A DNA stretch of 64,000 nucleotides, taken from Thioalkalivibrio sulfidiphilus (GTDB lineage Bacteria > Pseudomonadota > Gammaproteobacteria > Ectothiorhodospirales > Ectothiorhodospiraceae). Location of the stretch: the NCBI RefSeq assembly GCF_000377945.1, contig NZ_KB898932.1:1-64000 (forward strand), written 5' to 3'. The position numbers were made by a program, and so were the translations under genes. A model generated the notes under the pieces. The model had not been told where the DNA came from and searched no databases. It saw only the letters and a list, made by a program, of their open reading frames with translations. Shown here piece after piece: positions 1 to 64,000 of this stretch; position 1 is the first letter of the stretch; each line of letters opens with the position of its first letter.

Positions 1-155
1 CTGCGGCCGCCGATCTGCTCGCTGTGACGGGGCGTGCTCACTTCAGCCGGCTTGACGTAGTGTCGGCTACGCCGGCGCCGTCTTCCGCTGTGCGCGCCCC
101 GTCACAGCGGCATCTCGACGCCCTCGCTACGAACGGTGGTGAGATATGCGGGCTA
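1..155. repeat. Right part of a TAGCCCG-ended miniature element
   Basis: The stretch ends at 138-155 with GGTGAGATATGCGGGCTA, the same terminal sequence that bounds the complete element at 53198-53457. Inside is a long inverted repeat: CTGTGACGGGGCG near 20 pairs with CGCCCCGTCACAG near 102. The left end lies outside the window. No gene is convincing here; the open frames on the plus strand are antisense to the antiporter gene or read through the palindrome. The element lies about 60 bp beyond the stop of the last antiporter gene, so it may mark the end of that operon. Confidence 0.6.
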
Positions 156-214
156 GACAGGCCCGGGCATGTCGGCGGGCGTGATCCGGCAAGCGTGAGA
201 GAGGCCGGGAGCGC

Positions 215-1858
215 TCACGCCACGGGTCCTGAGATCCTCAACGAAAGGGCGGCCAACAGGAGCGCAATCACGAACATGAACAGCGTCCCGACGACGGACC
301 AGCGGTGCATGCGGCGTTCTACGTGGACCAGACCCGGGAGCAGCGCCGGGATGGCGGCCCTGGGACCGAAGGCCCTTGGCCGCCACGGCCATCGGATTGC
401 CGTAGCGGGTCTGGTGAACAATGCCATGTACAGCGCCAGGCCGAGGACTACAGGCCACAGGGCCGACAGAAGGGCCAACGGTCCGTTTGCCATGTCTCTG
501 ACATGCTCCGGCACCCAGGCCGTCCAGGGCAGCGCCAGCACGCAGACGATGCTGAACCCCCACGGCAGCCACGGACCCCGGGTCGGCAGGCCATCAGCTT
601 CGGGAGTCACCCAGAGGCTATGGAGAAAACGCGCCATGAGGAGCGTGGTACCGACGGCCCCGGCGGTGAGTAGCCATGGCAGCCATGCGCCTTGTCCAGC
701 CTCGATCACCGCGGCGTCCAGCGCCGCCTTGGCGAACCAGCCGCTGGTGAAGGGTGCGCCGGCCAGGGCAAGCGCAGGCAGACAAAGCAGCAGCCCAATC
801 CACCCACGCGCCTTGCCTTGGCTGTCCTGGAATAGCCCGGCACCGAGAAATAGTGCGGCTTTCGCCAGACCGTGATGCAAAACCAGCCAGGCGATGCCCA
901 GCCAGGCCAGGTGGCCAGCACCCGGGGACGTGAGGGCAAGACCGGCCAGCAGCGCGGCTAGGCCCATCTGGCTGACGCTGGACCATGCCAGAACCGTCTT
1001 GGGTTCTCGGCTGTTCAGGCCTGACGCGATGCCGTAGAAGACCGTCACGATCCCCAGAAACATTAACCATGGACCCCAGTCCGACAACAGCGGCCCGTGC
1101 GGCTCGCTCACCCGCCACCAGCCTAGAATGCCGGTCTTGATCATCACCCCGCTCAATACGGCGCTGGCCGGTACCGGCGCGACCGGATGGGCGCGGGGCA
1201 GCCAGGTGTGTACGCCCACTAGCCCCAGTTTGATGGCGAAACCGACGGCAAACAGCCCCAAGGTCAGCCCATGGTAAGACGCAAGTCCAAGGGCTGTTGC
1301 GGCTCCAGCGGCCACGGCCAGCAGTGCCACGGCGGTAAACAGGCACAGTTCCCCGAGGAACATCATGAACAGATACCATCGTCCTGCATTCAGGGCCTGG
1401 GGACTGCCCTGGTGGACCACCAGCCCATAGGCGGCAAAGGTCATCAGCGCGAACCCGAAGTAGAACACGAGCAGTTCCGCCGCCAGGATCAGGCTCAGGT
1501 TTCCGGCCAGCGCCAGCAACCAGCAGCCGGCGAAGACCGGGCTGCTGGACAATCCCCGGCGGCTGGCCGCAAACCAGCCGGCGAGACACCAGATCAACGC
1601 CGAGGGCAGGAGAAAGGCCCGGGCCACCTCGTCCATGCGAAACCCGGTCCCATAGAACAGGGCGGGCAGGGACAGCGTTGCCTCCGTGGGGGCCAAGAGC
1701 GCTGCTGCCAGGGCCGGCAGAGGCGCCCATGGGAGCAAGCCCAAGGCACGCCGTCTGACGCGGGCGATACAAAGAAGAGAGAGCGCCAGCCAGGGGGTGC
1801 CCAGAGCCAGAACCAACCACAGTGGGTCCGAGGATGCCAGCGGGATACCTCCGGTCAT
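215..1858 (-). CDS. Second MnhD/NuoN-like subunit of a Mrp-type Na+/H+ antiporter
   Basis: A 547-residue hydrophobic protein of the NuoL/M/N (proton-translocating complex I antiporter-like) family. A membrane-channel core containing KLGLVGVHTWLP, followed by a conserved PVPASAVLSGVMIKTG stretch, is typical of MnhD/NuoM subunits. The start ATG overlaps the stop of the preceding mnhD gene (ATGA, 4 bp), so the two are translationally coupled. Having two D-type subunits and no large MnhA is seen in non-canonical Mrp/Mbh-like complexes. It probably forms one ion channel of the complex in the cytoplasmic membrane. Whether it moves Na+ or H+ cannot be read from the sequence. Confidence 0.85.
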   Translation of the reverse strand: MTGGIPLASSDPLWLVLALGTPWLALSLLCIARVRRRALGLLPWAPLPALAAALLAPTEATLSLPALFYGTGFRMDEVARAFLLPSALIWCLAGWFAASRRGLSSSPVFAGCWLLALAGNLSLILAAELLVFYFGFALMTFAAYGLVVHQGSPQALNAGRWYLFMMFLGELCLFTAVALLAVAAGAATALGLASYHGLTLGLFAVGFAIKLGLVGVHTWLPRAHPVAPVPASAVLSGVMIKTGILGWWRVSEPHGPLLSDWGPWLMFLGIVTVFYGIASGLNSREPKTVLAWSSVSQMGLAALLAGLALTSPGAGHLAWLGIAWLVLHHGLAKAALFLGAGLFQDSQGKARGWIGLLLCLPALALAGAPFTSGWFAKAALDAAVIEAGQGAWLPWLLTAGAVGTTLLMARFLHSLWVTPEADGLPTRGPWLPWGFSIVCVLALPWTAWVPEHVRDMANGPLALLSALWPVVLGLALYMALFTRPATAIRWPWRPRAFGPRAAIPALLPGLVHVERRMHRWSVVGTLFMFVIALLLAALSLRISGPVA

Positions 1859-3297
1859 GGCGTGCTCCAGGTAGTGGCCAGCATGTCGGCCAGAGGCATC
1901 GGCAGGAAAGCGGGGATCCAGGCCCCCAGGGCCAGGGCCAGGGCCGTGAGCCCCATGGTCTGAAGGCCCCGAACGGAGGGCTGCGGGAAGTCACCCGTGA
2001 CCGGACCGGACAAGATCCGGAAAAGGTAGGCGGCGGTTAACAGGCTGCCCGCCAGGATGATGCCGGCCCAAAACCAGCTCTCGCCGACCAAGGCCCCTTG
2101 CAGCAGCCACCACTTGGCCAGAAAACCACCCGTTGGCGGCAGTCCCACCAGGCTGGCGGCTGCCAGGGCGATGGCCAGCCAGGCCAGTCCGGGTCCTGCG
2201 CCGGGCCCGCCCAGTCGGCCCACGCGGTCATGGCCCAGGCTGAGGGCGAGTATCCCGGCGGAGAGGAACAGCGCGGCCTTCGCCAGGCCGTGGCTCAGCA
2301 CCAGCACGACAGCGCCCTGCCAGGCCTGGGTGGCGAGGGCACCCGAGGCGGCGACGAGGGGGAAGGCCAGCAGGGCGTAACCGAGCTGAGACACCGTCGA
2401 GTAGGCAATCAGCATCTTCAGGCGACGCTGCAGCAGGGCCATGATGCCTCCCCAGAGGATGGCGCCTGCGCCCAGCAGGCCCAGGGTGACGGCCACGGGT
2501 TCGCTCAACAGCAGTGCGAAGGGGCCAAACCAGAGACGGACCAGCAGGTAGAAGGCGCCGGCCACCACCACGCCGGAGAGCGCCGCGCTGACGGCGACCG
2601 GGGCACGTCCGTGAGCGGCGGGCAGCCAGAAATGCAGTGGAAAAATTGCGCCCTTGAGCAGCAGCCCCGAGGTTACTAGAACCGCGCCCAGCAGGCTGAG
2701 CGCATCCGGGGCCAGTTTCTCATGCAACAGGGTCAGATCCAGGCTGCCGTGTTGGCCGTAGACCAGGGCGACCCCCATGAGAAACACACAGGAGCCTAGC
2801 AGAGTGGAAATGAAATAACGCCAAGCGGCGGTCAGGGCTGGCCCACCGGCCGTGGCGATCAGGGCCACTGCGGCAAGGGAGACCAGTTCCAGGGTGACAT
2901 AGAGATTAAACAGGTCGGCGGACAGGAACAGGGCATTGAGTCCGGTCCACAGAAACAGCCAGAGGGACCAGAACAGCGGGTCCTGCCCCGCGCCCTCAGC
3001 GACCCTGTAGACCCCCGCGCCGGTCATCACCAGGGCTGTCAGTAGAAGCAGGGTGACGCCCAGTCCGTCCACCTGCCAGCCGATCCCCAGGGGGGGTGTC
3101 CAGGCGCCCAGGGCCAGGCGCCAGGCGCCTTGACTGCCTACCAGCCAGAGGAGTGTCAGGGACGAGATGAGGACCACGGCGGCGGCGATCAGTGCCAGTG
3201 TGGCGCCGGCTCGCGGCAGGGCAAAGGCCCCCATGGCGGCAAACAGGGGCGCTGCCACCAGCAAAATGGCACCGCCCTGGAAGGCATCTCCGATCAC
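1855..3297 (-). CDS. mnhD: Na+/H+ antiporter subunit MnhD (MrpD)
   Basis: 480 residues from a GTG start at 3297 that overlaps the mnhC stop (GTGA); a longer open frame upstream is antisense noise over mnhC. The protein is polytopic and carries the family signatures KGAIFPLHFWLPAAHGRAPV (residues about 220-240) and a later HGLAKAALFL segment. MrpD is one of the two complex-I-like channel subunits of Mrp antiporters, which exchange Na+ for H+ at alkaline pH. It sits between mnhC and the second D-like gene, all overlapping by a few bases. A complex I or Mbh-type hydrogenase role is less likely because no hydrogenase or NADH module is nearby. Confidence 0.92.
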   Translation of the reverse strand: MIGDAFQGGAILLVAAPLFAAMGAFALPRAGATLALIAAAVVLISSLTLLWLVGSQGAWRLALGAWTPPLGIGWQVDGLGVTLLLLTALVMTGAGVYRVAEGAGQDPLFWSLWLFLWTGLNALFLSADLFNLYVTLELVSLAAVALIATAGGPALTAAWRYFISTLLGSCVFLMGVALVYGQHGSLDLTLLHEKLAPDALSLLGAVLVTSGLLLKGAIFPLHFWLPAAHGRAPVAVSAALSGVVVAGAFYLLVRLWFGPFALLLSEPVAVTLGLLGAGAILWGGIMALLQRRLKMLIAYSTVSQLGYALLAFPLVAASGALATQAWQGAVVLVLSHGLAKAALFLSAGILALSLGHDRVGRLGGPGAGPGLAWLAIALAAASLVGLPPTGGFLAKWWLLQGALVGESWFWAGIILAGSLLTAAYLFRILSGPVTGDFPQPSVRGLQTMGLTALALALGAWIPAFLPMPLADMLATTWSTP

Positions 3298-3572
3298 GAT
3301 CCCTTGCTTCCCCGGTCCGGGGCCTGCAGACGTACCGCCAAGGCCACGGCCACGGCCGTGGTGCTGACCGTGACCACGATCCCGGTCAGCACCATGGCAT
3401 GGGGTACCGGATCCAGCTCCGGTGCCAGCCGGGCTACGGTGACCAGCCAAAGAAACACGGCGGTGGATAGCACATTGAGGGCGAGGATCCGCCGCAGCAC
3501 ATTGCGTGACGCGAATACCCCGTACAAGGCCATGACGAACAGCCCGGTGGCCAGTAGGAGAAAGACCGTCAA
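3294..3572 (-). CDS. mnhC: Na+/H+ antiporter subunit MnhC (MrpC, NuoK-like)
   Basis: 92 residues with three predicted membrane helices, the size and layout of MnhC/NuoK. The conserved segment LNVLSTAVFLWLV in helix 2 and the DPVPHAMVLTGIVV motif before helix 3 are diagnostic for MnhC. It overlaps mnhB by 4 bp upstream and mnhD by 4 bp downstream, in the usual B-C-D order. It is a small membrane subunit of the antiporter complex. Confidence 0.93.
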   Translation of the reverse strand: MTVFLLLATGLFVMALYGVFASRNVLRRILALNVLSTAVFLWLVTVARLAPELDPVPHAMVLTGIVVTVSTTAVAVALAVRLQAPDRGSKGS

Positions 3573-4519
3573 GGCCGACCTCCGTCGCGCCAGCGCGCGG
3601 GTGGTTGCCCACCCAGGTACAGGGCGAACAGCAATAAGGCGATGGACAGGGCTGCAGCCACCTCCATCATCAGGATGATCCTTGCCGACCAGGCGGGCGG
3701 ATACTGAAAAAAGGCATAGCCCAGCAGCGGCGAAGCGCTGGCCACGGTCAGCATCATTCCCAGCCCCAGGAGCAGGATCCAGCGCCAGGGCCCCCGCTCC
3801 TCACTGGTGAGCCAGGGCGTCGCACCCGCCAGCAGCATCAGCACCCCGCCGGCGCCCATGACTGCGCCGGCGGGGAACGCGCCGCCCGCCGCGTGACTCC
3901 CACGCCAGAGCAGGTAAACGGAGATCAGGACGAAGGCGGGGAACAGTGCCCGGGCCAGGGAGGGCAGCGCCGGCGAAGGCATGACAGGCCCCGTGGACCA
4001 GGGCGAGGGACCCAATGACCAGATGGCCAGGGTGCCGAGGAGTAGCACACCGATTTCCAGCAGGGTGTCAAAGGCGCGGTAACTCAGCAGCACGGCGGTC
4101 ACGGGGTTGTTCACGCCGGTATCGGGCAGACTCAAGGCGACTAGCTCACCCAGGCCGGGCGCTGGCGGCTGCTGCGGACCCAGGTGCCACAAGAGCCAGG
4201 CAGCCAAGGACATGGATAACCCAAACAGGATCCAGAACAGGCCGGGAAGTCCATGCCGATGACGCAAGTTGCCGGCTCGCTTCCTGGGCAATCGTCCCAG
4301 TGCCGAGAGCAGCAGGGCGCCGGTAATCCCTGCACCGATGGCGGCTTCGGCGAGCGCAATGTCCGGTGCATCCAGGCGGACCCAGGTGAGCGCCATCAAC
4401 AGGCCGAAGATCATGAAACTGATGACTGCCCGGAAGAGGCTGGCGGCAAACATGGATTGCCAGGCCAGCCAGAGCAGCAGGGCGGCGAGCAGGATATCGA
4501 ACGCCAGCAGGGAGTTCAT
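3569..4519 (-). CDS. MbhD (DUF4040) + MnhB fusion subunit of the Mrp antiporter
   Basis: 316 residues. Residues 1-75 match the MbhD/DUF4040 domain that normally forms the C-terminal part of MnhA (AWQSMFAASLFRAVISFMIFG and DIALAEAAIGAG). After a linker, residues about 185-310 match MnhB (HAAGGAFPAGAVMGAGGVL). In canonical operons these pieces belong to MnhA and MnhB; here the MnhA tail is fused in front of MnhB and the large MnhA body is missing. The gene starts 3 bp after mnhG and overlaps mnhC. It should be an integral subunit that helps join the channel modules. Confidence 0.85.
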   Translation of the reverse strand: MNSLLAFDILLAALLLWLAWQSMFAASLFRAVISFMIFGLLMALTWVRLDAPDIALAEAAIGAGITGALLLSALGRLPRKRAGNLRHRHGLPGLFWILFGLSMSLAAWLLWHLGPQQPPAPGLGELVALSLPDTGVNNPVTAVLLSYRAFDTLLEIGVLLLGTLAIWSLGPSPWSTGPVMPSPALPSLARALFPAFVLISVYLLWRGSHAAGGAFPAGAVMGAGGVLMLLAGATPWLTSEERGPWRWILLLGLGMMLTVASASPLLGYAFFQYPPAWSARIILMMEVAAALSIALLLFALYLGGQPPARWRDGGRP

Positions 4520-4522
4520 GGG

Positions 4523-4822
4523 TCACAGGCCCCAGGGTTTGACACCCCTCGCCAGGGCGGTGCGAGCAATGAGCCCCGCCCCCGCGGCACTCGCGATGAG
4601 CATCAGCAACCAGATCGCCAGCATCTTCAGGGCCAGGGTCAGGCTGCCAGACTGAAGGCCAAGGCCCAGGCACACCAGGCCGAGACCGACGTTGTCTCCC
4701 TTGGCCAGCGCATGCAGCCGCGTATACACGTCGGGGAATCGCAACAATCCGAGCGTGCCGAGAAAGAAAAAGGGTATCCCGCAGAGGACAAGCACGAGGC
4801 CCAACCCTTCAATCAGCGTCAT
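4523..4822 (-). CDS. mnhG: Na+/H+ antiporter subunit MnhG (MrpG)
   Basis: 99 residues with the MnhG signature GTLGLLRFPDVYTRLHALAKGDNVG at residues about 22-46 and three hydrophobic segments. Length and helix layout are normal. Its ATG overlaps the mnhF stop by 4 bp, and mnhB follows after 3 bp. It is a small membrane subunit needed for antiporter assembly; its mechanistic role is not defined in the family. Confidence 0.93.
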   Translation of the reverse strand: MTLIEGLGLVLVLCGIPFFFLGTLGLLRFPDVYTRLHALAKGDNVGLGLVCLGLGLQSGSLTLALKMLAIWLLMLIASAAGAGLIARTALARGVKPWGL

Positions 4823-5097
4823 GCCCCCTCCCCCTTGGAGTCCCTGGCAATCCAGAGGCGGCTGACAAAGGTCACCACGGCGACGGCTGACAGCAGGGCA
4901 AAGACCAGGGCGATGTCCACAAGGCTGTCCTGCCCCGTGGCCGTGGCGAACAGCAGGAGGATCACCACGGCGGAGGTCGAGAACATCTCCGCAGCCAGCA
5001 TGCGATCGGCGGCTGTGGGTCCCTTCAGGACCCTGATCAGGCCGACGAGGATATTGAGTATCAGCAACACGCTGATGCCAAGATAGATGTCAGCCAT
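4819..5097 (-). CDS. mnhF: Na+/H+ antiporter subunit MnhF (MrpF)
   Basis: 92 residues from the ATG at 5097 (MADIYLG...); the upstream extension of the frame lies inside mnhE and is rejected. It carries the MnhF signature GPTAADRMLAAEM at residues about 26-38 and three membrane helices. It overlaps mnhE by 8 bp and mnhG by 4 bp. MrpF proteins are implicated in Na+ and bile-salt efflux as part of the complex. Confidence 0.92.
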   Translation of the reverse strand: MADIYLGISVLLILNILVGLIRVLKGPTAADRMLAAEMFSTSAVVILLLFATATGQDSLVDIALVFALLSAVAVVTFVSRLWIARDSKGEGA

Positions 5098-5575
5098 GAC
5101 GAGATGACTCCGGGTCCGAGGCGAACAGACGGTACACAACGCCCTCCAGCCGTTGCAACGCAGCCATGGTACGGGCGGGGTGGCTGAGTACATGAACGGT
5201 CATGGAGTGCTCTGTGATCCTGACGCACAATGTGCCCGGCATGAGATTGATGAGGTTGGCGAGAAATACCCTGCCCCGTCCCGGAGGAAGCAATGCCCAA
5301 GGGTAGTCCACCAGAGTGGGGAGAAGAGGCCGGCGGGGATGCAGCGCACGCCAGGCCACATCCAGTGCGCCGCGCAGGGAGAACACCACGAACACCGGCA
5401 CGAATGCCAGCAACGCCGTGGGGTGCCAAATCACACCGCGTTCGGGCGGGAACGGGTTGAACAGTGCCGCCAGCAGTATCGCCGGTAGCCCCCAGGCCCA
5501 GGAGGCGGCGGAACCGCCGCTCAGGACCCACCATAGGAAAGCGTAGACCGTCAATCGCTGGATAAAACCGGCCAT
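5090..5575 (-). CDS. mnhE: Na+/H+ antiporter subunit MnhE (MrpE)
   Basis: 161 residues starting at MAGFIQRL; 54 extra upstream codons of open frame look non-coding. Two N-terminal membrane helices are followed by the family motif LANLINLMPGTLCV near residues 105-118 and a cytoplasmic tail. This is the first gene of the E-F-G-(D+B)-C-D-D' order found in the non-canonical Mrp operons of several proteobacteria. A GAGGAG sequence lies about 11 nt before the ATG. No clear promoter was recognised in the 300 bp upstream. Confidence 0.88.
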   Translation of the reverse strand: MAGFIQRLTVYAFLWWVLSGGSAASWAWGLPAILLAALFNPFPPERGVIWHPTALLAFVPVFVVFSLRGALDVAWRALHPRRPLLPTLVDYPWALLPPGRGRVFLANLINLMPGTLCVRITEHSMTVHVLSHPARTMAALQRLEGVVYRLFASDPESSRHG

Positions 5576-5900
5576 GGCCAGTCGGTCTCCTCGCGCTGAT
5601 GTCCGGGTGGTTGAGTCACAGGAAATCCCACCTCGCCGGGATATGACAATCCCATTGGGTTTCGATCCGTGAGATCGGGATGGAGGGGCATCCATGTCGC
5701 GAACCGTGGCTGCTTTGCGAAGTGAACAGCATGGCATTGCTGTGGCGGCTTGAGAAGCCCGGATTAAACCCGAGATGGAATGCAGGTAGAACGGGTTTCT
5801 TGGTGTGTCAATCCGTTTCTTGAGGCCTGTGATTCACACAGAGCGCCATTGCGCTCAGTGAGCGATTTCGATGTCACTGATCTTTGCTCAGACGGGAAGG
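5576..5900. other. Intergenic region upstream of the antiporter operon
   Basis: No gene is convincing in these 325 bp. They should contain the promoter for the minus-strand mnh operon and the 3' end of the lipoprotein transcript. Visible structures are small: CTGTG...CACAG around 5827-5841 and a 6-bp stem GAGCGC/GCGCTC at 5841-5856, without a T-tract. I could not assign -35/-10 boxes with confidence. Confidence 0.4.
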
Positions 5901-6314
5901 TCATGGCCGCACACGATCAATCACGATGTTCAAGTCCGTGGTGCCGGCAGTGCTGACCGGCCCACTCTGCCCCTCCAGGTCCCCGGGTTGCGGCATGGCC
6001 TGCCCGGAGCGGGAGACGCGGGCCACGACAATCACCTCATCCACGGAAGAGAGCGCCGTGTCGGTCATGGCGTGGCTGTCGTCCAGCTGGAAGCGGTAAG
6101 GCAGATCGCTCACCTGAAGGCGCTGGATGGCCAGGGGCATGGGCGGTCCGGCGGGACGCCGGGCGAACAGGAAGACGGTTTCCTCGCCGGAGACCTGATC
6201 GGCCAGTTGCGGATCGAGGCTCACGGTACCGCTGATGCCCGTGGCGGGGCCCGAACCTCCGCAGGCCGCCAGCAGGAGGGAGAGCAGCAGGGCAAGGATC
6301 AAAGGTGCGCGCAT
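5901..6314 (-). CDS. Lipoprotein with a CcmI/CycH-like periplasmic domain
   Basis: 137 residues. An N-terminal signal ends in a lipobox LLAAC (C18), so the mature protein should be membrane-anchored in the periplasm. The rest resembles the C-terminal periplasmic domain of CcmI (CycH), the cytochrome c maturation subunit that presents apocytochrome: note VSLDPQLA, TVFLFARRPAGPPMPLAIQRL, SHAMTDTALSSVDEVIVVARVSRSG and MPQPGDLEG. CcmI itself has N-terminal membrane helices and TPR repeats, and these are absent. No ccm genes are nearby. It may chaperone c-type cytochromes or be a paralogue with another task. Confidence 0.75.
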   Translation of the reverse strand: MRAPLILALLLSLLLAACGGSGPATGISGTVSLDPQLADQVSGEETVFLFARRPAGPPMPLAIQRLQVSDLPYRFQLDDSHAMTDTALSSVDEVIVVARVSRSGQAMPQPGDLEGQSGPVSTAGTTDLNIVIDRVRP

Positions 6315-6402
6315 CTGGGGTCTCCGTCAGGACGTGAAAGGGAGCTGCAGTGTAACGTATCCGGCCATCAGTCCTCATGATGTCCACAGAGTGAATAGAC
6401 TC

Positions 6403-6549
6403 ATGCAGATACGCGAAGTCCGTCCCTATCCCATCGAACCGGAAGCGGCCTGGATGGTTAAGGCCCTGCGCCCGGGCCTGCTGGGTACGGTGCGTGGCCG
6501 GGTGGTGTGCGCGGATGTCATGAACCGGCCGGAATACTGGCGGGAGTAG
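6403..6549 (+). CDS. Possible 48-aa protein of unknown function
   Basis: An open frame of 48 codons beginning MQIREVRPYP and ending PEYWRE. It has a balanced composition with no long shadow gene opposite, but no recognisable domain and no clear ribosome-binding site. It could be a fragment of a larger lost gene. It lies between the divergent lipoprotein gene and a repeat element. Function unknown; existence uncertain. Confidence 0.3.
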   Translation: MQIREVRPYPIEPEAAWMVKALRPGLLGTVRGRVVCADVMNRPEYWRE

Positions 6550-6574
6550 CGGGCACAGTTTGTGCCGGCCATGG

Positions 6575-6834
6575 AAAGACAGTTTCTCTCGCGAAGGCGC
6601 TAAGACGCAAAGAAACCCCATTGAAAGCTCTTTTCCTTTGCGTCTTCGCGTCTTGGCGAGAGATCATGATTTTGGCTTTAAAGCCTTTCCTCTCACGGAG
6701 GCACGGGGCCACGGAGCAAAGCAATTCATTTGAAAAACCCCTGCGCCTCCGCGTCTCTGCGAGAGAAGCGGTTTTATGCTGGGAACAAACCCAAAGACAT
6801 GATGCTCTCGCGGAGGCGCAGGGACGCGGGGAAA
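6575..6834. repeat. Repeat element, GACGCAAAG/CTCTCACGGAGGC family, copy 1
   Basis: About 260 bp, nearly identical to 8959-9217. It is built of two consecutive imperfect palindromes: one from CTCTCGCGAAGGCGCTAAGACG to CTTCGCGTCTTGGCGAGAG, the other from CTCTCACGGAGGC to CCTCCGCGTCTCTGCGAGAG. The same vocabulary recurs at 16555-16740. It lies directly upstream of the 125-aa gene. Confidence 0.75.
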
Positions 6835-6930
6835 TGCATTTGTTCAGAAAGCACCGCCGCACCTGAGAGGATAGTATTGATTGGCTCTTTCGCGAAAATG
6901 AATGATCTGGCAGATTGACAAGGAACTCGA

Positions 6931-7308
6931 ATGAGCCTGACTGAGCAGAAGCGTGGCCACTATCTCGGAACAGAGATTGATGAGAAATGGTGGCGTCGTT
7001 ATTCCAAGGATGGTCTCTTGGCGCGCGGAAACGGCGAGTACTGGATCGACGCTTCTGCTTTAATCTTTAGACGATACATTACTGACCAGCCCATCATGAT
7101 CAACTTCCTGGATGTGATTGGCGTAAAAGTAGGAAAGTGGCACTCGGGTCGCTGGGTTTATGGTGTGCCTGTGGTCAAGGTCGTGTGGAATAAAGCGGGA
7201 ACACGACTCAGTTCAGGCTTTGTTTTATCCCGAGACGCGTCAGAGACCGAGGCATTGGTCCAGCAGTTAAGATCGATTCTCGATCAGCAGGCGACTAATC
7301 GTGACTGA
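6931..7308 (+). CDS. Hypothetical 125-aa protein
   Basis: 125 residues starting MSLTEQKRGHYLG with an AAGGA ribosome-binding site 6 nt upstream. No signal peptide or membrane helix. The alternating hydrophobic pattern in residues 45-110 (IMINFLDVIGVKVG, VVKVVWNK, LSSGFVLSRD) suggests a small beta-sandwich or PH-like fold, but this is only an impression. Its codons are visibly less GC-rich than those of surrounding genes. Together with the oxidoreductase downstream it sits between two copies of one repeat, which suggests acquisition as a unit. Confidence 0.7.
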   Translation: MSLTEQKRGHYLGTEIDEKWWRRYSKDGLLARGNGEYWIDASALIFRRYITDQPIMINFLDVIGVKVGKWHSGRWVYGVPVVKVVWNKAGTRLSSGFVLSRDASETEALVQQLRSILDQQATNRD

Positions 7309-7388
7309 GCTTGCTCATGCGGCAGATAACTTAATGCGGTCAGGGTGACGGTATCCCTGGGCGACTCGAAGCCTATCGGAGCACTGGT

Positions 7389-8930
7389 ATGAGTGAAGAC
7401 GCCCGACATTTCGATGTGATCGTCGTCGGTTCAGGAATAGGCGGGCTTGCGGCAGCGGCGTCATTGGCAAAGTGCAACCGACGGGTATTGCTCCTTGAGC
7501 AGCACTTCCAGCTTGGGGGGCTTACGCAGACGTTTCGACGTCGCGAATACACATTCGCAACTGGAGTCCATTACATTGGTGGCGTTGGCGATGGGTCGGG
7601 CCACGAGCATCAATTCGGTCACATTCTTCGATGGCTGACCGACGGGCGATTGTGTTTCTCATCCTTGGGCTCGCCTTACGACATCTTGCGGCTGCCCGGA
7701 CTGGAGGTGCCTGTCGAGGCGCCGCGTGCCGCTTACGTAGAACGGCTCAAAGCCCTGTTTCCGGATGAGGCCAAAGCGATCGACCGGTGCTTCTGGGCCT
7801 GCGACGAGGCCCAGAAGGCGACCATGGCACTGTTCGCGGCCAAGGCCGCCCCCGCGCCAGTGGCGGCGGTCCTGCGGTGGGTGAACGCGCGCCGCGTTCG
7901 GCGTGCACTTTCCATCACGACAGCCGAGGCAGTCCGCGAGATCCGTGACCCCCGTCTAGTCGCCGTTCTCACTGCGCGCTGGGGCGACTACGGCGTCCCG
8001 CCCGCGCAGTCGCCGTTCGCGATCCACGCCTTGGTCACGGATAGCTATGCCAACGGCGCTTATTACCCGATTGGTGGTCCAGCGCGGTTCGCCGAGGAAC
8101 TTGGGAAAACCATACGCGACGCCGGTGGCGAGCTGCGCACATATGCACCTGTTTCAGAGATCCGTGTTGCTGATGGTCGAGTGGTCGGTGTGCGTCTCGT
8201 GGATGGCGACAGCATCGATGCGTCCGTAGTCGTCTCGGCAATGGGTGCGCGCAATACCGTTGCCGCTTTGCCCAAGGAGGTGGCGCCTGAGTGGCGACGC
8301 GAGATTGAGTCGATCGACCCCAGTGTTTCCTATGTCACGCTCTACCTGGGATTCCGGGGTGACATCAGGGCACATGGCGCGACAAGCGCGAACATCTGGG
8401 TGTATGAAGACTTCGACGTGGGACGGGTATGGGAGCGGCCGGCGGATGATGACCCTCCGTCCCTGTTTGTGTCGTTCCCCTCGCTCAAAGACCCGGCGCA
8501 TCCGGACCCAGAACACCACACGGCCGAGGTCGTGGTGATTTGTCGGTGGGAACCCTTCGCGGCATGGTCGGACAGTAAGCATGGAGACCGGCCCGAGGCG
8601 TACAAGGCGGCCAAGGAGCGGATCGGCGAGCGGTTGCTGGCACAGTTCGAGCGCCACTTTCCGAGTCTCGCGCCCTTGATCGATTTCCACGAAGTCTCGA
8701 CACCGCTATCCCAGACATCGTTTGTTCATGCGGACCGTGGCGCCATGTACGGGCTCGTGATGTCGGCCGAACGCATGCGCCACAAGGCGTTGAAGGTGCG
8801 TACCCCAGTGCCAGGCCTGTTGCTCGCAGGGCAGGATCTTATCAGTCCGGGGATCCAGGGCGCGTTCATGGGCGGGATAATGGCCGCTGCGTCGATTGAG
8901 CCTCGTTTGTGGATGCAGATGCCAAGATAA
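7389..8930 (+). CDS. FAD-dependent oxidoreductase, retinol-saturase/CrtI-like
   Basis: 513 residues. The N-terminus carries a Rossmann dinucleotide-binding motif, VVGSGIGGLAAA (residues 12-23), followed by LLLEQHFQLGGLTQTF and TGVHYIGG, which are typical of the phytoene-desaturase superfamily branch containing all-trans-retinol 13,14-reductases. The C-terminal LLLAGQDLISPGIQGAFMGG segment is the second FAD-contact region of the same family. The enzyme probably reduces or desaturates a polyunsaturated lipid-like substrate using FAD. No carotenoid genes are nearby, so the substrate is unknown. It is full length and starts at ATG after a GGAG site. Confidence 0.88.
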   Translation: MSEDARHFDVIVVGSGIGGLAAAASLAKCNRRVLLLEQHFQLGGLTQTFRRREYTFATGVHYIGGVGDGSGHEHQFGHILRWLTDGRLCFSSLGSPYDILRLPGLEVPVEAPRAAYVERLKALFPDEAKAIDRCFWACDEAQKATMALFAAKAAPAPVAAVLRWVNARRVRRALSITTAEAVREIRDPRLVAVLTARWGDYGVPPAQSPFAIHALVTDSYANGAYYPIGGPARFAEELGKTIRDAGGELRTYAPVSEIRVADGRVVGVRLVDGDSIDASVVVSAMGARNTVAALPKEVAPEWRREIESIDPSVSYVTLYLGFRGDIRAHGATSANIWVYEDFDVGRVWERPADDDPPSLFVSFPSLKDPAHPDPEHHTAEVVVICRWEPFAAWSDSKHGDRPEAYKAAKERIGERLLAQFERHFPSLAPLIDFHEVSTPLSQTSFVHADRGAMYGLVMSAERMRHKALKVRTPVPGLLLAGQDLISPGIQGAFMGGIMAAASIEPRLWMQMPR

Positions 8931-8958
8931 AGGCGTCTCTTTTGCAGTTCAGGCTTGA

Positions 8959-9217
8959 AAAGACAATTTCTCTCGCCAAGACGCTAAGACGCAAAGAAAC
9001 CCCATTGAAAGCTCTTTTCCTTTGCGTCTTCGCGTCTTGGCGAGAGTTCATGATTTTGGCTGTAAAGCCTTTCCTCTCACGGAGGCACGGGGCCACGGAG
9101 CAAAGCAATTCATTTCATCACCCCTGCACCTCCGCGTCTCTGCGAGAGAATCGGTTTTTTCTTGAGAATCAAACCAAAGGCATGATGCTCTCGCGGAGGC
9201 GCAGGGACGCAGGGAAA
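8959..9217. repeat. Repeat element, GACGCAAAG/CTCTCACGGAGGC family, copy 2
   Basis: A near-identical direct copy of 6575-6834, beginning 29 bp after the oxidoreductase stop. Similarity to the family continues to about 9275 (CCCCGTGCCTCCGTGGCC), as at 16710-16735. The two copies bracket the 2.1-kb two-gene cassette. No gene lies in 8931-9294. Confidence 0.75.
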
Positions 9218-9294
9218 GGCCTTTGTGATGAAATCCCCGTGCCTCCGTGGCCCCGTGAGAGAACGGGTTTTGTACTGCGCCGGTGCTTCGACGC

Positions 9295-12200
9295 TCAGGC
9301 CCTGGAAAACCCCCGATAGTCTCGCACGAACCCCGCCTCCAGCAGTACGCCAGTATGGGGCGACTCATTCACCGGTACGCCGTCCACCTGTTCGATGATC
9401 ATCAGGCGTCGCCGGCCGGTGCGCGGGATCTGGTGCAGGGCGCGGCAGGCGGCAAGCAGGTGGTGGGGTTCCTGGTCGAGCGTGACCAGGTGCTTGCCGC
9501 CGGGGCCGAGGTAGAGCACCGGCAAGCCGTCGACGAGCATCACCCAGGCGCCGGGGACGCGGCGGGGGCGGGTGTCGCCGGACGGCTCCGGCCAGGGGAG
9601 CAGGGTGCCGAAGGGGTTGGCGGGGTCCATGGCGGCGAGACACTGGGCCACCGGCTCCCCGCTCGCCTGGGGGTCGTCCTCCAGGCGGATGCCGCGGATG
9701 CGGTCCACGCTGCCGGCCCAGGCGAACTGGGCGCCGGAGAGGCCCTCCACAAAGTAGCCCCGGCGGATGCGGCCCGACTCCTCCATGGCGCGCAGCACGC
9801 CGTAGACGGCGCCAAAGCCGCCGGGCAGGTTCTCGGCCACGGCCGCCTCGCGGCTGACGATGCCGTAGCGCTCCAGCAGCATCTCGGCCCGGGCCACGGC
9901 CTGCTCGGTGTCGCTGATGGCCGGGTCGCGCAGCTCGCTCACCCGTGACCAGCGCCCGCCGGCCAGGGCCTGACCGCCGCGCCGGGCGCTGCGTCCCGTG
10001 GATTTGGCGGGGCCCCGTGCCAGGGCGCGCAGGGGCGCGAAGGTGTCGTTGGTGATGGCCCCGGCCCAGACCAGGTCCCAGAGTGCGGCGCGGAAGTCGG
10101 CGGCGCTGGCCTCGGGGTGGGCCCGCTGCACGGCGGTCTCCAGTTCGAGGTAGAAGCTCGCGCCGCGCCGGTCCAGGTGTTCCAGCAGGGTGCGGTGCAG
10201 GGGCTCGCCGGGCAGGTCGCCCGCGGGCGGCAACAGCAGCGGGGCGCGCTCGCGCCGGTACAGGGCCACGCGCCCGTCCCGCGGCCCCTGGGCGCCCGTG
10301 CCCACCCACACCACCTGTCCGGTGGCGGCGGCCATGTCCAGCATTTCGAGGGTGAAGCCGCTCACCCGGGCGGGCAGGATCACCTCGGCGAGCAGGGACC
10401 AGAGCAGGGGCAGGCCCTCCAGTTGCGCCACCACGTCCATGAGCCGCGCCGCACCCCCGCGACGTTGTCCGGTCTCCCGGGTGATGCCGTGCCACTCGGG
10501 CAGGAAGCGGGCGAGCGCACGGGCCTCCACCGGGGCGGCCTGGTGGCGCAGGCTGGCCAGCGTCCGGCGCTTGAGGCGCCGCAGGATGTCCACGTCGCAC
10601 CACTCGGGCTCGCGGCCGCCGGGGCGCAGTTCCCCCTGCACCAGGCGGCCCTCGGCGAGCAGGGCGCGCAGCACGGGCATCACCTGGGCCTCGGTGAGGC
10701 CAAAGCGTGCCGCGGCCTGTTTCGTCACGAACGGGCCGCGGGTGCGGGCGAAGCGGCGCAGCAGTTGCTCCAGGGCGTCGGGGACGGGCGCGAGGAAGGC
10801 GTCGGGCAGGCCGGGGGGCGGAGCGACGCCCAGGGCATCCCGGTACAGGCCCGCGTCCTCGGCAGCGATGAAGCGGGGCTCGCCTGCGATGCGCACGGCG
10901 GCGGCGCGACCCGAGTGTTTCAGGGTCTCCAGCCAGGGTGCCGGGTCTTCGGTGCAGCGGCGGGAGAGTTCAACCATAGTCTGGTCACCGAGGCGGCGCA
11001 GCAGGTCGTGCAGCTCGTCCGCGTCCCGGGCGCGGGTGTCCCCGGTCTCGTGGGCCAGTTCCGCCTCGAGTTCGGCGAGCACCTCCGCATCCAGCAGCTC
11101 CCGCAGCTCCGCCTGGCCCAGCAGCTCGGAGAGCAGGCCCCGGTCCAGCGTCAGCGCCTGGGCACGGCGTTCGGCCAGCGGCGCGTCCTGCTCGTAGATG
11201 TAGGCGGCCACGTAGGCGAACACCAGGGAGCGGGCGAAGGGCGAGGCAGAGCGGGTCTCCACCTCGTCCACCCGCACCCGGCGGGCGCGGATGTCGGCCA
11301 GCAGGGCCTTGAGACCCACCAGATCGAAGACGTCCGAGAGCGCCTGGCGGTAGGTCTCCAGCACGATGGGGAAGGCGGGGTAGCGGCTCACGGTGGCCAG
11401 CAGCTGGGCGGACTTCATGCGCTGGGCCCAGAGCGGCGTGCGCCCCTCGGGACGGTTGCGGGTGAGCATCAGGGCCCGGGCGGCGTTCTCCCGGAACAGG
11501 CCAGCGAACAGGGCGGTGGTGGCCAGCTGTTCGGTAATCAGTGCCTCGACCTCTTCCGGGTCGGGGATCAGCTCGTCGGCGTCGGGCAGGGCGTCGGTGT
11601 CGGCGAAGCGCAGCACGATGCCGTCGTCGGTGTACATCACCTGCACCTCGAAGCCGCTTTTGGCCGAGAGCAGGTTCTGCAGGGCCATGCCCCAGGGGGC
11701 GTGGATGCGCGCGCCGAAGGGGGAGAGGATGCAGGCGCGCCAGTCGCCCAGCTCGTCGCGGAAGCGCTCCACGGTGATGGCGGTGTCCGTGGGCAGCACG
11801 CCGGTGTGCTGCTTCTGCTCGTGCACGTAGGCGGCGAGATTGCCGGCGGCGAACGGCGAAAGCGGCGTGTGCGCCTCGAGCCAGCGGGCCGCCTCGGCCT
11901 GGCTCAGGGCGCCGAGTCTTGCGGTGAGCGCGCCGATGCGCCGGCCCAATTCCACGGGGCGGCCCAGGCTGTCGCCGTGCCAGAAGGGCAGCTTGCCCGG
12001 CTCGCCCGGTGCGGGGCTGACGATGACCCGGTCCCGGGTGATCTCCTCCACCCGCCAGGTGCTGGCGCCCAGCAGGATGTTCTCCCCGGCGCGGGTCTCG
12101 AACACCATCTCCTCGTCCAGCTCCCCCAGGCGCGGGCCGTCGGCGCCGCCCAGGTGCACGGCGTACAGACCCCGGTCGGGGATGGTGCCGGCATTGAGGC

Positions 12201-13713
12201 GCACGGCCATGGGCGCGCCCCGGCGCGGGGTGAGCCGGTCCTCGGCCCGGTCCCAGGCGAGCCAGGGACGCAGGTCGGCGAACTCGGCGGAGGGGTAGTG
12301 GCCGGAGAGCATGTCCAGCACGCCTTCGAGTAGCGGCCGGGACAGCTCCCGGTAGGGGTGGGCGCGGCGCACCAGGGCCTCCAGTTCGGTCACGGTGCGC
12401 GGCGTGTCGCAGACCATGGCCACCAGCTGCTGGGCCAGCACGTCCAGGGGATTGCGGGGTACGCTGATGGGTTCGAGCAGACCTTCCAGCATGGCCTCGC
12501 TCACCACGGCGCATTCCAGCAGGTCGCCCCGGAACTTGGGGTAGATGAGCCCGCGGCTCACCGCGCCCACCTGGTGCCCGGCGCGGCCCACCCGCTGCAG
12601 GCCCCGGGCGACGCTGCCGGGGGACTCCACCAGGATCACCAGGTCCACCGCACCCATGTCCACGCCCAGTTCCAGCGAACTGGTGGCGACGATGCCCTTG
12701 AGGCGACCCGCCTTGAGGCCCTCCTCGATCTCGGCGCGGCGCTCGTGGGAGACGCTGCCGTGGTGGGCGAGTACCAGCGGTTCGTCTGCAACCTCGTTGA
12801 GGCGCTGGGTCAGCCGCTCGGCCAGGCCCCGGCTGTTGACGAAGATCAGGGTGGAGCGGTGGCTGCGGATGGCCGCCACCAGCGCCGGGTACATGGCGGG
12901 CCAGATGCCCCGCTCGGGGGTGGGCCTGGCCACCTCCCGGGCGTAGAGCTCGCCCAGGATGGAGCCGCCGCGGGGTGTGGTGGTGGCGGGCGCCTGCACC
13001 GCCTCCATGTCCGCCACCGGCACCTCCACGTGCAGGTCCAGGGCGGGTTTCGCGGAGGTGTCGACGATGGCCACCTTGCGGTCGCCGCCCAGGAAGCGGG
13101 CGGCCAGCTCCGGCGGGTTCACGGTAGCGGAGAGACCAATGCGCTGGGGTTCGGCGTCGGTGATCTCCGTGAGGCGTTCCAGGGACAGGGCCAGATGCGC
13201 GCCGCGCTTGCTGGGGGCCAGGGCATGCACCTCGTCCACGATCACCGTGTGCACCGTGCGCAGGTTCTCCCGTGCCTTCGAACTCAGCAGCAGGAACAGG
13301 GATTCGGGGGTGGTGACCAGGATCTGGGCCGGGTCCTTGAGCTGCGCCCGGCGTTCCGCCTGGGGCGTGTCGCCGGTGCGCATGTCCACGCGCAGTTCGC
13401 GCGCCGGTTCGCCCAGGCGTTCGGCGGTGCGCAGGATGCCGGTGAGCGGCGCGCGCAGGTTGCGCTCCACGTCGTAGACCAGCGCTTTGAGGGGCGAGAC
13501 GTAGAGCACCCGCACGCCCGCTTTCGCATCGCCGGTCTCCTGCATGAGCCGGTCGATGCCGGCCAGGAAGGCGGCCAGGGTCTTGCCGCTGCCGGTGGGG
13601 GCCACCAGCAGGGCGTGGTCACCGGCCGCGATGCGCGCCCAGCCCTCCCGCTGCACGGGGGTGGGTTCGGTGAAGTTGTCGGTGAACCAGGTGTGGGTGG
13701 GGCGGGAGAACAT
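9295..13713 (-). CDS. lhr: Large ATP-dependent helicase Lhr
   Basis: 1472 residues from MFSRPTHTWF; a further 18 codons upstream are open but the family alignment begins here. Superfamily 2 helicase motifs are intact: Q-like PTPVQREGW, Walker A APTGSGKT (38-45), DEVH, SATV, and motif VI in VARGLQRVGRAGHQ. The length fits full-size bacterial Lhr, whose core (about 850 residues) is followed by a large C-terminal region with winged-helix repeats. Lhr unwinds DNA and RNA:DNA hybrids 3'-5' and is linked to DNA repair; E. coli Lhr also has uracil-DNA glycosylase activity in its C-terminal part. The gene stands alone on the minus strand. Confidence 0.93.
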   Translation of the reverse strand: MFSRPTHTWFTDNFTEPTPVQREGWARIAAGDHALLVAPTGSGKTLAAFLAGIDRLMQETGDAKAGVRVLYVSPLKALVYDVERNLRAPLTGILRTAERLGEPARELRVDMRTGDTPQAERRAQLKDPAQILVTTPESLFLLLSSKARENLRTVHTVIVDEVHALAPSKRGAHLALSLERLTEITDAEPQRIGLSATVNPPELAARFLGGDRKVAIVDTSAKPALDLHVEVPVADMEAVQAPATTTPRGGSILGELYAREVARPTPERGIWPAMYPALVAAIRSHRSTLIFVNSRGLAERLTQRLNEVADEPLVLAHHGSVSHERRAEIEEGLKAGRLKGIVATSSLELGVDMGAVDLVILVESPGSVARGLQRVGRAGHQVGAVSRGLIYPKFRGDLLECAVVSEAMLEGLLEPISVPRNPLDVLAQQLVAMVCDTPRTVTELEALVRRAHPYRELSRPLLEGVLDMLSGHYPSAEFADLRPWLAWDRAEDRLTPRRGAPMAVRLNAGTIPDRGLYAVHLGGADGPRLGELDEEMVFETRAGENILLGASTWRVEEITRDRVIVSPAPGEPGKLPFWHGDSLGRPVELGRRIGALTARLGALSQAEAARWLEAHTPLSPFAAGNLAAYVHEQKQHTGVLPTDTAITVERFRDELGDWRACILSPFGARIHAPWGMALQNLLSAKSGFEVQVMYTDDGIVLRFADTDALPDADELIPDPEEVEALITEQLATTALFAGLFRENAARALMLTRNRPEGRTPLWAQRMKSAQLLATVSRYPAFPIVLETYRQALSDVFDLVGLKALLADIRARRVRVDEVETRSASPFARSLVFAYVAAYIYEQDAPLAERRAQALTLDRGLLSELLGQAELRELLDAEVLAELEAELAHETGDTRARDADELHDLLRRLGDQTMVELSRRCTEDPAPWLETLKHSGRAAAVRIAGEPRFIAAEDAGLYRDALGVAPPPGLPDAFLAPVPDALEQLLRRFARTRGPFVTKQAAARFGLTEAQVMPVLRALLAEGRLVQGELRPGGREPEWCDVDILRRLKRRTLASLRHQAAPVEARALARFLPEWHGITRETGQRRGGAARLMDVVAQLEGLPLLWSLLAEVILPARVSGFTLEMLDMAAATGQVVWVGTGAQGPRDGRVALYRRERAPLLLPPAGDLPGEPLHRTLLEHLDRRGASFYLELETAVQRAHPEASAADFRAALWDLVWAGAITNDTFAPLRALARGPAKSTGRSARRGGQALAGGRWSRVSELRDPAISDTEQAVARAEMLLERYGIVSREAAVAENLPGGFGAVYGVLRAMEESGRIRRGYFVEGLSGAQFAWAGSVDRIRGIRLEDDPQASGEPVAQCLAAMDPANPFGTLLPWPEPSGDTRPRRVPGAWVMLVDGLPVLYLGPGGKHLVTLDQEPHHLLAACRALHQIPRTGRRRLMIIEQVDGVPVNESPHTGVLLEAGFVRDYRGFSRA

Positions 13714-13835
13714 GGTCGGCCAAGTGTGACCCTGGGGACCGGAGATGCCAAGCCGGCGACCTGGCACATCTTGTCTGACACGAGGTCAGGCGCTGCGTCC
13801 GGAGGTTGCGGAGGTTCGGCCCGGGGTCGGGCCTC

Positions 13836-14219
13836 CTACTCGCAGCTGTAGCCGAGCATGTCCAGACCCTCGCTGAGGTAGTCCGCCACCAGCGGGGTGG
13901 CGATCAGGTATTCAGCCGTAGTGGGGGTCCAGTTGTCCTTGGCCTCGGCCAGGGCGGTGTCCCACTCGTCCGCCTCGTAGTCGCCCCGTCCCATCCACAT
14001 CAGCGCCACCAGCTGCACCTGCTGCTCCGGGTCCAGGTCGTCGATCTGGGTCTTCAGGTCCTGGTAGGTCAGGTCGTCGGCGTGGTCGGCGAGCACCTGC
14101 AGGGCCCAGTCGTCGGCAGGGCTACCGGGCTCCTCGGTGATCACCACCTCCTCCTTGGCGTGGAATTCCCGGGCGCGCTCGATGATGGCGCAGACGATGT
14201 CCGGATTCATCTCCAGCAT
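13836..14219 (-). CDS. DUF3775 domain protein
   Basis: 127 residues from the ATG at 14219, chosen because GGAGG lies 6 nt before it; a longer frame adds 16 residues without such a site. The sequence is acidic and soluble, and its C-terminal half matches the DUF3775 family (QVQLVALMWMGRGDYEADEWDTALAEA and the final TAEYLIATPLVADYLSEGL). The function of this family is unknown. It is separated from lhr by about 120 bp on the same strand. Confidence 0.8.
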   Translation of the reverse strand: MLEMNPDIVCAIIERAREFHAKEEVVITEEPGSPADDWALQVLADHADDLTYQDLKTQIDDLDPEQQVQLVALMWMGRGDYEADEWDTALAEAKDNWTPTTAEYLIATPLVADYLSEGLDMLGYSCE

Positions 14220-14290
14220 GGGGTACCTCCGATGCGGATGGGTTTCGATGCCCGGAGCATAGACCAAGCAGAACGGATCAGCGATCAGCT

Positions 14291-14376
14291 TGGGAGCCTG
14301 TCGGACTTAGGTGCCCGTAGCGAGCCTCGCTCTCCCTCCGGCGCAGTAGGAGCAGCCTAAGTCCGACAGGCTCCCA
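14291..14376. repeat. Miniature inverted-repeat element, CTGTCGGACTT type
   Basis: An 86-bp element with perfect 21-bp arms. The left arm at 14291-14311 contains GGAGCCTGTCGGACTTAG and the right arm at 14356-14376 is its reverse complement. The 44-bp centre has no clear secondary repeat. The right arm supplies the last codons and the TAG stop of the spermidine-synthase-like gene. A degenerate half-copy (GTCTGTCGGACTT) occurs at 22497-22509. Confidence 0.85.
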
Positions 14377-15112
14377 GGCGGTGCAGTCGCACGGGGGTGC
14401 GGGCGAGCCCCCGTGCCGGATGCCCGGCGGGCAGGCGGTCGAGGCGCTGGCGGAAGCCCCGGGCGCTGAGGGAGTCGTGCAGGAATACACCCACGGCATT
14501 GTCGTAGCGGGGGTGCTGCAGCATCCAGGCGCTGGAGAAGCGCCGGCGCAGGGTCGCTTGACGCAGCAGGGCGCAGGCCTGCAGTTCGCAGGCCCCGGGG
14601 AAATTGATCACCAGGGTGCCGCCCGGGGCCAGGTGGCGCAGCAACTGCCGGGCCCAGGCGGCGTCCACGGGGATGGCCCGACGGGGTTCGCCGTCCTCGC
14701 CGCCAAACAGATCGTCCACCAGGTAGTCGAACTTCGGGCCCCGGTGCCGGGCAAGCCAGTCCCGGGCGTCGGCCCGGTGCAGGCGGATGCCGGGTCCGGT
14801 GAGGCCGAAGAAGCGCCGGGCGATGCTGAGGTGTGTGGGGTCCAGTTCCACGCCGTCGACGCTTTCTGCCCCCAGGCCGCGCAATTGGCGCAGGGCGGTG
14901 CCGCCGCCCACGCCGAGCACCAGCGCGCGCCCGATCCCGGGATCACGGCGCAGCAGGACGGGCAGGCTGAACAGGTCCCAGAGGTGGCCGGTGGCGAGCC
15001 GTTCGGGATGGGCCTGGCTGTGGAAGATGCCGTCGGTGTAGAGCCGGTGCACCCGGCCGGCGGTGCGCACCTCGTAGCGGGTGCCGCCGCGGGTGTGGGA
15101 CCAGATGAGCAT
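14357..15112 (-). CDS. Spermidine synthase-like SAM/dcSAM-binding protein
   Basis: 251 residues with the class I Rossmann fold of the spermidine synthase family: ALVLGVGGGTALRQL (residues about 63-77), an acidic loop GVELDPTHLSIARRFF, and DYLVDDLFGG in place of the catalytic Asp region. It lacks the N-terminal beta domain of true polyamine synthases and the usual Y/D substrate motif is altered, so a methyltransferase-like or unknown role is as likely as aminopropyl transfer. Its ATG overlaps the stop of the DUF2288 gene by one base, so the two are coupled. The last five codons and the stop come from the inverted repeat at 14291-14376. Confidence 0.8.
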   Translation of the reverse strand: MLIWSHTRGGTRYEVRTAGRVHRLYTDGIFHSQAHPERLATGHLWDLFSLPVLLRRDPGIGRALVLGVGGGTALRQLRGLGAESVDGVELDPTHLSIARRFFGLTGPGIRLHRADARDWLARHRGPKFDYLVDDLFGGEDGEPRRAIPVDAAWARQLLRHLAPGGTLVINFPGACELQACALLRQATLRRRFSSAWMLQHPRYDNAVGVFLHDSLSARGFRQRLDRLPAGHPARGLARTPVRLHRLGACRT

Positions 15113-15417
15113 CAGCCGGCGGACTTTTCCTGGATGACTACCCAGGGGGCGGCCACCACGGCCCAGAAGTCCGGGCGCCGGGTCTGCCAGTCGCGGGCCT
15201 GCGCGTCGGTGGCGGGGCCCAGTTGTCCGGCGTCCATCCAGGCGCTGATGCTGTCCCGGTCGTCCTCCACCATGCGCGCGGCCACTTCCACCAGGTCCAG
15301 TTCGGGCGCCACGTGCACCACCACGCCCCGGGCGAAATGGCGCTCCAGTTCGGGCCAGGAGATGGGCCCGGTCTCGGCATTGAGGCGGGCGCGGAGTTCG
15401 GCGGCGGTGTCGTGCAT
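15112..15417 (-). CDS. DUF2288 family protein
   Basis: 101 residues beginning MHDTAAELRARLNAETGPISWPELERHFARG, which matches the start of the DUF2288 family. The conserved WQTRRPDFWAVVAAPWVVIQE lies at the C-terminus. No membrane segments. The function is unknown. It is translationally coupled to the spermidine-synthase-like gene (TGATG). Just upstream (15420-15445) is a single arm of the AGTGGC repeat family. Confidence 0.85.
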   Translation of the reverse strand: MHDTAAELRARLNAETGPISWPELERHFARGVVVHVAPELDLVEVAARMVEDDRDSISAWMDAGQLGPATDAQARDWQTRRPDFWAVVAAPWVVIQEKSAG

Positions 15418-15468
15418 AAGGCAGTGGCTAGTGGCTAGTGGCAAGGAAGAAGATACACAAAAAACGGG

Positions 15469-15885
15469 TCACTCGTGTTCATCGGCTTCGGGCCAGGCGT
15501 TGAGTAAAGCGCGGATCTCCTGCTCGTTGCGCGAGCCGATGAGTACGCGCTCGATGCGCTCGCCGGCGATGACGATCAGGGCGGGGGTGCCGGTGAGGCG
15601 CAGGCGTCGCACCAGTTCGGGTTCTTCCAGGGCGTTGATCTTGAGGATGTCTCGGCGCGTCTCCAGTAGCGGGTTGACGATGCTGGAGGTCTGGCCGCAG
15701 ATGTGACAGCCGGGGCGCCAGAAATACAGGATCAGGCGCGGCTGAAGCAACCACTTCGGATCGATCAGGTCATCCAGCCGGGGCGCGGTGCAGCCTTCCA
15801 TGAGCCGGGCGCAGCGGCGCAGCCAGAACTGCATCGCGGCGAGCAGTCCGAGGAACAGCAGGAAAGAGAAGCCGAGGCCGTCCAT
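15469..15885 (-). CDS. Membrane-anchored thioredoxin-like protein, paralogue 1
   Basis: 138 residues from MDGLGFSF, with one N-terminal membrane helix (residues 3-22), then a thioredoxin fold. The redox motif is CHIC (LYFWRPGCHICGQTSS, about residue 60) and the cis-proline region is LTGTPALIVI. The fold probably faces the periplasm and acts in thiol redox control or metal/cytochrome maturation. It is about 45% identical by eye to the next gene, with which it shares about 100 bp of upstream DNA, so the pair arose by tandem duplication. Confidence 0.82.
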   Translation of the reverse strand: MDGLGFSFLLFLGLLAAMQFWLRRCARLMEGCTAPRLDDLIDPKWLLQPRLILYFWRPGCHICGQTSSIVNPLLETRRDILKINALEEPELVRRLRLTGTPALIVIAGERIERVLIGSRNEQEIRALLNAWPEADEHE

Positions 15886-15990
15886 AGAGGAAGGCTCCAG
15901 AGGCAAGTGGGCAGAGTCAAGATACAAGTGTTGGGGGGTGAGGTGTTAGGCGGGAGGCGGGAGGCAAAAAAACAGTGTCCTCTCACGTGC
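15886..15990. repeat. Duplicated leader, copy 1
   Basis: This sequence (AGGAAGGCTCCAGAGGCAAG ... GGTGAGGTGTTAGGCGGGAG ... TGTCCTCTCACG) is nearly identical to 16459-16565 upstream of the second thioredoxin-like gene. It carries the ribosome-binding site and presumably the promoter for paralogue 1, so the duplication unit was gene plus leader. From 15991 to 16068 only the 3' flank of the second gene is seen. Confidence 0.7.
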
Positions 15991-16068
15991 CCCCGTGAGA
16001 GGATGGCCTTTTGGTGTGTCGTAGACCGGATAAGCGCAACGCATCCGGCCTGCGTGATTCCCCCGGGC

Positions 16069-16458
16069 TCAGCCCACCAGTTCGCGAATGGCCTTCTCGC
16101 TCTTGGCGCCCACCAGGATGCGCTGGATGCGGCCGTCGGAGACGGTCAGCAGGGTGGGGGTGCCCATCACACGGAAGCGGCGCGCCAGCTCCGGCTGTTC
16201 CATGGCGTTGATCTTGACGATGTCGTCGCGGCTTTCCAGCAAGCTGTCGATCACCCGGGTCACCTGGCCGCACATGGGGCAGGCGGGGCTCCAGAAGTAG
16301 AACACCAGGCGCGGCTTCGCCAGCAGGGCCGGGTCCAGCAGATCGCTCAGCTCCGGGGCCGGCCGACCCTGCTGGTTGCGGGTGCGGTACAGCAGCCAGA
16401 ACTGGAAGCCGAAGTAGGCGGCGATCAGCAGGGCAAAGAAGACGGCGAGGCGGTCCAT
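16069..16458 (-). CDS. Membrane-anchored thioredoxin-like protein, paralogue 2
   Basis: 129 residues from MDRLAVFF; a longer upstream frame lies in repeats and is rejected. One membrane helix (residues 3-24) precedes a thioredoxin fold with the motif CPMC (FYFWSPACPMCGQVTR) and the cis-proline segment VMGTPTLLTV. The motif residues differ from those of its neighbour (CHIC), so redox potential and partner may differ. Same orientation and duplicated leader as paralogue 1. Confidence 0.82.
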   Translation of the reverse strand: MDRLAVFFALLIAAYFGFQFWLLYRTRNQQGRPAPELSDLLDPALLAKPRLVFYFWSPACPMCGQVTRVIDSLLESRDDIVKINAMEQPELARRFRVMGTPTLLTVSDGRIQRILVGAKSEKAIRELVG

Positions 16459-16784
16459 GAGGAAGGCTCTAGAGGCAAGTGGGCAGAGACAAGATACAAG
16501 TGTTGGGGGGTGAGGTGTTAGGCGGGAGACGGGAGGCGAAAAAAACGGTGTCCTCTCACGGAGCCACCGGTTTTTAGACCAATAAGATTTTCCCTGCGCC
16601 CCCGCGCCTCCGCGAGAGGATTGGTTTATTGCAACCCAGCAAACCAAAGGCATGATGTTCTCGCGGAGGCGCAGGGGCGCAGAGAAAGTCATTTGTTCCA
16701 AAACCCCGTGCCCCCGTGGCTCCGTGAGAGGACAGAGTTTTCATCCGCCTGCGGGACTTCATGGAAACCGAACCCCCCAACCAC
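16459..16784. repeat. Duplicated leader copy 2 plus repeat element copy 3
   Basis: 16459-16565 repeats the leader of the first thioredoxin-like gene. 16555-16740 is a third member of the family at 6575 and 8959 (CTCTCACGGAGCCACCGG, GATGTTCTCGCGGAGGCGC, CCCCGTGGCTCCGTGAGAGG). No gene is supported between 16459 and 16866. Confidence 0.7.
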
Positions 16785-16785
16785 A

Positions 16786-16802
16786 TTCAGGCCGCGTTCA
16801 GG
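16786..16802 (+). promoter_or_regulatory. Candidate response-regulator box, TTCAGG-N5-TTCAGG
   Basis: Two TTCAGG half-sites spaced 11 bp start to start, the layout of OmpR/PhoB-family binding sites. The site lies 65 bp before the start of the His-rich secreted protein. An identical arrangement precedes the next gene, and an OmpR-family regulator is encoded 1.4 kb downstream. Assignment to that regulator is inference. Confidence 0.45.
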
Positions 16803-16866
16803 GCGGCGGGGATAGCCTGACGGCGACACTCGAGGGCATGTGCCCGCAACCGTAAGGAGAGCCGTC

Positions 16867-17214
16867 ATGAACAAGAAGCATCTGATCCGTCTGGGCGCCG
16901 GTGTCGTGGGTGCCGCGCTGCTGCTGCCGGGGCTGGCCATGGCCGGTCCCTATGGACATACCACGACCACCACGGTGACTACCGTGACCTACGGCGGCAG
17001 CCATTTCCGTCCGGGTCCGCCGCCCCATGCGCCGGCCCATGGCTATCGCGGCAAGCACAAGCACAAGCATCATCACCGGGCGCCGGTTTATCCCGTGTAC
17101 CACCACACCCCGGTTCATCGGCCGCCGGTCTACCGCGCGCCCACGGTGATCTATCACGAGCCGGTGCCGCGCAACACCCTGGACTTCACCATCCGCTACC
17201 GCACCCAGTACTGA
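16867..17214 (+). CDS. Secreted His-rich protein of unknown function
   Basis: 115 residues. A signal peptide (residues 1-26, cleavage after AMA) is followed by a Thr-rich patch and a His/Lys/Pro/Tyr-rich body, including GKHKHKHHHR and repeated H-P-V/PPVYR motifs. No known domain was recognised. The composition suggests periplasmic binding of metal or cell-envelope polymers. A strong AAGGAGAG ribosome-binding site precedes the ATG. It lies first in a row with the glycine-zipper protein, PepSY protein and two-component genes, and is probably part of their regulon. Confidence 0.75.
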   Translation: MNKKHLIRLGAGVVGAALLLPGLAMAGPYGHTTTTTVTTVTYGGSHFRPGPPPHAPAHGYRGKHKHKHHHRAPVYPVYHHTPVHRPPVYRAPTVIYHEPVPRNTLDFTIRYRTQY

Positions 17215-17225
17215 ACGCTGGCGGA

Positions 17226-17267
17226 TTCAGGCCGTGTTCAGGCTGCCCGAGGCAACCTGAACACGGC
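17226..17267 (+). promoter_or_regulatory. TTCAGG-N5-TTCAGG box within a 12-bp inverted repeat
   Basis: 17226-17242 repeats the TTCAGG-N5-TTCAGG pattern of 16786-16802, 51 bp before the next start codon. The second half-site is inside a perfect inverted repeat, GCCGTGTTCAGG pairing with CCTGAACACGGC across 13 bp. There is no T-tract after it, so an operator is more likely than a terminator, but an attenuating hairpin is possible. Confidence 0.45.
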
Positions 17268-17292
17268 AAAGAACCCTCAAGGAGATGCCGTC

Positions 17293-17826
17293 ATGAAAAC
17301 CCGATATGCAGCGATTCCCCTGGCACTGGCCGCGCTGACCACCGGCGCGGCCCAGGCCTTCGACCGCCCCGGCGGCGTGTTCTACGACCAGGCCCGGGTG
17401 GTGGACGTGCGCCCGGTGAAGGAGCTCGTGCGGGTGGCCGCGCCCGCCCAGGAATGCTGGACCCAGCCGGTACGCCATGTGCAGCAGACCGGCCCGAGCA
17501 CCGGTGCCTACACCCTCTCCGGCGCCATGATCGGCGGCGTGCTGGGCAACCAGATCGGCAAGGGCGACAGCCGCAATGCGGCCACCGTGGTGGGCGGCAT
17601 GGCCGGCGCCGTGATCGGCAACAGCATGGCCCAGAGCCGCCAGCAGACCCGGGTCTACACCACCCAGGAGCAGCAGTGCCAGATCGTGGAGCGCTTCTAC
17701 GAGGAAGAGCGCCACGTGGGCTACCGGGTGACCTACCGTTACCAGGGCCAGGAGTACACCCGCACCATGCCCTACGATCCGGGCCGGACGGTGCGCGTGC
17801 GCGTGACCGTCGATCCCATCGACTGA
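17293..17826 (+). CDS. Glycine-zipper 2TM domain outer-membrane protein
   Basis: 177 residues with a signal peptide (1-22, TGAAQA) and a glycine-zipper hairpin SGAMIGGVLGNQIGKGDSRNAATVVGGMAGAVIGN at residues about 76-110, the Rick_17kDa/2TM type that inserts in the outer membrane. The C-terminal part (VGYRVTYRYQGQEYTRTMPYDPG) is typical of these envelope-stress proteins. It is probably an outer-membrane integrity or stress factor. An AAGGAG site precedes the ATG. It shares an upstream TTCAGG box with its neighbour. Confidence 0.85.
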   Translation: MKTRYAAIPLALAALTTGAAQAFDRPGGVFYDQARVVDVRPVKELVRVAAPAQECWTQPVRHVQQTGPSTGAYTLSGAMIGGVLGNQIGKGDSRNAATVVGGMAGAVIGNSMAQSRQQTRVYTTQEQQCQIVERFYEEERHVGYRVTYRYQGQEYTRTMPYDPGRTVRVRVTVDPID

Positions 17827-17866
17827 AGCCCTTTCCCCGGAGCCGCGAGGCGGTACACTTGAGTCC

Positions 17867-18241
17867 ATGAACACCCGTGTCTCTTCATCGCTTCGCGGCC
17901 TCGGCCGAGCACTGGTCCTGAGCCTTGGCCTGGTCATGTCCGTGCAGGCCGCCCCGTGGCCGGACAAGCTCGCCGCCGGGCCGATCAGCGAGCCCCAGGC
18001 CGCGGTGACCCTGGTGCCGGATGCGGCTGCGCCTTATCCGACCTACCGGCTGGCCCAGGCCAATGGCCAGGTCTCTCTCAACCAGGCCGTGGCCCAGGTG
18101 CAGCGTCGCACCGGCGGGCGGGTGCTGTCCGCCGAGACCCAGCAACACAACGGCACCACGGTGCACGTGATCCGGGTGCTGGTGGACAACCAGCGGGTGC
18201 GCACCATCCGGGTGGACGCCGAGACCGGGGAATGGCTGTGA
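17867..18241 (+). CDS. PepSY domain periplasmic protein
   Basis: 124 residues: a signal peptide (cleavage near VQAAP, residue 29), a linker, then a PepSY fold at residues 70-124 (VSLNQAVAQVQRRTGGRVLSAETQ ... VRTIRVDAETGEWL). PepSY proteins are thought to inhibit periplasmic peptidases or bind small ligands. They often precede PhoP/QseB-type two-component genes, as here (16 bp upstream of the regulator), and may modulate the sensor. Confidence 0.85.
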   Translation: MNTRVSSSLRGLGRALVLSLGLVMSVQAAPWPDKLAAGPISEPQAAVTLVPDAAAPYPTYRLAQANGQVSLNQAVAQVQRRTGGRVLSAETQQHNGTTVHVIRVLVDNQRVRTIRVDAETGEWL

Positions 18242-18257
18242 AGCGGAGAACCAGGCC

Positions 18258-18938
18258 ATGCGTGTAGTCGTGATCGAGGACGAGGCGCCCCTGCGCGAGC
18301 AGTTGCGTACCCGCCTGGAGGCGGAGGGCTGGATGGTGGACACCAGCGCCGACGGCGAGGACGGGCTGTTCCAGCTCACGGAATATCCCGCCGACGTGGC
18401 GGTGGTGGACCTGGGCCTGCCGCGCCTGCCGGGGCTGGAGGTGATCCGCCGCCTGCGTGCCGGGGGCGGCAAGGTGCCGGTGCTGATCCTCACCGCCCGC
18501 AGTCAGTGGCAGGAGAAGGTGCAGGGCCTGGAGGCCGGCGCGGATGACTACCTGGCCAAGCCCTTCCACATGGAGGAACTGGTCGCGCGCATCCGGGCCC
18601 TGGCGCGGCGCGCCGCCGGCAGCGCCGACGGGCGCCTGGCCCTGGGGCCGCTGGTGCTGGATACCGCCGCCCAGGCGGTGAGCCGCAATGGCGAACCGGT
18701 CTCGCTGACCACCTTCGAATACCGGGTGCTGGAATACCTGGCCCGCCACGCCGGGCAGGTGGTCTCCAAGCAGACCCTGACCGACTATCTCTATGCCCAC
18801 GACGACGACCGGGACAGCAACGTGCTAGAGGTGCTCATCGGCCGGCTGCGCAAGAAGCTGGACCCGGACGGCAGCCTGACCCCCATCGAGACCCTGCGCG
18901 GCCGGGGCTACCGGCTCACCCTGACCCCGGACACCTGA
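18258..18938 (+). CDS. OmpR-family response regulator (PhoP/QseB-like)
   Basis: 226 residues: receiver domain with acidic pocket E8-D9, phosphoacceptor D51 (VVDLGLP) and K101-like LAKPFH, then a winged-helix DNA-binding domain (TTFEYRVLEYLARHAGQVVSKQTL, VLIGRLRKKL, RGRGYRL). It should bind direct repeats about 11 bp apart. Its stop overlaps the sensor kinase start by one base. The TTCAGG boxes upstream of the two secreted protein genes are its likely targets. Confidence 0.93.
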   Translation: MRVVVIEDEAPLREQLRTRLEAEGWMVDTSADGEDGLFQLTEYPADVAVVDLGLPRLPGLEVIRRLRAGGGKVPVLILTARSQWQEKVQGLEAGADDYLAKPFHMEELVARIRALARRAAGSADGRLALGPLVLDTAAQAVSRNGEPVSLTTFEYRVLEYLARHAGQVVSKQTLTDYLYAHDDDRDSNVLEVLIGRLRKKLDPDGSLTPIETLRGRGYRLTLTPDT

Positions 18939-20227
18939 TGCCCCGGGGCCGCCTCAACTCCCTGAGCCTGCGGGTGGGGCTGATCGCCGCCGTGGTGGTG
19001 GCGGTGTTCGCCGGCCTCACCGCGCTCGCCCTGGAGCGGGCCTTCCGGGACAGCGCCGCCCAGGCCCTGGACGAGCGCCTGCACGCCCAGCTGTATCTGC
19101 TCATGGGGGTCACCGAGGTGGATCCCGGCGGGCGTGTCATCCTCCCGGAGCGCCTGCCCGAGGCGCGCCTGATGCTGCCGGAGTCCGGGCTGGTGGCGGA
19201 GATCCGCACCCCGGCCGGCGAGCGCCTGTGGATCTCGCCTTCGGCCCTGGGCCGTGACCCGGACCGCGGCGCCCTGCCCTTCACCGTCAACCTGACCGTG
19301 AACTGGGAGCTGGGGGAACGCCTCTACCCCCTGGAGTTTCGCATCCTGGAGGACCGCCGTGCCTTCGAGGCCCAACTCTCGGAATACCGCCAGAGCCTCT
19401 GGGGCGCCCTGGCGGCCCTGGCGGTGCTGCTGCTGGCGGCCCAGGGCGTTGCCCTGTCCCAGGGCCTCAAGCCGCTGAGGCAGGTGGCCCGGGAACTGCG
19501 CGCCGTGGAGCGGGGCGAACAGCCCGGCCTGGAGGGCCGCTACCCCGTGGAGCTGAAGGGCCTGACCGACAACCTCAACGCCCTGATCCACCACGAGCGG
19601 GCCCAGCTGGCCCGCTACCGGGACGCCCTGTCCAACCTGGCCCACAGCCTCAAGACCCCGCTGGCGGTGCTGCGCGGCACCCTGGACACCCGGGACCCGG
19701 ACCGTGATCAGGCCCTGGAGCAGCTGGAGCGCATGGAACGCATCGTCGCCTACCAGCTGCAGCGGGCCGCCACCTCGGGTCGCACGGTGTTGAGCGCGCC
19801 CATCCCCGTGGCGCCCCTGGTGCAGCGCCTGGGTTCGACGCTCGGCAAGGTCTATCCGGAACGGGACGTGCAGTTCGAGATGGACGTGCCGTCCAGCCTT
19901 CAGTTTCGCGGCAACGAGGGCGACCTGATGGAGTTGCTGGGCAACCTGATGGACAACGCCTGGAAGCATGGCGGCAGTCGGGTGCGGGTCATCGCCGGCC
20001 AGACCGGCGAGGGCCTGGCACTGTCCGTCTGCGACGACGGCCCCGGCATCCCCCCCGAGGAGGTGCCCACCATCCTCACCCGGGGCGGGCGCCTGGACGA
20101 GCAGGTCCCCGGCCAGGGCATCGGCCTGGCGGTGGTGGCCGATATCGTCGTCGCCTACGAGGGCCGTATCGAGATTGACCGCAGCCCCCTGGGCGGGGCG
20201 CAGGTGAGGGTGGTGCTGCCGGGGTGA
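18938..20227 (+). CDS. Sensor histidine kinase (PhoQ-like)
   Basis: 429 residues. Two membrane helices (residues 12-32 and 154-174) flank a periplasmic sensor domain of about 120 residues. A HAMP-like linker leads to a DHp helix with H236 (NLAHSLKTPLAVL) and an ATPase domain (N box DNAWKHGG, G1 DDGPGIP, G2 GQGIGLAVV). Kinases of this type sense divalent cations, low pH or envelope damage. It is coupled to the regulator gene upstream. Confidence 0.92.
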   Translation: MPRGRLNSLSLRVGLIAAVVVAVFAGLTALALERAFRDSAAQALDERLHAQLYLLMGVTEVDPGGRVILPERLPEARLMLPESGLVAEIRTPAGERLWISPSALGRDPDRGALPFTVNLTVNWELGERLYPLEFRILEDRRAFEAQLSEYRQSLWGALAALAVLLLAAQGVALSQGLKPLRQVARELRAVERGEQPGLEGRYPVELKGLTDNLNALIHHERAQLARYRDALSNLAHSLKTPLAVLRGTLDTRDPDRDQALEQLERMERIVAYQLQRAATSGRTVLSAPIPVAPLVQRLGSTLGKVYPERDVQFEMDVPSSLQFRGNEGDLMELLGNLMDNAWKHGGSRVRVIAGQTGEGLALSVCDDGPGIPPEEVPTILTRGGRLDEQVPGQGIGLAVVADIVVAYEGRIEIDRSPLGGAQVRVVLPG

Positions 20228-20236
20228 GGCGAAGAA

Positions 20237-20376
20237 ATATTCAAAATTCAAGATTCAAAATTCAAAGGGGGGATGGCGCCCGGTTTTCCTTTGAATTTTG
20301 AATGTTGAATTCTCCCCAAAAGTTCTAAACTCCTACTCCCTGCCCCACTTCCCAATTCACCCTTCCCACTTCTTAA
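20237..20376. repeat. Simple-sequence inverted repeats (ATTCAAAATTCAA and CCCACTTC types)
   Basis: 20239-20268 holds runs of ATTCAAAATTCAAG and 20288-20311 the complementary TTTGAATTTTGAATG. Directly after it, 20333-20376 contains one arm of the CACTTCCCAATTCAC family seen in full at 31885-32040 and 56483-56612. It lies between the sensor kinase and the next gene. Confidence 0.65.
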
Positions 20377-20382
20377 GTCGCC

Positions 20383-20748
20383 GTGTCCCTCGCCCCCGTC
20401 CAGTTCACCGCCCTGCCGCCGCCGGTCATCCGCAGCGATCCGGAATCCACCTGGCCGGTGCCCGTGCGCGGCGAGGCGGAGCGCGCCGGCGCCGAATCGA
20501 TCCGTCGCCCGGTGCCGTCCTCGGACTCGGCGCGCACCGAGGAGGAACGCCGCGACCGCCAGGAACGGGAGATGCTGGGACGCCTGCGGGTGGCCCTGGC
20601 CGAACCACAGGAGCAGCGCCAGAGCAACGTGATGCGTCGGGGAAGCCACGGCAGTCCCTACCGCGCCCCGGCCGATCTCCTGGAGCAGCGGATCAGCGAG
20701 ATGCTCGGGCAGACCGGAGGTGTGAGGCGGCTGGATGAAAGTGCTTGA
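20383..20748 (+). CDS. Hypothetical 121-aa protein
   Basis: 121 residues from a GTG start immediately after a repeat. It is highly charged and predicted to be mostly disordered or helical: Pro-rich to residue 30, then Arg/Glu-rich (RTEEERRDRQEREMLGRLRVAL) to the end. No signal peptide and no known domain. Codon use looks coding, but homology was not recognised and the start is uncertain. Confidence 0.5.
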   Translation: MSLAPVQFTALPPPVIRSDPESTWPVPVRGEAERAGAESIRRPVPSSDSARTEEERRDRQEREMLGRLRVALAEPQEQRQSNVMRRGSHGSPYRAPADLLEQRISEMLGQTGGVRRLDESA

Positions 20749-20749
20749 G

Positions 20750-20862
20750 GGCAGTGGCAAGTCTCAAGTGGCTAGTGGCAAGTAGAGCCCCCTCACCCTC
20801 AGGGAGAGGGTCGGGGTGAGGGTGGTGTTCCTCGCCACTTGAGACTTGCCACTAGCCACTGT
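20750..20862. repeat. Inverted repeat of AGTGGCAAGT units with inner CCCTCACCCTC hairpin
   Basis: The outer arms AGTGGCAAGTCTCAAGTGGC / GCCACTTGAGACTTGCCACT (20755-20775 and 20836-20856) enclose an inner palindrome CCTCACCCTCAGGGAGAGGG/TCGGGGTGAGG. It lies between two convergent genes and could serve as a bidirectional terminator. Confidence 0.65.
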
Positions 20863-20870
20863 CGATCGCG

Positions 20871-21170
20871 CTACGCGCGACCGACGTTCACATCCGTCGG
20901 CGAATGGTAGTAATCGCTGTCCTGGGCGAGCTGTTCCACCAGGCGCTTGAGTTCCGCCACCCGTAGGTCGGCGGTGGCGAAGGCACTGCAGTCCTCGCAC
21001 ATGGGGTCGCCGCAGGGTTGGCGGCTGTAGAGCCAGTAGTGCACGGCGCCGGCCAGCAGGCCGTCGGCGATGTCCCAGGGGTGGTTGTCGGGGGTGTCGG
21101 CCGCCAGCCGGTTGGCCAGTTCCACGGTTTCGGTGGCGGCGGTCTGGTAGGCGTCATCTGGATCAATCAT
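20871..21170 (-). CDS. Conserved-looking hypothetical protein with CxxxxCxxC
   Basis: 99 residues from MIDPDDAYQ. It is acidic and soluble. A cysteine cluster CGDPMCEDCSAF sits at residues about 54-65 and could bind a metal, and the WDIADGLLAGAVHYWLYSRQP segment looks conserved. No family was recognised. Its product ends in the repeat region (DVNVGRA). It lies about 50 bp downstream of the phosphodiesterase-like gene on the same strand. Confidence 0.6.
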   Translation of the reverse strand: MIDPDDAYQTAATETVELANRLAADTPDNHPWDIADGLLAGAVHYWLYSRQPCGDPMCEDCSAFATADLRVAELKRLVEQLAQDSDYYHSPTDVNVGRA

Positions 21171-21217
21171 GGCTGCGGACCTCATGCGTAAGGCCCCGAT
21201 TTTATCACGGGTACGGC

Positions 21218-22426
21218 TCAGACCCGCGCCATCACCAGCGGCACCAGGCGTTCCGCCTCGCTGAGCCCGCCGTGCACCGCCACCATTCGAGGCGGGCGCT
21301 TCTCTCCGGGTACCCGGTCGAAGATCATCCAGCCGTCATGCATGAACAGGGCAAAGTCGCCCACCCGCCCGGCCAGGGCCGGGTGGACGGGGCCGGGCCC
21401 GAACCAGCCGTTCTCCAGCAGCACCCGGCTGTCCACCAGGCTCAGGCAGTGGCCGAGTTCCGCGATGACGCGCTCAGCGAATGCCGCCCTGGCCTCGGGG
21501 CGCACGTAGGCGAAGGCCACCCGGGGTTCGCCGCACAAGGGGCGGCTCAGACAGGCGGCGATCTCCGGGTGCCGGGTCAGGTCCACGCGCCGGGGCGCGT
21601 CGATCATGCCGTGGTCGGCGGTGAGCAGCACCAGGGTGTCGCTGCCGGCCAGACCCTCCAACAACCGGGCGAAGCCCGCGTCCAGCTCCGCCAGGTGGGC
21701 GCGCAGCTCGGCGCTGTCGGCGCCATGCTCATGACCCAGGTGGTCCAGTTCTGGCCAGTAGGCGTAGACAAAGCCGGGTGCGTCCAGCACGGCCCGGCGG
21801 GTCTGTCGGAAGAAGCCGGCCAGGTCCTTGTAGACATAGCCCCGGGCATCGCCGCTGATGCTGCGATTGAACGGCGAGTTGGCGATCCGTGCCGGGCTCA
21901 CGCTGGCGGTGGGCACGGACAGGCGCGCGAACAGGGGATCGAGGCCCAGCAGTTCCCGGGGTGTGACGGCGAGATCCCCGTAGCCCGGGCCCTCGCCCCG
22001 GGGCAGGCCCGGCAGCACGGCCATGACCTGGTCCAGGGCCTCGATGTAGGTGAACCAGCCGGTCAGTCCGTGCCGTGCGGGCGGCTGGCCGGTGAGGTAG
22101 GTGGTGATGCCCGCCGCCGTGGTGGTGGGAAAGACCGAGGAGAGGGCCCTCACCCGGTGGGCACGCAGGTTCGGGTACAGGCCGGGGTCGGCGAGCATGG
22201 CATCGCCCAGCCCGTCCACCACCAGCAGCAGCACACGCCGGTGCAGGGCGACCGACTCGGGCGGCAGGCCGTTGAGGGGCGGCAAGGCGTTGTGCGGCGC
22301 GCGATCCCCCAGCCCCAGGGCGAGGCTCTGCATCAGGTTGGCGATGCCTTCGCCGGTGTAGTCCGGCGGGGACCATCCGGGCTGAAGGTCCGCGAAACCT
22401 GTGGGGTTGTCATGGGCCTGTGCCAT
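21218..22426 (-). CDS. Alkaline-phosphatase-superfamily phosphodiesterase/nucleotide pyrophosphatase
   Basis: 402 residues of the type I phosphodiesterase/nucleotide pyrophosphatase family. Metal-binding and nucleophile motifs are in place: VVDGLGD (metal Asp), SVFPTTTAAGITTYLTG (nucleophile Thr), YWPELDHLGHEHG (metal Asp/His) and LLTADHGMID (metal Asp-His). No signal peptide is evident, so it is probably cytoplasmic. The substrate (nucleotide, phospholipid or phosphonate) cannot be told. It is divergent from the GGDEF/EAL gene. Confidence 0.85.
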   Translation of the reverse strand: MAQAHDNPTGFADLQPGWSPPDYTGEGIANLMQSLALGLGDRAPHNALPPLNGLPPESVALHRRVLLLVVDGLGDAMLADPGLYPNLRAHRVRALSSVFPTTTAAGITTYLTGQPPARHGLTGWFTYIEALDQVMAVLPGLPRGEGPGYGDLAVTPRELLGLDPLFARLSVPTASVSPARIANSPFNRSISGDARGYVYKDLAGFFRQTRRAVLDAPGFVYAYWPELDHLGHEHGADSAELRAHLAELDAGFARLLEGLAGSDTLVLLTADHGMIDAPRRVDLTRHPEIAACLSRPLCGEPRVAFAYVRPEARAAFAERVIAELGHCLSLVDSRVLLENGWFGPGPVHPALAGRVGDFALFMHDGWMIFDRVPGEKRPPRMVAVHGGLSEAERLVPLVMARV

Positions 22427-22593
22427 TTTGGGGAGCGTAACCCGATGCGAGGCGTTCCGTCATGGGAACAGGGCCGCCGATCCCATTGAATGAGCGTCTG
22501 TCGGACTTTATTCGCGTAGACTCGGTCAGAAAGGGGTCATGGGGCGGGCTGTGTGGAAGACGTCCCTGGCCACTCACTCACCCAAAGGCTTCC

Positions 22594-25020
22594 ATGCCCG
22601 CCAGCAACGACAACCTGCGCTTCCGGCTGATCTTCGAACAGGCCCTGGACCCCATGATCCTGGTCGACCGCCATGGCGGCATCGTCGAGGCCAATCGCAG
22701 TGCCTGCGCCAGCCTGGGCTACAGCCACGAGGAGCTGGTGGGCGGACTGCACGTCACCGATTTTGACCTGAACGCCACCCGCGAGGATGTGGAGCGGGTG
22801 CACGGCAATCCGGAGCGGTATCTGCCCGCCAGCTTCCAGAGTACCTACCGTCGCAAGGACGGCAGCACCTTCCCGGCGGAGGTGCACCTCAACGCCGTCT
22901 GGGTGGAGGATCAGGTCCAGGTCTTTGCCACCTTCCTGGACATCAGTGAGCGCCTGGCCGCGGAGCGCACCCTGCGCGAGCGGGAACACCAGCTGCGTAC
23001 CGCCATCACCAGCGCGCCCATGGTGCTGTTTTCCCTGGACCGGCACGGTACCTTCACCCTCTCCGAGGGCAAGGGTCTGGAGGGCCTGGGGCTTGCCCCC
23101 GGGCAGGCGGTGGGCATGAACGCCCTGGAGATGTACGGGACCTACCCGGAGGTGGCCGAGGGGCTGCGGCGGGCCCTGTCGGGCGAGCCTGTGCAGCTGG
23201 AAAGCCGGGTGGAGGGGCGCTGCTTTCTGCACCACTGGCAGCCCGTGCCGGATGAGGCGGCGGGCGGCTGGGGTGTGCTGGGGGTCTCCTATGACATCAC
23301 CGCCCAGCGCCTCGCCGAGCAGGCGCTCAGCGGCGAGCGCGACAGGCTGTTCACCACCCTGGAGTCCATCGCCGACGGCGTGATCACCGCCGACGTGGCC
23401 GGTCGGGTGGCCTACATGAACCCGGTGGCGGAACAGCTCACCGGCTTCACCCTGAGCCAGGCCCGCGGCCGTCCCATGGAGGAGATCCTGCGGGTGGAGG
23501 ACCTGGAGACCGGTGAACTGATGCCCGATCCCGTGGAACGTTGTTTCAACGGTGGCAGCCCGGTGGTGTTCAGCGAGGAGAGCCGGCTGCGCCGACCGGA
23601 CGGCGAGAGCTACGCCGTGCGCCTGACGGTCTCGCCCCTGCGGGACGGGGAGGACGGCATCAGCGGCGCGGTGCTGGTGCTGCATGACTTCAGCATGCTC
23701 TGGGACATGGCCCGGCAGCTGAGTCACCAGGCCCGTCATGACGCCCTCACCGGCCTGATCAACCGGCGCGAGTTCGAGGAACGGGTGCGCGAGGCCCTGG
23801 AGAGCGCCCGGCGCAGCGGTCGCTCCCACGCCCTCTGCTACATCGATCTCGACCAGTTCAAGGTGGTCAACGACACCTGCGGGCACGTGGCCGGCGACGA
23901 GCTGCTGCGCCAGCTGGCCGCCGCCCTGCCCCGCCACATCCGCGACACCGATACCCTGGCCCGCCTGGGCGGTGACGAGTTCGGCCTGCTGCTGGAAAAC
24001 TGCCCCCTGGACCGCGCCCTGAGCATTTGTCACCAGCTGCTGGCGGAGGTGGCCGAGCTGCGTTTCATGTGGGAGGGACGGCGTTTCGACGTGGGCATGA
24101 GCATCGGTCTGGTGTCCATCGACGGGACCAGCGCCTCCCTCTCGGAGGTGCTGAGCGAGGCGGATTCAGCCTGCTACGTGGCCAAGGAACAGGGCCGCAA
24201 CCGGGTCTACGTCTCCCGCCCCGGTGACCAGGCCCTGAAGACCCGCTACGGCGAGATGGAATGGCTGGGCCGCATCCGCGAGGCCATGGAGGAGGAACGC
24301 TTCGAGCTCTTCTGCCAGCCGATCCGGCCGATCTCCGGGGAGGGCGTGTCCCACTTCGAGATCCTGCTGCGGCTCAAGGCCGAGGACGGTAGCCTGGTGG
24401 AGCCGGGGGCGTTCATCCCGGCGGCGGAACGCTATAACCTCATGCCCCAGGTGGATCGGCATGTGATCCGCTCGGTGTTTGCCATGCTGGCGGATTCGGA
24501 CTTCGCCCTGAAGCAGCATGCCATCGTGGGCATCAACCTCTCCGGCCAGTCCCTGGGCCAGGAGGATCTGCTCGACTTCGTCACCGAGGCACTGCAGTAC
24601 TATGGCATGCCGGCGCACCGCTTCTGTTTCGAGATCACCGAGACCGCGGCCATCGCCAATCTCTCCAGTGCCGCCGGTTTCATCCGCGAACTGCGCGACA
24701 TGGGCTGCGCCTTCGCCCTGGATGATTTCGGCAGCGGACTGTCCTCGTTCAACTATCTCAAGCACATGCCCGTGGACTACCTGAAGATCGACGGCAGCTT
24801 CGTGCAGGACGTGCTGACCGACCCGGTGGATGCCGCCATGGTCGGCGCCATTCACCGCATCGGCCGCGTGCTGGGGGTCAAGACCATCGCGGAATTCGTG
24901 GAATCCGAAGCGGTGCTCGAACACCTGCGCGAGATCGGCGTGGACTACGCCCAGGGCTATGGCATCGGCCGGCCGACGTCTTTCAGAACGTGCGGCCTGT
25001 TTCAAACTGGCCGGGATTAA
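22594..25020 (+). CDS. PAS-PAS-PAS-GGDEF-EAL cyclic-di-GMP protein
   Basis: 808 residues from MPASNDNLRF; 44 further codons upstream look non-coding. Three PAS domains (about 8-125, 130-250, 258-375) lead to a GGDEF domain with intact RLGGDEF near 457 and an RDTD inhibitory site five residues before it, then an EAL domain with EILLR at 589, DDFGSG and KIDGSF. Both activities could be present: diguanylate cyclase with product inhibition, and phosphodiesterase (EAL is EIL, a common active variant). No membrane helix, so it senses a cytoplasmic cue. The gene is monocistronic. Confidence 0.92.
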   Translation: MPASNDNLRFRLIFEQALDPMILVDRHGGIVEANRSACASLGYSHEELVGGLHVTDFDLNATREDVERVHGNPERYLPASFQSTYRRKDGSTFPAEVHLNAVWVEDQVQVFATFLDISERLAAERTLREREHQLRTAITSAPMVLFSLDRHGTFTLSEGKGLEGLGLAPGQAVGMNALEMYGTYPEVAEGLRRALSGEPVQLESRVEGRCFLHHWQPVPDEAAGGWGVLGVSYDITAQRLAEQALSGERDRLFTTLESIADGVITADVAGRVAYMNPVAEQLTGFTLSQARGRPMEEILRVEDLETGELMPDPVERCFNGGSPVVFSEESRLRRPDGESYAVRLTVSPLRDGEDGISGAVLVLHDFSMLWDMARQLSHQARHDALTGLINRREFEERVREALESARRSGRSHALCYIDLDQFKVVNDTCGHVAGDELLRQLAAALPRHIRDTDTLARLGGDEFGLLLENCPLDRALSICHQLLAEVAELRFMWEGRRFDVGMSIGLVSIDGTSASLSEVLSEADSACYVAKEQGRNRVYVSRPGDQALKTRYGEMEWLGRIREAMEEERFELFCQPIRPISGEGVSHFEILLRLKAEDGSLVEPGAFIPAAERYNLMPQVDRHVIRSVFAMLADSDFALKQHAIVGINLSGQSLGQEDLLDFVTEALQYYGMPAHRFCFEITETAAIANLSSAAGFIRELRDMGCAFALDDFGSGLSSFNYLKHMPVDYLKIDGSFVQDVLTDPVDAAMVGAIHRIGRVLGVKTIAEFVESEAVLEHLREIGVDYAQGYGIGRPTSFRTCGLFQTGRD

Positions 25021-25229
25021 TCCCCGTACGATTGTTATGAATTAGCCGTGACCTTTGCAAAAAACACTGGCGCGGCGTGAAAAAGTTGCGTAGCTTGTGC
25101 CTGTGGCGGTTCGTTTCTTAGGTGTCGCTCGTGTTTACAGTCTCGTCACTGGCCCGCGATTGACCCCCCTGCAATGACCTGCGCGCATCAACCGTGAGTG
25201 TTCAATTGTTTGTTTTGAGGTAGCGTTCC
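25021..25229 (+). promoter_or_regulatory. Long leader region of the cold-shock gene
   Basis: 209 bp without a gene precede the csp start, and the composition is clearly less GC-rich than in neighbouring genes. Cold-shock genes typically have long structured 5' leaders that govern translation at low temperature, so much of this may be transcribed. I could not place the promoter reliably. An AGGTAGCG ribosome-binding region lies just before the ATG. Confidence 0.45.
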
Positions 25230-25433
25230 ATGGCAACTGGTACTGTGAAGTGGTTCAACGAATCCAAGGGTTTTGGTTTCATTACTCCTGATGACGGTGG
25301 CAAGGACGTATTCGTCCACTTCAGCGCCATCAGCGGCTCCGGGTTCAAGACCCTGGCCGAAAACCAGAAGGTCTCTTTCGATGTGCAGGATGGCCCCAAG
25401 GGCCCGCAGGCGGCGAACGTCGTCGCACAGTAA
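25230..25433 (+). CDS. Cold-shock protein (CspA family)
   Basis: 67 residues, a complete CSD/OB-fold protein. The RNA-binding motifs KGFGFIT (RNP1) and VFVHFSAI (RNP2) and the start [16 protein letters not shown] are canonical. It binds single-stranded nucleic acid and melts mRNA structure in the cytoplasm. A rho-independent terminator follows 45 bp downstream. Confidence 0.96.
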
Positions 25434-25478
25434 GACCGGAAATCAGTAAACGGGAGGGCCTCCATGGCCTCACGTATG

Positions 25479-25506
25479 AGCCCCGCCCCGTGCGGGGCTT
25501 TTTTTC
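25479..25506 (+). terminator. Rho-independent terminator of the cold-shock gene
   Basis: An 8-bp GC-rich stem AGCCCCGC/GCGGGGCT with a 5-nt loop is followed directly by seven T residues. Confidence 0.92.
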
Positions 25507-25596
25507 CAGGCGCATTCAAGATTCAAAATTCAACATTCAAAGGGAACAGCACTGTCCCGCCTTTGAATGTTGAATTTTGAATCTTGAATGCGCCTG
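25507..25596. repeat. Perfect 36-37-bp inverted repeat of ATTCAA units
   Basis: The arm at 25507-25542 (CAGGCGCATTCAAGATTCAA...) is matched without a mismatch by its reverse complement at 25561-25596, with an 18-bp centre AGGGAACAGCACTGTCCC-like. It directly abuts the T-tract of the csp terminator and uses the same units as the element at 20237. Confidence 0.85.
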
Positions 25597-25645
25597 AGGC
25601 CTTCGTTATGGTCGGTGCCTTGCATCCGAATCCTCAGGAGTCTCC

Positions 25646-26578
25646 ATGTCAGCACTGATCTGCGGTTCCATCGCCTACGACACCATCATGGTGTTCCCCG
25701 ACCGGTTCAGGAACCACATCCTGCCGGACAAGGTGCACATGCTGAACGTGTCGTTCCTGGTGCCGCAGATGCGCCGCGAGTACGGCGGATGCGCCGGTAA
25801 CATCGCCTACAACCTGAACCTGCTGGGGGATGACCCGGTGATCATGGCCACCGTGGGCGGCGACTTCGGCCCCTACGCCAACTGGCTGGACGAGAACGGC
25901 ATCAGCCGCAAGCACGTGAAGGTGCTCGACGATCTCTACACCGGCCAGGCCTTCATCACCACCGACCAGGACGACAACCAGATCACCGCCTTCCACCCCG
26001 GCGCCATGGGCGAGTCGCATCGCAACAAGGTGAGCGACGCCCGCGACATCACCCTCGGCATCGTCTCCCCCGATGGTCGGGACGGCATGATCCAGCACGC
26101 GGAGCAGTTTGCCGGCAGCGGCATCCCCTTCATCTTTGACCCGGGCCAGGGCATGCCCATGTTCGACGGTGAGGACCTCAAGCGCTTCGTGGACCAGGCC
26201 ACCTGGGTGACCCTCAACGACTACGAGGCGCAACTCATGTGCGACCGCACGGGGCTCAGCGTAGAGCAACTGGCAGAGCGGGTGAAGGCACTGGTGGTGA
26301 CCCGGGGCGGTGAGGGTTCCCTGGTCTACACCGGTGGGAAGTGCCTGGAGATCCCTTCGGCGAAACCGGCGCAGCTCAGAGACCCCACCGGCTGCGGCGA
26401 TGCCTACCGGGCAGGACTGCTCTACGGCCTGATGCGCGACATGGACTGGGAGACCACCGGGCGCATTGCCTCGCTGATGGGCGCCATCAAGATCGAACAT
26501 TACGGCACCCAGAACCACCGCTTCGACCGGGACGGTTTTGCGGAGCGGTTCCAGAGGGAGTTCGGGTATCGGTTCTGA
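25646..26578 (+). CDS. PfkB-family carbohydrate/nucleoside kinase
   Basis: 310 residues of the ribokinase/PfkB fold. GGCAGNIAYNLNLLG (residues about 47-61) is the substrate-binding N-terminal motif, and DPTGCGDAYRAG near 250 is the anion-hole/catalytic-Asp motif (family DTxGAGDxF), with Asp as the base. Overall it resembles bacterial adenosine-kinase-like members more than fructokinases, but the substrate is not certain. It begins at ATG after an AGGAG site. It stands alone and converges with the SpoVR operon. Confidence 0.85.
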   Translation: MSALICGSIAYDTIMVFPDRFRNHILPDKVHMLNVSFLVPQMRREYGGCAGNIAYNLNLLGDDPVIMATVGGDFGPYANWLDENGISRKHVKVLDDLYTGQAFITTDQDDNQITAFHPGAMGESHRNKVSDARDITLGIVSPDGRDGMIQHAEQFAGSGIPFIFDPGQGMPMFDGEDLKRFVDQATWVTLNDYEAQLMCDRTGLSVEQLAERVKALVVTRGGEGSLVYTGGKCLEIPSAKPAQLRDPTGCGDAYRAGLLYGLMRDMDWETTGRIASLMGAIKIEHYGTQNHRFDRDGFAERFQREFGYRF

Positions 26579-26585
26579 ACGGGAA

Positions 26586-26730
26586 ATAAACCGCGACGCA
26601 AAGGCGCAAAGACGCAGAGGTGCGCAAAGGATGATTGGGTTCAAGAAGGCCGGCTCACGCCGGCCTTCTTCATTACATCCAGAACACTTCGCGTTTCTTT
26701 GCGCCTTTGCGCCTTTGCGTCGAGGCCTTT
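26586..26730. terminator. Bidirectional terminator inside a GACGCAAAGGCGCAAAG palindrome
   Basis: The core 26643-26670 is a perfect 12-bp stem AAGAAGGCCGGC/GCCGGCCTTCTT with a TCAC loop between two convergent genes. It is nested in outer arms GCGACGCAAAGGCGCAAAG (26592-26610) and CTTTGCGCCTTTGCGTCG (about 26706-26723), members of the GACGCAAAG repeat family. Confidence 0.75.
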
Positions 26731-26744
26731 GACTTTCAAACCGT

Positions 26745-28298
26745 TCAACCCATCCGCCGGTCCGGCTCCACGTCCTCGTAGGCGTTGAGGATGTCCTCGT
26801 CCCGGGGGTCGATCTCCACCAGGCTCACCGGGTAGCCCCACAGGTTGGCCAGGTGTCGCAGCACCATCAGGGTGTTGCGCTCTTCCAGCAGGCGTCCGTC
26901 CAGCACCCGGTGTTCCAGGATCAGGCGCCGGTCGCCGGTCAGGTCCACGTCCACCACCTGGATGTCCGGCTCGTGACGGGCCAGGTCGTACTGGGCGGCC
27001 AGCGCCCGGCGCACCTCCCGGTAGCCGGCCTCGTTGTGGATGGCCTCCACCTTGAGGTCCGCCTCGTCGGCATCGTCGGTCACCGAGAACAGGCGCCACT
27101 CGCGCATCAGGCGCGGGCTCAGGAACTGCAGGATGAAGCTCTCGTCCCGGTACTCGGCCCAGGCGGACTTCCAGGTGCCGAGATAGTCCGGGTTGCCGGC
27201 GATGTCCGGGAACCAGCGCCGGTCCTCCTCGGTGGGGTTTTCGCCCATGCGCTTCATGTCCTGGAGGATGCCGAAACCCAGGGCATAGGGGTTGATGCCC
27301 GAGAAGCGCCGGTCGTCGAACTGCGGCTGGAACACCACGTTGGTGTGGGCGTGCAGGAACTCCATGAAGGCGCCGTCGGTGATCTGCCCGGTCTCGTGCA
27401 GGCGGTTCATGATGGCGTAGTGCACCGTGGTGGCGCAGCCCTCGTTCATCACCTTGGTCTGGCGCTGGGGATAGAAGTACTGGGCCACCATGCGCACGAT
27501 GCGCAACAGCTCGCGCTGCCAGTGGGCCAGCTTGGGCGCCCGCTTCTCCAGGAAATACAGCAGGTTCTCCTCGGGCAGGCCCAGGGCGCGCCGGCGTGCG
27601 TCCAGTCCCGGGTCCTCGTCGCCGTCCTCGGGCTTGCGCCGGGGCAGGGTGCGCCAGAGATCGCTGAAGGTCTGTTCCTCGTGGCGGCGCCGCTCCCGCT
27701 CCCGTTCCATCTCGCGCTTCAGGTTGAGTGTCCTGCGGGGGTAGCGGTGCACCCCGTGACTCATCAGGGCATGGGCGGCGTCCAGCACCTGCTCCACGGC
27801 CTCGGCGCCGTAGCGCTCCTCGCACTCGGCCGCGTAGCGCTTGGCGAAGTCCAGGTAGTCCAGGATGGAGTCCGCGTCGGTCCAGGCCTTGAACAGCTGG
27901 TTGTTCTTGAAGAAGTGGCTGTGGCCGAAGGCGGCGTGGGCCATGACCAGGGTCTGCATGGTCATGGTGTTCTCTTCCATGATGTAGCAGAGGCAGGGGT
28001 TGGAGTTGATCACGATCTCGTAGGCGAGCCCGGTCATGCCCTTGCGGTAGAGCATCTCGTCGCGGGCGAAGTGCTTGCCGAAGGACCAGTGCCGGTAGAA
28101 CAGGGGCATGCCCATGGAGGCATAGGCGTCGAGCATCTGCTCGGAGCTGATCACCTCGATCTGGCTGGGATAGGGGTCGAGACCCATCTCGTCCACGGCG
28201 ATGCGCTCGATGGCGTCATAGGCCTTCTTCACCAGCCGGTAGTCCCAGTCCGGTCCGGTGTAGAGTAGGCGGGCGTCGGCTTCGAAGCGGTTGATCAT
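26745..28298 (-). CDS. SpoVR family protein (YcgB-like)
   Basis: 517 residues from MINRFEADARLLYTG at 28298; the longer frame overlaps yeaH and is rejected. The SpoVR signature is clear: GMPLFYRHWSFGKHFARDE, YEIVINSNPCLCYIMEENTMTMQTLVMAHAAFGHSHFFKNN, and NEGCATTVHYAIMNRLHETG. Named for a Bacillus spore cortex gene, in non-sporulating bacteria it accompanies prkA and yeaH in a stress/stationary-phase module of unclear mechanism. The ATG comes one base after the yeaH stop, so the three genes form one operon. Confidence 0.93.
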   Translation of the reverse strand: MINRFEADARLLYTGPDWDYRLVKKAYDAIERIAVDEMGLDPYPSQIEVISSEQMLDAYASMGMPLFYRHWSFGKHFARDEMLYRKGMTGLAYEIVINSNPCLCYIMEENTMTMQTLVMAHAAFGHSHFFKNNQLFKAWTDADSILDYLDFAKRYAAECEERYGAEAVEQVLDAAHALMSHGVHRYPRRTLNLKREMERERERRRHEEQTFSDLWRTLPRRKPEDGDEDPGLDARRRALGLPEENLLYFLEKRAPKLAHWQRELLRIVRMVAQYFYPQRQTKVMNEGCATTVHYAIMNRLHETGQITDGAFMEFLHAHTNVVFQPQFDDRRFSGINPYALGFGILQDMKRMGENPTEEDRRWFPDIAGNPDYLGTWKSAWAEYRDESFILQFLSPRLMREWRLFSVTDDADEADLKVEAIHNEAGYREVRRALAAQYDLARHEPDIQVVDVDLTGDRRLILEHRVLDGRLLEERNTLMVLRHLANLWGYPVSLVEIDPRDEDILNAYEDVEPDRRMG

Positions 28299-28299
28299 C

Positions 28300-29583
28300 T
28301 CAGCGTCTGAGCTCGGCGGGGGTGAACAGGTCCTGGAACACCGGGAAGATGTCGGCGCGCTTCTTGACCTTGCGCATGGCCATGGGGTGACCCTTGGCCA
28401 CCAGCTTCTGGTAGATCTCCCAGAGATCCGTGAGGGCATCCCAGCCGCGCTCCTCGGACACCTCGATGTAGGCGTAATAGCGGCACAGGGGCAGGATCGC
28501 GTTCTCCAGCAGTTCCACCACCGTGGCGTTGTCCGAGGGGGTGTTGTCGCCGTCCGAGGCCTGGGCGGCGTAGATGTTCCAGTCGGACGGCGAGTAGCGG
28601 TCCCGCACGATGCGCTCCATCTCCCGGAGCGCCGGCGAGACCAGGGTGCCGCCGGTCTCCCGGGAGTAGAAGAAGGTCTCCTCGTCCACCTCCTGGGCGA
28701 TGTGGGTGTGACGGATGAACACGATGTCCACGTGCCGGTAGCGCCGCTCCAGGAACAGGTAGAGCAGCATGTAGAAGCGCTTGGCGAGATCCTTCATGTC
28801 CTCGGTCATGGAACCGGAGACGTCCATCAGGCAGAACATCACCGCCTGGGAGATGGGTCGCGGCACCGGCGTGAAGCGGTTGTAGCGCAGGTCGATGGGA
28901 TCGATGTAGGGGATCAGCCGGGAGCGGCGTGTCAGCGCCTCGCGCTCCAGCACCAGGGCGCGCAGGCGCTCCGGGTCCTTGCCGGAACGTTCCAGGCGGT
29001 CGATCTCCCGGTCCAGCTCCAGGATCTCCTCGCGCTTGGGACGGCGCAGGGCCAGGCGCCGGGACAGGGAGTTGCGCATGGTGCGGGTGAGGTTGAGGCT
29101 CGCCGGCGAGCCGGACACGGAGTATCCCGCCCGTTGCACGCCCTCCTGTTCCACCTTGGAGAGCTGGGTGCGCGCCAGCTCCGGCAGTTCCAGGTTCTCG
29201 AAGAACAGGTCCAGGAACTCGTCGCGGCTCACGGTGAAGCGGAACTCGTCCTCCCCCTCCCCCGTCGGGCTGCCGCCGGGGCCGCGACCGCCCTCGCCGC
29301 CATCGGGCCGCGGGATCAGGTCGCCGGCCTGGTATTCCTTGTTGCCGGGCACCACATGGCGGCGCATGCCGGTGTCCGTGTCCTTGCGAAACGAGGGCTC
29401 CTGCAGGCCGTCGGCGGGGATGCGGATCTCCTCCTCCCCCTGCCCCACCTCGGTGACCTTGCGCCTACCGGAGATGTCGCGCACCGCGTCCAGGATCTGG
29501 CGCTTGGCACGACGGATGAAACGCTGGCGATTGGCCAGGCTCTTGTCCTTGGGATTGAGGCGCCGATCGACGATGCTGACCAT
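28300..29583 (-). CDS. YeaH/YhbH family protein (DUF444)
   Basis: 427 residues: an N-terminal basic region (MVSIVDRRLNPKDKSLANRQRF), an acidic/Gly-rich linker near residues 85-120, and a von Willebrand-A-like domain with MIDAS-type motif LMDVSGSM (about residue 245). DUF444 proteins act with the PrkA kinase; E. coli YeaG and YeaH are co-expressed in nitrogen starvation and stationary phase. It lies between prkA (6-bp gap) and spoVR (1-bp gap). Confidence 0.93.
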   Translation of the reverse strand: MVSIVDRRLNPKDKSLANRQRFIRRAKRQILDAVRDISGRRKVTEVGQGEEEIRIPADGLQEPSFRKDTDTGMRRHVVPGNKEYQAGDLIPRPDGGEGGRGPGGSPTGEGEDEFRFTVSRDEFLDLFFENLELPELARTQLSKVEQEGVQRAGYSVSGSPASLNLTRTMRNSLSRRLALRRPKREEILELDREIDRLERSGKDPERLRALVLEREALTRRSRLIPYIDPIDLRYNRFTPVPRPISQAVMFCLMDVSGSMTEDMKDLAKRFYMLLYLFLERRYRHVDIVFIRHTHIAQEVDEETFFYSRETGGTLVSPALREMERIVRDRYSPSDWNIYAAQASDGDNTPSDNATVVELLENAILPLCRYYAYIEVSEERGWDALTDLWEIYQKLVAKGHPMAMRKVKKRADIFPVFQDLFTPAELRR

Positions 29584-29589
29584 GAGGCC

Positions 29590-31536
29590 TTATCCCGCCT
29601 GCTTGACCCGCATGTACCACTCCACCAGGCGGCGCACCTGGCGCTCGGTGTAGCCGCGCGCCACCATGCGCTGCACGAACTCGCTGTGCTTGCGCTCCAT
29701 GTCCGAGTCCGCCTTGGTGCCGAAGCTGATCACCGGCAGCAGGTCCTCCACCTGGCTGAACATGCGCTTCTCGATCACCTCGCGGATCTTCTCGTAGGAG
29801 GTCCAGGAGGGCATCTTGCCCCCTTGGGCCGCCTGGGCACGCAGGGCGAACTTGACCACCTCGTTGCGGAAATCCTTGGGGTTGGCGATGCCGGCGGCCT
29901 TCTCGATCTTGGACAGCTCCTGGTTGAGCGCCGCGCGGTCGAGCATCTGCCCGGTGTCCGGGTCCTTGAAGTCGTGATCCTCGATCCAGGCGTCGGCATA
30001 GGCGACATAGCGCTCGAACAGGTTCTGGCCGAAGTCGTGGTAGGACTCGAGATAGGCCTTCTGGATCTCGTTGCCGATGAAGTCCGCGTAGCGGGGCGCC
30101 AGTTCCGCCTTGATGAACTCCAGGTAGCGCCGCTCGGTCTCCTCCGGGAACTGTTCCCGGCGGATGGCCTGCTCCAGCATGTAGAGCAGGTGCACCGGAT
30201 CGGCGGCCACCTCGCGGGTGTCGTAGTTGAAGGTTTCTGACAGAACCTTGAAGGCGAAGCGGGTGGAGACCCCGTTCATGCCCTCGTCCACGCCCGCCAC
30301 GTCCCGGTATTCCTGCATGGACTTGGCCTTGGGGTCGGTGTCCTTGAGGCTCTCGCCGTCGTAGACGCGCATCTTGGAGTAGAGGCTCGAGTTCTCGTGT
30401 TCCTTGAGGCGGGTGAGCACCGAGAACTTGGCCAGCAGGTCCAGGGTGGCCGGCGCGCAGGGGGCCTCGCTCAGTTCACTGCTGCGGATCAGTTTGTCGT
30501 AGATGAGTTGTTCCTCGGTGGCGCGCAGGCAGTAGGGCACCTTGATCACCGAGATGCGGTCCAGGAAGGCCTCGTTGTTCTTGTTGTTGCGAAACGCCTG
30601 CCACTCGGACTCGTTGGAGTGGGCCATGATCACCCCCTGGAAGGGGATGGCGCCGATGTTCTCCGTGCCTACGTAGTTGGCCTCCTGGGTGGCCGTGAGC
30701 AGCGGGTGCAGCATCTTGATGGGCGCCTTGAACATCTCCACGAATTCCAGGATGCCCTGGTTGGCCCTGTTGAGCCCGCCGGAATAGCTGTAGGCGTCGG
30801 TGTCGTTCTGGCTGTAGAGCTCGAGCTTGCGGATGTCCACCTTGCCCACCAGGGAGGAGATGTCCTGGTTGTTCTCGTCGCCCGGTTCGGTCTTGGCGAT
30901 GGCGATCTGGCGCAGCTTGGAGGGATACAGGCGCACCACGGAGAAGCGCGAGATGTCGCCGCCGAACTCGTCCAGGCGTTTCACCGCCCAAGGGGAGATG
31001 AGCCCGGTGAGACGCCGGCGCGGGATGCCGAAACGGGCCTCCAGTTCCGGACCGTGGATGTTCGGGTCGAACAGGCCCAGGGGGCTTTCGAATACCGGCG
31101 AGAGTTCCTCGCCCGCCTTGAGCACGTAGACCGGGTGTTTCTCCATCAGGGACTTGAGGCGCTCGGCCAGGGAGGACTTGCCGCCGCCCACGGGGCCCAA
31201 GAGGTAGAGGATCTGCTTGCGTTCCTCCAGGCCCTGGGCGGCGTAGCGGAAGAAGCCGACGATGCGTTCCACCGTCTCCTCCATGCCATAGAAATCCTCG
31301 AAGGCTGGATAGATCTTGATAGTGCGATTCAGGAAGATGCGACCCAGGCGCTCGTCCCTGGCGGTGTCCAGGACCCGGGGTTCGCCGATGGCGGCCACCA
31401 GGCGCTCGGCGGCGGTGGCGTAGAGCATGGGATCGTCGGCGCAGGCTTCCAGATAAGAGGCCAGGGACATTTCCGATTCCTGGCGCTTCTGGAATTCGCG
31501 GGCGTACTGGGCAATCAGGGTTTCTGCAGAATCCAT
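29590..31536 (-). CDS. prkA: Serine protein kinase PrkA (YeaG)
   Basis: 648 residues. An N-terminal AAA+ domain (PrkA family) has Walker A GPVGGGKS at 114-121. The C-terminal part is the PrkA kinase-like domain. Normal length. It is the first gene of the prkA-yeaH-spoVR operon and is preceded by a strong GGAGGTG site. Known members support survival in prolonged starvation and acid stress. The E. coli operon needs the nitrogen-stress and stationary-phase regulators; I found no convincing sigma-54 site here. Confidence 0.94.
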   Translation of the reverse strand: MDSAETLIAQYAREFQKRQESEMSLASYLEACADDPMLYATAAERLVAAIGEPRVLDTARDERLGRIFLNRTIKIYPAFEDFYGMEETVERIVGFFRYAAQGLEERKQILYLLGPVGGGKSSLAERLKSLMEKHPVYVLKAGEELSPVFESPLGLFDPNIHGPELEARFGIPRRRLTGLISPWAVKRLDEFGGDISRFSVVRLYPSKLRQIAIAKTEPGDENNQDISSLVGKVDIRKLELYSQNDTDAYSYSGGLNRANQGILEFVEMFKAPIKMLHPLLTATQEANYVGTENIGAIPFQGVIMAHSNESEWQAFRNNKNNEAFLDRISVIKVPYCLRATEEQLIYDKLIRSSELSEAPCAPATLDLLAKFSVLTRLKEHENSSLYSKMRVYDGESLKDTDPKAKSMQEYRDVAGVDEGMNGVSTRFAFKVLSETFNYDTREVAADPVHLLYMLEQAIRREQFPEETERRYLEFIKAELAPRYADFIGNEIQKAYLESYHDFGQNLFERYVAYADAWIEDHDFKDPDTGQMLDRAALNQELSKIEKAAGIANPKDFRNEVVKFALRAQAAQGGKMPSWTSYEKIREVIEKRMFSQVEDLLPVISFGTKADSDMERKHSEFVQRMVARGYTERQVRRLVEWYMRVKQAG

Positions 31537-32029
31537 AACGGTGACACCTCCTCGTCTGGATGCAGTGGTGTGAGCGCGACGCCGCCGGACCTGCTCGCGC
31601 GGGTCCGGCGGCTGTCAGAAATTTGGACCCCGGGGTGGCTGGCGCAGTTCCGGGAAATCTCAAGATGAATCGGTGAAGTGTGAATGAACGTGCCGGCGCG
31701 TTGCGTCGGTGGTGCAAGGCCTGTTTGTGAACCGGTATTCACCTGGCCGATGGACACCTTAGTCTGCTGCGGGGCACGCAGGATTGCATGCCCATGGTCA
31801 AAGCTTAGTACAGGGAAGGGCGCGTGTGCAGCGCTGCCGATGTCATCCGACGAACGTGTCGTGTTCCTGCGGGAACGGCAGTCTTGAAGTGCGAAGTGGG
31901 AATTTGGAAGTGCGAAGTTCATTACGCTGATAAAAAACAGATTGGCGTGGATAAGCCGATTCAATCAGGCGGAGAATCAATCCTCATTCCCACTCCCCAA
32001 TTCACACTTCGCACTTCAGTTCCCACTTC
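31537..32029. other. Leader and promoter region of prkA, with stem-loop and repeat
   Basis: 493 bp without a supported gene. 31581-31612 forms a perfect 11-bp stem GCCGCCGGACC/GGTCCGGCGGC in the likely prkA leader, 30 nt before the ribosome-binding site. 31640-31880 shows no feature that I can name and should hold the promoter. From 31885 on it is a repeat element. Confidence 0.5.
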
Positions 32030-32040
32030 TCACTTCAGCA
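31885..32040. repeat. Inverted repeat of GAAGTGCGAAGTGGGAA units
   Basis: The left arm at 31885-31922 is made of GAAGTGCGAAGTGGGAATT-like units. The right arm at 31989-32040 is made of the complementary CCAATTCACACTTCGCACTTC. The centre is a 65-bp AT-richer spacer. The right end enters the sucrose synthase gene and supplies its TGA stop codon. Confidence 0.7.
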
Positions 32041-34408
32041 ACGCCAGTGGCCGGTACTGCAGCGCGTGGAACATCTCCAGGTAACGTCGCGTCTCGGCCC
32101 GTTCCAGGTTGGTGACGTACTTCCAGAAGCCGTAGATGCGTGACAGGGTCATCATGCGCTCCGCGTACAGCTTCCAGGTGTAACGTTGTTCCACGCGCCT
32201 GATGGCACTCCTTGAGATCTGCTGCCAGTGGCCCGGGTCGGACGCGCAGCGTTCGAGGAATTCCAGCAGGATGCGCGCGGCCTGTTCGCCGTGGTTGGGG
32301 TCGATGTGATAGCCGCTGATGCCGTCCTCGATGATCTCCAGCGGCCCGCCGTAGCGGGTGGCGAAGGTGGGCAGGCCCGAGGCCATGGCCTCGATCACCG
32401 TCAGGCCGAAGGCCTCGAACAGGGCCGGCTGCACGAACACGCCGCGCCGGTCGGCGATGCAGCGATACAACTCCCCGGACAGGGTCTTGTCCAGGCGCAC
32501 GCCCAGCCAGCGCACGCAGTCGTTGAGATCATGCTCGTCGAACAGCTGGTGCATCCGGGCGATCTGGGCCTGTTCCTCCTGGTCGTCGGAACGGGACGCA
32601 TCCACCGTGCCGGCCACCACCACCAGGTTGGCCCGCGCGCGCAGCTCGGTGTTCTGCGCGTACCAGGAGACGAGTCCCGCGATGTTCTTGATCCGGTCCA
32701 GGCGCGCCATGGTGAAGATCACCGGCCTGTCCGGTTCCGCCAGCACGCCGCGGGCATCGTCGCGGGGCCAGCCGAACAGCAGCGCGTCGATCTCCTGGTG
32801 CAGCCCGGTGATGCGCCGCTCCTCCTCCGTGTAGGGGAAGTACACCCGGTCATCGGCGCCCGGGGAGACGATGTTGAACTTGGGGTCGAACACGTCGATG
32901 CCGCGCACCACCCGGTAGAGATCCGGCAGCGAGAAGTGCATGTAACTCTCGTATTGGCCGATGTCCTCGCCGGTGCCGGCGATCTCCTGGTAGGTGCTGG
33001 TGATGATGAAGTCCGCCGCGTTCATGGCGATCAGGTCGGCGGTGAACTGGGTGGCGAAGTGGTACTGGGCGTCGTTGTCCTTCCAGTAGAGATCGGAATA
33101 CAGGTACTTGGTCTTCTCCAGGGCGTGGGCGATGTTGCACTGGGTCACGTGCAGGCGGGCCGAGAGCAGGGAGGCCACCAGGTTGCCGTCGGAGTAGTTG
33201 CCGATGATGAGATCAGGCCGTCCGCCCAGGTCCGCCAGGATGGCGCGTTCCACCTCGTCGGCGAAGCGTTCCAGGTAGGGCCAGATCTCGAAGCGGGAGA
33301 TCCACTGGGGCACCACCTCGCCGTCCTCGCCGCGAAACGGCACCCGCAGGATGCGCGCGTTCTCGGTGCCGGAGATGGCCTCCTCGGGCTGGTCGCAGCT
33401 GGTGCCCCGGGCCTCGGGGATCAGGCGGGTCACCACCCGGATGCGCGGCTCGATGTCCAGGCCCTGTTCCGCCAGCCGGTCACGCATCTCCCGCTCCAGG
33501 GCGCGCACCTGGTCCAGGATGTAGACCACCTGCCCGCCGGTGTCCGGCAGGCCCAGCACCCCCGCCTGGCCGAAGAAGCCGTGGGGGGAGAGGATCAGCA
33601 GACTGAAGATCATCGGGATGCGCGCCAGGAAGCGTTCCAGGCTCTCCGGGGACGGCGCCTCCAGCAGTTCCGAGAGCAGGCGCAGGGTCTCCTGTACCCG
33701 GCCCGCGTCCCGGCCCCAGCCGGGCTCGAAACCGAGGTCCTGCAGGGGGTGGGCGAAGTCCGCCCAGGGGGTATCCCGCTTGAGCCGGGCCAGGCGCTGT
33801 TCCGCGTCCCGGATCGCCACCCGCAGGGCGTCCACGTCCCGGATGCGGTCGTTGATCATCAGCAGCCGGCCGTCGCAGCGGTGTTCACGCAGGAAGCGGA
33901 ACAGCTTGTCCAGGCCGCCGTTGGCCCGGTCGAACAGCTGGCTGGAGAGCTTGCGGTTGAGGAACTCCACGCCGCGACCGATGGAGCGGGTCTCGCGCAG
34001 GCGCGGAAACTCCCGGTTGAAGGGCTCGATGTCGAACTCCAGGGGCCGGCCATGGCGGGGCGTGGGGCACACTAGACGCTCCTTGATGGCCAGGAACTCG
34101 CTCACTCCCAGGTCCTCCACGCTCAGGTCGTCGGCGTGGATGCGCAGGAACTGCCAGCGGCCGATGCGCGGGCGCAGGGCCAGGCAGACCCAGGGGGCCG
34201 CCAGCACCGCCTCCTGGGCCTGGCCCACCAGGTCCGCCAGGGGGCTCTCGGCCAGCCCCGGCTCGTCCCGCTCCAGGCACAGGGCCTGGAAGCCGTCCTG
34301 CAGGTCCGAACGCAGCAGGAAAGGGCGGCCCAGGGCCAGGTAGCGTCTGAGCAGCAGGTAGGCGGCTTCCCGGTGCAGTTCCAGGGCGTCCCGGGTGGGC
34401 TGGGTCAT
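32030..34408 (-). CDS. Sucrose synthase
   Basis: 792 residues, the length of plant and bacterial sucrose synthases. An N-terminal regulatory region of about 260 residues precedes a GT-B glycosyltransferase family 4 core. Diagnostic pieces are [33 protein letters not shown], and the nucleotide-sugar site [26 protein letters not shown]. It reversibly converts sucrose plus NDP to NDP-glucose and fructose. Sucrose-phosphate synthase and phosphatase are not in this window. In halotolerant bacteria sucrose serves as an osmolyte, so the enzyme may recycle it. The stop comes from a repeat arm. Confidence 0.92.
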
Positions 34409-34502
34409 GGGGCCTCCTTGGGGATGTGTGGGCGGGGTCGCGTTGTCAGGGCGATGGGAGTAATGTTATTGTACAAAAATACTTTCTGCAAAAAGAAATC
34501 CC

Positions 34503-35045
34503 ATGGCCACACCCCATTCCGAGATGAGCCGGCACGGCGCCGGTCAGGATGCCGTTTCCCCGCGGGGCCCCAGCGTGCAGACGGCCAGTGTTCAGACGGT
34601 GATCCGCCAGTTGCGCATCGTGTTCCGGGCCCTGCAGACCCACTCCCGCAGCATCGAGAAGGCCTGCGGCGTCAGTGCCGCCCAGCTATGGGCCCTGTGG
34701 GAACTGCATCGAAGCCCCGGTCTGAGCGTGGGGGACCTGTCCCAGTGCCTGATGATCCACCCGTCCACGGCCTCCAACATGCTGGACAAGCTGGAGAAAA
34801 AGCACCTGGTGGAGCGCCGCCGCGCGGGTCTGGACCAGCGGGTGGTGACGCTCTACCTCACCGCCCGGGGCGCGGAACTGCTGGAGGCGGCCCCGGCCCC
34901 CGCCCAGGGTGAGCTCAACCGTGCCCTGCAGGCCCTGCCCCTGGACCAGCTCGCGTCCCTGGAATCCGGTCTTGCCGCCCTGCTGGAACGCATGGACGAG
35001 CGCGACGATGACGCAGCCCTGCGGCCCATCGACAACGAGGACTGA
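34503..35045 (+). CDS. MarR-family transcriptional regulator
   Basis: 180 residues: a winged-helix domain of MarR type at residues about 40-145 (LSVGDLSQCLMIHPSTASNMLDKLEKKHLVERRRAGLDQRVVTLYLTARG). The N-terminal 35 residues are a low-complexity extension. It is divergent from the sucrose synthase gene and 4 bp upstream of the FN3 protein gene, so it may control either side. An imperfect palindrome GTAC-AAAAA-TAC-like at 34468-34480, shortly before its start, is a possible operator. Confidence 0.88.
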   Translation: MATPHSEMSRHGAGQDAVSPRGPSVQTASVQTVIRQLRIVFRALQTHSRSIEKACGVSAAQLWALWELHRSPGLSVGDLSQCLMIHPSTASNMLDKLEKKHLVERRRAGLDQRVVTLYLTARGAELLEAAPAPAQGELNRALQALPLDQLASLESGLAALLERMDERDDDAALRPIDNED

Positions 35046-35049
35046 GCCC

Positions 35050-35484
35050 TTGGCGCGTCGTGCACTGCTTCTGCTCTGGTGCCTGAGCCTGCTGGCCGCC
35101 CCGGCGGCGATGGCCGCGCCCGACCTGCGCGCCTCGCCCGAGCGGGCCACCGATGGCGTCTACCGCCTGAGCTGGGAGGCTGATGGGGCGGCCCGCTTCG
35201 AGCTGCAGGAGTCGGACGGCGCCCACTTCAACCCTGCGCGCACCCTGTACACCGGCGCTGACACCGCCTCGGTGATCACCGGCAAGCCGGATGGCGAGTA
35301 CTTCTACCGGGTGCGGGTGCTGGGCGAGTCGGGCCCCGGCCCCTGGAGCGAGCCGCTTCAGGTCACCGTGCAGCACCACAGCCTGGCCCGGGCGCTGCAA
35401 TTCTTTGTCGTGGGCGCACTGGTGTTCGCCGTCCTGCTGGCGGTGATCATCCGGGGCGCCCGGGAGGATCGAGACACCCCATGA
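35050..35484 (+). CDS. Secreted single-TM protein with FN3-like domain
   Basis: 144 residues from a TTG start 4 bp after the MarR stop; this start gives a clean signal peptide (LARRALLLLWCLSLLAAPAAMA). An FN3-like domain spans residues 30-105 (YRLSWEADGAARFELQES ... GEYFYRVRVLGESGPGPWSEPLQVTV). A C-terminal membrane helix (about 113-135) anchors it. Its stop overlaps the start of the hydrolase (ATGA), so it belongs to the operon. The function is unknown; it could be a periplasmic partner of the transport system. Confidence 0.75.
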   Translation: MARRALLLLWCLSLLAAPAAMAAPDLRASPERATDGVYRLSWEADGAARFELQESDGAHFNPARTLYTGADTASVITGKPDGEYFYRVRVLGESGPGPWSEPLQVTVQHHSLARALQFFVVGALVFAVLLAVIIRGAREDRDTP

Positions 35485-36770
35485 ACCACCCTATCCGAGT
35501 CAACTTTGAACGCCTGCGCGAGGACGTGCTTGCCCTGTCGCGCATCGGCCAGACCCCCGACCAGGGCATCCACCGCATGGCCTTCAGCGAGGGCGATCTG
35601 GAGGGCCGTCGCTGGTTCCGCTCGCGCATCGAAGCGGCGGGCCTGGAGGTCTACGAGGACGGCGCCGCCAACCTGCACGCGCGTCTGGACTGGGACGGCA
35701 AGCGCCCCAGCGTGATGATGGGCTCGCACCTGGACACGGTGCCCGGCGGCGGCCCCCTGGACGGGGCGCTCGGCGTGCTGGTGGGCCTCGAGGTGCTGCG
35801 CACCGTCAAGGAGGCGGGCGTCACGCTCAGGCATCCCCTGGAGGCGGTGGACTTCACCGACGAGGAGGGGCGCTTCGGCGGCCTGTTCGGCTCCCAGGCC
35901 ATCGCCGGGCAGCTGACCCCGGCGGTGATCCATAACGCCCGGGACCTGGATGGCGTGACCCTCACCGAGGCCATGGCCTCCTGGGGCCTGGACGCCAACG
36001 CTGCCCTGTTCGCCCGGCGTGCGCCGGATTCCATCCACGCCTACCTGGAACTGCACATCGAGCAGGGCCCGGTGCTGGACCGCAACCAGGTGTCCATCGG
36101 CGTGGTGGATGCCATCACCGGCCTGTTCAAGTGGGACGTGCGCCTCATGGGCCAGACCAACCACGCGGGCACCACCCCCATGGACATGCGCGTGGACAGC
36201 TTCCAGGGCCTGGCGGAATTCGCCGGCGAGATCAACCGCATCCTGGAGGAGCACGGCAGCCCCCACAGCCGCGCCACCATCGGCCGGGTGGAACTCAAGC
36301 CCGGCGCCGCCAACACCGTGCCGGGGCAGACCAGTTTCTCCCTGGACGTGCGTGACACCGACGCCGAGACCCTGAAGAACCTGGCGGATGCCTTCCGCCG
36401 CACCCTCTCGGCCCTGGCCCGCCGCCGGGACCTGATGTTCGAGTTCGACGTGCTCTCGGAGATCCCGCCCATGCGCTGCGATCCCGGCCTGGTGCAGCTG
36501 GTGACCGACACCGCAGAACGTCTCGACCTCAAGCACTTGCGCATGCCGAGCGGCGCCGCCCACGACGCCCAGATCATGGGCTCGGTGACCCGCACCGGCA
36601 TGATCTTCGTGCCGAGCCTGGAGGGCAAAAGCCACTCGGCCTCCGAGTGGACCGCTTGGGAGGACATCGAGCGGGGCGCGAACCTGGCCCTGCACACGGT
36701 GTTGCAGCTGGCCGCCGCGGATGCCGGCGCGGCCATGAGAGAACAAAAACCGAAGAGGAAGAAGGCATGA
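35481..36770 (+). CDS. M20 zinc hydrolase, N-carbamoyl-amino-acid hydrolase/allantoate amidohydrolase type
   Basis: 429 residues. Metal ligands and catalytic residues of the M20C family are visible: H83 in GSHLDTVPGGGPLDGALG with D94, the E128/E129 pair in DFTDEEGRFGG, H192 in HIEQGPVL, and a C-terminal SGAAHDA and GKSHSASE. Enzymes of this family cleave N-carbamoyl (ureido) groups from amino acids, giving CO2 and ammonia. The gene overlaps the FN3 gene upstream and the isochorismatase-family gene downstream by 4 bp each, so the three are co-translated. In this context it probably degrades an N-carbamoyl compound imported or made by the neighbours. Confidence 0.9.
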   Translation: MNHPIRVNFERLREDVLALSRIGQTPDQGIHRMAFSEGDLEGRRWFRSRIEAAGLEVYEDGAANLHARLDWDGKRPSVMMGSHLDTVPGGGPLDGALGVLVGLEVLRTVKEAGVTLRHPLEAVDFTDEEGRFGGLFGSQAIAGQLTPAVIHNARDLDGVTLTEAMASWGLDANAALFARRAPDSIHAYLELHIEQGPVLDRNQVSIGVVDAITGLFKWDVRLMGQTNHAGTTPMDMRVDSFQGLAEFAGEINRILEEHGSPHSRATIGRVELKPGAANTVPGQTSFSLDVRDTDAETLKNLADAFRRTLSALARRRDLMFEFDVLSEIPPMRCDPGLVQLVTDTAERLDLKHLRMPSGAAHDAQIMGSVTRTGMIFVPSLEGKSHSASEWTAWEDIERGANLALHTVLQLAAADAGAAMREQKPKRKKA

Positions 36771-37510
36771 GCAAGCCGGACAACGTCACCGACCTGTCGA
36801 AGTACGACAGCATCGACCCGCTCAGGGACCAGTACCGCGAGACCCTGATCACCAACCGGATCCTGAAGCGGGAACTGGGCGCCCACCACGCGGCCCTGCT
36901 GTGCATCGACCTGCAGTACCTGGATGCGGCGCGTGGCTACGGCGTGTTCGCCGACTGCGAGCGATCCGGCGTGCCCATCGAGGCCCAGGAGTACTACTTC
37001 AACGCCCTGGAGAACCAGGTGCTGCCCAACGTGCGGCGCCTGCAGGACGCCTTCCGTGCCGTGGGCCTGGAGGTGATCCACACCCGCATCCAGTCGCTCA
37101 CCGCCGATGGCCGCGACCGGGGTCCGGGGCACAAGCGCCTCAACCTGCATGCCGCGCCCGGTTCCAAAGAGGCGGAGTTCGTGGAGATGGTCGCGCCCCA
37201 GGGCGACGAGATCATCATCAACAAGACCGCCAGCGGCGTGTTCACCTCCACGAACCTGGAGTACGTGCTGCGCAACCTGGAGATCACGTCGCTCTTCGTG
37301 GTGGGGGTCTACAGCAACGAGTGCGTCTCCACCGCCATCCGTGATGCCTGTGACCTGGGCTTCTACGTGACGCTGATCGAGGACGGCTGCGCGACGGTGA
37401 CCCCGGAGATGCAGCAGGCGACGCTGACCACCATCAAGGACCGCTATGCCCGGGTGATGAGCACCGACGAGGCACTGGCCGAAGTGGCCAAGGTGGCGGA
37501 GGCCTCGTGA
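36767..37510 (+). CDS. Isochorismatase-family cysteine hydrolase
   Basis: 247 residues from the ATG overlapping the M20 stop. The catalytic triad is readable: D48 (LLCIDLQ), K153 (INKTASGVF) and C186 (GVYSNECVSTAIRDA). The family includes N-carbamoylsarcosine amidase, ureidoacrylate and biuret hydrolases, so a C-N (amide or ureide) hydrolysis is likely. The N-terminal 40 residues are longer than usual. Coupled to the M20 enzyme and the symporter, it would act on the same compound or its breakdown product. Confidence 0.9.
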   Translation: MSKPDNVTDLSKYDSIDPLRDQYRETLITNRILKRELGAHHAALLCIDLQYLDAARGYGVFADCERSGVPIEAQEYYFNALENQVLPNVRRLQDAFRAVGLEVIHTRIQSLTADGRDRGPGHKRLNLHAAPGSKEAEFVEMVAPQGDEIIINKTASGVFTSTNLEYVLRNLEITSLFVVGVYSNECVSTAIRDACDLGFYVTLIEDGCATVTPEMQQATLTTIKDRYARVMSTDEALAEVAKVAEAS

Positions 37511-38943
37511 ACGGGCCTGAGACGGCCGTGCTCCCGGCGGGTATCGCCTGGGGCATCCTCGGGGCGTTCAGTGTCCTGTGGGTGTTCCTGGGCTGGTACC
37601 TGGGGCGCAGAGCGCGGACCGTGGACGACTACATGCTGGCCGGACGCAACGTGGGGCTTGCGCTCGCCACTGCCACCGCCATGGCCACCTGGGTGACCAC
37701 CAACACCACCATGGCCGCGCCCCAGTTCGCACTGCAACTGGGCATCTGGGGCATGGTGGGCTATGCCCTGGGCTCTGTGGGACTGATCCTGTTCGCGCCA
37801 CTGGCGGGGCGCATCCGCAGGTTGATGCCGGGCGGCTTTACCAGTGGCGATTTCATCCGCCTGCGTTACGGCAACACCGCCTGGCGCGTGTTCCTGGTGA
37901 TCTCGCTGATCTATGGCCTGGGCTGGCTGATCAGTTTAGGCATGGCCGGCGGCGTGCTCATCGAGGCGCTCGCCGGTATCGACTACCGGGTGGGCATGAG
38001 CGTGATCCTGTTCATCTGCGTGCTCTACACCCTGCTGGGCGGTCTGCGCGCGGTGATCGGCACCGACTTCGTTCAGACGATCCTGATCCTGGTGGGCCTG
38101 GTCATCCTGGCGTGGCTGGTCATCGCTCAGGTCGGCTTCGGTGAAATCCACGTGACGGTCTCGGAACAGCGTCCCGAACTGCTGAATCTGCTGTTCCCCG
38201 CCGCGATCATGTTCCTGTTCAACAACCTGCTGTTCGGCGTGGGCGAGATCTTTCATTCCAACGTGTGGTGGAGCCGCGCCTTCGCCTTCGGCCGGGGCGT
38301 GGGCAAGCGGGCCTACCTGATGGCGGGCCTGTTGTGGATGCCCATTCCCATCGTCGCCGGTTTCATAGCCCTGGCCACGCCGGCGCTCGGCATCAACGTG
38401 CCTGGCGCCGACATGGTGGGGCCCCTGGTGGCCGGTGAGCTGCTGGGCCTGGCGGGCGCCATCATCGTCTTCATCGTGGTGTTCTCGGCGCTGGCTTCCA
38501 GCGTGGACTCGGTACTGGCCGCCACGTCGGACCTGGTGACCCGGGACATCTACAAGGGCCACCTGCGCAGGCAGGCCGGCGAGCGCGAAGTCTATCTGGC
38601 CGCCAAGACCATCGTGGTGGTGCTGGGCACGGTGACCTGGGCCCTGTGCATGCTGCGCCTGGGCACGCTGGGCGCCGTGCTGCAGTTCCTGGGCGCCTTC
38701 GTGGCCAGCACCATCATGCCCATCGTCGCCGGCCTCTACTGGCGGCGCACCAACCCCTGGGGCGTGATCGCCGCCATGGTGCTGGGCACGGTGATCGGGC
38801 TTTACAGCTATTTCGCCATCGGCTTCTACGTGGCGGCACTGGTGTCCGCGGCCATCTCCATGGCGCTGGTGCTGGTGACGACCTGGCTGTGGCCGAGGGA
38901 TTTCCAGTGGGCCAGTCTGCGTGAAGAGCCGCTGCGTGGCTGA
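37507..38943 (+). CDS. Sodium:solute symporter (SSS family)
   Basis: 478 residues with about 13 membrane helices. It starts at GTG overlapping the upstream stop (GTGA). The family core is seen in RRARTVDDYMLAGRNVGLALATATAMATWVTTNTTM and the later ALASSVDSVLAATSDLVTRDIY segment that contributes Na+ sites. Among SSS branches it looks closest to the urea/ureide (Dur3-like) group, but substrate assignment from sequence is weak. It should import a small solute with Na+. Confidence 0.88.
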   Translation: MNGPETAVLPAGIAWGILGAFSVLWVFLGWYLGRRARTVDDYMLAGRNVGLALATATAMATWVTTNTTMAAPQFALQLGIWGMVGYALGSVGLILFAPLAGRIRRLMPGGFTSGDFIRLRYGNTAWRVFLVISLIYGLGWLISLGMAGGVLIEALAGIDYRVGMSVILFICVLYTLLGGLRAVIGTDFVQTILILVGLVILAWLVIAQVGFGEIHVTVSEQRPELLNLLFPAAIMFLFNNLLFGVGEIFHSNVWWSRAFAFGRGVGKRAYLMAGLLWMPIPIVAGFIALATPALGINVPGADMVGPLVAGELLGLAGAIIVFIVVFSALASSVDSVLAATSDLVTRDIYKGHLRRQAGEREVYLAAKTIVVVLGTVTWALCMLRLGTLGAVLQFLGAFVASTIMPIVAGLYWRRTNPWGVIAAMVLGTVIGLYSYFAIGFYVAALVSAAISMALVLVTTWLWPRDFQWASLREEPLRG

Positions 38944-38945
38944 AC

Positions 38946-39095
38946 AACAGCGTGCCGCAGAGACGCGGAGGCGCGGAGAAATGAAATGGACAGGATTAAC
39001 AGGATTTACATGTAAAAGGTTCAATCCTGTGAATCCGCTTTCATCCTGTCAATCCTGTCAGAGGATTTTATGTCTTGCCCTCCGCGCCACGGCGT
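38946..39095. repeat. GACAGGATT-type palindrome inside GACGCGGAGGCGCGGAG arms
   Basis: GCAGAGACGCGGAGGCGCGGAG (38956-38976) and CCTCCGCGCCACGGCG (39079-39094) are outer arms. ACAGGATTAACAGGATTTACATG (from 38990) and CATCCTGTCAATCCTGTCAG (to 39062) are inner arms. It separates the symporter from the next gene on the same strand. Confidence 0.7.
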
Positions 39096-39131
39096 TTCAG
39101 CGGCAAGTAGTGAATTGAAGGAGATGCATCC

Positions 39132-39254
39132 ATGACCCTATCCGTCAGTGCATTCACATGGCTGGTGAGCATTGCCACCGTGGTGACCACCCTGTCGCCG
39201 CTGCTGCTCATCGGTTTGTTCATCCGTGACCTGAGGAGGGGCACGCTATGGTAG
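39132..39254 (+). CDS. 40-aa single-membrane-helix protein, possible symporter accessory subunit
   Basis: A 41-codon frame starting MTLSVSAFTWLV and ending RDLRRGTLW, preceded by a near-perfect AAGGAG site. Residues 8-33 form one membrane helix, followed by a basic cytoplasmic-looking tail. Its last codons overlap the start of the carbamoyltransferase (ATGGTAG: ATG of the next gene, TAG of this one), so the two are translationally coupled. Small one-helix proteins encoded beside SSS symporters are known as accessory subunits, which fits the position after the symporter. Too short for standard ORF calls. Confidence 0.75.
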   Translation: MTLSVSAFTWLVSIATVVTTLSPLLLIGLFIRDLRRGTLW

Positions 39255-40336
39255 AGACCAACGACGCGCAGCTGGACCGGCCGCTGCAGCCCAAGGACGG
39301 TACCGCCGGTATCGAGCGGCCCAAGGCGCTGCTGGACAGCCTGCCCGAGGATCCGCGCCCGCTCATGACCCTGTCCAGCCGGCACGTGGTCTCCTCGCGC
39401 CAGTTCGACCGGGAGACCCTGGTGCAGCTGTTCCGCCTCGCGGCCCAGTACGAGAGCACGCCCGCGCTGCTGCATCCGCCCCTGGCCGGCAAGATCCTGA
39501 TCAGCGCCTTCTACGAGCCGAGCACCCGTACACGCCTGTCCTTCGAGAGCGCCTGGCACCGGCTGGGCGGGGACATCATGTCCATCACCGACCCGAAGAG
39601 TACGGGCATGGCCAAGGGCGAATCGCTCGCTGACATCGCCGAGATGTTCAACAACTACGGTGACGTGATCGTGCTGCGCAACAACGAAGGCCCGGCGATC
39701 TACGAGATGCTGGACTCCCTGCGCATCCCCATCATCAACGCGGGCAACGGCATCGACGAGCATCCCACCCAGGCCATGGCGGATGTCTACACCATCATGA
39801 AGTGGCGTCCCGAACTGGCCCGCACGGATCTGCCCGCCGGGCAGCGCATCCGCATCGGCATCATCGGCGTACCCAGCCGCATGCGCACCGTGCGCAGCCT
39901 GCTCTTGACCTTGGGCTGCTTCGCCCACGCCATCGAAGAGGTGGTGATCCTGAGTCGCGAGGACAATCTGTTCGACGAGGGCCAGGCCGAGGAGTTGGGC
40001 GGGGCCGGGCTCAAGGTGCGCGTGGCCACGGATCTGGACGGTGAACTGCCGAGCCTGGACGTGGTGTACATCAATGCCATCGCCTGGGTGGGAGACACCT
40101 TCGAGGCCATGGGCATGGACATGCGCCTGTCCGCCGCCTCGCCGCTGAAGAAGGGCGCCATCGTGTTGCACCCGCTCGCCCGCGGCGAGGAACTGTCCAC
40201 CGACCTGGATAAGACCCCCCACAACTGGTACTTCGCCCAGGCCCGCGGCGCGGTATTCATCCGCATGGCCCTGCTCACCTGCATGGTGCGCCGGATCAGC
40301 GAGGTCATGGATGTGCCGGATGTCGGGCGCGGCTGA
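39248..40336 (+). CDS. Aspartate/ornithine carbamoyltransferase-family enzyme of altered specificity
   Basis: 362 residues, ATCase-like throughout, with an N-terminal extension of about 40 residues. Carbamoyl-phosphate site intact: STRTR (92-96) and HPTQ (172-175). The Arg that binds the alpha-carboxylate is kept (RTVRSLL, R213). The 240s loop that in ATCase reads R-x-Q and binds the aspartate side chain is replaced by YINAIAWVGDTF (274-285), and HPLPR is HPLAR (308-312). OTCase's DVW signature is also absent. It should carbamoylate an amino acid other than aspartate. It lies between the 40-aa gene and an AsnB-type gene, not near pyrimidine genes. Glutamine is my proposed substrate. Confidence 0.85.
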   Translation: MVETNDAQLDRPLQPKDGTAGIERPKALLDSLPEDPRPLMTLSSRHVVSSRQFDRETLVQLFRLAAQYESTPALLHPPLAGKILISAFYEPSTRTRLSFESAWHRLGGDIMSITDPKSTGMAKGESLADIAEMFNNYGDVIVLRNNEGPAIYEMLDSLRIPIINAGNGIDEHPTQAMADVYTIMKWRPELARTDLPAGQRIRIGIIGVPSRMRTVRSLLLTLGCFAHAIEEVVILSREDNLFDEGQAEELGGAGLKVRVATDLDGELPSLDVVYINAIAWVGDTFEAMGMDMRLSAASPLKKGAIVLHPLARGEELSTDLDKTPHNWYFAQARGAVFIRMALLTCMVRRISEVMDVPDVGRG

Positions 40337-40354
40337 AATGAACTGAATTCAAGG

Positions 40355-40520
40355 CGGCCGCAGAGACGCGGAGGCGCGGAGAGAGAAACGCTTTGACAGG
40401 ATTTACATGATTGACAGGATTAAAACTGCTTTCTACAGATCCTAGTCTTAAATCATGTTGATCATGTAAATCCTGTCCAGTCCTTTGATATCTCCGCGTC
40501 TCCGCGTCTCTGCGGCAATC
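40355..40520. repeat. GACAGGATTTACATGATTGAC palindrome inside GACGCGGAG arms
   Basis: The outer arms GCAGAGACGCGGAGGCGCGGAGA (40360-40382) and CTCCGCGTCTCTGCGGC (about 40499-40516) enclose inner arms GACAGGATTTACATGATTGA (from 40395) and ATCATGTAAATCCTGTCCAG (to 40482). It occupies the gap between the carbamoyltransferase and the amidotransferase genes. Confidence 0.7.
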
Positions 40521-40560
40521 ATCAAGCCTTTCTGAGTAATGTAAGCAGGAGAAAACACAC

Positions 40561-42573
40561 ATGTGTGGAATTGCAGGCGTGTTGCACGCCGACCCCAAAC
40601 AGCCCGTTGATCCCGAAACCCTGGTGGCCATGGCGGCCATCCAGTATCACCGGGGTCCGGACGGTTTCGGTTATCGCGTGGAGAAGGATCGCGGGGTGGG
40701 TTTTTCCCACGCCCGTCTGACCATCATCGATCTGGACGAGAACCGCGGCCGTCAGCCCTTCGCCTCCCAGGACGGCAACCTGATGCTGGCGGTCAACGGT
40801 GAACTCTACGACTACAAGCGCATTCGCACCGAGCTGACCTCCCGAGGCGCCAAGTTTCGCTCCAAGAGCGATTCCGAGATCGTGCTTCATCTCTATGAAC
40901 GCTACGGCCTGGAGGAGACCCTGAAGCAGATGCGCGGCGAGTACGCCGTGGCCCTGTACGACCGGGCCAAGGATCGCCTCATGCTGATCCGCGACCGTTT
41001 CGGCGTGAAGCCCCTGTACTGGACCGAGGTCAACGGCAAGATCGTGTTCGGTTCCGAGATCAAGGTGCTGTTCGCCCACCCGGACGTGCCGCGCCGTTTC
41101 AACGCCCAGGGCCTCTATCACCAGCTGATGCAGACCGTGGTGCCCGGCACCACGGCCTTTGACGGCATCCACCAGGTCAAGCCCGGCCACGTGATCACCT
41201 TCGAGCGGCGCCATGGCAAGTTCGAGATCAAGGACGAGCGCTACTGGGACATGGACTTCCCGCTGCTTTCCGAGCGTGGCGAGCCCGAGGACGACGAGGT
41301 CTACATCGAGGGCGTGCGCAGGGAACTGATGGAGGCGGTGCAGCTGCGTCTCGAGGCGGACGTGCCCGTGGCCTGCTATCTCTCCGGCGGAATCGACTCC
41401 TGCATCACCCTGGGGCTGTCGGCAGCCAACCAGCAGTCCCCGGTCAAGGCCTTCACCATCGGCTTCGACAATGCAGACTATGACGAGACCGCTATTGCAA
41501 AGGAGATGGCCGAGTCCGTGGGCGCCGACCAGGACATCATGCGGCTCAATGCCGACCACCTCTACGACAACCTGGTGGAGACCCTCTGGCACGCCGAGCG
41601 CACCATCTACAACACCCTGGGCGTGGCCAAGCTGCTCATGAGCCGGCACGTGAACCAGGCCGGTTACCGGGTGGTGGTCACCGGCGAGGGCTCCGACGAG
41701 CTGTTTGCCGGCTACCCGGCCTTCCGCCGCGACATGTTCCTGCACGGCCTGGATCACATGGATCCCGCCGAGCGGGCCAGCTGGGAGCAGATGCTGGCGG
41801 AGAGCAACAAGCTGTTCTCCGGTGCGATGCTGGCCGAGAACGAACTCAACGACCCGGCGCTCAGCGACCTGGTGGGTTTCACCCCCTCCTGCCTGCAGCC
41901 CTGGCTGGCCACCGCCGCCCACGTGCCGGGCCTCATGTCCGAGGCCATGCGTGAACAGGTGCAAGGCTACGAGCCGGGCCGCGCCATCGCCGAGGCCCTG
42001 GACGGCGACATGATCGAGGGGCGTCATCCCCTGGACAAGGCCCAGTACGTGTGGATCAAGACCATGCTGGAAGGCCAGATCCTCACCTGGGGCGGCGACC
42101 GGGTGGACATGGCGAACTCCATGGAGGCCCGCCCGCCGTTCCTGGATCACCACCTGGCGGAATTCGCGACAAAGATCCCGCCCTCCATGCGTATCCGTGG
42201 CCGCACCGAGAAGTACGTGCTGCGCGAGTCCATGAAGGGCCTGCTGCCCAAGGTGCTCTATGAGCGCGAGAAGTTCGCTTTCATGGCCCCGCCGGCCCAC
42301 ACGGACCCGAAGAAGTGGGCCGCCATGAAGGCCCTGGCCGATGAATACCTCTCCGACGAGGCCATCGAGGCCGCCGGCCTGCTGGACCCCTCTGGCGTAA
42401 AGGCCCTGTTCGCCCTGCACGAGGCCGAGAACACCTCCGCCTCCACCCAGGTACAGCTGGACGCGGTGATCAACCACATGATCGGCGTGCAGGTCCTGCA
42501 CAGTCACTTCGTGGCTCAGGACGTGCCGGCGTTGGCGCGCAGGAAGGCGCAGGAATTGGGCTGGGCCGCGTAA
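40561..42573 (+). CDS. AsnB-type glutamine-dependent amidotransferase
   Basis: 670 residues. The nucleophile C2 follows the start Met (MCGIAGV). The class II glutaminase domain runs to about residue 210 (YHRGPDGFG, NGELYDY, RDRFGVKPLYW). The synthetase domain has the ATP-pyrophosphatase motif SGGIDS near 275 and GEGSDELFAGY. It uses ATP and glutamine nitrogen to amidate a carboxylate. Family members make asparagine or terminal amides, such as in N-acetylglutaminylglutamine amide synthesis. The neighbour makes an N-carbamoyl amino acid, so amidation of that product is plausible. True asparagine synthesis remains the alternative. A clear AGGAG site precedes the start. Confidence 0.88.
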   Translation: MCGIAGVLHADPKQPVDPETLVAMAAIQYHRGPDGFGYRVEKDRGVGFSHARLTIIDLDENRGRQPFASQDGNLMLAVNGELYDYKRIRTELTSRGAKFRSKSDSEIVLHLYERYGLEETLKQMRGEYAVALYDRAKDRLMLIRDRFGVKPLYWTEVNGKIVFGSEIKVLFAHPDVPRRFNAQGLYHQLMQTVVPGTTAFDGIHQVKPGHVITFERRHGKFEIKDERYWDMDFPLLSERGEPEDDEVYIEGVRRELMEAVQLRLEADVPVACYLSGGIDSCITLGLSAANQQSPVKAFTIGFDNADYDETAIAKEMAESVGADQDIMRLNADHLYDNLVETLWHAERTIYNTLGVAKLLMSRHVNQAGYRVVVTGEGSDELFAGYPAFRRDMFLHGLDHMDPAERASWEQMLAESNKLFSGAMLAENELNDPALSDLVGFTPSCLQPWLATAAHVPGLMSEAMREQVQGYEPGRAIAEALDGDMIEGRHPLDKAQYVWIKTMLEGQILTWGGDRVDMANSMEARPPFLDHHLAEFATKIPPSMRIRGRTEKYVLRESMKGLLPKVLYEREKFAFMAPPAHTDPKKWAAMKALADEYLSDEAIEAAGLLDPSGVKALFALHEAENTSASTQVQLDAVINHMIGVQVLHSHFVAQDVPALARRKAQELGWAA

Positions 42574-42656
42574 GTGGCAAGTGGCAAGTCTCAAGTGGCA
42601 AGGAACTTCGGTTATTGATTTCCCTTGCCACTAGCCACTTGAGACTTGCCACTGTT
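42573..42656. repeat. Inverted repeat of AGTGGCAAGT units
   Basis: The left arm 42573-42603 and right arm 42625-42654 are built from AGTGGCAAGTCTCAAGTGGC and its complement, around a 20-bp centre. The left arm begins at the TAA stop of the amidotransferase gene. Confidence 0.75.
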
Positions 42657-42689
42657 CACTGATCTGACATTACACACGGAGCTTCAAAC

Positions 42690-43610
42690 ATGGAACTCGT
42701 CCTGGAATACCTCGAAGGCGTCCAATGGGAAGACCTGATCTTCTCCACCCTGCGCATCCTGCTCATCCTGGTCATGGCCTGGGTGATCATGAGCGTGGTC
42801 CGGGGTGGTCTGGCCCGCATGGAAAGAAAGCTGGTGGAAGCCGGCAAGAAGCAGGGCGATGTGCCCTCGGAGGCCACCAAACGTGCCGAGACCCTGGTGC
42901 GGCTGTTGCGCCAGCTGGTGCTCATCGTGGTCTGGGTGATGGCCTTGCTGGTGATCCTCAACGAGCTGGGCGTCTCCGTGGCCCCCATCCTGGCCTCGGC
43001 CGGCGTACTGGGCCTGGCCATCGGCTTCGGCGCCCAGAACCTGGTGCGCGACGTGATCAGCGGCTTCTTCTTCATCCTGGAGAACCAGGTGCGCGTGGGC
43101 GACGTGGTGGTGGTTAACGGCACCGGCGGGCTGGTGGAGGGCATCAACTTCCGCACTCTGGTGCTGCGTGACCTGGAGGGCAAGGTGCACATCTTCCCCA
43201 ACGGCACCATCGACGCGGTCACCAACCTGACCCGGGAATGGTCTGCCTATGTGTTCGACATCGGCGTGGCCTACAAGGAGGACACCGACAAGGTGGTGGG
43301 CATCCTCAAGGACGTGGGCGAGGAGATGATGGCCGACACCGAATACGGCCCCAACATCCAGGACATCGAGATCTTCGGCGTGGACAAGTTCGATGACTCC
43401 GCCGTGGTGATCAAGGGGCGCATTAAGACCCTGCCCATCAAGCAGTGGTACGTGGGCCGTGAGTTCCTGAGGCGCGTCAAGTATGCGTTCGATGCCCACG
43501 GTGTGGAGATCCCGTTCCCGCACAGGACGCTATACTTTGGCGAAGCCAGTCCCCCGTTCTTGACCCGCATGCTCAATCAGCAGACCCCTGCGGGCGAGAA
43601 CGGCCAATAA
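42690..43610 (+). CDS. mscS: Small-conductance mechanosensitive channel MscS
   Basis: 306 residues. Three membrane helices lie in residues 15-115, the pore helix being SVAPILASAGVLGLAIGFGAQNLVRDVISG. The beta domain follows (NQVRVGDVVVVNGTGGLVEGINFRTLVLRDLEGKVHIFPNGTI), then the C-terminal alpha/beta domain. Length is normal for MscS. The channel opens under membrane tension and releases solutes on osmotic down-shock. It lies directly downstream of the carbamoyltransferase/amidotransferase pair. Confidence 0.93.
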   Translation: MELVLEYLEGVQWEDLIFSTLRILLILVMAWVIMSVVRGGLARMERKLVEAGKKQGDVPSEATKRAETLVRLLRQLVLIVVWVMALLVILNELGVSVAPILASAGVLGLAIGFGAQNLVRDVISGFFFILENQVRVGDVVVVNGTGGLVEGINFRTLVLRDLEGKVHIFPNGTIDAVTNLTREWSAYVFDIGVAYKEDTDKVVGILKDVGEEMMADTEYGPNIQDIEIFGVDKFDDSAVVIKGRIKTLPIKQWYVGREFLRRVKYAFDAHGVEIPFPHRTLYFGEASPPFLTRMLNQQTPAGENGQ

Positions 43611-43653
43611 TGTTCCTCATGCATATCCAAGACACAGACAAGGAGTAGCCACT

Positions 43654-44175
43654 ATGACACCTCATTCCGCGACTCAAGCCACCGCACGCGCTGCATTCGG
43701 CGCAAGCACTTTCGGACTGATGCTGTTGCTCCTGGTGGCCTGGGTGATTCCGGGCGCTGCGCTGGCCCAGGAGGGTGAACAGCCCCAGCTGGTGCAAGTG
43801 GTCAAGAGCAACAAGTCCTTCCCGGACACCCTGCAGGCCTTCAAGGAAGAAGTGAGCAAGGCCGGCTGGAGCCTGCTCAACAGCAACAACATGGCCGGCG
43901 TGCTTTCCGAACGGGGATTTACCCTGGACCCGGTGGTGATCCTGGACGTGTGCAGCGGCAAGTACAGTGCGCGCATACTGGGCAATGACGAATACCGGCC
44001 CATCTCCGCCTTCATGCCTTGCCGGGTGAGCATCTACCAGACCTCGACGGGTGACGTCTTCATCGCCCGCATGAATACGGGCGCCTTCGTGCAGATGATG
44101 CCGCCGGAGGTCGCCGAGGTGATGGAGGCCTCTGACGGCGAGATCGCCGAGATCATCGCCAGGACAGTGCGTTGA
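43654..44175 (+). CDS. DUF302 domain periplasmic protein
   Basis: 173 residues with a long N-terminal signal/anchor (hydrophobic 18-35, cleavage near ALAQE). The DUF302 domain occupies about 45-165 (FPDTLQAFKEEVSKAGWSLLNSNNM ... VVILDVCSGKYSARIL ... CRVSIYQTSTGDVFIARMNTG). The function of this family is unknown. An AAGGAG site precedes the ATG. A terminator follows, so it ends the transcription unit. Confidence 0.85.
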   Translation: MTPHSATQATARAAFGASTFGLMLLLLVAWVIPGAALAQEGEQPQLVQVVKSNKSFPDTLQAFKEEVSKAGWSLLNSNNMAGVLSERGFTLDPVVILDVCSGKYSARILGNDEYRPISAFMPCRVSIYQTSTGDVFIARMNTGAFVQMMPPEVAEVMEASDGEIAEIIARTVR

Positions 44176-44197
44176 GTCTGTAGCGCCCACGTTGAGC

Positions 44198-44230
44198 GAG
44201 AAGGCCGCCCTTGGGCGGCCTTCTCGTTTT
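44198..44230 (+). terminator. Rho-independent terminator after the DUF302 gene
   Basis: The stem GAGAAGGCCGCC/GGCGGCCTTCTC (12 bp, tight CTTG loop) is followed by GTTTTCG. It closes the plus-strand block and also faces the minus-strand nuclease gene. Confidence 0.85.
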
Positions 44231-44292
44231 CGTCACTTGTGCCCCCTCTCGCCAAATCGGTGAGCGATGCGGGCTAATCCTGACAGGCAGGC

Positions 44293-45576
44293 TCAGATGA
44301 GTCGGGTGGTGCCCGTAAGCCGCTTGCCTTCAAACCAGAAGGCCTCGATGCCAATACTCGCCAGCAGGTCCAGAATCTCCTGATCAGGCTTCGTGGGGGT
44401 GAGGAGCGCAAGATCGACCTTGTCCAGCCGATCTCGGAACGATCTCCAACGGTAGTCGAACAACTGACCAATAGCCTGGCGGATTTGGGTGCGCCCCGAC
44501 ACGCCGGAGGTTTCTGTCTTGGCCTCGATCAGCAGCCATCTGCCGCGCTGCCAGTCCTCTATGAGGAGGTCATACTCGCTTTCCTTGGGCAGCAGCTTCC
44601 ATTCGACCGCCCGCAGAAACCGGTTGACGAGTTCGTTGTGCCGCCTTCGGATGACAACCTTGCGCCTGGCAAGGTTCGCGACCGCCTCTTCTTCAGCCTT
44701 CAGTCCAACGGTCCTTGGCTCGGGAACACGTAAGGGCTTGGCTCTCGGGGCTTTTGCGAAAGTCGTTGTCCACGCATAGACATCCAGCTCAAACGCATCC
44801 TTGATTCCACGCGTGCCGATCAATCTACTCAGTGAAACTGCTCCCTGGGCGTCCGGCTGCTTACCAATGCTCTTAAGCAGGTCGCGGGTCCTTGCGTTCA
44901 TGATGGGGAACCGCCGCTGCGGGTCCAGGCAAGCGAGTGTCGGTGCGAGGCCATTCATCATTGATGTTGTGCCGCCCCGGGGCGTTGTGAAGTCAGACAG
45001 TGTCAATACCCTGTTGGCGACATTCGCTATTTTAGTTTCCACGTCGGTCGATTTCATGGACACCATCGTGAATGCCTTGCAGATGGCGCCTGCATGCCTG
45101 TCGACCTGTTCCAGAAAGCCAGGGCGCAGCGACTTGTAGTAGTTCGTGATGCCCGAGGGTGTTGCCACGATCCATTCCGCCTGTTCAGAGCGTAGCCGGA
45201 GTCGACGCTCAAGCGCACGTGAGAGATCCTGATCCGTCCATCCGGGCGGTAGATCAAGCCATGCCGCCAGAAGGCCGTTTCTCCACGTTCGCCCTGCTGC
45301 GAGCATGTGGGATTCGCCGTTCACCCAGGAACATCTGATCAACATCTTTAGGAACTCGGGATCACGACGTGCCTTTCCTGGTGCGGCCTCCCAAAGCGCC
45401 CGAATCAGCTTGGCCGTGCGCCGCTCCTGGGTTACCCATTCCTTTGCCTTGGGCCCAGGATTGAAAACAGGAAGCTTCTGCACTAACGGATCTCCCCATT
45501 CGTAAACGGCCGGGAGGTAACGACTATTCTTGTTTTGGCACTTTGTCTTTGTCCGATTCGTCGCCGCTGTCGGCAT
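44293..45576 (-). CDS. PD-(D/E)XK nuclease-like protein linked to the TAC system
   Basis: 427 residues. The C-terminal third shows a PD-(D/E)XK pattern: ESEYDLLIEDW (metal Asp), LLIEAKTET (E-x-K) and QIRQAIGQLFDYR (helix after the core). The N-terminal two thirds is mostly helical, with RFPIMNARTRDLLKSIG resembling helical DNA-repair-type domains; no family name is certain. It overlaps the chaperone gene by 53 bp if started at 45576; a GTG at 45483 with a GGGGAG site before it is a good alternative start without overlap. It is the last gene of the toxin-antitoxin-chaperone operon and could be an effector. Confidence 0.75.
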   Translation of the reverse strand: MPTAATNRTKTKCQNKNSRYLPAVYEWGDPLVQKLPVFNPGPKAKEWVTQERRTAKLIRALWEAAPGKARRDPEFLKMLIRCSWVNGESHMLAAGRTWRNGLLAAWLDLPPGWTDQDLSRALERRLRLRSEQAEWIVATPSGITNYYKSLRPGFLEQVDRHAGAICKAFTMVSMKSTDVETKIANVANRVLTLSDFTTPRGGTTSMMNGLAPTLACLDPQRRFPIMNARTRDLLKSIGKQPDAQGAVSLSRLIGTRGIKDAFELDVYAWTTTFAKAPRAKPLRVPEPRTVGLKAEEEAVANLARRKVVIRRRHNELVNRFLRAVEWKLLPKESEYDLLIEDWQRGRWLLIEAKTETSGVSGRTQIRQAIGQLFDYRWRSFRDRLDKVDLALLTPTKPDQEILDLLASIGIEAFWFEGKRLTGTTRLI

Positions 45577-46072
45577 TCTTAAGCAGATACATTGGCACGG
45601 GAATGGGCGGAATGCCCATGCGGGCGCAGGTGCCCTGTACGTACTCCCGCCAGTATGGCCAGACGTGATAACCCACGTTGTAGCGGACGAACTCTGCTAG
45701 GGCGGGGCGCAGGGTCTCGTCCTCGACACCATCGCGGATCTCGTAGTGGGCGCTGAAGTTCGCCTCGATTTCCACGTAAACGGCATCCTCATCGACTTCC
45801 TCGGTCTCGGACAGCCGGGCATTGTCCACGAGCCGCACACCCGCCTGGAAGTGGCATACTGCGATTATGCGTTGCGATCCGCTATCCTCATCCGAGACTT
45901 TGAGAATGTTCACCTTTCCGCTTGGTGTGCCCCGGTATTGGGGCACGAGATCCAGATCAACGTCGGGATAGGGCAAAAGGAGGCCATCCCTGCAACGGAT
46001 AGTGCTGTTGCGCAGGTACACACCCTGGATGGTCAGCGCTTTGGCAGCCGTCTCGATGAGCGACTTGTCCAT
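45524..46072 (-). CDS. SecB-like chaperone of a toxin-antitoxin-chaperone module
   Basis: 182 residues. The SecB-fold end is recognisable: LRPALAEFVRYNVGYHVWPYWREYVQGTCARMGIPPIPVPMY resembles the SecB motif of an aromatic-Pro-Tyr-x-Arg segment followed by a Gly-x-Pro-Pro stretch. The N-terminal part has the beta-strand-rich pattern with FSAHYEIRDG. The C-terminal 15 residues are charged. SecB-like chaperones encoded next to HigBA pairs (TAC systems) hold the antitoxin soluble. It starts 3 bp after the antitoxin stop. It is not the housekeeping SecB, judging by length and divergence. Confidence 0.75.
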   Translation of the reverse strand: MDKSLIETAAKALTIQGVYLRNSTIRCRDGLLLPYPDVDLDLVPQYRGTPSGKVNILKVSDEDSGSQRIIAVCHFQAGVRLVDNARLSETEEVDEDAVYVEIEANFSAHYEIRDGVEDETLRPALAEFVRYNVGYHVWPYWREYVQGTCARMGIPPIPVPMYLLKNADSGDESDKDKVPKQE

Positions 46073-46075
46073 GGC

Positions 46076-46465
46076 TCAGGCCGCGGTTTTCCAGTGGTCC
46101 ATGGGGCTGACGACATTGCCGGTCCGCTTGTAACGGACCTTGGGACGGCCCAGGGTAACCTTCGCGATGGACTCAGAAATCCAGCCTTCGGCTTGGGGCC
46201 GTCTTAGACTGATGTTCGCCTCTCGACCCAGTGCAAAGCATATATCCGCCAGTGTGCGCAGCGTCATATTCCGGGATCCGCTCAGGATTTGGGAGATATA
46301 TCCCTTGCTTGTACCCATGCGGTCAGAGAGCTCCGTCTTGGTGACCCCTGCATCTTCCATTTCCTTCCAGATTGCCTCGGTTACCTGGGTGATGAGGCGT
46401 TCCTGGGCCACCAGCCTAGCATTGTCAGAGTTTTCGGTGGTCCATCGATCCAGAAAATCGGTCAT
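46076..46465 (-). CDS. HigA-like antitoxin with C-terminal extension
   Basis: 129 residues from MTDFLDRW, overlapping the toxin stop by 4 bp (ATGA). An XRE helix-turn-helix lies at residues about 42-80 (TKTELSDRMGTSKGYISQILSGSRNMTLRTLADICFALG). The 45 residues after it (GRPKVRYKRTGNVVSPMDHWKTAA at the end) go beyond the usual HigA domain. This tail is where TAC antitoxins carry the chaperone-addiction segment. It should bind the toxin and repress the operon through the palindrome at 46876-46893. Confidence 0.82.
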   Translation of the reverse strand: MTDFLDRWTTENSDNARLVAQERLITQVTEAIWKEMEDAGVTKTELSDRMGTSKGYISQILSGSRNMTLRTLADICFALGREANISLRRPQAEGWISESIAKVTLGRPKVRYKRTGNVVSPMDHWKTAA

Positions 46466-46872
46466 GTGTCCTGCTCCTCGATTCGTCGCCAGTTCTGAAT
46501 CACACGGTTCGTGTCCTGCTGGGCCAGCTTCTGTCCCTTCTTGAAAGCGAAGTGACTGATATAGAAAACCCCTGGGAAGCGACTGGAGAACCATCCGTAA
46601 GCGCGCAGTTTGTCCACCTTGATGGCATAGAAATGCTTGCCGTTGGGGAGCTTACCCTCGGTGTTCCAGTAATCTGGGGATCGCAGCCGCCCCGTGTCCG
46701 CCAGTTGTTCCCGCCGCGCGGCCAACCGAGCCAAACAACCGTCGCGCTTCCCCGCCGTGATCGAGGCGAGCGCGTCCTTCAGGCTTGGCGGCATCCAGAA
46801 GCCCCCTTGGGACCCCGGAGGCCGCTCCTCGCAGTAGCGGATAACAAGTTTAACTCCCCGATATTCCTCCAT
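46462..46872 (-). CDS. HigB/RelE-like toxin (Gp49 type)
   Basis: 136 residues. The core KDALASITAGKRDGCLARLAARREQLADTGRL ... NTEGKLPNGKHFYAIKVDKLRAYGWF ... VFYISHFAFKKGQKL matches RelE-fold toxins of the phage-derived Gp49/HigB group, which cut mRNA on the ribosome. The basic residues K and R and the final FAFKKGQK helix region are in place. The start codon lies 3 bp after the perfect palindrome and has no ribosome-binding site, so the transcript may be nearly leaderless or the true start may be internal. Toxin-first order is typical of higBA. Confidence 0.8.
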   Translation of the reverse strand: MEEYRGVKLVIRYCEERPPGSQGGFWMPPSLKDALASITAGKRDGCLARLAARREQLADTGRLRSPDYWNTEGKLPNGKHFYAIKVDKLRAYGWFSSRFPGVFYISHFAFKKGQKLAQQDTNRVIQNWRRIEEQDT

Positions 46873-46875
46873 GGA

Positions 46876-46893
46876 GTTTACTTATAAGTAAAC
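46876..46893 (-). promoter_or_regulatory. Palindromic operator of the toxin-antitoxin-chaperone operon
   Basis: GTTTACTTATAAGTAAAC is a perfect 18-bp palindrome directly before the toxin start, and it contains TATAAG, a plausible -10 box. A second imperfect pair AGTTTA...TAAACT lies at 46902-46920 and shares the GTTTA half-site. Both fit autorepression by the HigA-like antitoxin. Confidence 0.75.
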
Positions 46894-47034
46894 AAATGTC
46901 CAGTTTATTCCATTTAAACTCACTCTGGTAGGGAGAATTGGGCCGCTGTGGTGCTTTAGGTTGGGAGCGAAGTCCTGGACACGCTCAGGAAGGCAGGAAT
47001 TCGCGGACGCTATGCTCCTCCTCCTGGCCGGAGG

Positions 47035-47217
47035 TCAGGAGAGATCGATGGCGTAGCGTTTGAGATCCTCGAGACTGACCACCTCCAGGGTCTTCTCATG
47101 GGTGGCCATGAGTACCACCGAGGGTGCGGCGCCGGCCTCCAGGGCCTCCTTCCATCTCGCCGCGCACAGGCACCAGCGATCCCCGGGGCGCAGGCCAGGG
47201 AAACCGAATTCCGGTTT
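47035..47217 (-). pseudogene. C-terminal remnant of a DUF2237 gene, in frame after dodecin
   Basis: Sixty codons follow the dodecin stop in the same frame and read KPEFGFPGLRPGDRWCLCAARW ... DLKRYAIDLS, then a TGA. This is the C-terminal half of the DUF2237 family (motif GDRWCLCAARWxEALEAG). The N-terminal half and start codon are missing, so it is a deletion remnant. The deletion apparently joined it to the 3' end of dodecin. Confidence 0.75.
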
Positions 47218-47424
47218 TCAGTCCTCCAGCCGGAAGCCGATCTTGATCGTCACCTGCCAGTGGGCGATCTGGCCGTTCTCGATATGGCCCCGTGTTTCCA
47301 CCACCTCGAACCAGTCCATGTGGCGCACGGACTTGGCGGCCTTGGCAATGGCGGTCTTGATGGCGTCGTCGCTGCCGGTGGTGGAGGAACCGGTCAGTTC
47401 CAGGGTCTTGTAGACGTGTGACAT
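47218..47424 (-). CDS. Dodecin, flavin-binding protein
   Basis: 68 residues with the full dodecin pattern: [26 protein letters not shown], the flavin-stacking W39 in [12 protein letters not shown], and [14 protein letters not shown] at the end. Dodecins form 12-mers that store riboflavin or FMN in the cytoplasm. The C-terminus lacks a couple of residues seen in many homologues. The in-frame DUF2237 remnant begins right after the stop. Confidence 0.93.
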
Positions 47425-47566
47425 GGTGCGTCTCCTCGTGATGGTTTTTCAGGCTGTGACAACTTACTCCTCGACTTGAGCGTAGCGGATGAACGGACCG
47501 TTCGCACAAACAGCTGTCACGGCCGGGCGCGCTTTTGGGTATGCTTGATGTATGCAGGGAGAACAA

Positions 47567-48274
47567 ATGGATGTGCGCAAGGTGGTGATCCTGAACCCCA
47601 AGGGGGGCTCAGGTAAGACGACCCTTGCCACCAATCTGGTCGCCTACTATGCCCTGCAGGGTCTGCTGCCGGCGCTGCTGGACATGGACAGCCAGGGCTC
47701 AAGCACCCGCTGGATCGGCAAGCGCTCCGCGGAATGGCCCCGGGTCCACGGCCTGAAGGGTTTCGGGCTGCCGAGCAACGTCACCCGCAGCTTCGCCCTG
47801 CGGCCGCCGCCCGAGACCCGGCGGCTGGTGGTGGATACCCCCGCGGGCCTGCCCCGGGACGAGTTGCGGGAGATCACCCGGGATGCCCACCGCATCCTGG
47901 TGCCGGTGATGCCCTCGGACATCGACATCCACGCCGCCACCCGTTGCATCGCCGACCTGCTGCTGGTGGCCAAGATCCCCCGGCCCGACAACCGCATCGC
48001 GGTGGTGGCCAACCGGGTCAAGCCCAACACCCTGGTGTTCCGTTCCCTGATGCGCTTCCTCACTTCCCTGCAGATCCCGGTGGTGGGGGTGCTGCGGGAT
48101 ACCCAGAACTACGTGCGTGCCTTCGAGGCGGGCGTCGGGGTGCACGAGATGAAGGGCGGGACCCAGGGACGGGACGTGGAACAGTGGGAAACCCTGCTGG
48201 CCTGGATCGAGGAAGGGCAGGTGCCTGTGCCGGAGAGCCTCTGGAGCGATCCCGAGGAGTCGCGCTCGGCGTAG
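47567..48274 (+). CDS. ParA/MinD-like P-loop ATPase
   Basis: 235 residues from the ATG at 47567, which has GGGAG five bases upstream; an ATG 15 bp earlier is possible. The deviant Walker A NPKGGSGKTTLATNL is near residue 10, followed by LLDMDSQGSS and LVVDTPAGLPR. No ParB partner is adjacent, so it is an orphan ParA-like protein that may place a cellular cargo rather than segregate DNA. The TAG stop lies inside the left arm of the repeat at 48271. Confidence 0.85.
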   Translation: MDVRKVVILNPKGGSGKTTLATNLVAYYALQGLLPALLDMDSQGSSTRWIGKRSAEWPRVHGLKGFGLPSNVTRSFALRPPPETRRLVVDTPAGLPRDELREITRDAHRILVPVMPSDIDIHAATRCIADLLLVAKIPRPDNRIAVVANRVKPNTLVFRSLMRFLTSLQIPVVGVLRDTQNYVRAFEAGVGVHEMKGGTQGRDVEQWETLLAWIEEGQVPVPESLWSDPEESRSA

Positions 48275-48338
48275 GTCGGCCTTCAGGCCGACAACGATGC
48301 TTCGGTTGGCGCTCGAGTCGGCCTGAAGGCCGACCTAC
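48271..48338. repeat. Perfect 22-bp inverted repeat of GTCGGCCTTCAGGCCGAC type
   Basis: The left arm 48271-48292 (GTAGGTCGGCCTTCAGGCCG...) pairs without mismatch with 48317-48338 across a 24-bp centre. Each arm is itself nearly palindromic (GTCGGCCT/AGGCCGAC). It supplies the ParA-like gene's stop codon and lies between convergent genes, so it may also terminate transcription. Confidence 0.85.
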
Positions 48339-48389
48339 GGGTAGCGCAGAGTGTGCACGCCGAGGGTTGCTGCTCAGGGCTATGCCGGG

Positions 48390-48962
48390 TCAGGCCCGGA
48401 TCACGGCGCCGGTACGCACATCCCGGATCTCGCTCGGCCGGTCCCGGCCGCCCACCTTGCCCGCCAGCACACCGTCCAGCAGATGGCCCAGTTGCGCGGC
48501 TACCGTCTCGTCGGTGCGCGCCGGTTCCTCGCCGGCCAGGTTGGCGCTGGTGGAGACGATGGCGCCGGCCTCGCGGCACAGGGCTGCGGCCAGGGGGTGG
48601 TCGGTGACCCGCACCGCCAGGGTATCGTGATCGCCGGTGAGCCAGCGGGGGGTGTCTGGACGCACCGGCCAGAGCCAGGTCACCGGGCCGGGCCAGGCGG
48701 CATGGGCCCGGGCGGTGGTCTCCGGGTCCAGGGGCAGGAGGTAGGGTTCGAGCTGGGCGGCCTCGGCGGCGATGAGGATCAGTCCCTTGGAGACTTCGCG
48801 CTGCTTGATGGCCAGCAGCCGGGTCACGGCCTCCTCGTTGCGGGGATCACAGCCCAGGCCGAACACCGCCTCGGTGGGGTAGGCGATCACGCCGCCGGCG
48901 CGGATCAGCGCGCCGGCGCGGCGCACATCCTGGATCAGAGGCATGGGGTCGTCGCGGGACAT
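48390..48962 (-). CDS. tsaC: Threonylcarbamoyl-AMP synthase TsaC (YrdC/Sua5 family)
   Basis: 190 residues, the short TsaC form. Signatures: GGVIAYPTEAVFGLGCDPRNEEAVTRLLAIKQR (residues 23-55), and the later GAIVSTSANLAGEEPA. It makes threonylcarbamoyl-AMP from threonine, bicarbonate and ATP for the t6A37 modification of ANN-decoding tRNAs. The topA gene lies upstream on the same strand, separated by a miniature element. Confidence 0.93.
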   Translation of the reverse strand: MSRDDPMPLIQDVRRAGALIRAGGVIAYPTEAVFGLGCDPRNEEAVTRLLAIKQREVSKGLILIAAEAAQLEPYLLPLDPETTARAHAAWPGPVTWLWPVRPDTPRWLTGDHDTLAVRVTDHPLAAALCREAGAIVSTSANLAGEEPARTDETVAAQLGHLLDGVLAGKVGGRDRPSEIRDVRTGAVIRA

Positions 48963-48975
48963 GGGCGGCGTGCTG

Positions 48976-49143
48976 CTAGCCCGAATGTTTCATGAATTCG
49001 CGCGATGATCGCGCAGGATATTGGCCGCACAGGGGGTTTTCCTCGGTCTGCCGTATGGTCCAATACGGCTCTCCCTCGGAAAACCCCCTGTGCGGACAAG
49101 AGACAAGCGAGGACGTGCGCAATTCATGAAACATTCGGGCTAG
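48976..49143. mobile_element. Miniature inverted-repeat element with TAGCCCGAATGTTTCATGAA ends
   Basis: 168 bp with perfect 23-bp terminal inverted repeats (48976-48998 and 49121-49143). A second perfect 18-bp palindrome lies inside (CCGCACAGGGGGTTTTCC at 49025-49042, partner at 49078-49095), and a third, small one (CCGTAT/ATACGG) at the centre. The ends match those of 1-155 and 53198-53457 in the pattern TAGCCCG-x-AT-x-T-x-TCA. There is no coding capacity. It looks like a non-autonomous transposable element or a large nested hairpin. Confidence 0.8.
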
Positions 49144-49145
49144 GA

Positions 49146-51548
49146 TCAGCGGGTCAACCCGGCCCCGGATTCGCCACCGGAGGCGGCGCTTTTCTTGGCG
49201 GCGGCCTTCTTGGGCGCTGCGGCCTTTTTCTTCGGCGCCGCCTTCTTCACGCCGCGCCGGCCCTTGCGTTCGGGGGCCGCGGCCAGCAGGGCCTGGCATT
49301 CTTCCAGGGTCAGGCTCTTGGGATCACGATCCTTGGGGATGCGGGCGTTCTTGTTGCCGTCGGTGATGTAGGGGCCGTAGCGGCCGTTGACCACCTGCAC
49401 GCCCGCCTCGTCGAACACCCGGATGTACTTGTTGGCATCCGCTTCCTTCTTCTCGGCCACCAGCTCCAGGGCACGGGCCAGTTCGATGCTGAAGGGGTCG
49501 TCCTCGGGCTTCAGGGAGGCGTAGCGGCTGCCGAACTTCACGTAGGGGCCGAAACGGCCGATGTTGACCGACACAGGTTCCCCTTCAGGGGTCTCGCCCA
49601 GCTCCCGGGGCAGCTTGAACAGCTCCAGGGCCTCTTCCAGGGTGACCGCGTCCATCTTCTTGCCCGGCGGCAGGCCGGCGAAGCGGGGCTTCTCCTCGTC
49701 GTCCTTGGTGCCGATCTGCACCACGGGCCCGTAACGGCCCATGCGCACGCTCACCGGGCGGCCGCTCTTGGGGTCGATGCCCAGCTCCCGGGACTGCACT
49801 GCCTCGGCGCGGGTGACCGTGGCCTCCTTCTCCTCGATCTGTTCCTTGAAGGAGGACCAGAAGCCCTCCATCACCGGCACCCATTCCTTCTCGCCCCGGG
49901 AGATCTCGTCCAGCTCGTCTTCCAGGCGGGCGGTAAAGTCGTAGTCCACGTACTGGGTGAAGTGCTGGGTCAGGAATGCGTTGACGATGCGCCCGATGTC
50001 CGTGGGGATGAAGCGCCGGCTGTCCATCTCCACGTATTCCCGTTGCTGCAGGGTGGAGATGATGCTGGCGTAGGTGGAGGGACGGCCGATGCCGTATTCC
50101 TCCAGGGCCTTCACCAGGCTGGCCTCGGTGTAGCGGGGCGGCGGTTCGGTGAAATGCTGTTCGGCACGCAGGGCCTCGAGCTTGACGATGTCGCCTTCCT
50201 CGAGCGGCGGCAGGATGCGCTCGTCGCTCTCTTCCTTGGCGTCGTCCTTGCCTTCCTGGTAGACGGCCATGAAGCCCGGGTCGCGCACCGAGGAGCCGGA
50301 GGCGCGGAACAGGTGGCGTTCGCTGCCGGCGGCCAGGTCCGCGGACACGGTGTCCAGGGTGGCGTGCTGCATCTGGCAGGCCACGGTGCGCTTCCAGATC
50401 AGGTCGTACAGCTTGAACTGGTCCGTGGTCAGGTGGCGCTTGACCTCCTCGGGGGTGCGCATCACCGAGGTGGGACGCACGGCCTCGTGGGCCTCCTGGG
50501 CGTTCTTGGCCTTGGTCTTGTACTGGCGCGGGTGCTCGGGCAGCTTGTCGCGGCCATAGCGCTGCTCGATGAGCCTGCGGATCTCGGCGATCGCCTCACC
50601 GGCCAGGGTCACCGAGTCGGTACGCATGTAGGTGATCAAGCCGATGGGACCTGCGCCCAGGTCGATGCCCTCGTAGAGCTGCTGGGCCACGCGCATGGCT
50701 CGGCTGGCGGAGAAGCCCAGCTTGCGCACCGCCTCCTGTTGCAGGGTGGAGGTGGTGAACGGCGGCGCCGGGTTGCGCCGGCGCTGTTTCTTCTCGATGC
50801 GCGCCACGCGCAGCTTGCCGTCGGCGGCGGAGAGCAGGGTGTTGCGGGCGGCGCTGGCGGTGGCCTCGTCGGCGATGTCGAACTGGTCGAGCTTTTTGCC
50901 GTCCAGGGTATGCAGCTTGGCGTTGAAGGCCTGGCCGGACTTGTCGAGGTCCGCCTCCAGGGTCCAGTACTCGCGGGTCTGGAAGCGCTCGATCTCTTCC
51001 TCGCGCTCCACGATCATGCGCAGGGCGGGGCTCTGCACCCGGCCGGCGGACAGGCCGCGCTTGATCTTCTTCCACAGCAGCGGCGAGAGCTTGAAGCCCA
51101 CCAGGTAGTCCAGGGCGCGGCGCGCCTGCTGGGCGTTGATCAGGTCGAAGGACAGGCCGCGGGGATGCTCGATGGCCTCCTTCACGGCGCGCTGGGTGAT
51201 CTCGTAGAACACCACCCGCTGCACCTGCTTGTCGTCCAGCACCCCCCGTTCCCTGAGCAGCTCGTAGAGGTGCCAGGAGATGGCTTCACCCTCGCGGTCA
51301 GGGTCAGTGGCCAGCAGCAGGGAGTCGGCCTTGCGCAGGGCCTTGACGATGCTTTCCACGTGCCGCTCGTTGCGGTCGATCACCTGGTAGTTCATGCGAA
51401 AGCCGTGATCCGGGTCCACGGCGCCTTCCTTGGGGACCAGGTCGCGCACATGGCCATAGGACGCCATCACCTCGTAATCGGGTCCGAGGTATTTCTTGAT
51501 GGTCTTGGCCTTGGCGGGGGATTCGACGATGACCAGGTGTTTACTCAT
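49146..51548 (-). CDS. topA: DNA topoisomerase I
   Basis: 800 residues. The Toprim domain at the start has IVESPAKAKTI and the acidic triad ATDPDREGEAI. The active-site tyrosine is in GLITYMRTDS (about residue 305). Three or four C-terminal repeats of the Toprim-C type (GRFGPYVKFG, GRYGPYITDGN) replace zinc fingers, and the protein ends in a Lys/Ala-rich tail (AAPKKKAAAPKKAAAKK). It relaxes negative supercoils. The order tsaC-topA-smg-dprA is typical for gammaproteobacteria. Confidence 0.95.
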   Translation of the reverse strand: MSKHLVIVESPAKAKTIKKYLGPDYEVMASYGHVRDLVPKEGAVDPDHGFRMNYQVIDRNERHVESIVKALRKADSLLLATDPDREGEAISWHLYELLRERGVLDDKQVQRVVFYEITQRAVKEAIEHPRGLSFDLINAQQARRALDYLVGFKLSPLLWKKIKRGLSAGRVQSPALRMIVEREEEIERFQTREYWTLEADLDKSGQAFNAKLHTLDGKKLDQFDIADEATASAARNTLLSAADGKLRVARIEKKQRRRNPAPPFTTSTLQQEAVRKLGFSASRAMRVAQQLYEGIDLGAGPIGLITYMRTDSVTLAGEAIAEIRRLIEQRYGRDKLPEHPRQYKTKAKNAQEAHEAVRPTSVMRTPEEVKRHLTTDQFKLYDLIWKRTVACQMQHATLDTVSADLAAGSERHLFRASGSSVRDPGFMAVYQEGKDDAKEESDERILPPLEEGDIVKLEALRAEQHFTEPPPRYTEASLVKALEEYGIGRPSTYASIISTLQQREYVEMDSRRFIPTDIGRIVNAFLTQHFTQYVDYDFTARLEDELDEISRGEKEWVPVMEGFWSSFKEQIEEKEATVTRAEAVQSRELGIDPKSGRPVSVRMGRYGPVVQIGTKDDEEKPRFAGLPPGKKMDAVTLEEALELFKLPRELGETPEGEPVSVNIGRFGPYVKFGSRYASLKPEDDPFSIELARALELVAEKKEADANKYIRVFDEAGVQVVNGRYGPYITDGNKNARIPKDRDPKSLTLEECQALLAAAPERKGRRGVKKAAPKKKAAAPKKAAAKKSAASGGESGAGLTR

Positions 51549-51584
51549 GGCCTGGTGTCCGTGCTCCGTGGGTGCTTGGGTGGA

Positions 51585-52061
51585 TCAATGCAGAAATTCC
51601 GGCGGGGAATCGAACATCATGCTCTCGAGCCAGGTGTAGGCGGCCTCCTGGTCGGGCCGGTTGAACAGGACCATCAGGGTGACCCACTTGAGCTGGTCCA
51701 GGCTGATGTCCTCGGCGTCCAGGTCCATGATGCGGTCGATGACCAGTTCCCGGGTACCCGCGTCGAGCACGCCATTCTGTTCCAGAAACAGCAGGAAACC
51801 CCGGGCGCGTGCGTCCAGACGCTCCACTTCGCGGTCGGTATAGACCCGCAGGGCCGAGTCGTGACGGGCATGCCCCAGGGGCTGGTCTTCCTGGTTGGCC
51901 AGGTTTTCCAGCCAGTCGAAGGCACGGTCGATCTCCGCGCCCGGGAAGCCCGCCTCCAGGAGCTTGTCCTGGAGCTGGATCCGGTCCGGCTCGATCTCGG
52001 TGTCCTCGTCGATGTAGTTCTCGAACAGGTACATCAGGACGTCTAGCACGTTTTCTTTCAT
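51585..52061 (-). CDS. smg: Smg family protein (DUF494)
   Basis: 158 residues from MKENVLDVLMYLFENY, the conserved start of the family. Residues ISLDQLKWVTLMVLFNRPDQEAAYTWLESMMFD near the end are the second signature. The protein is helical, cytoplasmic and of unknown biochemical role; it is encoded beside dprA in most gammaproteobacteria, as here (one base after the dprA stop). Confidence 0.93.
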   Translation of the reverse strand: MKENVLDVLMYLFENYIDEDTEIEPDRIQLQDKLLEAGFPGAEIDRAFDWLENLANQEDQPLGHARHDSALRVYTDREVERLDARARGFLLFLEQNGVLDAGTRELVIDRIMDLDAEDISLDQLKWVTLMVLFNRPDQEAAYTWLESMMFDSPPEFLH

Positions 52062-52062
52062 T

Positions 52063-53190
52063 TCAGGGTTCCGGCTGGTGGCGGACATAACGCCCGCCGG
52101 AGAGAGACACCACCTGACCGCGGAGCTCCATGATCAGCAGCATGGAGGAAACGGCAGCGACGGTCAATCCGGTGCGGGACACCAGCCGGTCCACGGTGAC
52201 CGGGTCGTAGCCCATCGCATCGAGCAGGGCCTGATGCTCAGAATCCGTTTCTGATTCAAGAGCTTGTGTCGTTGTGGCGGGGGTTGCCGCAGGACCCTGA
52301 TCCAGCGTGTGCGGGCGCAGCAATTCTGCCAGTTCCTCCAGCACATCGTCGGCGGTTTCCACCAGTTTGGCCCCCTGGCGGATGAGCCGGTGGCAGCCCC
52401 GGGCCACGGGATTGTGGATGGATCCGGGGATCGCGAATACCTCACGGCCCTGTTCCGCGGCGTTGCGGGCGGTGATCAGGGAGCCGCTGTTCAGTGCCGC
52501 CTCCACCACCAGAGTACCCAGGCTCAGGCCGCTGATGATGCGGTTGCGGCGGGGGAAATGCCCGGGCCGTGCCGGGGTGCCGGTGGGGTATTCCGTCACC
52601 AGCGCACCCTGTTCGGCGATACGATGGGCCAGGTCCCGGTGCAGGGCGGGGTAGATCCGGTCGGGCCCGGTGGCCACCACGGCGATGGTGGCACCGCCCG
52701 CATCCAGGGCGCCCTGGTGGGCGGCGGCGTCGATGCCGAGGGCCAGGCCGCTGGTGATCACCAGGCCGGTGCGCGACAGGTGAGCGGCAAAGGCCCGGGC
52801 GGTCTCGGCCCCGCCGGGGGTGGGGTGGCGGCTGCCCACCATGGCCAGCTGCGGTTCGGACAGCAGGGCCGGATCGCCGGTCACGTACAGGATCCCCGGC
52901 GACACCTCCCGCAGCAGGGGCGGGAAACGGGGGTCTTCGGGGGTGAGGATGTGGTGGCCCGGGGCCTCGGCCCAGTCCAGGTCGTCAAGCACGCCCTTGG
53001 GCAGGGCGTGGCGGTCGAGAAACGACAGCGCGTCGTCTCCGAGCCCGGCGTCACGCAGGGCCTGGGTTGGCGCGGAGAGGGCCTGGAGAGGGCCGCCGAA
53101 GCGTTCGATCAGTCGAGAGAGGATGCCCGGGCCGACGCCTGGGGCGTGCCAGAGGCGCAGCCAGGCCGTGAGGACGTCCGTGTCCGTCAT
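52063..53190 (-). CDS. dprA: DNA-processing protein DprA
   Basis: 375 residues: an N-terminal SAM-like domain, the Rossmann fold with VGSRHPTPGG, SGLALGIDAAAHQGAL and NRIISGLSLGTLVVEA, and a C-terminal winged-helix (DMLA-like) domain. DprA binds incoming single-stranded DNA and loads RecA in natural transformation. An Ala/Thr-rich linker (residues about 298-318) joins the domains. No other competence gene is in the window. Confidence 0.95.
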   Translation of the reverse strand: MTDTDVLTAWLRLWHAPGVGPGILSRLIERFGGPLQALSAPTQALRDAGLGDDALSFLDRHALPKGVLDDLDWAEAPGHHILTPEDPRFPPLLREVSPGILYVTGDPALLSEPQLAMVGSRHPTPGGAETARAFAAHLSRTGLVITSGLALGIDAAAHQGALDAGGATIAVVATGPDRIYPALHRDLAHRIAEQGALVTEYPTGTPARPGHFPRRNRIISGLSLGTLVVEAALNSGSLITARNAAEQGREVFAIPGSIHNPVARGCHRLIRQGAKLVETADDVLEELAELLRPHTLDQGPAATPATTTQALESETDSEHQALLDAMGYDPVTVDRLVSRTGLTVAAVSSMLLIMELRGQVVSLSGGRYVRHQPEP

Positions 53191-53197
53191 GGCGGTT

Positions 53198-53457
53198 TAG
53201 CCCGCATATCTCACCGGTCGGACACCGGCGGACGCGTAACAGCCTGAAACGAAAGTGGAATACAGCGAAGTGGTCGACGAACTCAGCATGACAATCTGTT
53301 CCCGCCGGTGTCCTATCGCGGTTCAGGCTCGTCTTCGCGTCCGTAGGCTTGCTCTTCACTCAACCCATAGCTATTGCTATGGGTTTCGCTCCAGAGCGGC
53401 GCCTGCGAACGCGAACCCTTCGCCTGCTCCCGCGATCCCGGTGAAATATGCGGGCTA
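53198..53457. mobile_element. Complete miniature element with TAGCCCGCATATCTCACCG ends
   Basis: 260 bp bounded by 19-bp terminal inverted repeats at 53198-53216 and 53439-53457, with one mismatch. The inside has a short palindrome around CCATAGCTATTGCTATGG (53366-53384) but no coding frame. It lies in the gap between dprA and the LysM gene, and its first three bases on the minus strand (TAG) are the stop codon of the LysM gene. The same end occurs at 138-155. Confidence 0.8.
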
Positions 53458-54609
53458 GGGGTGACGTACGCTGTAGCCTTCCTGGATGGGGCGGGTGGAC
53501 TCCATCACCAGGGCGTAGCTGACCTTATCGAAGGTGCGGAACACCATCATCAGGCCGATGCGCTCGTCCGGCAGGGTCACCTCTTCGCCACGTTCGCTGG
53601 CGATGGTGTCCCGGATCACGCGGCCGGACTGGTAGGTGGCCAGCACGTGGCCCTGCTCGATGCCGTTGCGCTCGCCCAGGTTGATCACGGCCACCTGGAA
53701 GCGGGCGATCTGGCTGATGGCGTCGAACAGGGAGATCACCTTGCCGTCCGTGTCCATCGGGGGCGCGTGGGGGGTGAACACGAAGTCCTGATCGCTGTTG
53801 TCCAGGGGCATCAGGCGGTCGCCGATGAGGGCCTCGCGGTCACTGCGGCTGATCACCACGGTGGCCGGGTCGCCGGCGCGCACCACTTCCGCGTCGCCCA
53901 CGGGGATGGCCTCGAAGCCCAGCAGTTCGCCGGTGACCGGATCGTTCAGGGCGCCACCCTTGCGGAACATGCTGTAGCGGCTGCCCTCCAGGGCATCGGC
54001 GTCCAGGCCGCGCACATACAGACGGTCGTTGGTGCCGAAGATCATGCGGTCGTCCTGGGAGGCCAGCACGTAGGCGGCCTGGTCCAGCTGCTCCTCGGTC
54101 ACCACCCGGGGACGCACCAGGAACTGGTGCAGGCTCTGGATGGGCACGTCCAGGGAGGGCGGCAGCTCCTCCACCCGGATCTGGGGTGAGAGCCGCTGGG
54201 TCGGGCGCACCCGTGGGCCGCCGTCCACGATCAGGCGCGGCTGGCCGTCGATGTAATAGAGGGTAATGACGTCACCCGGGTAGATCAGGTGGGGGTTGGG
54301 GATCTGGGGGTTGACCACCCAGATCTCGGGCCAGTACCAGGGGTCGCGCAGGAAGGTGTTGGCGATGTCCCAGAGGGTGTCGCCCCGCTGCACCACGTAG
54401 CGCTCGGGTGCGGCCTCACGCACCTGTACCGGGGCCGGGGCGGGCGGCGGGGGCGCCGGTGTGGCAACGGGAGCGGGTGCTGGGGTGGGCTGGGGTGCTG
54501 GCGCGGGGGCGGGCTCGGTGCTGGCGCATCCGCCGGCCAGTAACGCTACAATAAGGGCCGTGGCGAACAGGATCTGTCCGGTGCGAGTCGGATGGATGGC
54601 GGACATCAT
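53455..54609 (-). CDS. LysM-domain lipoprotein
   Basis: 384 residues. A signal with lipobox LAGGC (C28) leads to a Pro/Ala-rich spacer (31-62), then a LysM domain (about 70-118: YVVQRGDTLWDIANTFLRDPWYWPEIWVVNPQIPNPHLIYPGDVITL). The remaining 260 residues are typical of the LysM proteins encoded opposite def in many gammaproteobacteria. It probably binds peptidoglycan from a membrane anchor. It is divergent from def. The TAG stop comes from the end of the miniature element at 53198-53457. Confidence 0.9.
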   Translation of the reverse strand: MMSAIHPTRTGQILFATALIVALLAGGCASTEPAPAPAPQPTPAPAPVATPAPPPPAPAPVQVREAAPERYVVQRGDTLWDIANTFLRDPWYWPEIWVVNPQIPNPHLIYPGDVITLYYIDGQPRLIVDGGPRVRPTQRLSPQIRVEELPPSLDVPIQSLHQFLVRPRVVTEEQLDQAAYVLASQDDRMIFGTNDRLYVRGLDADALEGSRYSMFRKGGALNDPVTGELLGFEAIPVGDAEVVRAGDPATVVISRSDREALIGDRLMPLDNSDQDFVFTPHAPPMDTDGKVISLFDAISQIARFQVAVINLGERNGIEQGHVLATYQSGRVIRDTIASERGEEVTLPDERIGLMMVFRTFDKVSYALVMESTRPIQEGYSVRHP

Positions 54610-54685
54610 TCCCCCTTGGAATTATTTCTGATGTTCGATGGTCGGATGGTGAAAGTAACCCCGATCCGGCCGGGTTGATAAGCCC

Positions 54686-54713
54686 TTAACTGACCACATT
54701 ATATGAGTATGAT
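54686..54713 (+). promoter_or_regulatory. Candidate promoter for def
   Basis: TTAACT, 16 bp, then TATGAT lies 75 bp before the def start in an AT-rich stretch between two divergent genes. The -10 box matches the consensus at five of six positions. No experimental support. Confidence 0.4.
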
Positions 54714-54787
54714 CACAACATTAGCAGAAAAACCTGCAATGCTGCACGAATATCCCGCCAAGGCGGGTCAACAGCGGACGAACGGTC

Positions 54788-55324
54788 ATGGCCAAGCTTG
54801 AGATCCTGCATTTTCCCGACCCCCGCCTGCGCAAGCGTGCCGTACCGGTGGAGAAGGTCGACGACGAGATTCGCCGCCTGGTGGATGACATGTTTGAGAC
54901 CATGTACGACGCCCCCGGCATCGGCCTGGCCGCCACCCAGGTCAATGTCCAGCGTCAGGTGATCGTCATCGACGTCTCCGAGAACAACGACCAGCCCCTG
55001 GTGTTCATCAACCCGGAGATCCTGGATCGCGTGGGTGAGGAGGAGATGCAGGAAGGCTGCCTTTCGGTGCCCGGTTATTTCGAGACGGTGCGACGCGCCG
55101 ACCGGGTGCGGGTGCGCGCCCTGGACCGCAACGGCGAGTCCTTCGAGCTGGAGACCGACGGCCTGCTGGCGGTGTGCATCCAGCACGAGATGGATCACCT
55201 GGACGGCAAGCTGTTCGTGGACTACCTCTCACCGCTCAAACGCAACCGCATCCAGAAAAAACTCGAAAAGCTCACCCGTCAGGGCGCCCTGCCGAAAAAC
55301 ATCGACCGGCAGCATGCCATTTGA
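54788..55324 (+). CDS. def: Peptide deformylase
   Basis: 178 residues with all three motifs: GIGLAATQ (residues about 45-52), EGCLSVP (Cys metal ligand) and QHEMDHLDG (two His ligands and catalytic Glu). It removes the formyl group from nascent chains using Fe2+. It is followed by fmt, which makes formyl-Met-tRNA, the usual pairing; here a 215-bp repeat-filled gap separates them. Confidence 0.96.
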
Positions 55325-55327
55325 GAC

Positions 55328-55502
55328 GTGACCTCGCCGCAATGGCGCTAAGACGCGGGGAAAATCATTCGACAGGATTTACATGATTGACGGGATTCAT
55401 GAGAAAACAGAGGGCTTTTCAGTCTCAGAATTCATCCTGTTAATCATGTAAATCCTGTCCAGTCCTTGCTTTTCTCTGTACCTTCGCGGCTTCGCGACGC
55501 GT
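55328..55502. repeat. GACAGGATTTACATGATTGAC palindrome inside GCTAAGACGCGGGG arms
   Basis: Inner arms: GACAGGATTTACATGATTGACGGGATT-like at 55371-55397 and AATCATGTAAATCCTGTCCAG to 55462. Outer arms: CGCCGCAATGGCGCTAAGACGC (55335-55356) and CCTTCGCGGCTTCGCGACGCG (to 55502). It is the same type as at 38946 and 40355. Confidence 0.7.
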
Positions 55503-55539
55503 TTGATTTTCGTCACTCCCTCTGACCCGAGACAGAACC

Positions 55540-56496
55540 TTGGAACCCAGCCCCAAGCTGCGCATCGTTTACGCCGGCACGCCGGAGTTTGCCGTGCCGG
55601 CGCTCCAGGCGCTGATCGACTCGCCCCACCAGGTGGTGGCGGTCTACACCCAGCCGGACCGGCCCGCGGGGCGCGGGCGCAAGCTCACCCCGAGCCCCGT
55701 CAAGCGCCTGGCCCTGGAACACGGTATCCCCGTGGAACAGCCCGAGCGCCTGAAATCCCCGGAGGTGCAGGCGCGTCTGCGGGCCTACGCGCCCGACGTG
55801 ATGGTGGTGGCCGCCTACGGGCTGATCCTGCCCAGGGCGGTGCTGGAGATCCCGACACACGGTTGCCTCAACATCCATGCCTCCCTGCTGCCCCGCTGGC
55901 GCGGCGCCGCGCCCATCCAGCGGGCCATCCTGGCCGGGGATGCCGAGACCGGCGTGACCCTGATGCAAATGGCCCCGGGCCTGGACACCGGCGACATGCT
56001 GCTCAAGGCCGTGACTCCCATTGGCCCCGCGGACACCGCCCAGGACCTGCACGACCGGCTGGCCGAGCAGGGTGCACAATTGCTGCTGGTTTGTCTTGAG
56101 GACCTGCAGGCCGGCCGGCTCAGGCCCGAGCCCCAGGACGAGGCCCTGGCCACCTACGCCGAAAAGCTCAGTAAGGCTGAGGCGGAGCTGGACTGGTTCC
56201 TGTCCGCCGCTGTGCTGGACCGCCAGGTGCGCGCCTTCAACCCCTGGCCCGTGGCCTACACCCACCTCGACGGCGAGACGCTGCGCATCTGGGCCGCCGA
56301 ACCCGTGGCCTCGGCGGTCACGGCCACCCCCGGCAGCGTGGTGGCCGAGGGCCCGCAAGGCATCGACGTGGCCACCGGCGAGGGCCTGCTGCGCCTTAAC
56401 CGCATCCAGTTTCCCGGCGGCAGGCCGCTGACGGCGGCGCAGGTCGTGGCCGGAAGATCGCTGCTCGGCAAAAGACTCGGCGCAAGTGCGAAGTGA
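55540..56496 (+). CDS. fmt: Methionyl-tRNA formyltransferase
   Basis: 318 residues from a TTG start, consistent with the beginning of the family ([16 protein letters not shown]). The formyltransferase core has the catalytic region [24 protein letters not shown] (residues about 108-131). The C-terminal domain is normal. It formylates initiator Met-tRNA with 10-formyl-THF. The last codons and the TGA stop (GCGAAGTGA) are part of the repeat that follows. Confidence 0.95.
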
Positions 56497-56612
56497 GAAT
56501 TGGGAAGGGCGAAAAGTTCAAAGGCATGAGCCACGCACCTTTCACCCTCCTGACACTCGCTTCACAATAGCTTCTGACATTCTCACTTCCCAATTCCCCC
56601 TTCTCACTTAAC
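56483..56612. repeat. Inverted repeat of AAGTGCGAAGTGAGAATTGGG units
   Basis: The left arm 56483-56508 and right arm 56579-56608 (ATTCTCACTTCCCAATTCCC-like) belong to the family at 31885-32040. The spacer is 70 bp. It overlaps the 3' end of fmt and fills the gap before rsmB. Confidence 0.7.
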
Positions 56613-56617
56613 GAACC

Positions 56618-57916
56618 GTGTCCCCCCGCCAGATCACCCTCAAGGCCCTCAAGCGTGTCGTCATCAACGGCGCCTCCCTTTCCGACGTGCTGCCGCCGCT
56701 GCTGGCGCCGCTGGCGCCCCGGGACCGGGCCTTTGCCCAGGCCCTGGCCTTCGCCACCCTGCGCTGGCACCACCGGCTCGAGGCCCTGACCGGGCGCCTG
56801 CTGAGCAAGCCCATGCGCGACAAGGACCGGGACGTGGGGCTGGTCATCGAGATGGGGCTGTGCGAACTGCTCTACCTGCGCACGCCGGACTATGCGGCCA
56901 TCCAGCAGACCGCCGGACTGGCGAAAAGCCTGGGCAAGCCCTGGGCGACCGGGGTGGTCAACGCCGTGCTGCGCCGGGTGCAGCGGGAGGGGGATGCCCT
57001 GCTGGCCGATCTGGATCGGGACCCGGCCTTGCGTCTGTCCCTGCCGGCCTGGTTGCTGGGGGCGCTCAGGAAGGCCTGGCCCTGGGACTGGCAGGCGCTG
57101 GGCGAGGCCCTGAACGACCAGGCCCCCATGACCCTGCGGGTGGATCTGTCGCGCATCTCCCGGGAGGCCTACCGGACGCGCCTGGCCGAGGCGGGGCTGG
57201 CCGCCGAGCCCCATGCGGTGGTGGCCTCGGCCCTGGTGCTGGCAGCACCGGTGGACGTGAACCAGTTGCCGGGCTTCGACGCGGGGCTGGTCTCGGTGCA
57301 GGACGCGGCGGCACAGCTGGCGGCGCCGCTGCTGGACTGCCGTCCCGGGATGCGGGTGCTGGACGCCTGCGCGGCGCCCGGCGGCAAGACCCTGCACCTG
57401 CTGGAGTCGGTGGCCGGTGACCTGGATCTCACCGCCCTGGATGTGGATGCCGAACGCCTGAAACGGGTGGAGGAGAATCTCGCCCGTGGCGGGCGCCGGG
57501 CACGGCTCGTGGCCGGTGATGGCGAGCATCCGGGACAATGGCACCTGGGCGGCGCCTATGATCGCATCCTGCTGGATGCCCCCTGTTCCGCCACCGGCGT
57601 GATCCGGCGTCATCCGGACATCAAGCTGCTGCGCAAGGGCGATGACATCCCCAGGCTCGCAGCCCGCCAGGCGGCCCTGCTGGAAGCGCTCTGGCCCCTG
57701 CTGGCCCCGGGGGGTATGCTCTTGTATGCCACCTGTTCGCTGCTGCCCCGGGAAAATGCCGGGCAGGTGCGCGCCTTTCTGCAGGCCCACGGGGATGCCA
57801 AGGAGAGCCCGTTGCCCGAAGACTTTGGCCGCAGTACCTCGCCGGGGCGGCAGATACTCGCCGGAGAACAGGGCATGGACGGCTTCTACTACGCCAGGCT
57901 GATTAAAAAGACTTGA
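56618..57916 (+). CDS. rsmB: 16S rRNA (cytosine(967)-C(5))-methyltransferase RsmB
   Basis: 432 residues from a GTG start. A NusB-like RNA-binding domain (residues 1-140) is followed by the SAM methyltransferase fold: LDACAAPGGKTLHLLE, LDAPCSATGVIRRHPD (PC motif) and LLYATCSLLPREN (catalytic TC). It methylates C967 of 16S rRNA. It follows fmt, as in most gammaproteobacteria, and overlaps the next gene by three bases. Confidence 0.95.
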   Translation: MSPRQITLKALKRVVINGASLSDVLPPLLAPLAPRDRAFAQALAFATLRWHHRLEALTGRLLSKPMRDKDRDVGLVIEMGLCELLYLRTPDYAAIQQTAGLAKSLGKPWATGVVNAVLRRVQREGDALLADLDRDPALRLSLPAWLLGALRKAWPWDWQALGEALNDQAPMTLRVDLSRISREAYRTRLAEAGLAAEPHAVVASALVLAAPVDVNQLPGFDAGLVSVQDAAAQLAAPLLDCRPGMRVLDACAAPGGKTLHLLESVAGDLDLTALDVDAERLKRVEENLARGGRRARLVAGDGEHPGQWHLGGAYDRILLDAPCSATGVIRRHPDIKLLRKGDDIPRLAARQAALLEALWPLLAPGGMLLYATCSLLPRENAGQVRAFLQAHGDAKESPLPEDFGRSTSPGRQILAGEQGMDGFYYARLIKKT

Positions 57917-58497
57917 AGATCTCCCTCCCCAGTCCGTTGCGACTCATGGGCCTGCTGCTGGCGGGCTGCCTGATGGTCTTGCCCGCCACCGCGCCCGCGC
58001 AGCCCGCCCAGCCCTGGATCGCGGTGGATTTCGCCCGCACCCAGCTCTTGGACGGGGTCTACTACCTGGATGCCGGTATCCACTACCGCCTGAGCCCCGC
58101 CCTGACCGACGCGCTGCACAACGGTGTCTCCCTGGTGTTCGAGGTGCAGGTGCAGGTGGAGCAGGCCCGGGGCTGGCTCTGGGACGCCCACGTGGCCACC
58201 ATCACCCAGCGCTACCGGATCGAATACCACGCCCTGAGCCGCCTCTACCTCCTGACCCATCTCAACAGCGGTGCCCAGCAGAGCTTCTTCCGTTTTCCCT
58301 CCCTGCTGACCACCCTGGGTGAACTGGAACACATTCCCCTGCTGGATGCTGCCCTGCTGGACGAAAATGCCAGCTACACGGCGCGCCTGCGCGCGCGCCT
58401 GGCGGTGGATGCCCTGCCCCTGCCGCTGCGGGCGCGGGCCTACATGAGCGGGGAATGGAGCCCGGTGAGTGACTGGTACACATGGTCGCTGCGCTGA
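57913..58497 (+). CDS. DUF4390 protein
   Basis: 194 residues starting at a TTG that overlaps the rsmB stop. It has a signal peptide (1-30, ending APAQP) and the DUF4390 domain (LDAGIHYRLSPALTDALHNGVSLVFEVQVQVEQ ... SRLYLLTHLNSGAQQSFFRF ... RARAYMSGEWSP). The family occurs between rsmB and ntrY in gammaproteobacteria; it is periplasmic with unknown role. It overlaps ntrY by 16 bp. Confidence 0.88.
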   Translation: MKISLPSPLRLMGLLLAGCLMVLPATAPAQPAQPWIAVDFARTQLLDGVYYLDAGIHYRLSPALTDALHNGVSLVFEVQVQVEQARGWLWDAHVATITQRYRIEYHALSRLYLLTHLNSGAQQSFFRFPSLLTTLGELEHIPLLDAALLDENASYTARLRARLAVDALPLPLRARAYMSGEWSPVSDWYTWSLR

Positions 58498-60686
58498 AAA
58501 GGCTTTCCCTGGGCCTGCTGCCCATGGCAGTGATCTTCCTGCTGCTGCTCGCCTCGCTGTTCGTCATGGGCGATGCGGCACGCAACTCCGCGCGCTTCGA
58601 ACGTCTGTACATCTGGCTGCTGCTGCTCAACACCCTGGGCCTGGTGTTCCTGGCGGTGCTCATCGGCACCAAGGTCTACCAGGCGGTGGCACAGTTGCTG
58701 CGCGGTGAGCCCGGCTCGCGCCTGACGCTCAAGCTGGTGCTGCTGTTCGTGGTGCTCTCCCTGGCGCCGGCCGGGGTGGTCTACTACTTCTCCATGAAGT
58801 TCCTGGACGAGGGCATCGACAGCTGGTTCGACGTGCGCGTGGAAAAGGCCCTGGAGGACGCCCTGGAGCTGTCGCGCAGCTCTCTGGACCTGCGCATGCG
58901 CCAGCTCACCCGCCAGACGGAATCCCTGGCCGAGGAGACGGTGGACCTCTCCGAGGGACTCGCGGCATTCACCCTCAATGACCTGCGCAATCGGGGCGGC
59001 GCAGTGGAGCTGACCCTGATCGACAGCAACAACCGCATCATCGCCTCGAGCATCGGCGACACCCTGCGCAGGTTGCCCAGCCTGCCCAGCCAGGAGGTGT
59101 TCCTGGTGCTCGCCCAGCGCCAGAACTACGTGGCCCTGGAGCCGGTGTACGACACCGGCCTGTACATCCGCGTGGTGGTCCCGGTGCGCGCCCGAAGCCC
59201 CGGTGACGAGGGCCGCATCCTGCAGGCCATCTACCCGGTGGAGGCGCGCATGAGCGCGTTGGCTGACAGCGTCCAGGACGCCTTCTCCGAGTACAAGGAA
59301 TTCGCCTACCTGCGCGCACCGCTCAAGCAGAGCTTCGCCATCACCCTGTCCCTGGCCCTGCTGGTGTCCGTGCTGGGCGCCATCTGGGCGGCGTTCTACT
59401 CCGCCGGACGGCTGGTGGCGCCGATCCGCGAACTGGCCGAGGGCACACGCCTGGTGGCCGCCGGTGAATTCCGCAAGAAGCTGCCGGTGAACCAGCGCGA
59501 CGAGCTGGGATTCCTGGTGCGCTCGTTCAATTCCATGACCGCGACCCTGGCCGCGACACGGGACGAGGCCGAGCGCAGCCGGCGCCTGGCCGAGGGGCGG
59601 CGCACCTATCTGGAGACCGTGCTGCAACATCTGTCATCCGGCGTTGTTACCCTGGACCGGGACATGATGCTGCGCACCGCCAATGCCGCCGCGAGCCAGA
59701 TCCTGGAGGTGGACCTGACCCGGGAGTCCGGGCGCAGCCTGGGTGACATCGGCCGCCACCATGCCCAGGTGCAGCGCTTCCTGGACGAGATCGACACCCA
59801 GCTCCGGCAGCAGCAGGACGAGTGGCAGGCCCAGATCACCGTGTTTGGCGCCGCCGGGCGCAAGGTGCTCATGTGCCGGGGCGTGAAGCTGCCCCCGGAG
59901 AGTGGCATGCGTGGCGGTCAGGTGGTGGTGTTCGACGACATCACCGCCCTGTTGCAGGCCCAGCGGGATGCGGCCTGGGGTGAGGTGGCGCGGCGCCTGG
60001 CCCACGAGATCAAGAACCCGCTCACCCCGATCCAGCTCTCCGCCGAGCGCCTGCAGCGCAAGCTCAAGCCGCACCTGGAGGAAGACGAGGCCCGTGTCCT
60101 GGAGCGTTCCACCCACACCATCGTGCAGCAGGTGGAGGCCATGAAATCCATGGTCAATGCCTTCAGCGAATACGCCCACACCCCGGCGGTCTCGGTGCAG
60201 CCCCTGGACCTCAACGCCCTGGTGCGTGAAGTGGCGGATCTCTACGCCGGGGTGGGCCAGCGTCTGCGCCTGCACCTGGCCGATACGCTGCCGCCGGTGC
60301 TCGCCGATGCCGGGCGCATGCGCCAGCTGCTGCACAACCTGATCAAGAACGGCCTGGAGGCCCTGGAAGGGGTGCCCGAGCCGCGCCTGGAAGTGGACAC
60401 CCGCTGTGTGCGCGAGGCGCGCTGCACGGTGGTGGAACTGCGCGTGCAGGACAATGGCCGCGGTGTGCCCGAGGACTTCATGTCCCGGCTGTTCGAACCC
60501 TACGTGACCAGCAAGCCTAAGGGCACCGGCCTCGGGCTTGCCATCGTCAAGAAGATCGTCGAGGAACACAACGGCATGGTCTGGGCCGAGAACCGCGCCA
60601 GCGGCGGCGCCCGCATCGTGATCCGCCTGCCGGCCAGCGTGCCGGTGGCCGGTTCGCGTCAGGACCTGCAAGAGGAGATCGCATGA
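58482..60686 (+). CDS. ntrY: NtrY-like sensor histidine kinase
   Basis: 734 residues. Three N-terminal helices (about 8-30, 42-62, 82-102), a periplasmic sensor domain, a fourth helix near 285-305, HAMP, PAS (about 385-480), the DHp histidine H508 (ARRLAHEIKNPLTPIQLS) and the ATPase domain (NLIKNGLEAL, DNGRGVPEDF, GTGLGLAIVKKI). NtrY kinases are linked to nitrogen metabolism, redox control and envelope exopolysaccharide. Coupled to ntrX by a 4-bp overlap. Confidence 0.92.
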   Translation: MVAALKRLSLGLLPMAVIFLLLLASLFVMGDAARNSARFERLYIWLLLLNTLGLVFLAVLIGTKVYQAVAQLLRGEPGSRLTLKLVLLFVVLSLAPAGVVYYFSMKFLDEGIDSWFDVRVEKALEDALELSRSSLDLRMRQLTRQTESLAEETVDLSEGLAAFTLNDLRNRGGAVELTLIDSNNRIIASSIGDTLRRLPSLPSQEVFLVLAQRQNYVALEPVYDTGLYIRVVVPVRARSPGDEGRILQAIYPVEARMSALADSVQDAFSEYKEFAYLRAPLKQSFAITLSLALLVSVLGAIWAAFYSAGRLVAPIRELAEGTRLVAAGEFRKKLPVNQRDELGFLVRSFNSMTATLAATRDEAERSRRLAEGRRTYLETVLQHLSSGVVTLDRDMMLRTANAAASQILEVDLTRESGRSLGDIGRHHAQVQRFLDEIDTQLRQQQDEWQAQITVFGAAGRKVLMCRGVKLPPESGMRGGQVVVFDDITALLQAQRDAAWGEVARRLAHEIKNPLTPIQLSAERLQRKLKPHLEEDEARVLERSTHTIVQQVEAMKSMVNAFSEYAHTPAVSVQPLDLNALVREVADLYAGVGQRLRLHLADTLPPVLADAGRMRQLLHNLIKNGLEALEGVPEPRLEVDTRCVREARCTVVELRVQDNGRGVPEDFMSRLFEPYVTSKPKGTGLGLAIVKKIVEEHNGMVWAENRASGGARIVIRLPASVPVAGSRQDLQEEIA

Positions 60687-62059
60687 GTACGCCAGACATC
60701 CTGGTGGTGGACGACGAGCCGGACATCCGCGACCTGGTCCAGGAGATCCTCGTGGACGAGGGCTACACCGTGCGCGTGGCGGGCACCCTGGCCGAGGCCC
60801 GGGACCAGAGCCGTGCCCGCGCCCCCGACCTGGCCCTGCTGGACATCTGGATGCCCGATGGCGACGGCATCAGCCTGCTCAAGGAATGGAAGCAGCAGGC
60901 GCCGGCGGATTTTCCGGTGGTCATGATGTCCGGCCACGGCAACGTGGAGACCGCCGTGGAGGCCACTCGCCTGGGGGCCTATGACTTCCTGGAAAAGCCC
61001 CTGTCCCTGGCCAAGCTGATCCTCACCGTCTCCCGCGCCCTGGAGGCGGATCAGCTGGCCCGGGAGAACATCGGTCTGCGCCAGCAGCTGGAGCGGGCCG
61101 TCTACCCGGAGGGGGTGAGCGCGCGCATCCAGGGCCTGCGCGAACAGGTCCGGCGCATCGCCCAGCACGATACCTGGGTGCTGATCAGCGGCGAGGCCGG
61201 GGTGGGCAAGCAGACCTTCGCCCGCTACCTGCACAGCCAGAGCAGCCGCCGCGCCCACGCCTTCGTGGAAGTGGCGGTGGCCTCGCTCGCGCCCGAGGAG
61301 TCGGCCATCGAACTGCTGGGCCAGGAGCAGGGCGAGCGCGTGCGTCGCGGCCTGCTGGAGCGTGCCAGCGGAGGCGTGCTGTTCCTGGACGAGGTGGCGG
61401 ACATGGACCTGCACGTGCAGGGCCGTCTGCTCAACGCCCTGGAACAGCGGCGCATCACCCGCGTGGGCGGCAGCGAACCCATCGACGTGGACGTGCGCGT
61501 GGTGGCCGCCACCCGCAAGGACCTGGAGTCCCTGGTGCGTGCCGGCGACTTCCGCGAGGACCTCTACTACCGCCTGAGCGTGGTGCCCCTGGTGATCCCG
61601 CCCCTGCGCGAGCACCTGGAGGACGTGCCCGTGCTCATCGAGCACTTCGTCGCCACCCTCCACGAGCACGAAGGCCTGCCCCTGCGCCGTTTCAGTCAGC
61701 CGGCGGTGGAGCGCCTCCGGCAGCACGACTGGCCCGGCAACGTGCGTGAGCTACGCAACGTGGTGCAGCGCCTGCTGATCCTCGGCAGCGGCGATGACAT
61801 CTCGCGCACCGAGGTGGAGCTGGCCCTGGCCGGTCGCAGTCCCCGCCTGGCCGAAGAGGCCGCCCCGGGGGTGATCCCCATGGACCTGCCCCTGCGCGAG
61901 GCCCGGGAACAGTTCGAGCGGGAATACCTCCTGCAGCAGCTGGAGCGGGCCGAGGGCAACATGACCCGGCTCGCCGAGCAGGTGGGCCTGGAGCGCACCC
62001 ACCTGTACCGCAAGCTCAAGGCCCTGGGCATCGAGCCGCGCAAGGGGCGCGGCGAATAA
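60683..62059 (+). CDS. ntrX: NtrX-like response regulator without GAFTGA
   Basis: 458 residues: receiver with D54 (LLDIWMPDGDG), an AAA+ domain (Walker A GEAGVGKQTFARYL, Walker B GGVLFLDEVADM), and a Fis-type HTH (MTRLAEQVGLERTHLYRKLKAL). Where NtrC-type activators have GAFTGA, which contacts sigma-54, this protein reads ELLGQEQGERVRRGLLE with a short deletion. It is therefore unlikely to activate sigma-54 promoters and probably acts as a repressor or sigma-70 regulator. Confidence 0.9.
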   Translation: MSTPDILVVDDEPDIRDLVQEILVDEGYTVRVAGTLAEARDQSRARAPDLALLDIWMPDGDGISLLKEWKQQAPADFPVVMMSGHGNVETAVEATRLGAYDFLEKPLSLAKLILTVSRALEADQLARENIGLRQQLERAVYPEGVSARIQGLREQVRRIAQHDTWVLISGEAGVGKQTFARYLHSQSSRRAHAFVEVAVASLAPEESAIELLGQEQGERVRRGLLERASGGVLFLDEVADMDLHVQGRLLNALEQRRITRVGGSEPIDVDVRVVAATRKDLESLVRAGDFREDLYYRLSVVPLVIPPLREHLEDVPVLIEHFVATLHEHEGLPLRRFSQPAVERLRQHDWPGNVRELRNVVQRLLILGSGDDISRTEVELALAGRSPRLAEEAAPGVIPMDLPLREAREQFEREYLLQQLERAEGNMTRLAEQVGLERTHLYRKLKALGIEPRKGRGE

Positions 62060-62114
62060 TGCCCACGGATGGTGCTAGAATTTCGGCCCTGTCAGCCATC
62101 GTGGACGCAGGCGC

Positions 62115-63488
62115 ATGAAGATCATCATCCTGGGTGCCGGCCAGGTGGGCACCTCCGTGGCCCAGAGCCTCGCCAACGAGGCCAACGACATCACCGTGGT
62201 GGATACCCGCTCGGATGTGCTGCACGAGCTGCAGGCCCGGCTCGACCTGCGCGGCATCGTGGGCGTGGGTTCCCACCCGGACGTGCTCATCAAGGCGGGC
62301 GCCCGGGACGCGGACATGATCGTCGCCGTCACCAACAGCGACGAGACCAACATGGTCGCCTGCCAGGTGGCCTACACCCTGTTCCATACCCCCACCAAGA
62401 TCGCCCGCGTGCGTGCCGCCGAGTACCTGGAGCACAAGGCCCTGTTTGCCCAGGATGCCCTACCCATCGACGTGCTCATCAGCCCCGAGGAGCTGGTCAC
62501 CACCTACATCCAGCGCCTCATCGAACATCCCGGCAGCCTGCAGGTGCTGGACTTCGCCGACGGCCGCGTGCAGCTGGTGGCGGTGCGCGCCCATCACGGC
62601 GGCGCTCTGGTGGGTCACGAACTGCGCGAACTCGTCGAGCACATGCCCGGCATCCAGACCCGGGTGGCCGCCATCTTCCGGCGCAACACCCCGATCTTTC
62701 CCGAGGGACACACGGTCATCGAGGCGGAAGACGAGGTGTTCTTCGTCGCCGCGCGCAAGAACATCCGCGCCATCACCAGCGAGCTGCGCAAGCTGGACAA
62801 GCCCTACAAGCGGGTGATCATCGCCGGCGGCGGCAATATCGGCCGGCGCCTGGCCGAGGTGCTGACGCCCAAGTACCAGGTCAAGCTCATCGAGCACAAC
62901 AAGGAACGCGCCAAGGAGCTGTCCGAAGTGCTCAACAACGTCATCGTGCTGCGCGGTGACGCCGCCGACGAAGACCTGCTCATCGAGGAGAACATCGAGA
63001 GCACCGACGTCTTCTGCGCGCTCACCAACGACGATGAGGCCAACATCCTGTCCGCCATGCTGGCCAAGCGCCTGGGCGCCAAGAAGGTGATGTCCATCAT
63101 CAATCGCCCGAGCTATGTGGACCTGGTGGAGAGCGGCGTGATCGACATCGCCATCTCGCCCCAGCAGGTGACCATCGGCGCCCTGCTTACCCATGTGCGC
63201 CGCGGCGACGTGGTCGCCGTGCACAGCCTGCGTCGCGGCGCCGCCGAGGCCATCGAGGCGGTGGCCCACGGCGATCCGAAGACCTCCAAGGTGGTGGGCC
63301 GGCGCGTCGAGGAACTGAAACTGCCCAAGGGCTGCACCATCGGTGCCCTGGTGCGCGGTGACGAGGTGATCATCCCCCACCACGACACCCTGATCGAGGC
63401 CGAGGACCACGTGATCCTGTTCCTGGTGGACAAGCGCCGCATCCGTGAAGTGGAGCGCCTGTTCGCCGTGAGCGTCACCTTCTTATGA
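62115..63488 (+). CDS. trkA: Trk potassium transporter peripheral subunit TrkA
   Basis: 457 residues: two RCK halves, each an NAD-binding Rossmann domain ([21 protein letters not shown] at residue 2, [17 protein letters not shown] near 234) plus a TrkA-C domain. It binds NAD(H)/ATP and gates the TrkH channel. Its TGA stop directly abuts an AGTGGC repeat, after which trkH begins. Confidence 0.96.
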
Positions 63489-63582
63489 GTGGCAAGTGGC
63501 AAGTGGCAAGTGGCAAGGGCCACGCGCGCAAGCGCGCCCCCTGGTGTTCCTTGCCACCTGCCACTTGCCACTTGCCACTGCT
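63485..63582. repeat. Inverted repeat of AGTGGCAAGTGGC units
   Basis: Four tandem AGTGGCA units at 63487-63518 face four complementary TGCCACT units at 63550-63579, around a GCGCGCAAGCGCGC centre. It lies between trkA and trkH and must be transcribed if these are co-expressed. Confidence 0.75.
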
Positions 63583-63585
63583 CTT

Positions 63586-64000
63586 ATGCAACTAACCGTC
63601 ATCCAGCGCATCCTCGGCCTGCTGATCATGCTGTTCAGCGTGACCATGCTGCCGCCTGCCGCCGTGGGGTTCTATTACGGCGAGCAGAGCATGTGGCCGT
63701 TCCTGGAGGCCTTCGGCATTCTGCTGCTCACCGGCCTGATCATCTGGGCGCCGGTATACCGGGTGCGCCGCGAGCTGCGCCTGCGCGACGGCTTCGTGGT
63801 GGTGCTGATGTTCTGGCTGGTGCTGGGGGTGTTCGGCGCGCTGCCCCTGTACCTGGACAAGGCCCTGCACATCTCGGTCACCGATGCGGTGTTCGAGTCC
63901 ATGTCCGGGCTGACCACCACCGGGGCCACGGTGATCACCGCCCTGGACGATCTGCCCCGGGCCATCCTGATCTACCGCCAACAGCTGCAGTGGATGGGCG
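63586..64000 (+). CDS. trkH: Trk potassium transporter membrane subunit TrkH (5' part)
   Basis: 138 codons are present and the gene runs off the window. The first helices (MQLTVIQRILGLLIMLFSVTMLPPAAVGF ...) and the first selectivity-filter loop (SMSGLTTTGATV) are characteristic. With TrkA it takes up K+ with H+. Start ATG at 63586; the ribosome-binding site lies in the repeat and is poor. Confidence 0.93.
   Translation, partial: MQLTVIQRILGLLIMLFSVTMLPPAAVGFYYGEQSMWPFLEAFGILLLTGLIIWAPVYRVRRELRLRDGFVVVLMFWLVLGVFGALPLYLDKALHISVTDAVFESMSGLTTTGATVITALDDLPRAILIYRQQLQWMG

Follow-up and report, generated by a model that had tools for sequence, protein, structure and literature searches.

A carbamoyltransferase-AsnB gene pair as a candidate pathway for the solute Nα-carbamoyl-L-glutamine 1-amide in Thioalkalivibrio and other saline bacteria

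Gene content of the locus

We analysed a stretch of 64,000 nucleotides of Thioalkalivibrio sulfidiphilus DNA (contig NZ_KB898932.1, positions 1 to 64,000; hereafter the window), in which a sequence-only reading had proposed an osmolyte gene cluster. Between positions 34503 and 42573, the gene order is MarR, membrane Fn3-like protein, M20 carbamoylase, isochorismatase-type amidase, Na+/solute symporter, 40-aa membrane protein, carbamoyltransferase, and AsnB-type amidotransferase, and all cluster genes from MarR to MscS are on the plus strand (Table 1). The M20 enzyme, isochorismatase-family hydrolase, symporter, carbamoyltransferase, AsnB, and MscS that the sequence-only reading had named were all recovered intact, together with the overlaps it had claimed, which comprise 4 bases each for the M20/isochorismatase and isochorismatase/symporter gene pairs. 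In addition, the stop of the 40-aa protein gene overlaps the start of the carbamoyltransferase gene. Not on the earlier list were the MarR regulator, the Fn3-like protein, the 40-aa protein, and a sucrose synthase gene. The latter is a divergent neighbour upstream, an osmolyte-related context outside the proposed pathway, and is likewise divergent upstream in Ectothiorhodospira loci. MarR occupies the same position in Thioalkalivibrio and Ectothiorhodospira loci and probably regulates the cluster. A promoter and terminator scan gave matches no more numerous than in shuffles.

Table 1 Features of the locus in window coordinates
Feature	Position	Strand	Basis
Sucrose synthase	32030..34408	-	TIGR02470 1197 bits, cut-off 810
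MarR-family transcriptional regulator, at the head of the run	34503..35045	+	Pfam MarR/MarR_2
Fn3-like membrane protein	about 35008..35484, true start uncertain	+	Architecture read by eye
M20-family N-carbamoyl-amino-acid hydrolase	35481..36770	+	TIGR01879, NF006771
Isochorismatase-fold cysteine hydrolase	36767..37510	+	Pfam PF00857
Sodium:solute symporter, SSS family	37507..38943	+	PF00474
40-aa single-helix membrane protein, C-terminus RRGTLW	39132..39254	+	Sequence
Carbamoyltransferase, 'HPLARG / YINxIxW' type	39248..40336	+	PF02729 + PF00185
AsnB-type glutamine-dependent amidotransferase	40561..42573	+	Asn_synthase + GATase domains
MscS-type mechanosensitive channel	42690..43610	+	PF00924 etc.

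The M20 hydrolase scored 383 bits with the hydantoinase/carbamoylase model TIGR01879 (cut-off 204) and 550 bits with NF006771 (cut-off 399), and its best solved relative is the N-carbamoyl-L-amino acid hydrolase 3n5f. Residues H83, D94, E128/E129, H192, and H385, which are metal ligands in this family, are conserved in 46 sequences; both subfamily score and metal ligands are thus those of an N-carbamoyl-amino-acid hydrolase. For the isochorismatase-type enzyme, in which K153 and C186 are conserved in 49 sequences, the nearest characterised proteins are biuret hydrolase and N-carbamoylsarcosine amidohydrolase. Substrates of the two families include N-carbamoyl amino acids as well as ureides and amides, and the earlier suggestion that these enzymes undo the synthesis agrees with an N-carbamoyl-cleaving (M20) and an amide-cleaving (isochorismatase) family. 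Both families are able to attack ureido groups, which we counted against a fixed order of breakdown.

The symporter gene lies upstream of the carbamoyltransferase gene in most loci, and in Ectothiorhodospira its orthologue is found elsewhere in the genome. The Fn3-like protein, with a signal peptide, an Fn3-like domain, and a C-terminal membrane helix (read by eye), had no match in Pfam and NCBIfam searches; its gene adjoins that of the symporter, also in genomes that have the symporter module at a different site. The small ORF between symporter and carbamoyltransferase is conserved in Thioalkalivibrio, Idiomarinaceae, and Leptospiraceae, and its 40-aa product is possibly a small partner subunit of the symporter. 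The MscS gene stands beside the pair only in the genus of the window and in some Ectothiorhodospira and is absent from nearly all other loci. The earlier proposal that MscS releases the solute as a specific part of the pathway was therefore not borne out by its conservation, and we rejected the channel as a dedicated efflux component; it is probably a local neighbour.

Family assignment of the carbamoyltransferase and the AsnB-type enzyme

The cluster carbamoyltransferase has the fold of aspartate carbamoyltransferase (ATCase) and an ATCase carbamoyl-phosphate site (STRT, Arg105, His134, Gln137). Among 80 aligned orthologues, the equivalents of Ser52-Thr55, Arg105, His134, Arg167, Lys84, Pro266, and Leu267 are kept in all, and that of Gln137 in 79. 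Arg229 and Gln231 of ATCase read the aspartate side chain. Neither ligand is present in any of the 80 orthologues, where Arg229 is replaced by A, S, or T and Gln231 by A or S (V in one). The altered side-chain pocket noted in the sequence-only reading is hence real, with the carbamoyl-phosphate residues intact. Scores were below the cut-offs of the ATCase equivalogs TIGR00670 (186.6 bits, cut-off 237) and NF002032 (183.5 bits, cut-off 263), as they were for every ATCase and ornithine carbamoyltransferase (OTCase) equivalog. A second, ATCase-like gene is present apart from the cluster gene. Pocket residues and scores together rule out an ordinary ATCase duplicate. Judged by its sequence, the carbamoyltransferase is a distinct family, predicted to be a working enzyme whose amino-acid substrate has no acidic side chain. 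That the aspartate side-chain ligands are gone and the alpha-carboxylate ligand is retained would be expected for a neutral acceptor, of which glutamine is one, and we propose that the protein is an L-glutamine carbamoyltransferase, an assignment in which sequence cannot separate glutamine from other neutral amino acids.

The AsnB-type enzyme carries the N-terminal Cys and the ATP-pyrophosphatase loop SGG(L/I)DS of the glutamine-hydrolysing asparagine synthase superfamily. The MCG start (with the Cys nucleophile) and the SGGiDSC ATP loop are conserved in 72 aligned cluster AsnB sequences, which also have unique invariant blocks. The enzyme exceeds the cut-off of the broad asparagine-synthase model TIGR01536, a point that we counted against a role in the synthesis of Nα-carbamoyl-L-glutamine 1-amide (CGA). 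With NF006949, the model for E. coli-type AsnB, it reached 276 bits (cut-off 499), compared to 1050 bits for the E. coli AsnB control. The residue comparison with E. coli AsnB was not used for specificity, as the differing segment is common to many AsnB-like enzymes. The cluster enzyme also remained under the XrtA amidotransferase equivalog cut-off and, with 302.7 bits, under that of TIGR03104 (570), the model for the N-acetylglutaminylglutamine amide (NAGGN) amidotransferase, for which another protein of the same genome scored 980 bits. No Ngg partner (TIGR03103) exceeded its cut-off in the four genomes examined (G000, G044, G005, G006), and this together with the low score ruled out the cluster AsnB as the NAGGN enzyme. 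We propose that it would instead turn N-carbamoyl-glutamine into CGA.

Linkage, distribution, and a known producer

The AsnB gene is directly downstream of the carbamoyltransferase gene in 77 of 80 named genomes or loci, and two of the three exceptions are contig ends. Among 370 gammaproteobacterial genomes, both genes occur in the identical 23 (P about 4e-37 if independent, a rough value only, given that the genomes are related). The clustering of the pair is far beyond chance. Carriers include Ectothiorhodospiraceae, Idiomarinaceae, Kangiella relatives, and marine Leptospiraceae, and the named carriers presumably live in saline habitats. A further proteobacterial family has a carbamoyltransferase with 47% identity, which has kept its SSS and AsnB neighbours as well as the altered pocket.

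CGA has been reported from Ectothiorhodospira marismortui only (PMC3857566; PMC1224877), where it is a minor solute (PMC3857566). In the genome of DSM 4180, the type strain of this species (PMC8877833), we found MarR, M20, and isochorismatase genes with a carbamoyltransferase and an AsnB that are 78% and 85% identical to those of the window (locus L076). The main refutation test of the sequence-only reading, absence of the pair from the producer, thus turned out in its favour: DSM 4180 carries the intact pair, accompanied by both hydrolases. In total, this genome has three carbamoyltransferase matches, the cluster gene and two at ATCase/OTCase level.

The Thioalkalivibrio solutes named in publications are glycine betaine and sucrose (PMC3072093; PMC9062515), and the solute and transcriptome papers examined for this genus, including these two, do not mention CGA. 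The carbamoyltransferase gene is present in every good genome of the order (Ectothiorhodospirales), and we counted the lack of a report from Thioalkalivibrio against the CGA reading. In T. versutus D301, glnA is 8.3-fold up at high salt (PMC9062515), which is only circumstantial with regard to salt induction of the cluster and accumulation of its product.

Proposed pathway and comparison with known systems

Presence of the pair in the known producer, its tight linkage, and the lost aspartate side-chain site point to CGA synthesis. We infer, with a probability of roughly 0.77, that the pair builds CGA and that neighbouring genes serve its import and breakdown; substrates, product, transport direction, and regulation are predicted from sequence. 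The carbamoyltransferase would transfer the carbamoyl group of carbamoyl phosphate to the alpha-amino group of free L-glutamine. The AsnB-type enzyme would then activate the alpha-carboxylate with ATP and, drawing the ammonia from another glutamine molecule, amidate it to give CGA. The symporter, which we propose imports CGA or a breakdown product, would re-import leaked or external CGA, with the Fn3-like and 40-aa proteins as its partners. At decreasing salinity, the isochorismatase-type amidase would take off the 1-amide of CGA, and the M20 carbamoylase would convert carbamoyl-glutamine to glutamine, CO2, and NH3, freeing glutamine, with MarR as the probable control of expression. It is likewise probable, if slightly less so, that a new family of L-glutamine carbamoyltransferases and a dedicated amidotransferase constitute the CGA pathway, and that CGA, served by a sodium symporter module and catabolic enzymes of its own, is common in Ectothiorhodospiraceae, Idiomarinaceae, Kangiella relatives, marine Leptospiraceae, and further saline bacteria.

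The pair might also make another N-carbamoyl amino-acid amide osmolyte, e.g. one derived from asparagine, serine, alanine, or glycine. This could apply to all carriers or to part of them, and glutamine would then be the substrate in Ectothiorhodospira alone or nowhere. The pocket change in itself shows no more than the loss of recognition of an acidic side chain, and CGA is missing from the Thioalkalivibrio solute reports. However, the compound made by E. marismortui is that of glutamine, and the only extra carbamoyltransferase of this species is that of the pair, and the near invariance of the pocket residues over all carriers argues for one substrate; we regard this alternative as unlikely. 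A cluster mainly for ureido uptake and breakdown, in which an N-carbamoyl amino acid enters through the symporter, both hydrolases degrade it, and the carbamoyltransferase runs in reverse to yield carbamoyl phosphate, would suit the ureido-degrading families of the M20 and isochorismatase enzymes. Idiomarinaceae loci lack both hydrolases yet retain symporter, carbamoyltransferase, and AsnB, and AsnB consumes ATP and glutamine and is therefore biosynthetic, which leaves this possibility very improbable.

We give still less credence to an AsnB acting in NAGGN or glutathione amide synthesis beside a carbamoyltransferase that is a chance neighbour or an odd aspartate carbamoyltransferase. AsnB relatives do perform such amidations, and production of glutathione amide is assumed for Ectothiorhodospiraceae (PMC8877833). 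Against this stand the NAGGN-model scores of the cluster AsnB and of the other protein, the lack of an Ngg partner over cut-off in the genomes examined, the tight linkage of AsnB to the carbamoyltransferase, and the separate ATCase-like gene.

CGA was described in 1991, and a text search of open-access literature found no published genes for its synthesis, in agreement with the sequence-only reading. If CGA synthesis is correct, the pair would represent its first biosynthetic pathway, add a new substrate to the aspartate/ornithine carbamoyltransferase superfamily, offer a route for CGA production in a laboratory host, and correct the generic annotations by which the two are called aspartate carbamoyltransferase and asparagine synthase. 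A supposedly one-species solute would then be widespread in saline bacteria, and many marine and soda-lake bacteria would be predicted to make, exchange, and eat this nitrogen-rich compound.

Compared to PyrB (aspartate carbamoyltransferase), the cluster enzyme shares the fold, the carbamoyl-phosphate site, and the Arg167 and Lys84 equivalents, but differs in the replacement of Arg229, Gln231, and Lys232, in the change of HPLPR to HPLARG, in an N-terminal extension, and in scores under the ATCase equivalog cut-offs. Putrescine, N-acetylornithine, and YgeW carbamoyltransferases provide precedent for acceptors of other kinds, whereas the cluster enzyme matches their models weakly, far under the cut-offs and mainly in the carbamoyl-phosphate half. 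The M20 enzyme resembles the N-carbamoyl-L-amino acid hydrolase/hydantoinase-carbamoylase family in score and best solved relative, but its genomic partner is the carbamoyltransferase-AsnB pair and no hydantoinase. The NAGGN operon of Sinorhizobium and Pseudomonas comprises asnO-ngg-peptidase, with the MarR regulator PA3458 (PMC8070244). The proposed pathway follows the same plan, with a transferase that masks the glutamine amino group, amidation of the terminal carboxylate by an AsnB-type enzyme, and a hydrolase and MarR alongside (PMC8070244). In contrast to NAGGN, where the amino group is acetylated and peptide-coupled by Ngg, it would here be carbamoylated by an ATCase-fold enzyme; the cluster AsnB belongs to a different subfamily (303 bits against the 570-bit cut-off), and the present cluster further includes a sodium symporter module along with the carbamoylase and amidase enzymes.

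Occurrence and linkage of the gene pair

The sequence-only reading had tied a carbamoyltransferase-AsnB pair to synthesis of Nα-carbamoyl-L-glutamine 1-amide (CGA), a compatible solute of Ectothiorhodospira marismortui, and the pair is indeed intact in DSM 4180, the type strain of this producer (PMC8877833), on contig NZ_FOUO01000006.1. There, MarR, M20 hydrolase (84% identity to the window), isochorismatase-family hydrolase (83%), carbamoyltransferase (78%) and AsnB (85%) form a row with a divergent 794-aa sucrose synthase homologue upstream; a symporter orthologue (65%) lies elsewhere in the genome, still adjoined by the Fn3-like protein. The two further carbamoyltransferase matches of this genome (three in total) are at the level of aspartate (ATCase) and ornithine carbamoyltransferase. 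Within the order Ectothiorhodospirales, the carbamoyltransferase is present in 38/38 good genomes.

Both genes behave as a single unit. AsnB directly follows the carbamoyltransferase in 77 of 80 named loci, allowing for the Leptospiraceae order, in which AsnB comes after the hydrolase pair; of the three exceptions, two fall at contig ends and the third, Thiorhodospira sibirica, encodes its AsnB elsewhere. Among 370 evenly sampled gammaproteobacterial genomes, the carbamoyltransferase and cluster-type AsnB (each scored at E <= 1e-130) occurred in the identical 23 (P ~4e-37 if independent, a rough figure as the genomes are related). Carbamoyltransferase-like proteins below ~60% identity lack an AsnB neighbour, except for one 47% homologue from another proteobacterial family, which has the same pocket as the cluster family and whose symporter, carbamoyltransferase and AsnB genes stay together. 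The STRTR and HPL motifs are gone from the proteins at loci L061-L065 (35-43% identity, no adjoining AsnB), which are probably not working carbamoyltransferases.

In the AsnB-type protein, the N-terminal Cys and ATP loop are retained, alongside long invariant blocks that are peculiar to it. It was rejected as the N-acetylglutaminylglutamine amide (NAGGN) amidotransferase, with 303 bits against a cut-off of 570 (a second protein from this genome reaches 980), and as E. coli-type AsnB (276 vs 499 bits).

Carbamoyltransferase pocket and predicted acceptor

The window carbamoyltransferase matches both Pfam carbamoyltransferase domains, falls under all NCBIfam equivalog cut-offs (ATCase model, 187 vs 237 bits) and adopts the ATCase fold in an AlphaFold model (input 32 orthologues; mean pLDDT 84). 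In ATCase, Arg167 contacts the alpha-carboxylate of aspartate, and Arg229, Gln231 and Lys84 contact the beta-carboxylate. Alignment of 80 carbamoyltransferases to E. coli PyrB showed that every sequence keeps the carbamoyl-phosphate residues Ser52, Thr53, Arg54, Thr55, Arg105 and His134, together with the counterparts of Lys84, Arg167, Pro266 and Leu267; Gln137 is kept in 79. The altered side-chain pocket noted in the sequence-only reading recurs throughout the alignment: Arg229 is replaced by Ala, Ser or Thr, Gln231 by Ala or Ser (one Val), Lys232 by Trp and Pro268 by Ala. With Arg167 kept and Arg229/Gln231 replaced, the acceptor should be an amino acid whose alpha-carboxylate is free and whose side chain is not acidic. 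Glutamine fits this predicted type, and some other neutral amino acid may be the acceptor instead. On the glutamine reading, the retained alpha-carboxylate contact suggests that carbamoylation would precede amidation.

Cluster layout and accessory genes

Features of the cluster and related loci
Feature	Coordinates	Strand	Remark
MarR, Fn3-like membrane protein, M20 hydrolase, isochorismatase-family hydrolase, sodium:solute (SSS) symporter	from 34503	+	in this order
40-aa single-helix membrane protein	39132-39254	+	C-terminal motif like (K/R)GxLW
Carbamoyltransferase	39248-40336	+	
AsnB-type amidotransferase	40561-42573	+	
MscS, DUF302 protein		+	after AsnB
Interspersed repeats, GACAGGATTAACAGGATTTACATG and GCAGAGACGCGGAGGCGCGGAG types	38955-39080; 40355-40525		similar; flank the carbamoyltransferase gene, parting it from its neighbours
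Second amidotransferase, same genome	L172:5763-7544 (G000:C2)		scores as N-acetylglutaminylglutamine amidotransferase, 980 bits vs cut-off 570

The window's genome (3.05 Mb, 69 contigs) is closest, among those compared, to T. sulfidiphilus (3,464,554 bp; carbamoyltransferase identity 99%). The M20, isochorismatase and symporter genes do overlap, by four bases each, and the 40-aa ORF overlaps the start of the carbamoyltransferase gene, so translational coupling is likely. A sucrose synthase gene, also osmolyte-related, lies divergently upstream.

Distant lineages (Idiomarinaceae, Kangiella relatives, Leptospiraceae) share a core of symporter, small membrane protein, carbamoyltransferase and AsnB, often preceded by the Fn3-like protein. 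The 40-aa protein, kept between symporter and carbamoyltransferase in many lineages, matched no Pfam or NCBIfam model. MscS, for which the sequence-only reading had proposed solute release, proved across loci to be a local neighbour only. Ectothiorhodospiraceae, Leptospiraceae and a number of other Gammaproteobacteria add the M20-isochorismatase pair to this core. The pair was not found in the Idiomarinaceae loci examined; some further lineages have a remoter M20 homologue (45-47%) close by. Relatives of both hydrolases act on N-carbamoyl amino acids (3n5f), biuret and N-carbamoylsarcosine, and the likely catalytic residues are conserved, which makes degradation of CGA to glutamine their natural putative role. 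In Leptospiraceae/Spirochaetaceae MAGs (L102-L104, L110, L112, L115, L122), the whole set runs symporter, carbamoyltransferase, M20, isochorismatase, AsnB, and this different order suggests horizontal transfer and reshuffling.

Solute records and comparison with NAGGN

Because betaine and sucrose are the solutes reported for Thioalkalivibrio (PMC3072093, PMC9062515), CGA in this genus may be a minor component, may not be expressed, may have been overlooked, or may not be the cluster's product; even in E. marismortui it is a minor solute (PMC3857566). In T. versutus D301, high salt brings a strong increase in glutamine synthetase and nitrogen uptake but not in betaine-synthesis genes (PMC9062515), a circumstantial fit with extra demand for a four-nitrogen solute.

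No Ngg, the transferase of NAGGN synthesis, scored above cut-off in the four genomes tested (the window's, T. sulfidiphilus and two Ectothiorhodospira), and by these scores the second amidotransferase appears to be an orphan, possibly serving another amide such as glutathione amide. In the NAGGN system, one enzyme, a transferase, caps glutamine at its amino end and another, of the AsnB type, forms the amide at its carboxyl end, with genes for a hydrolase and a MarR repressor next to theirs (PMC8070244); the carbamoyltransferase-AsnB cluster repeats this overall plan of transferase, AsnB-type enzyme, hydrolase and MarR.
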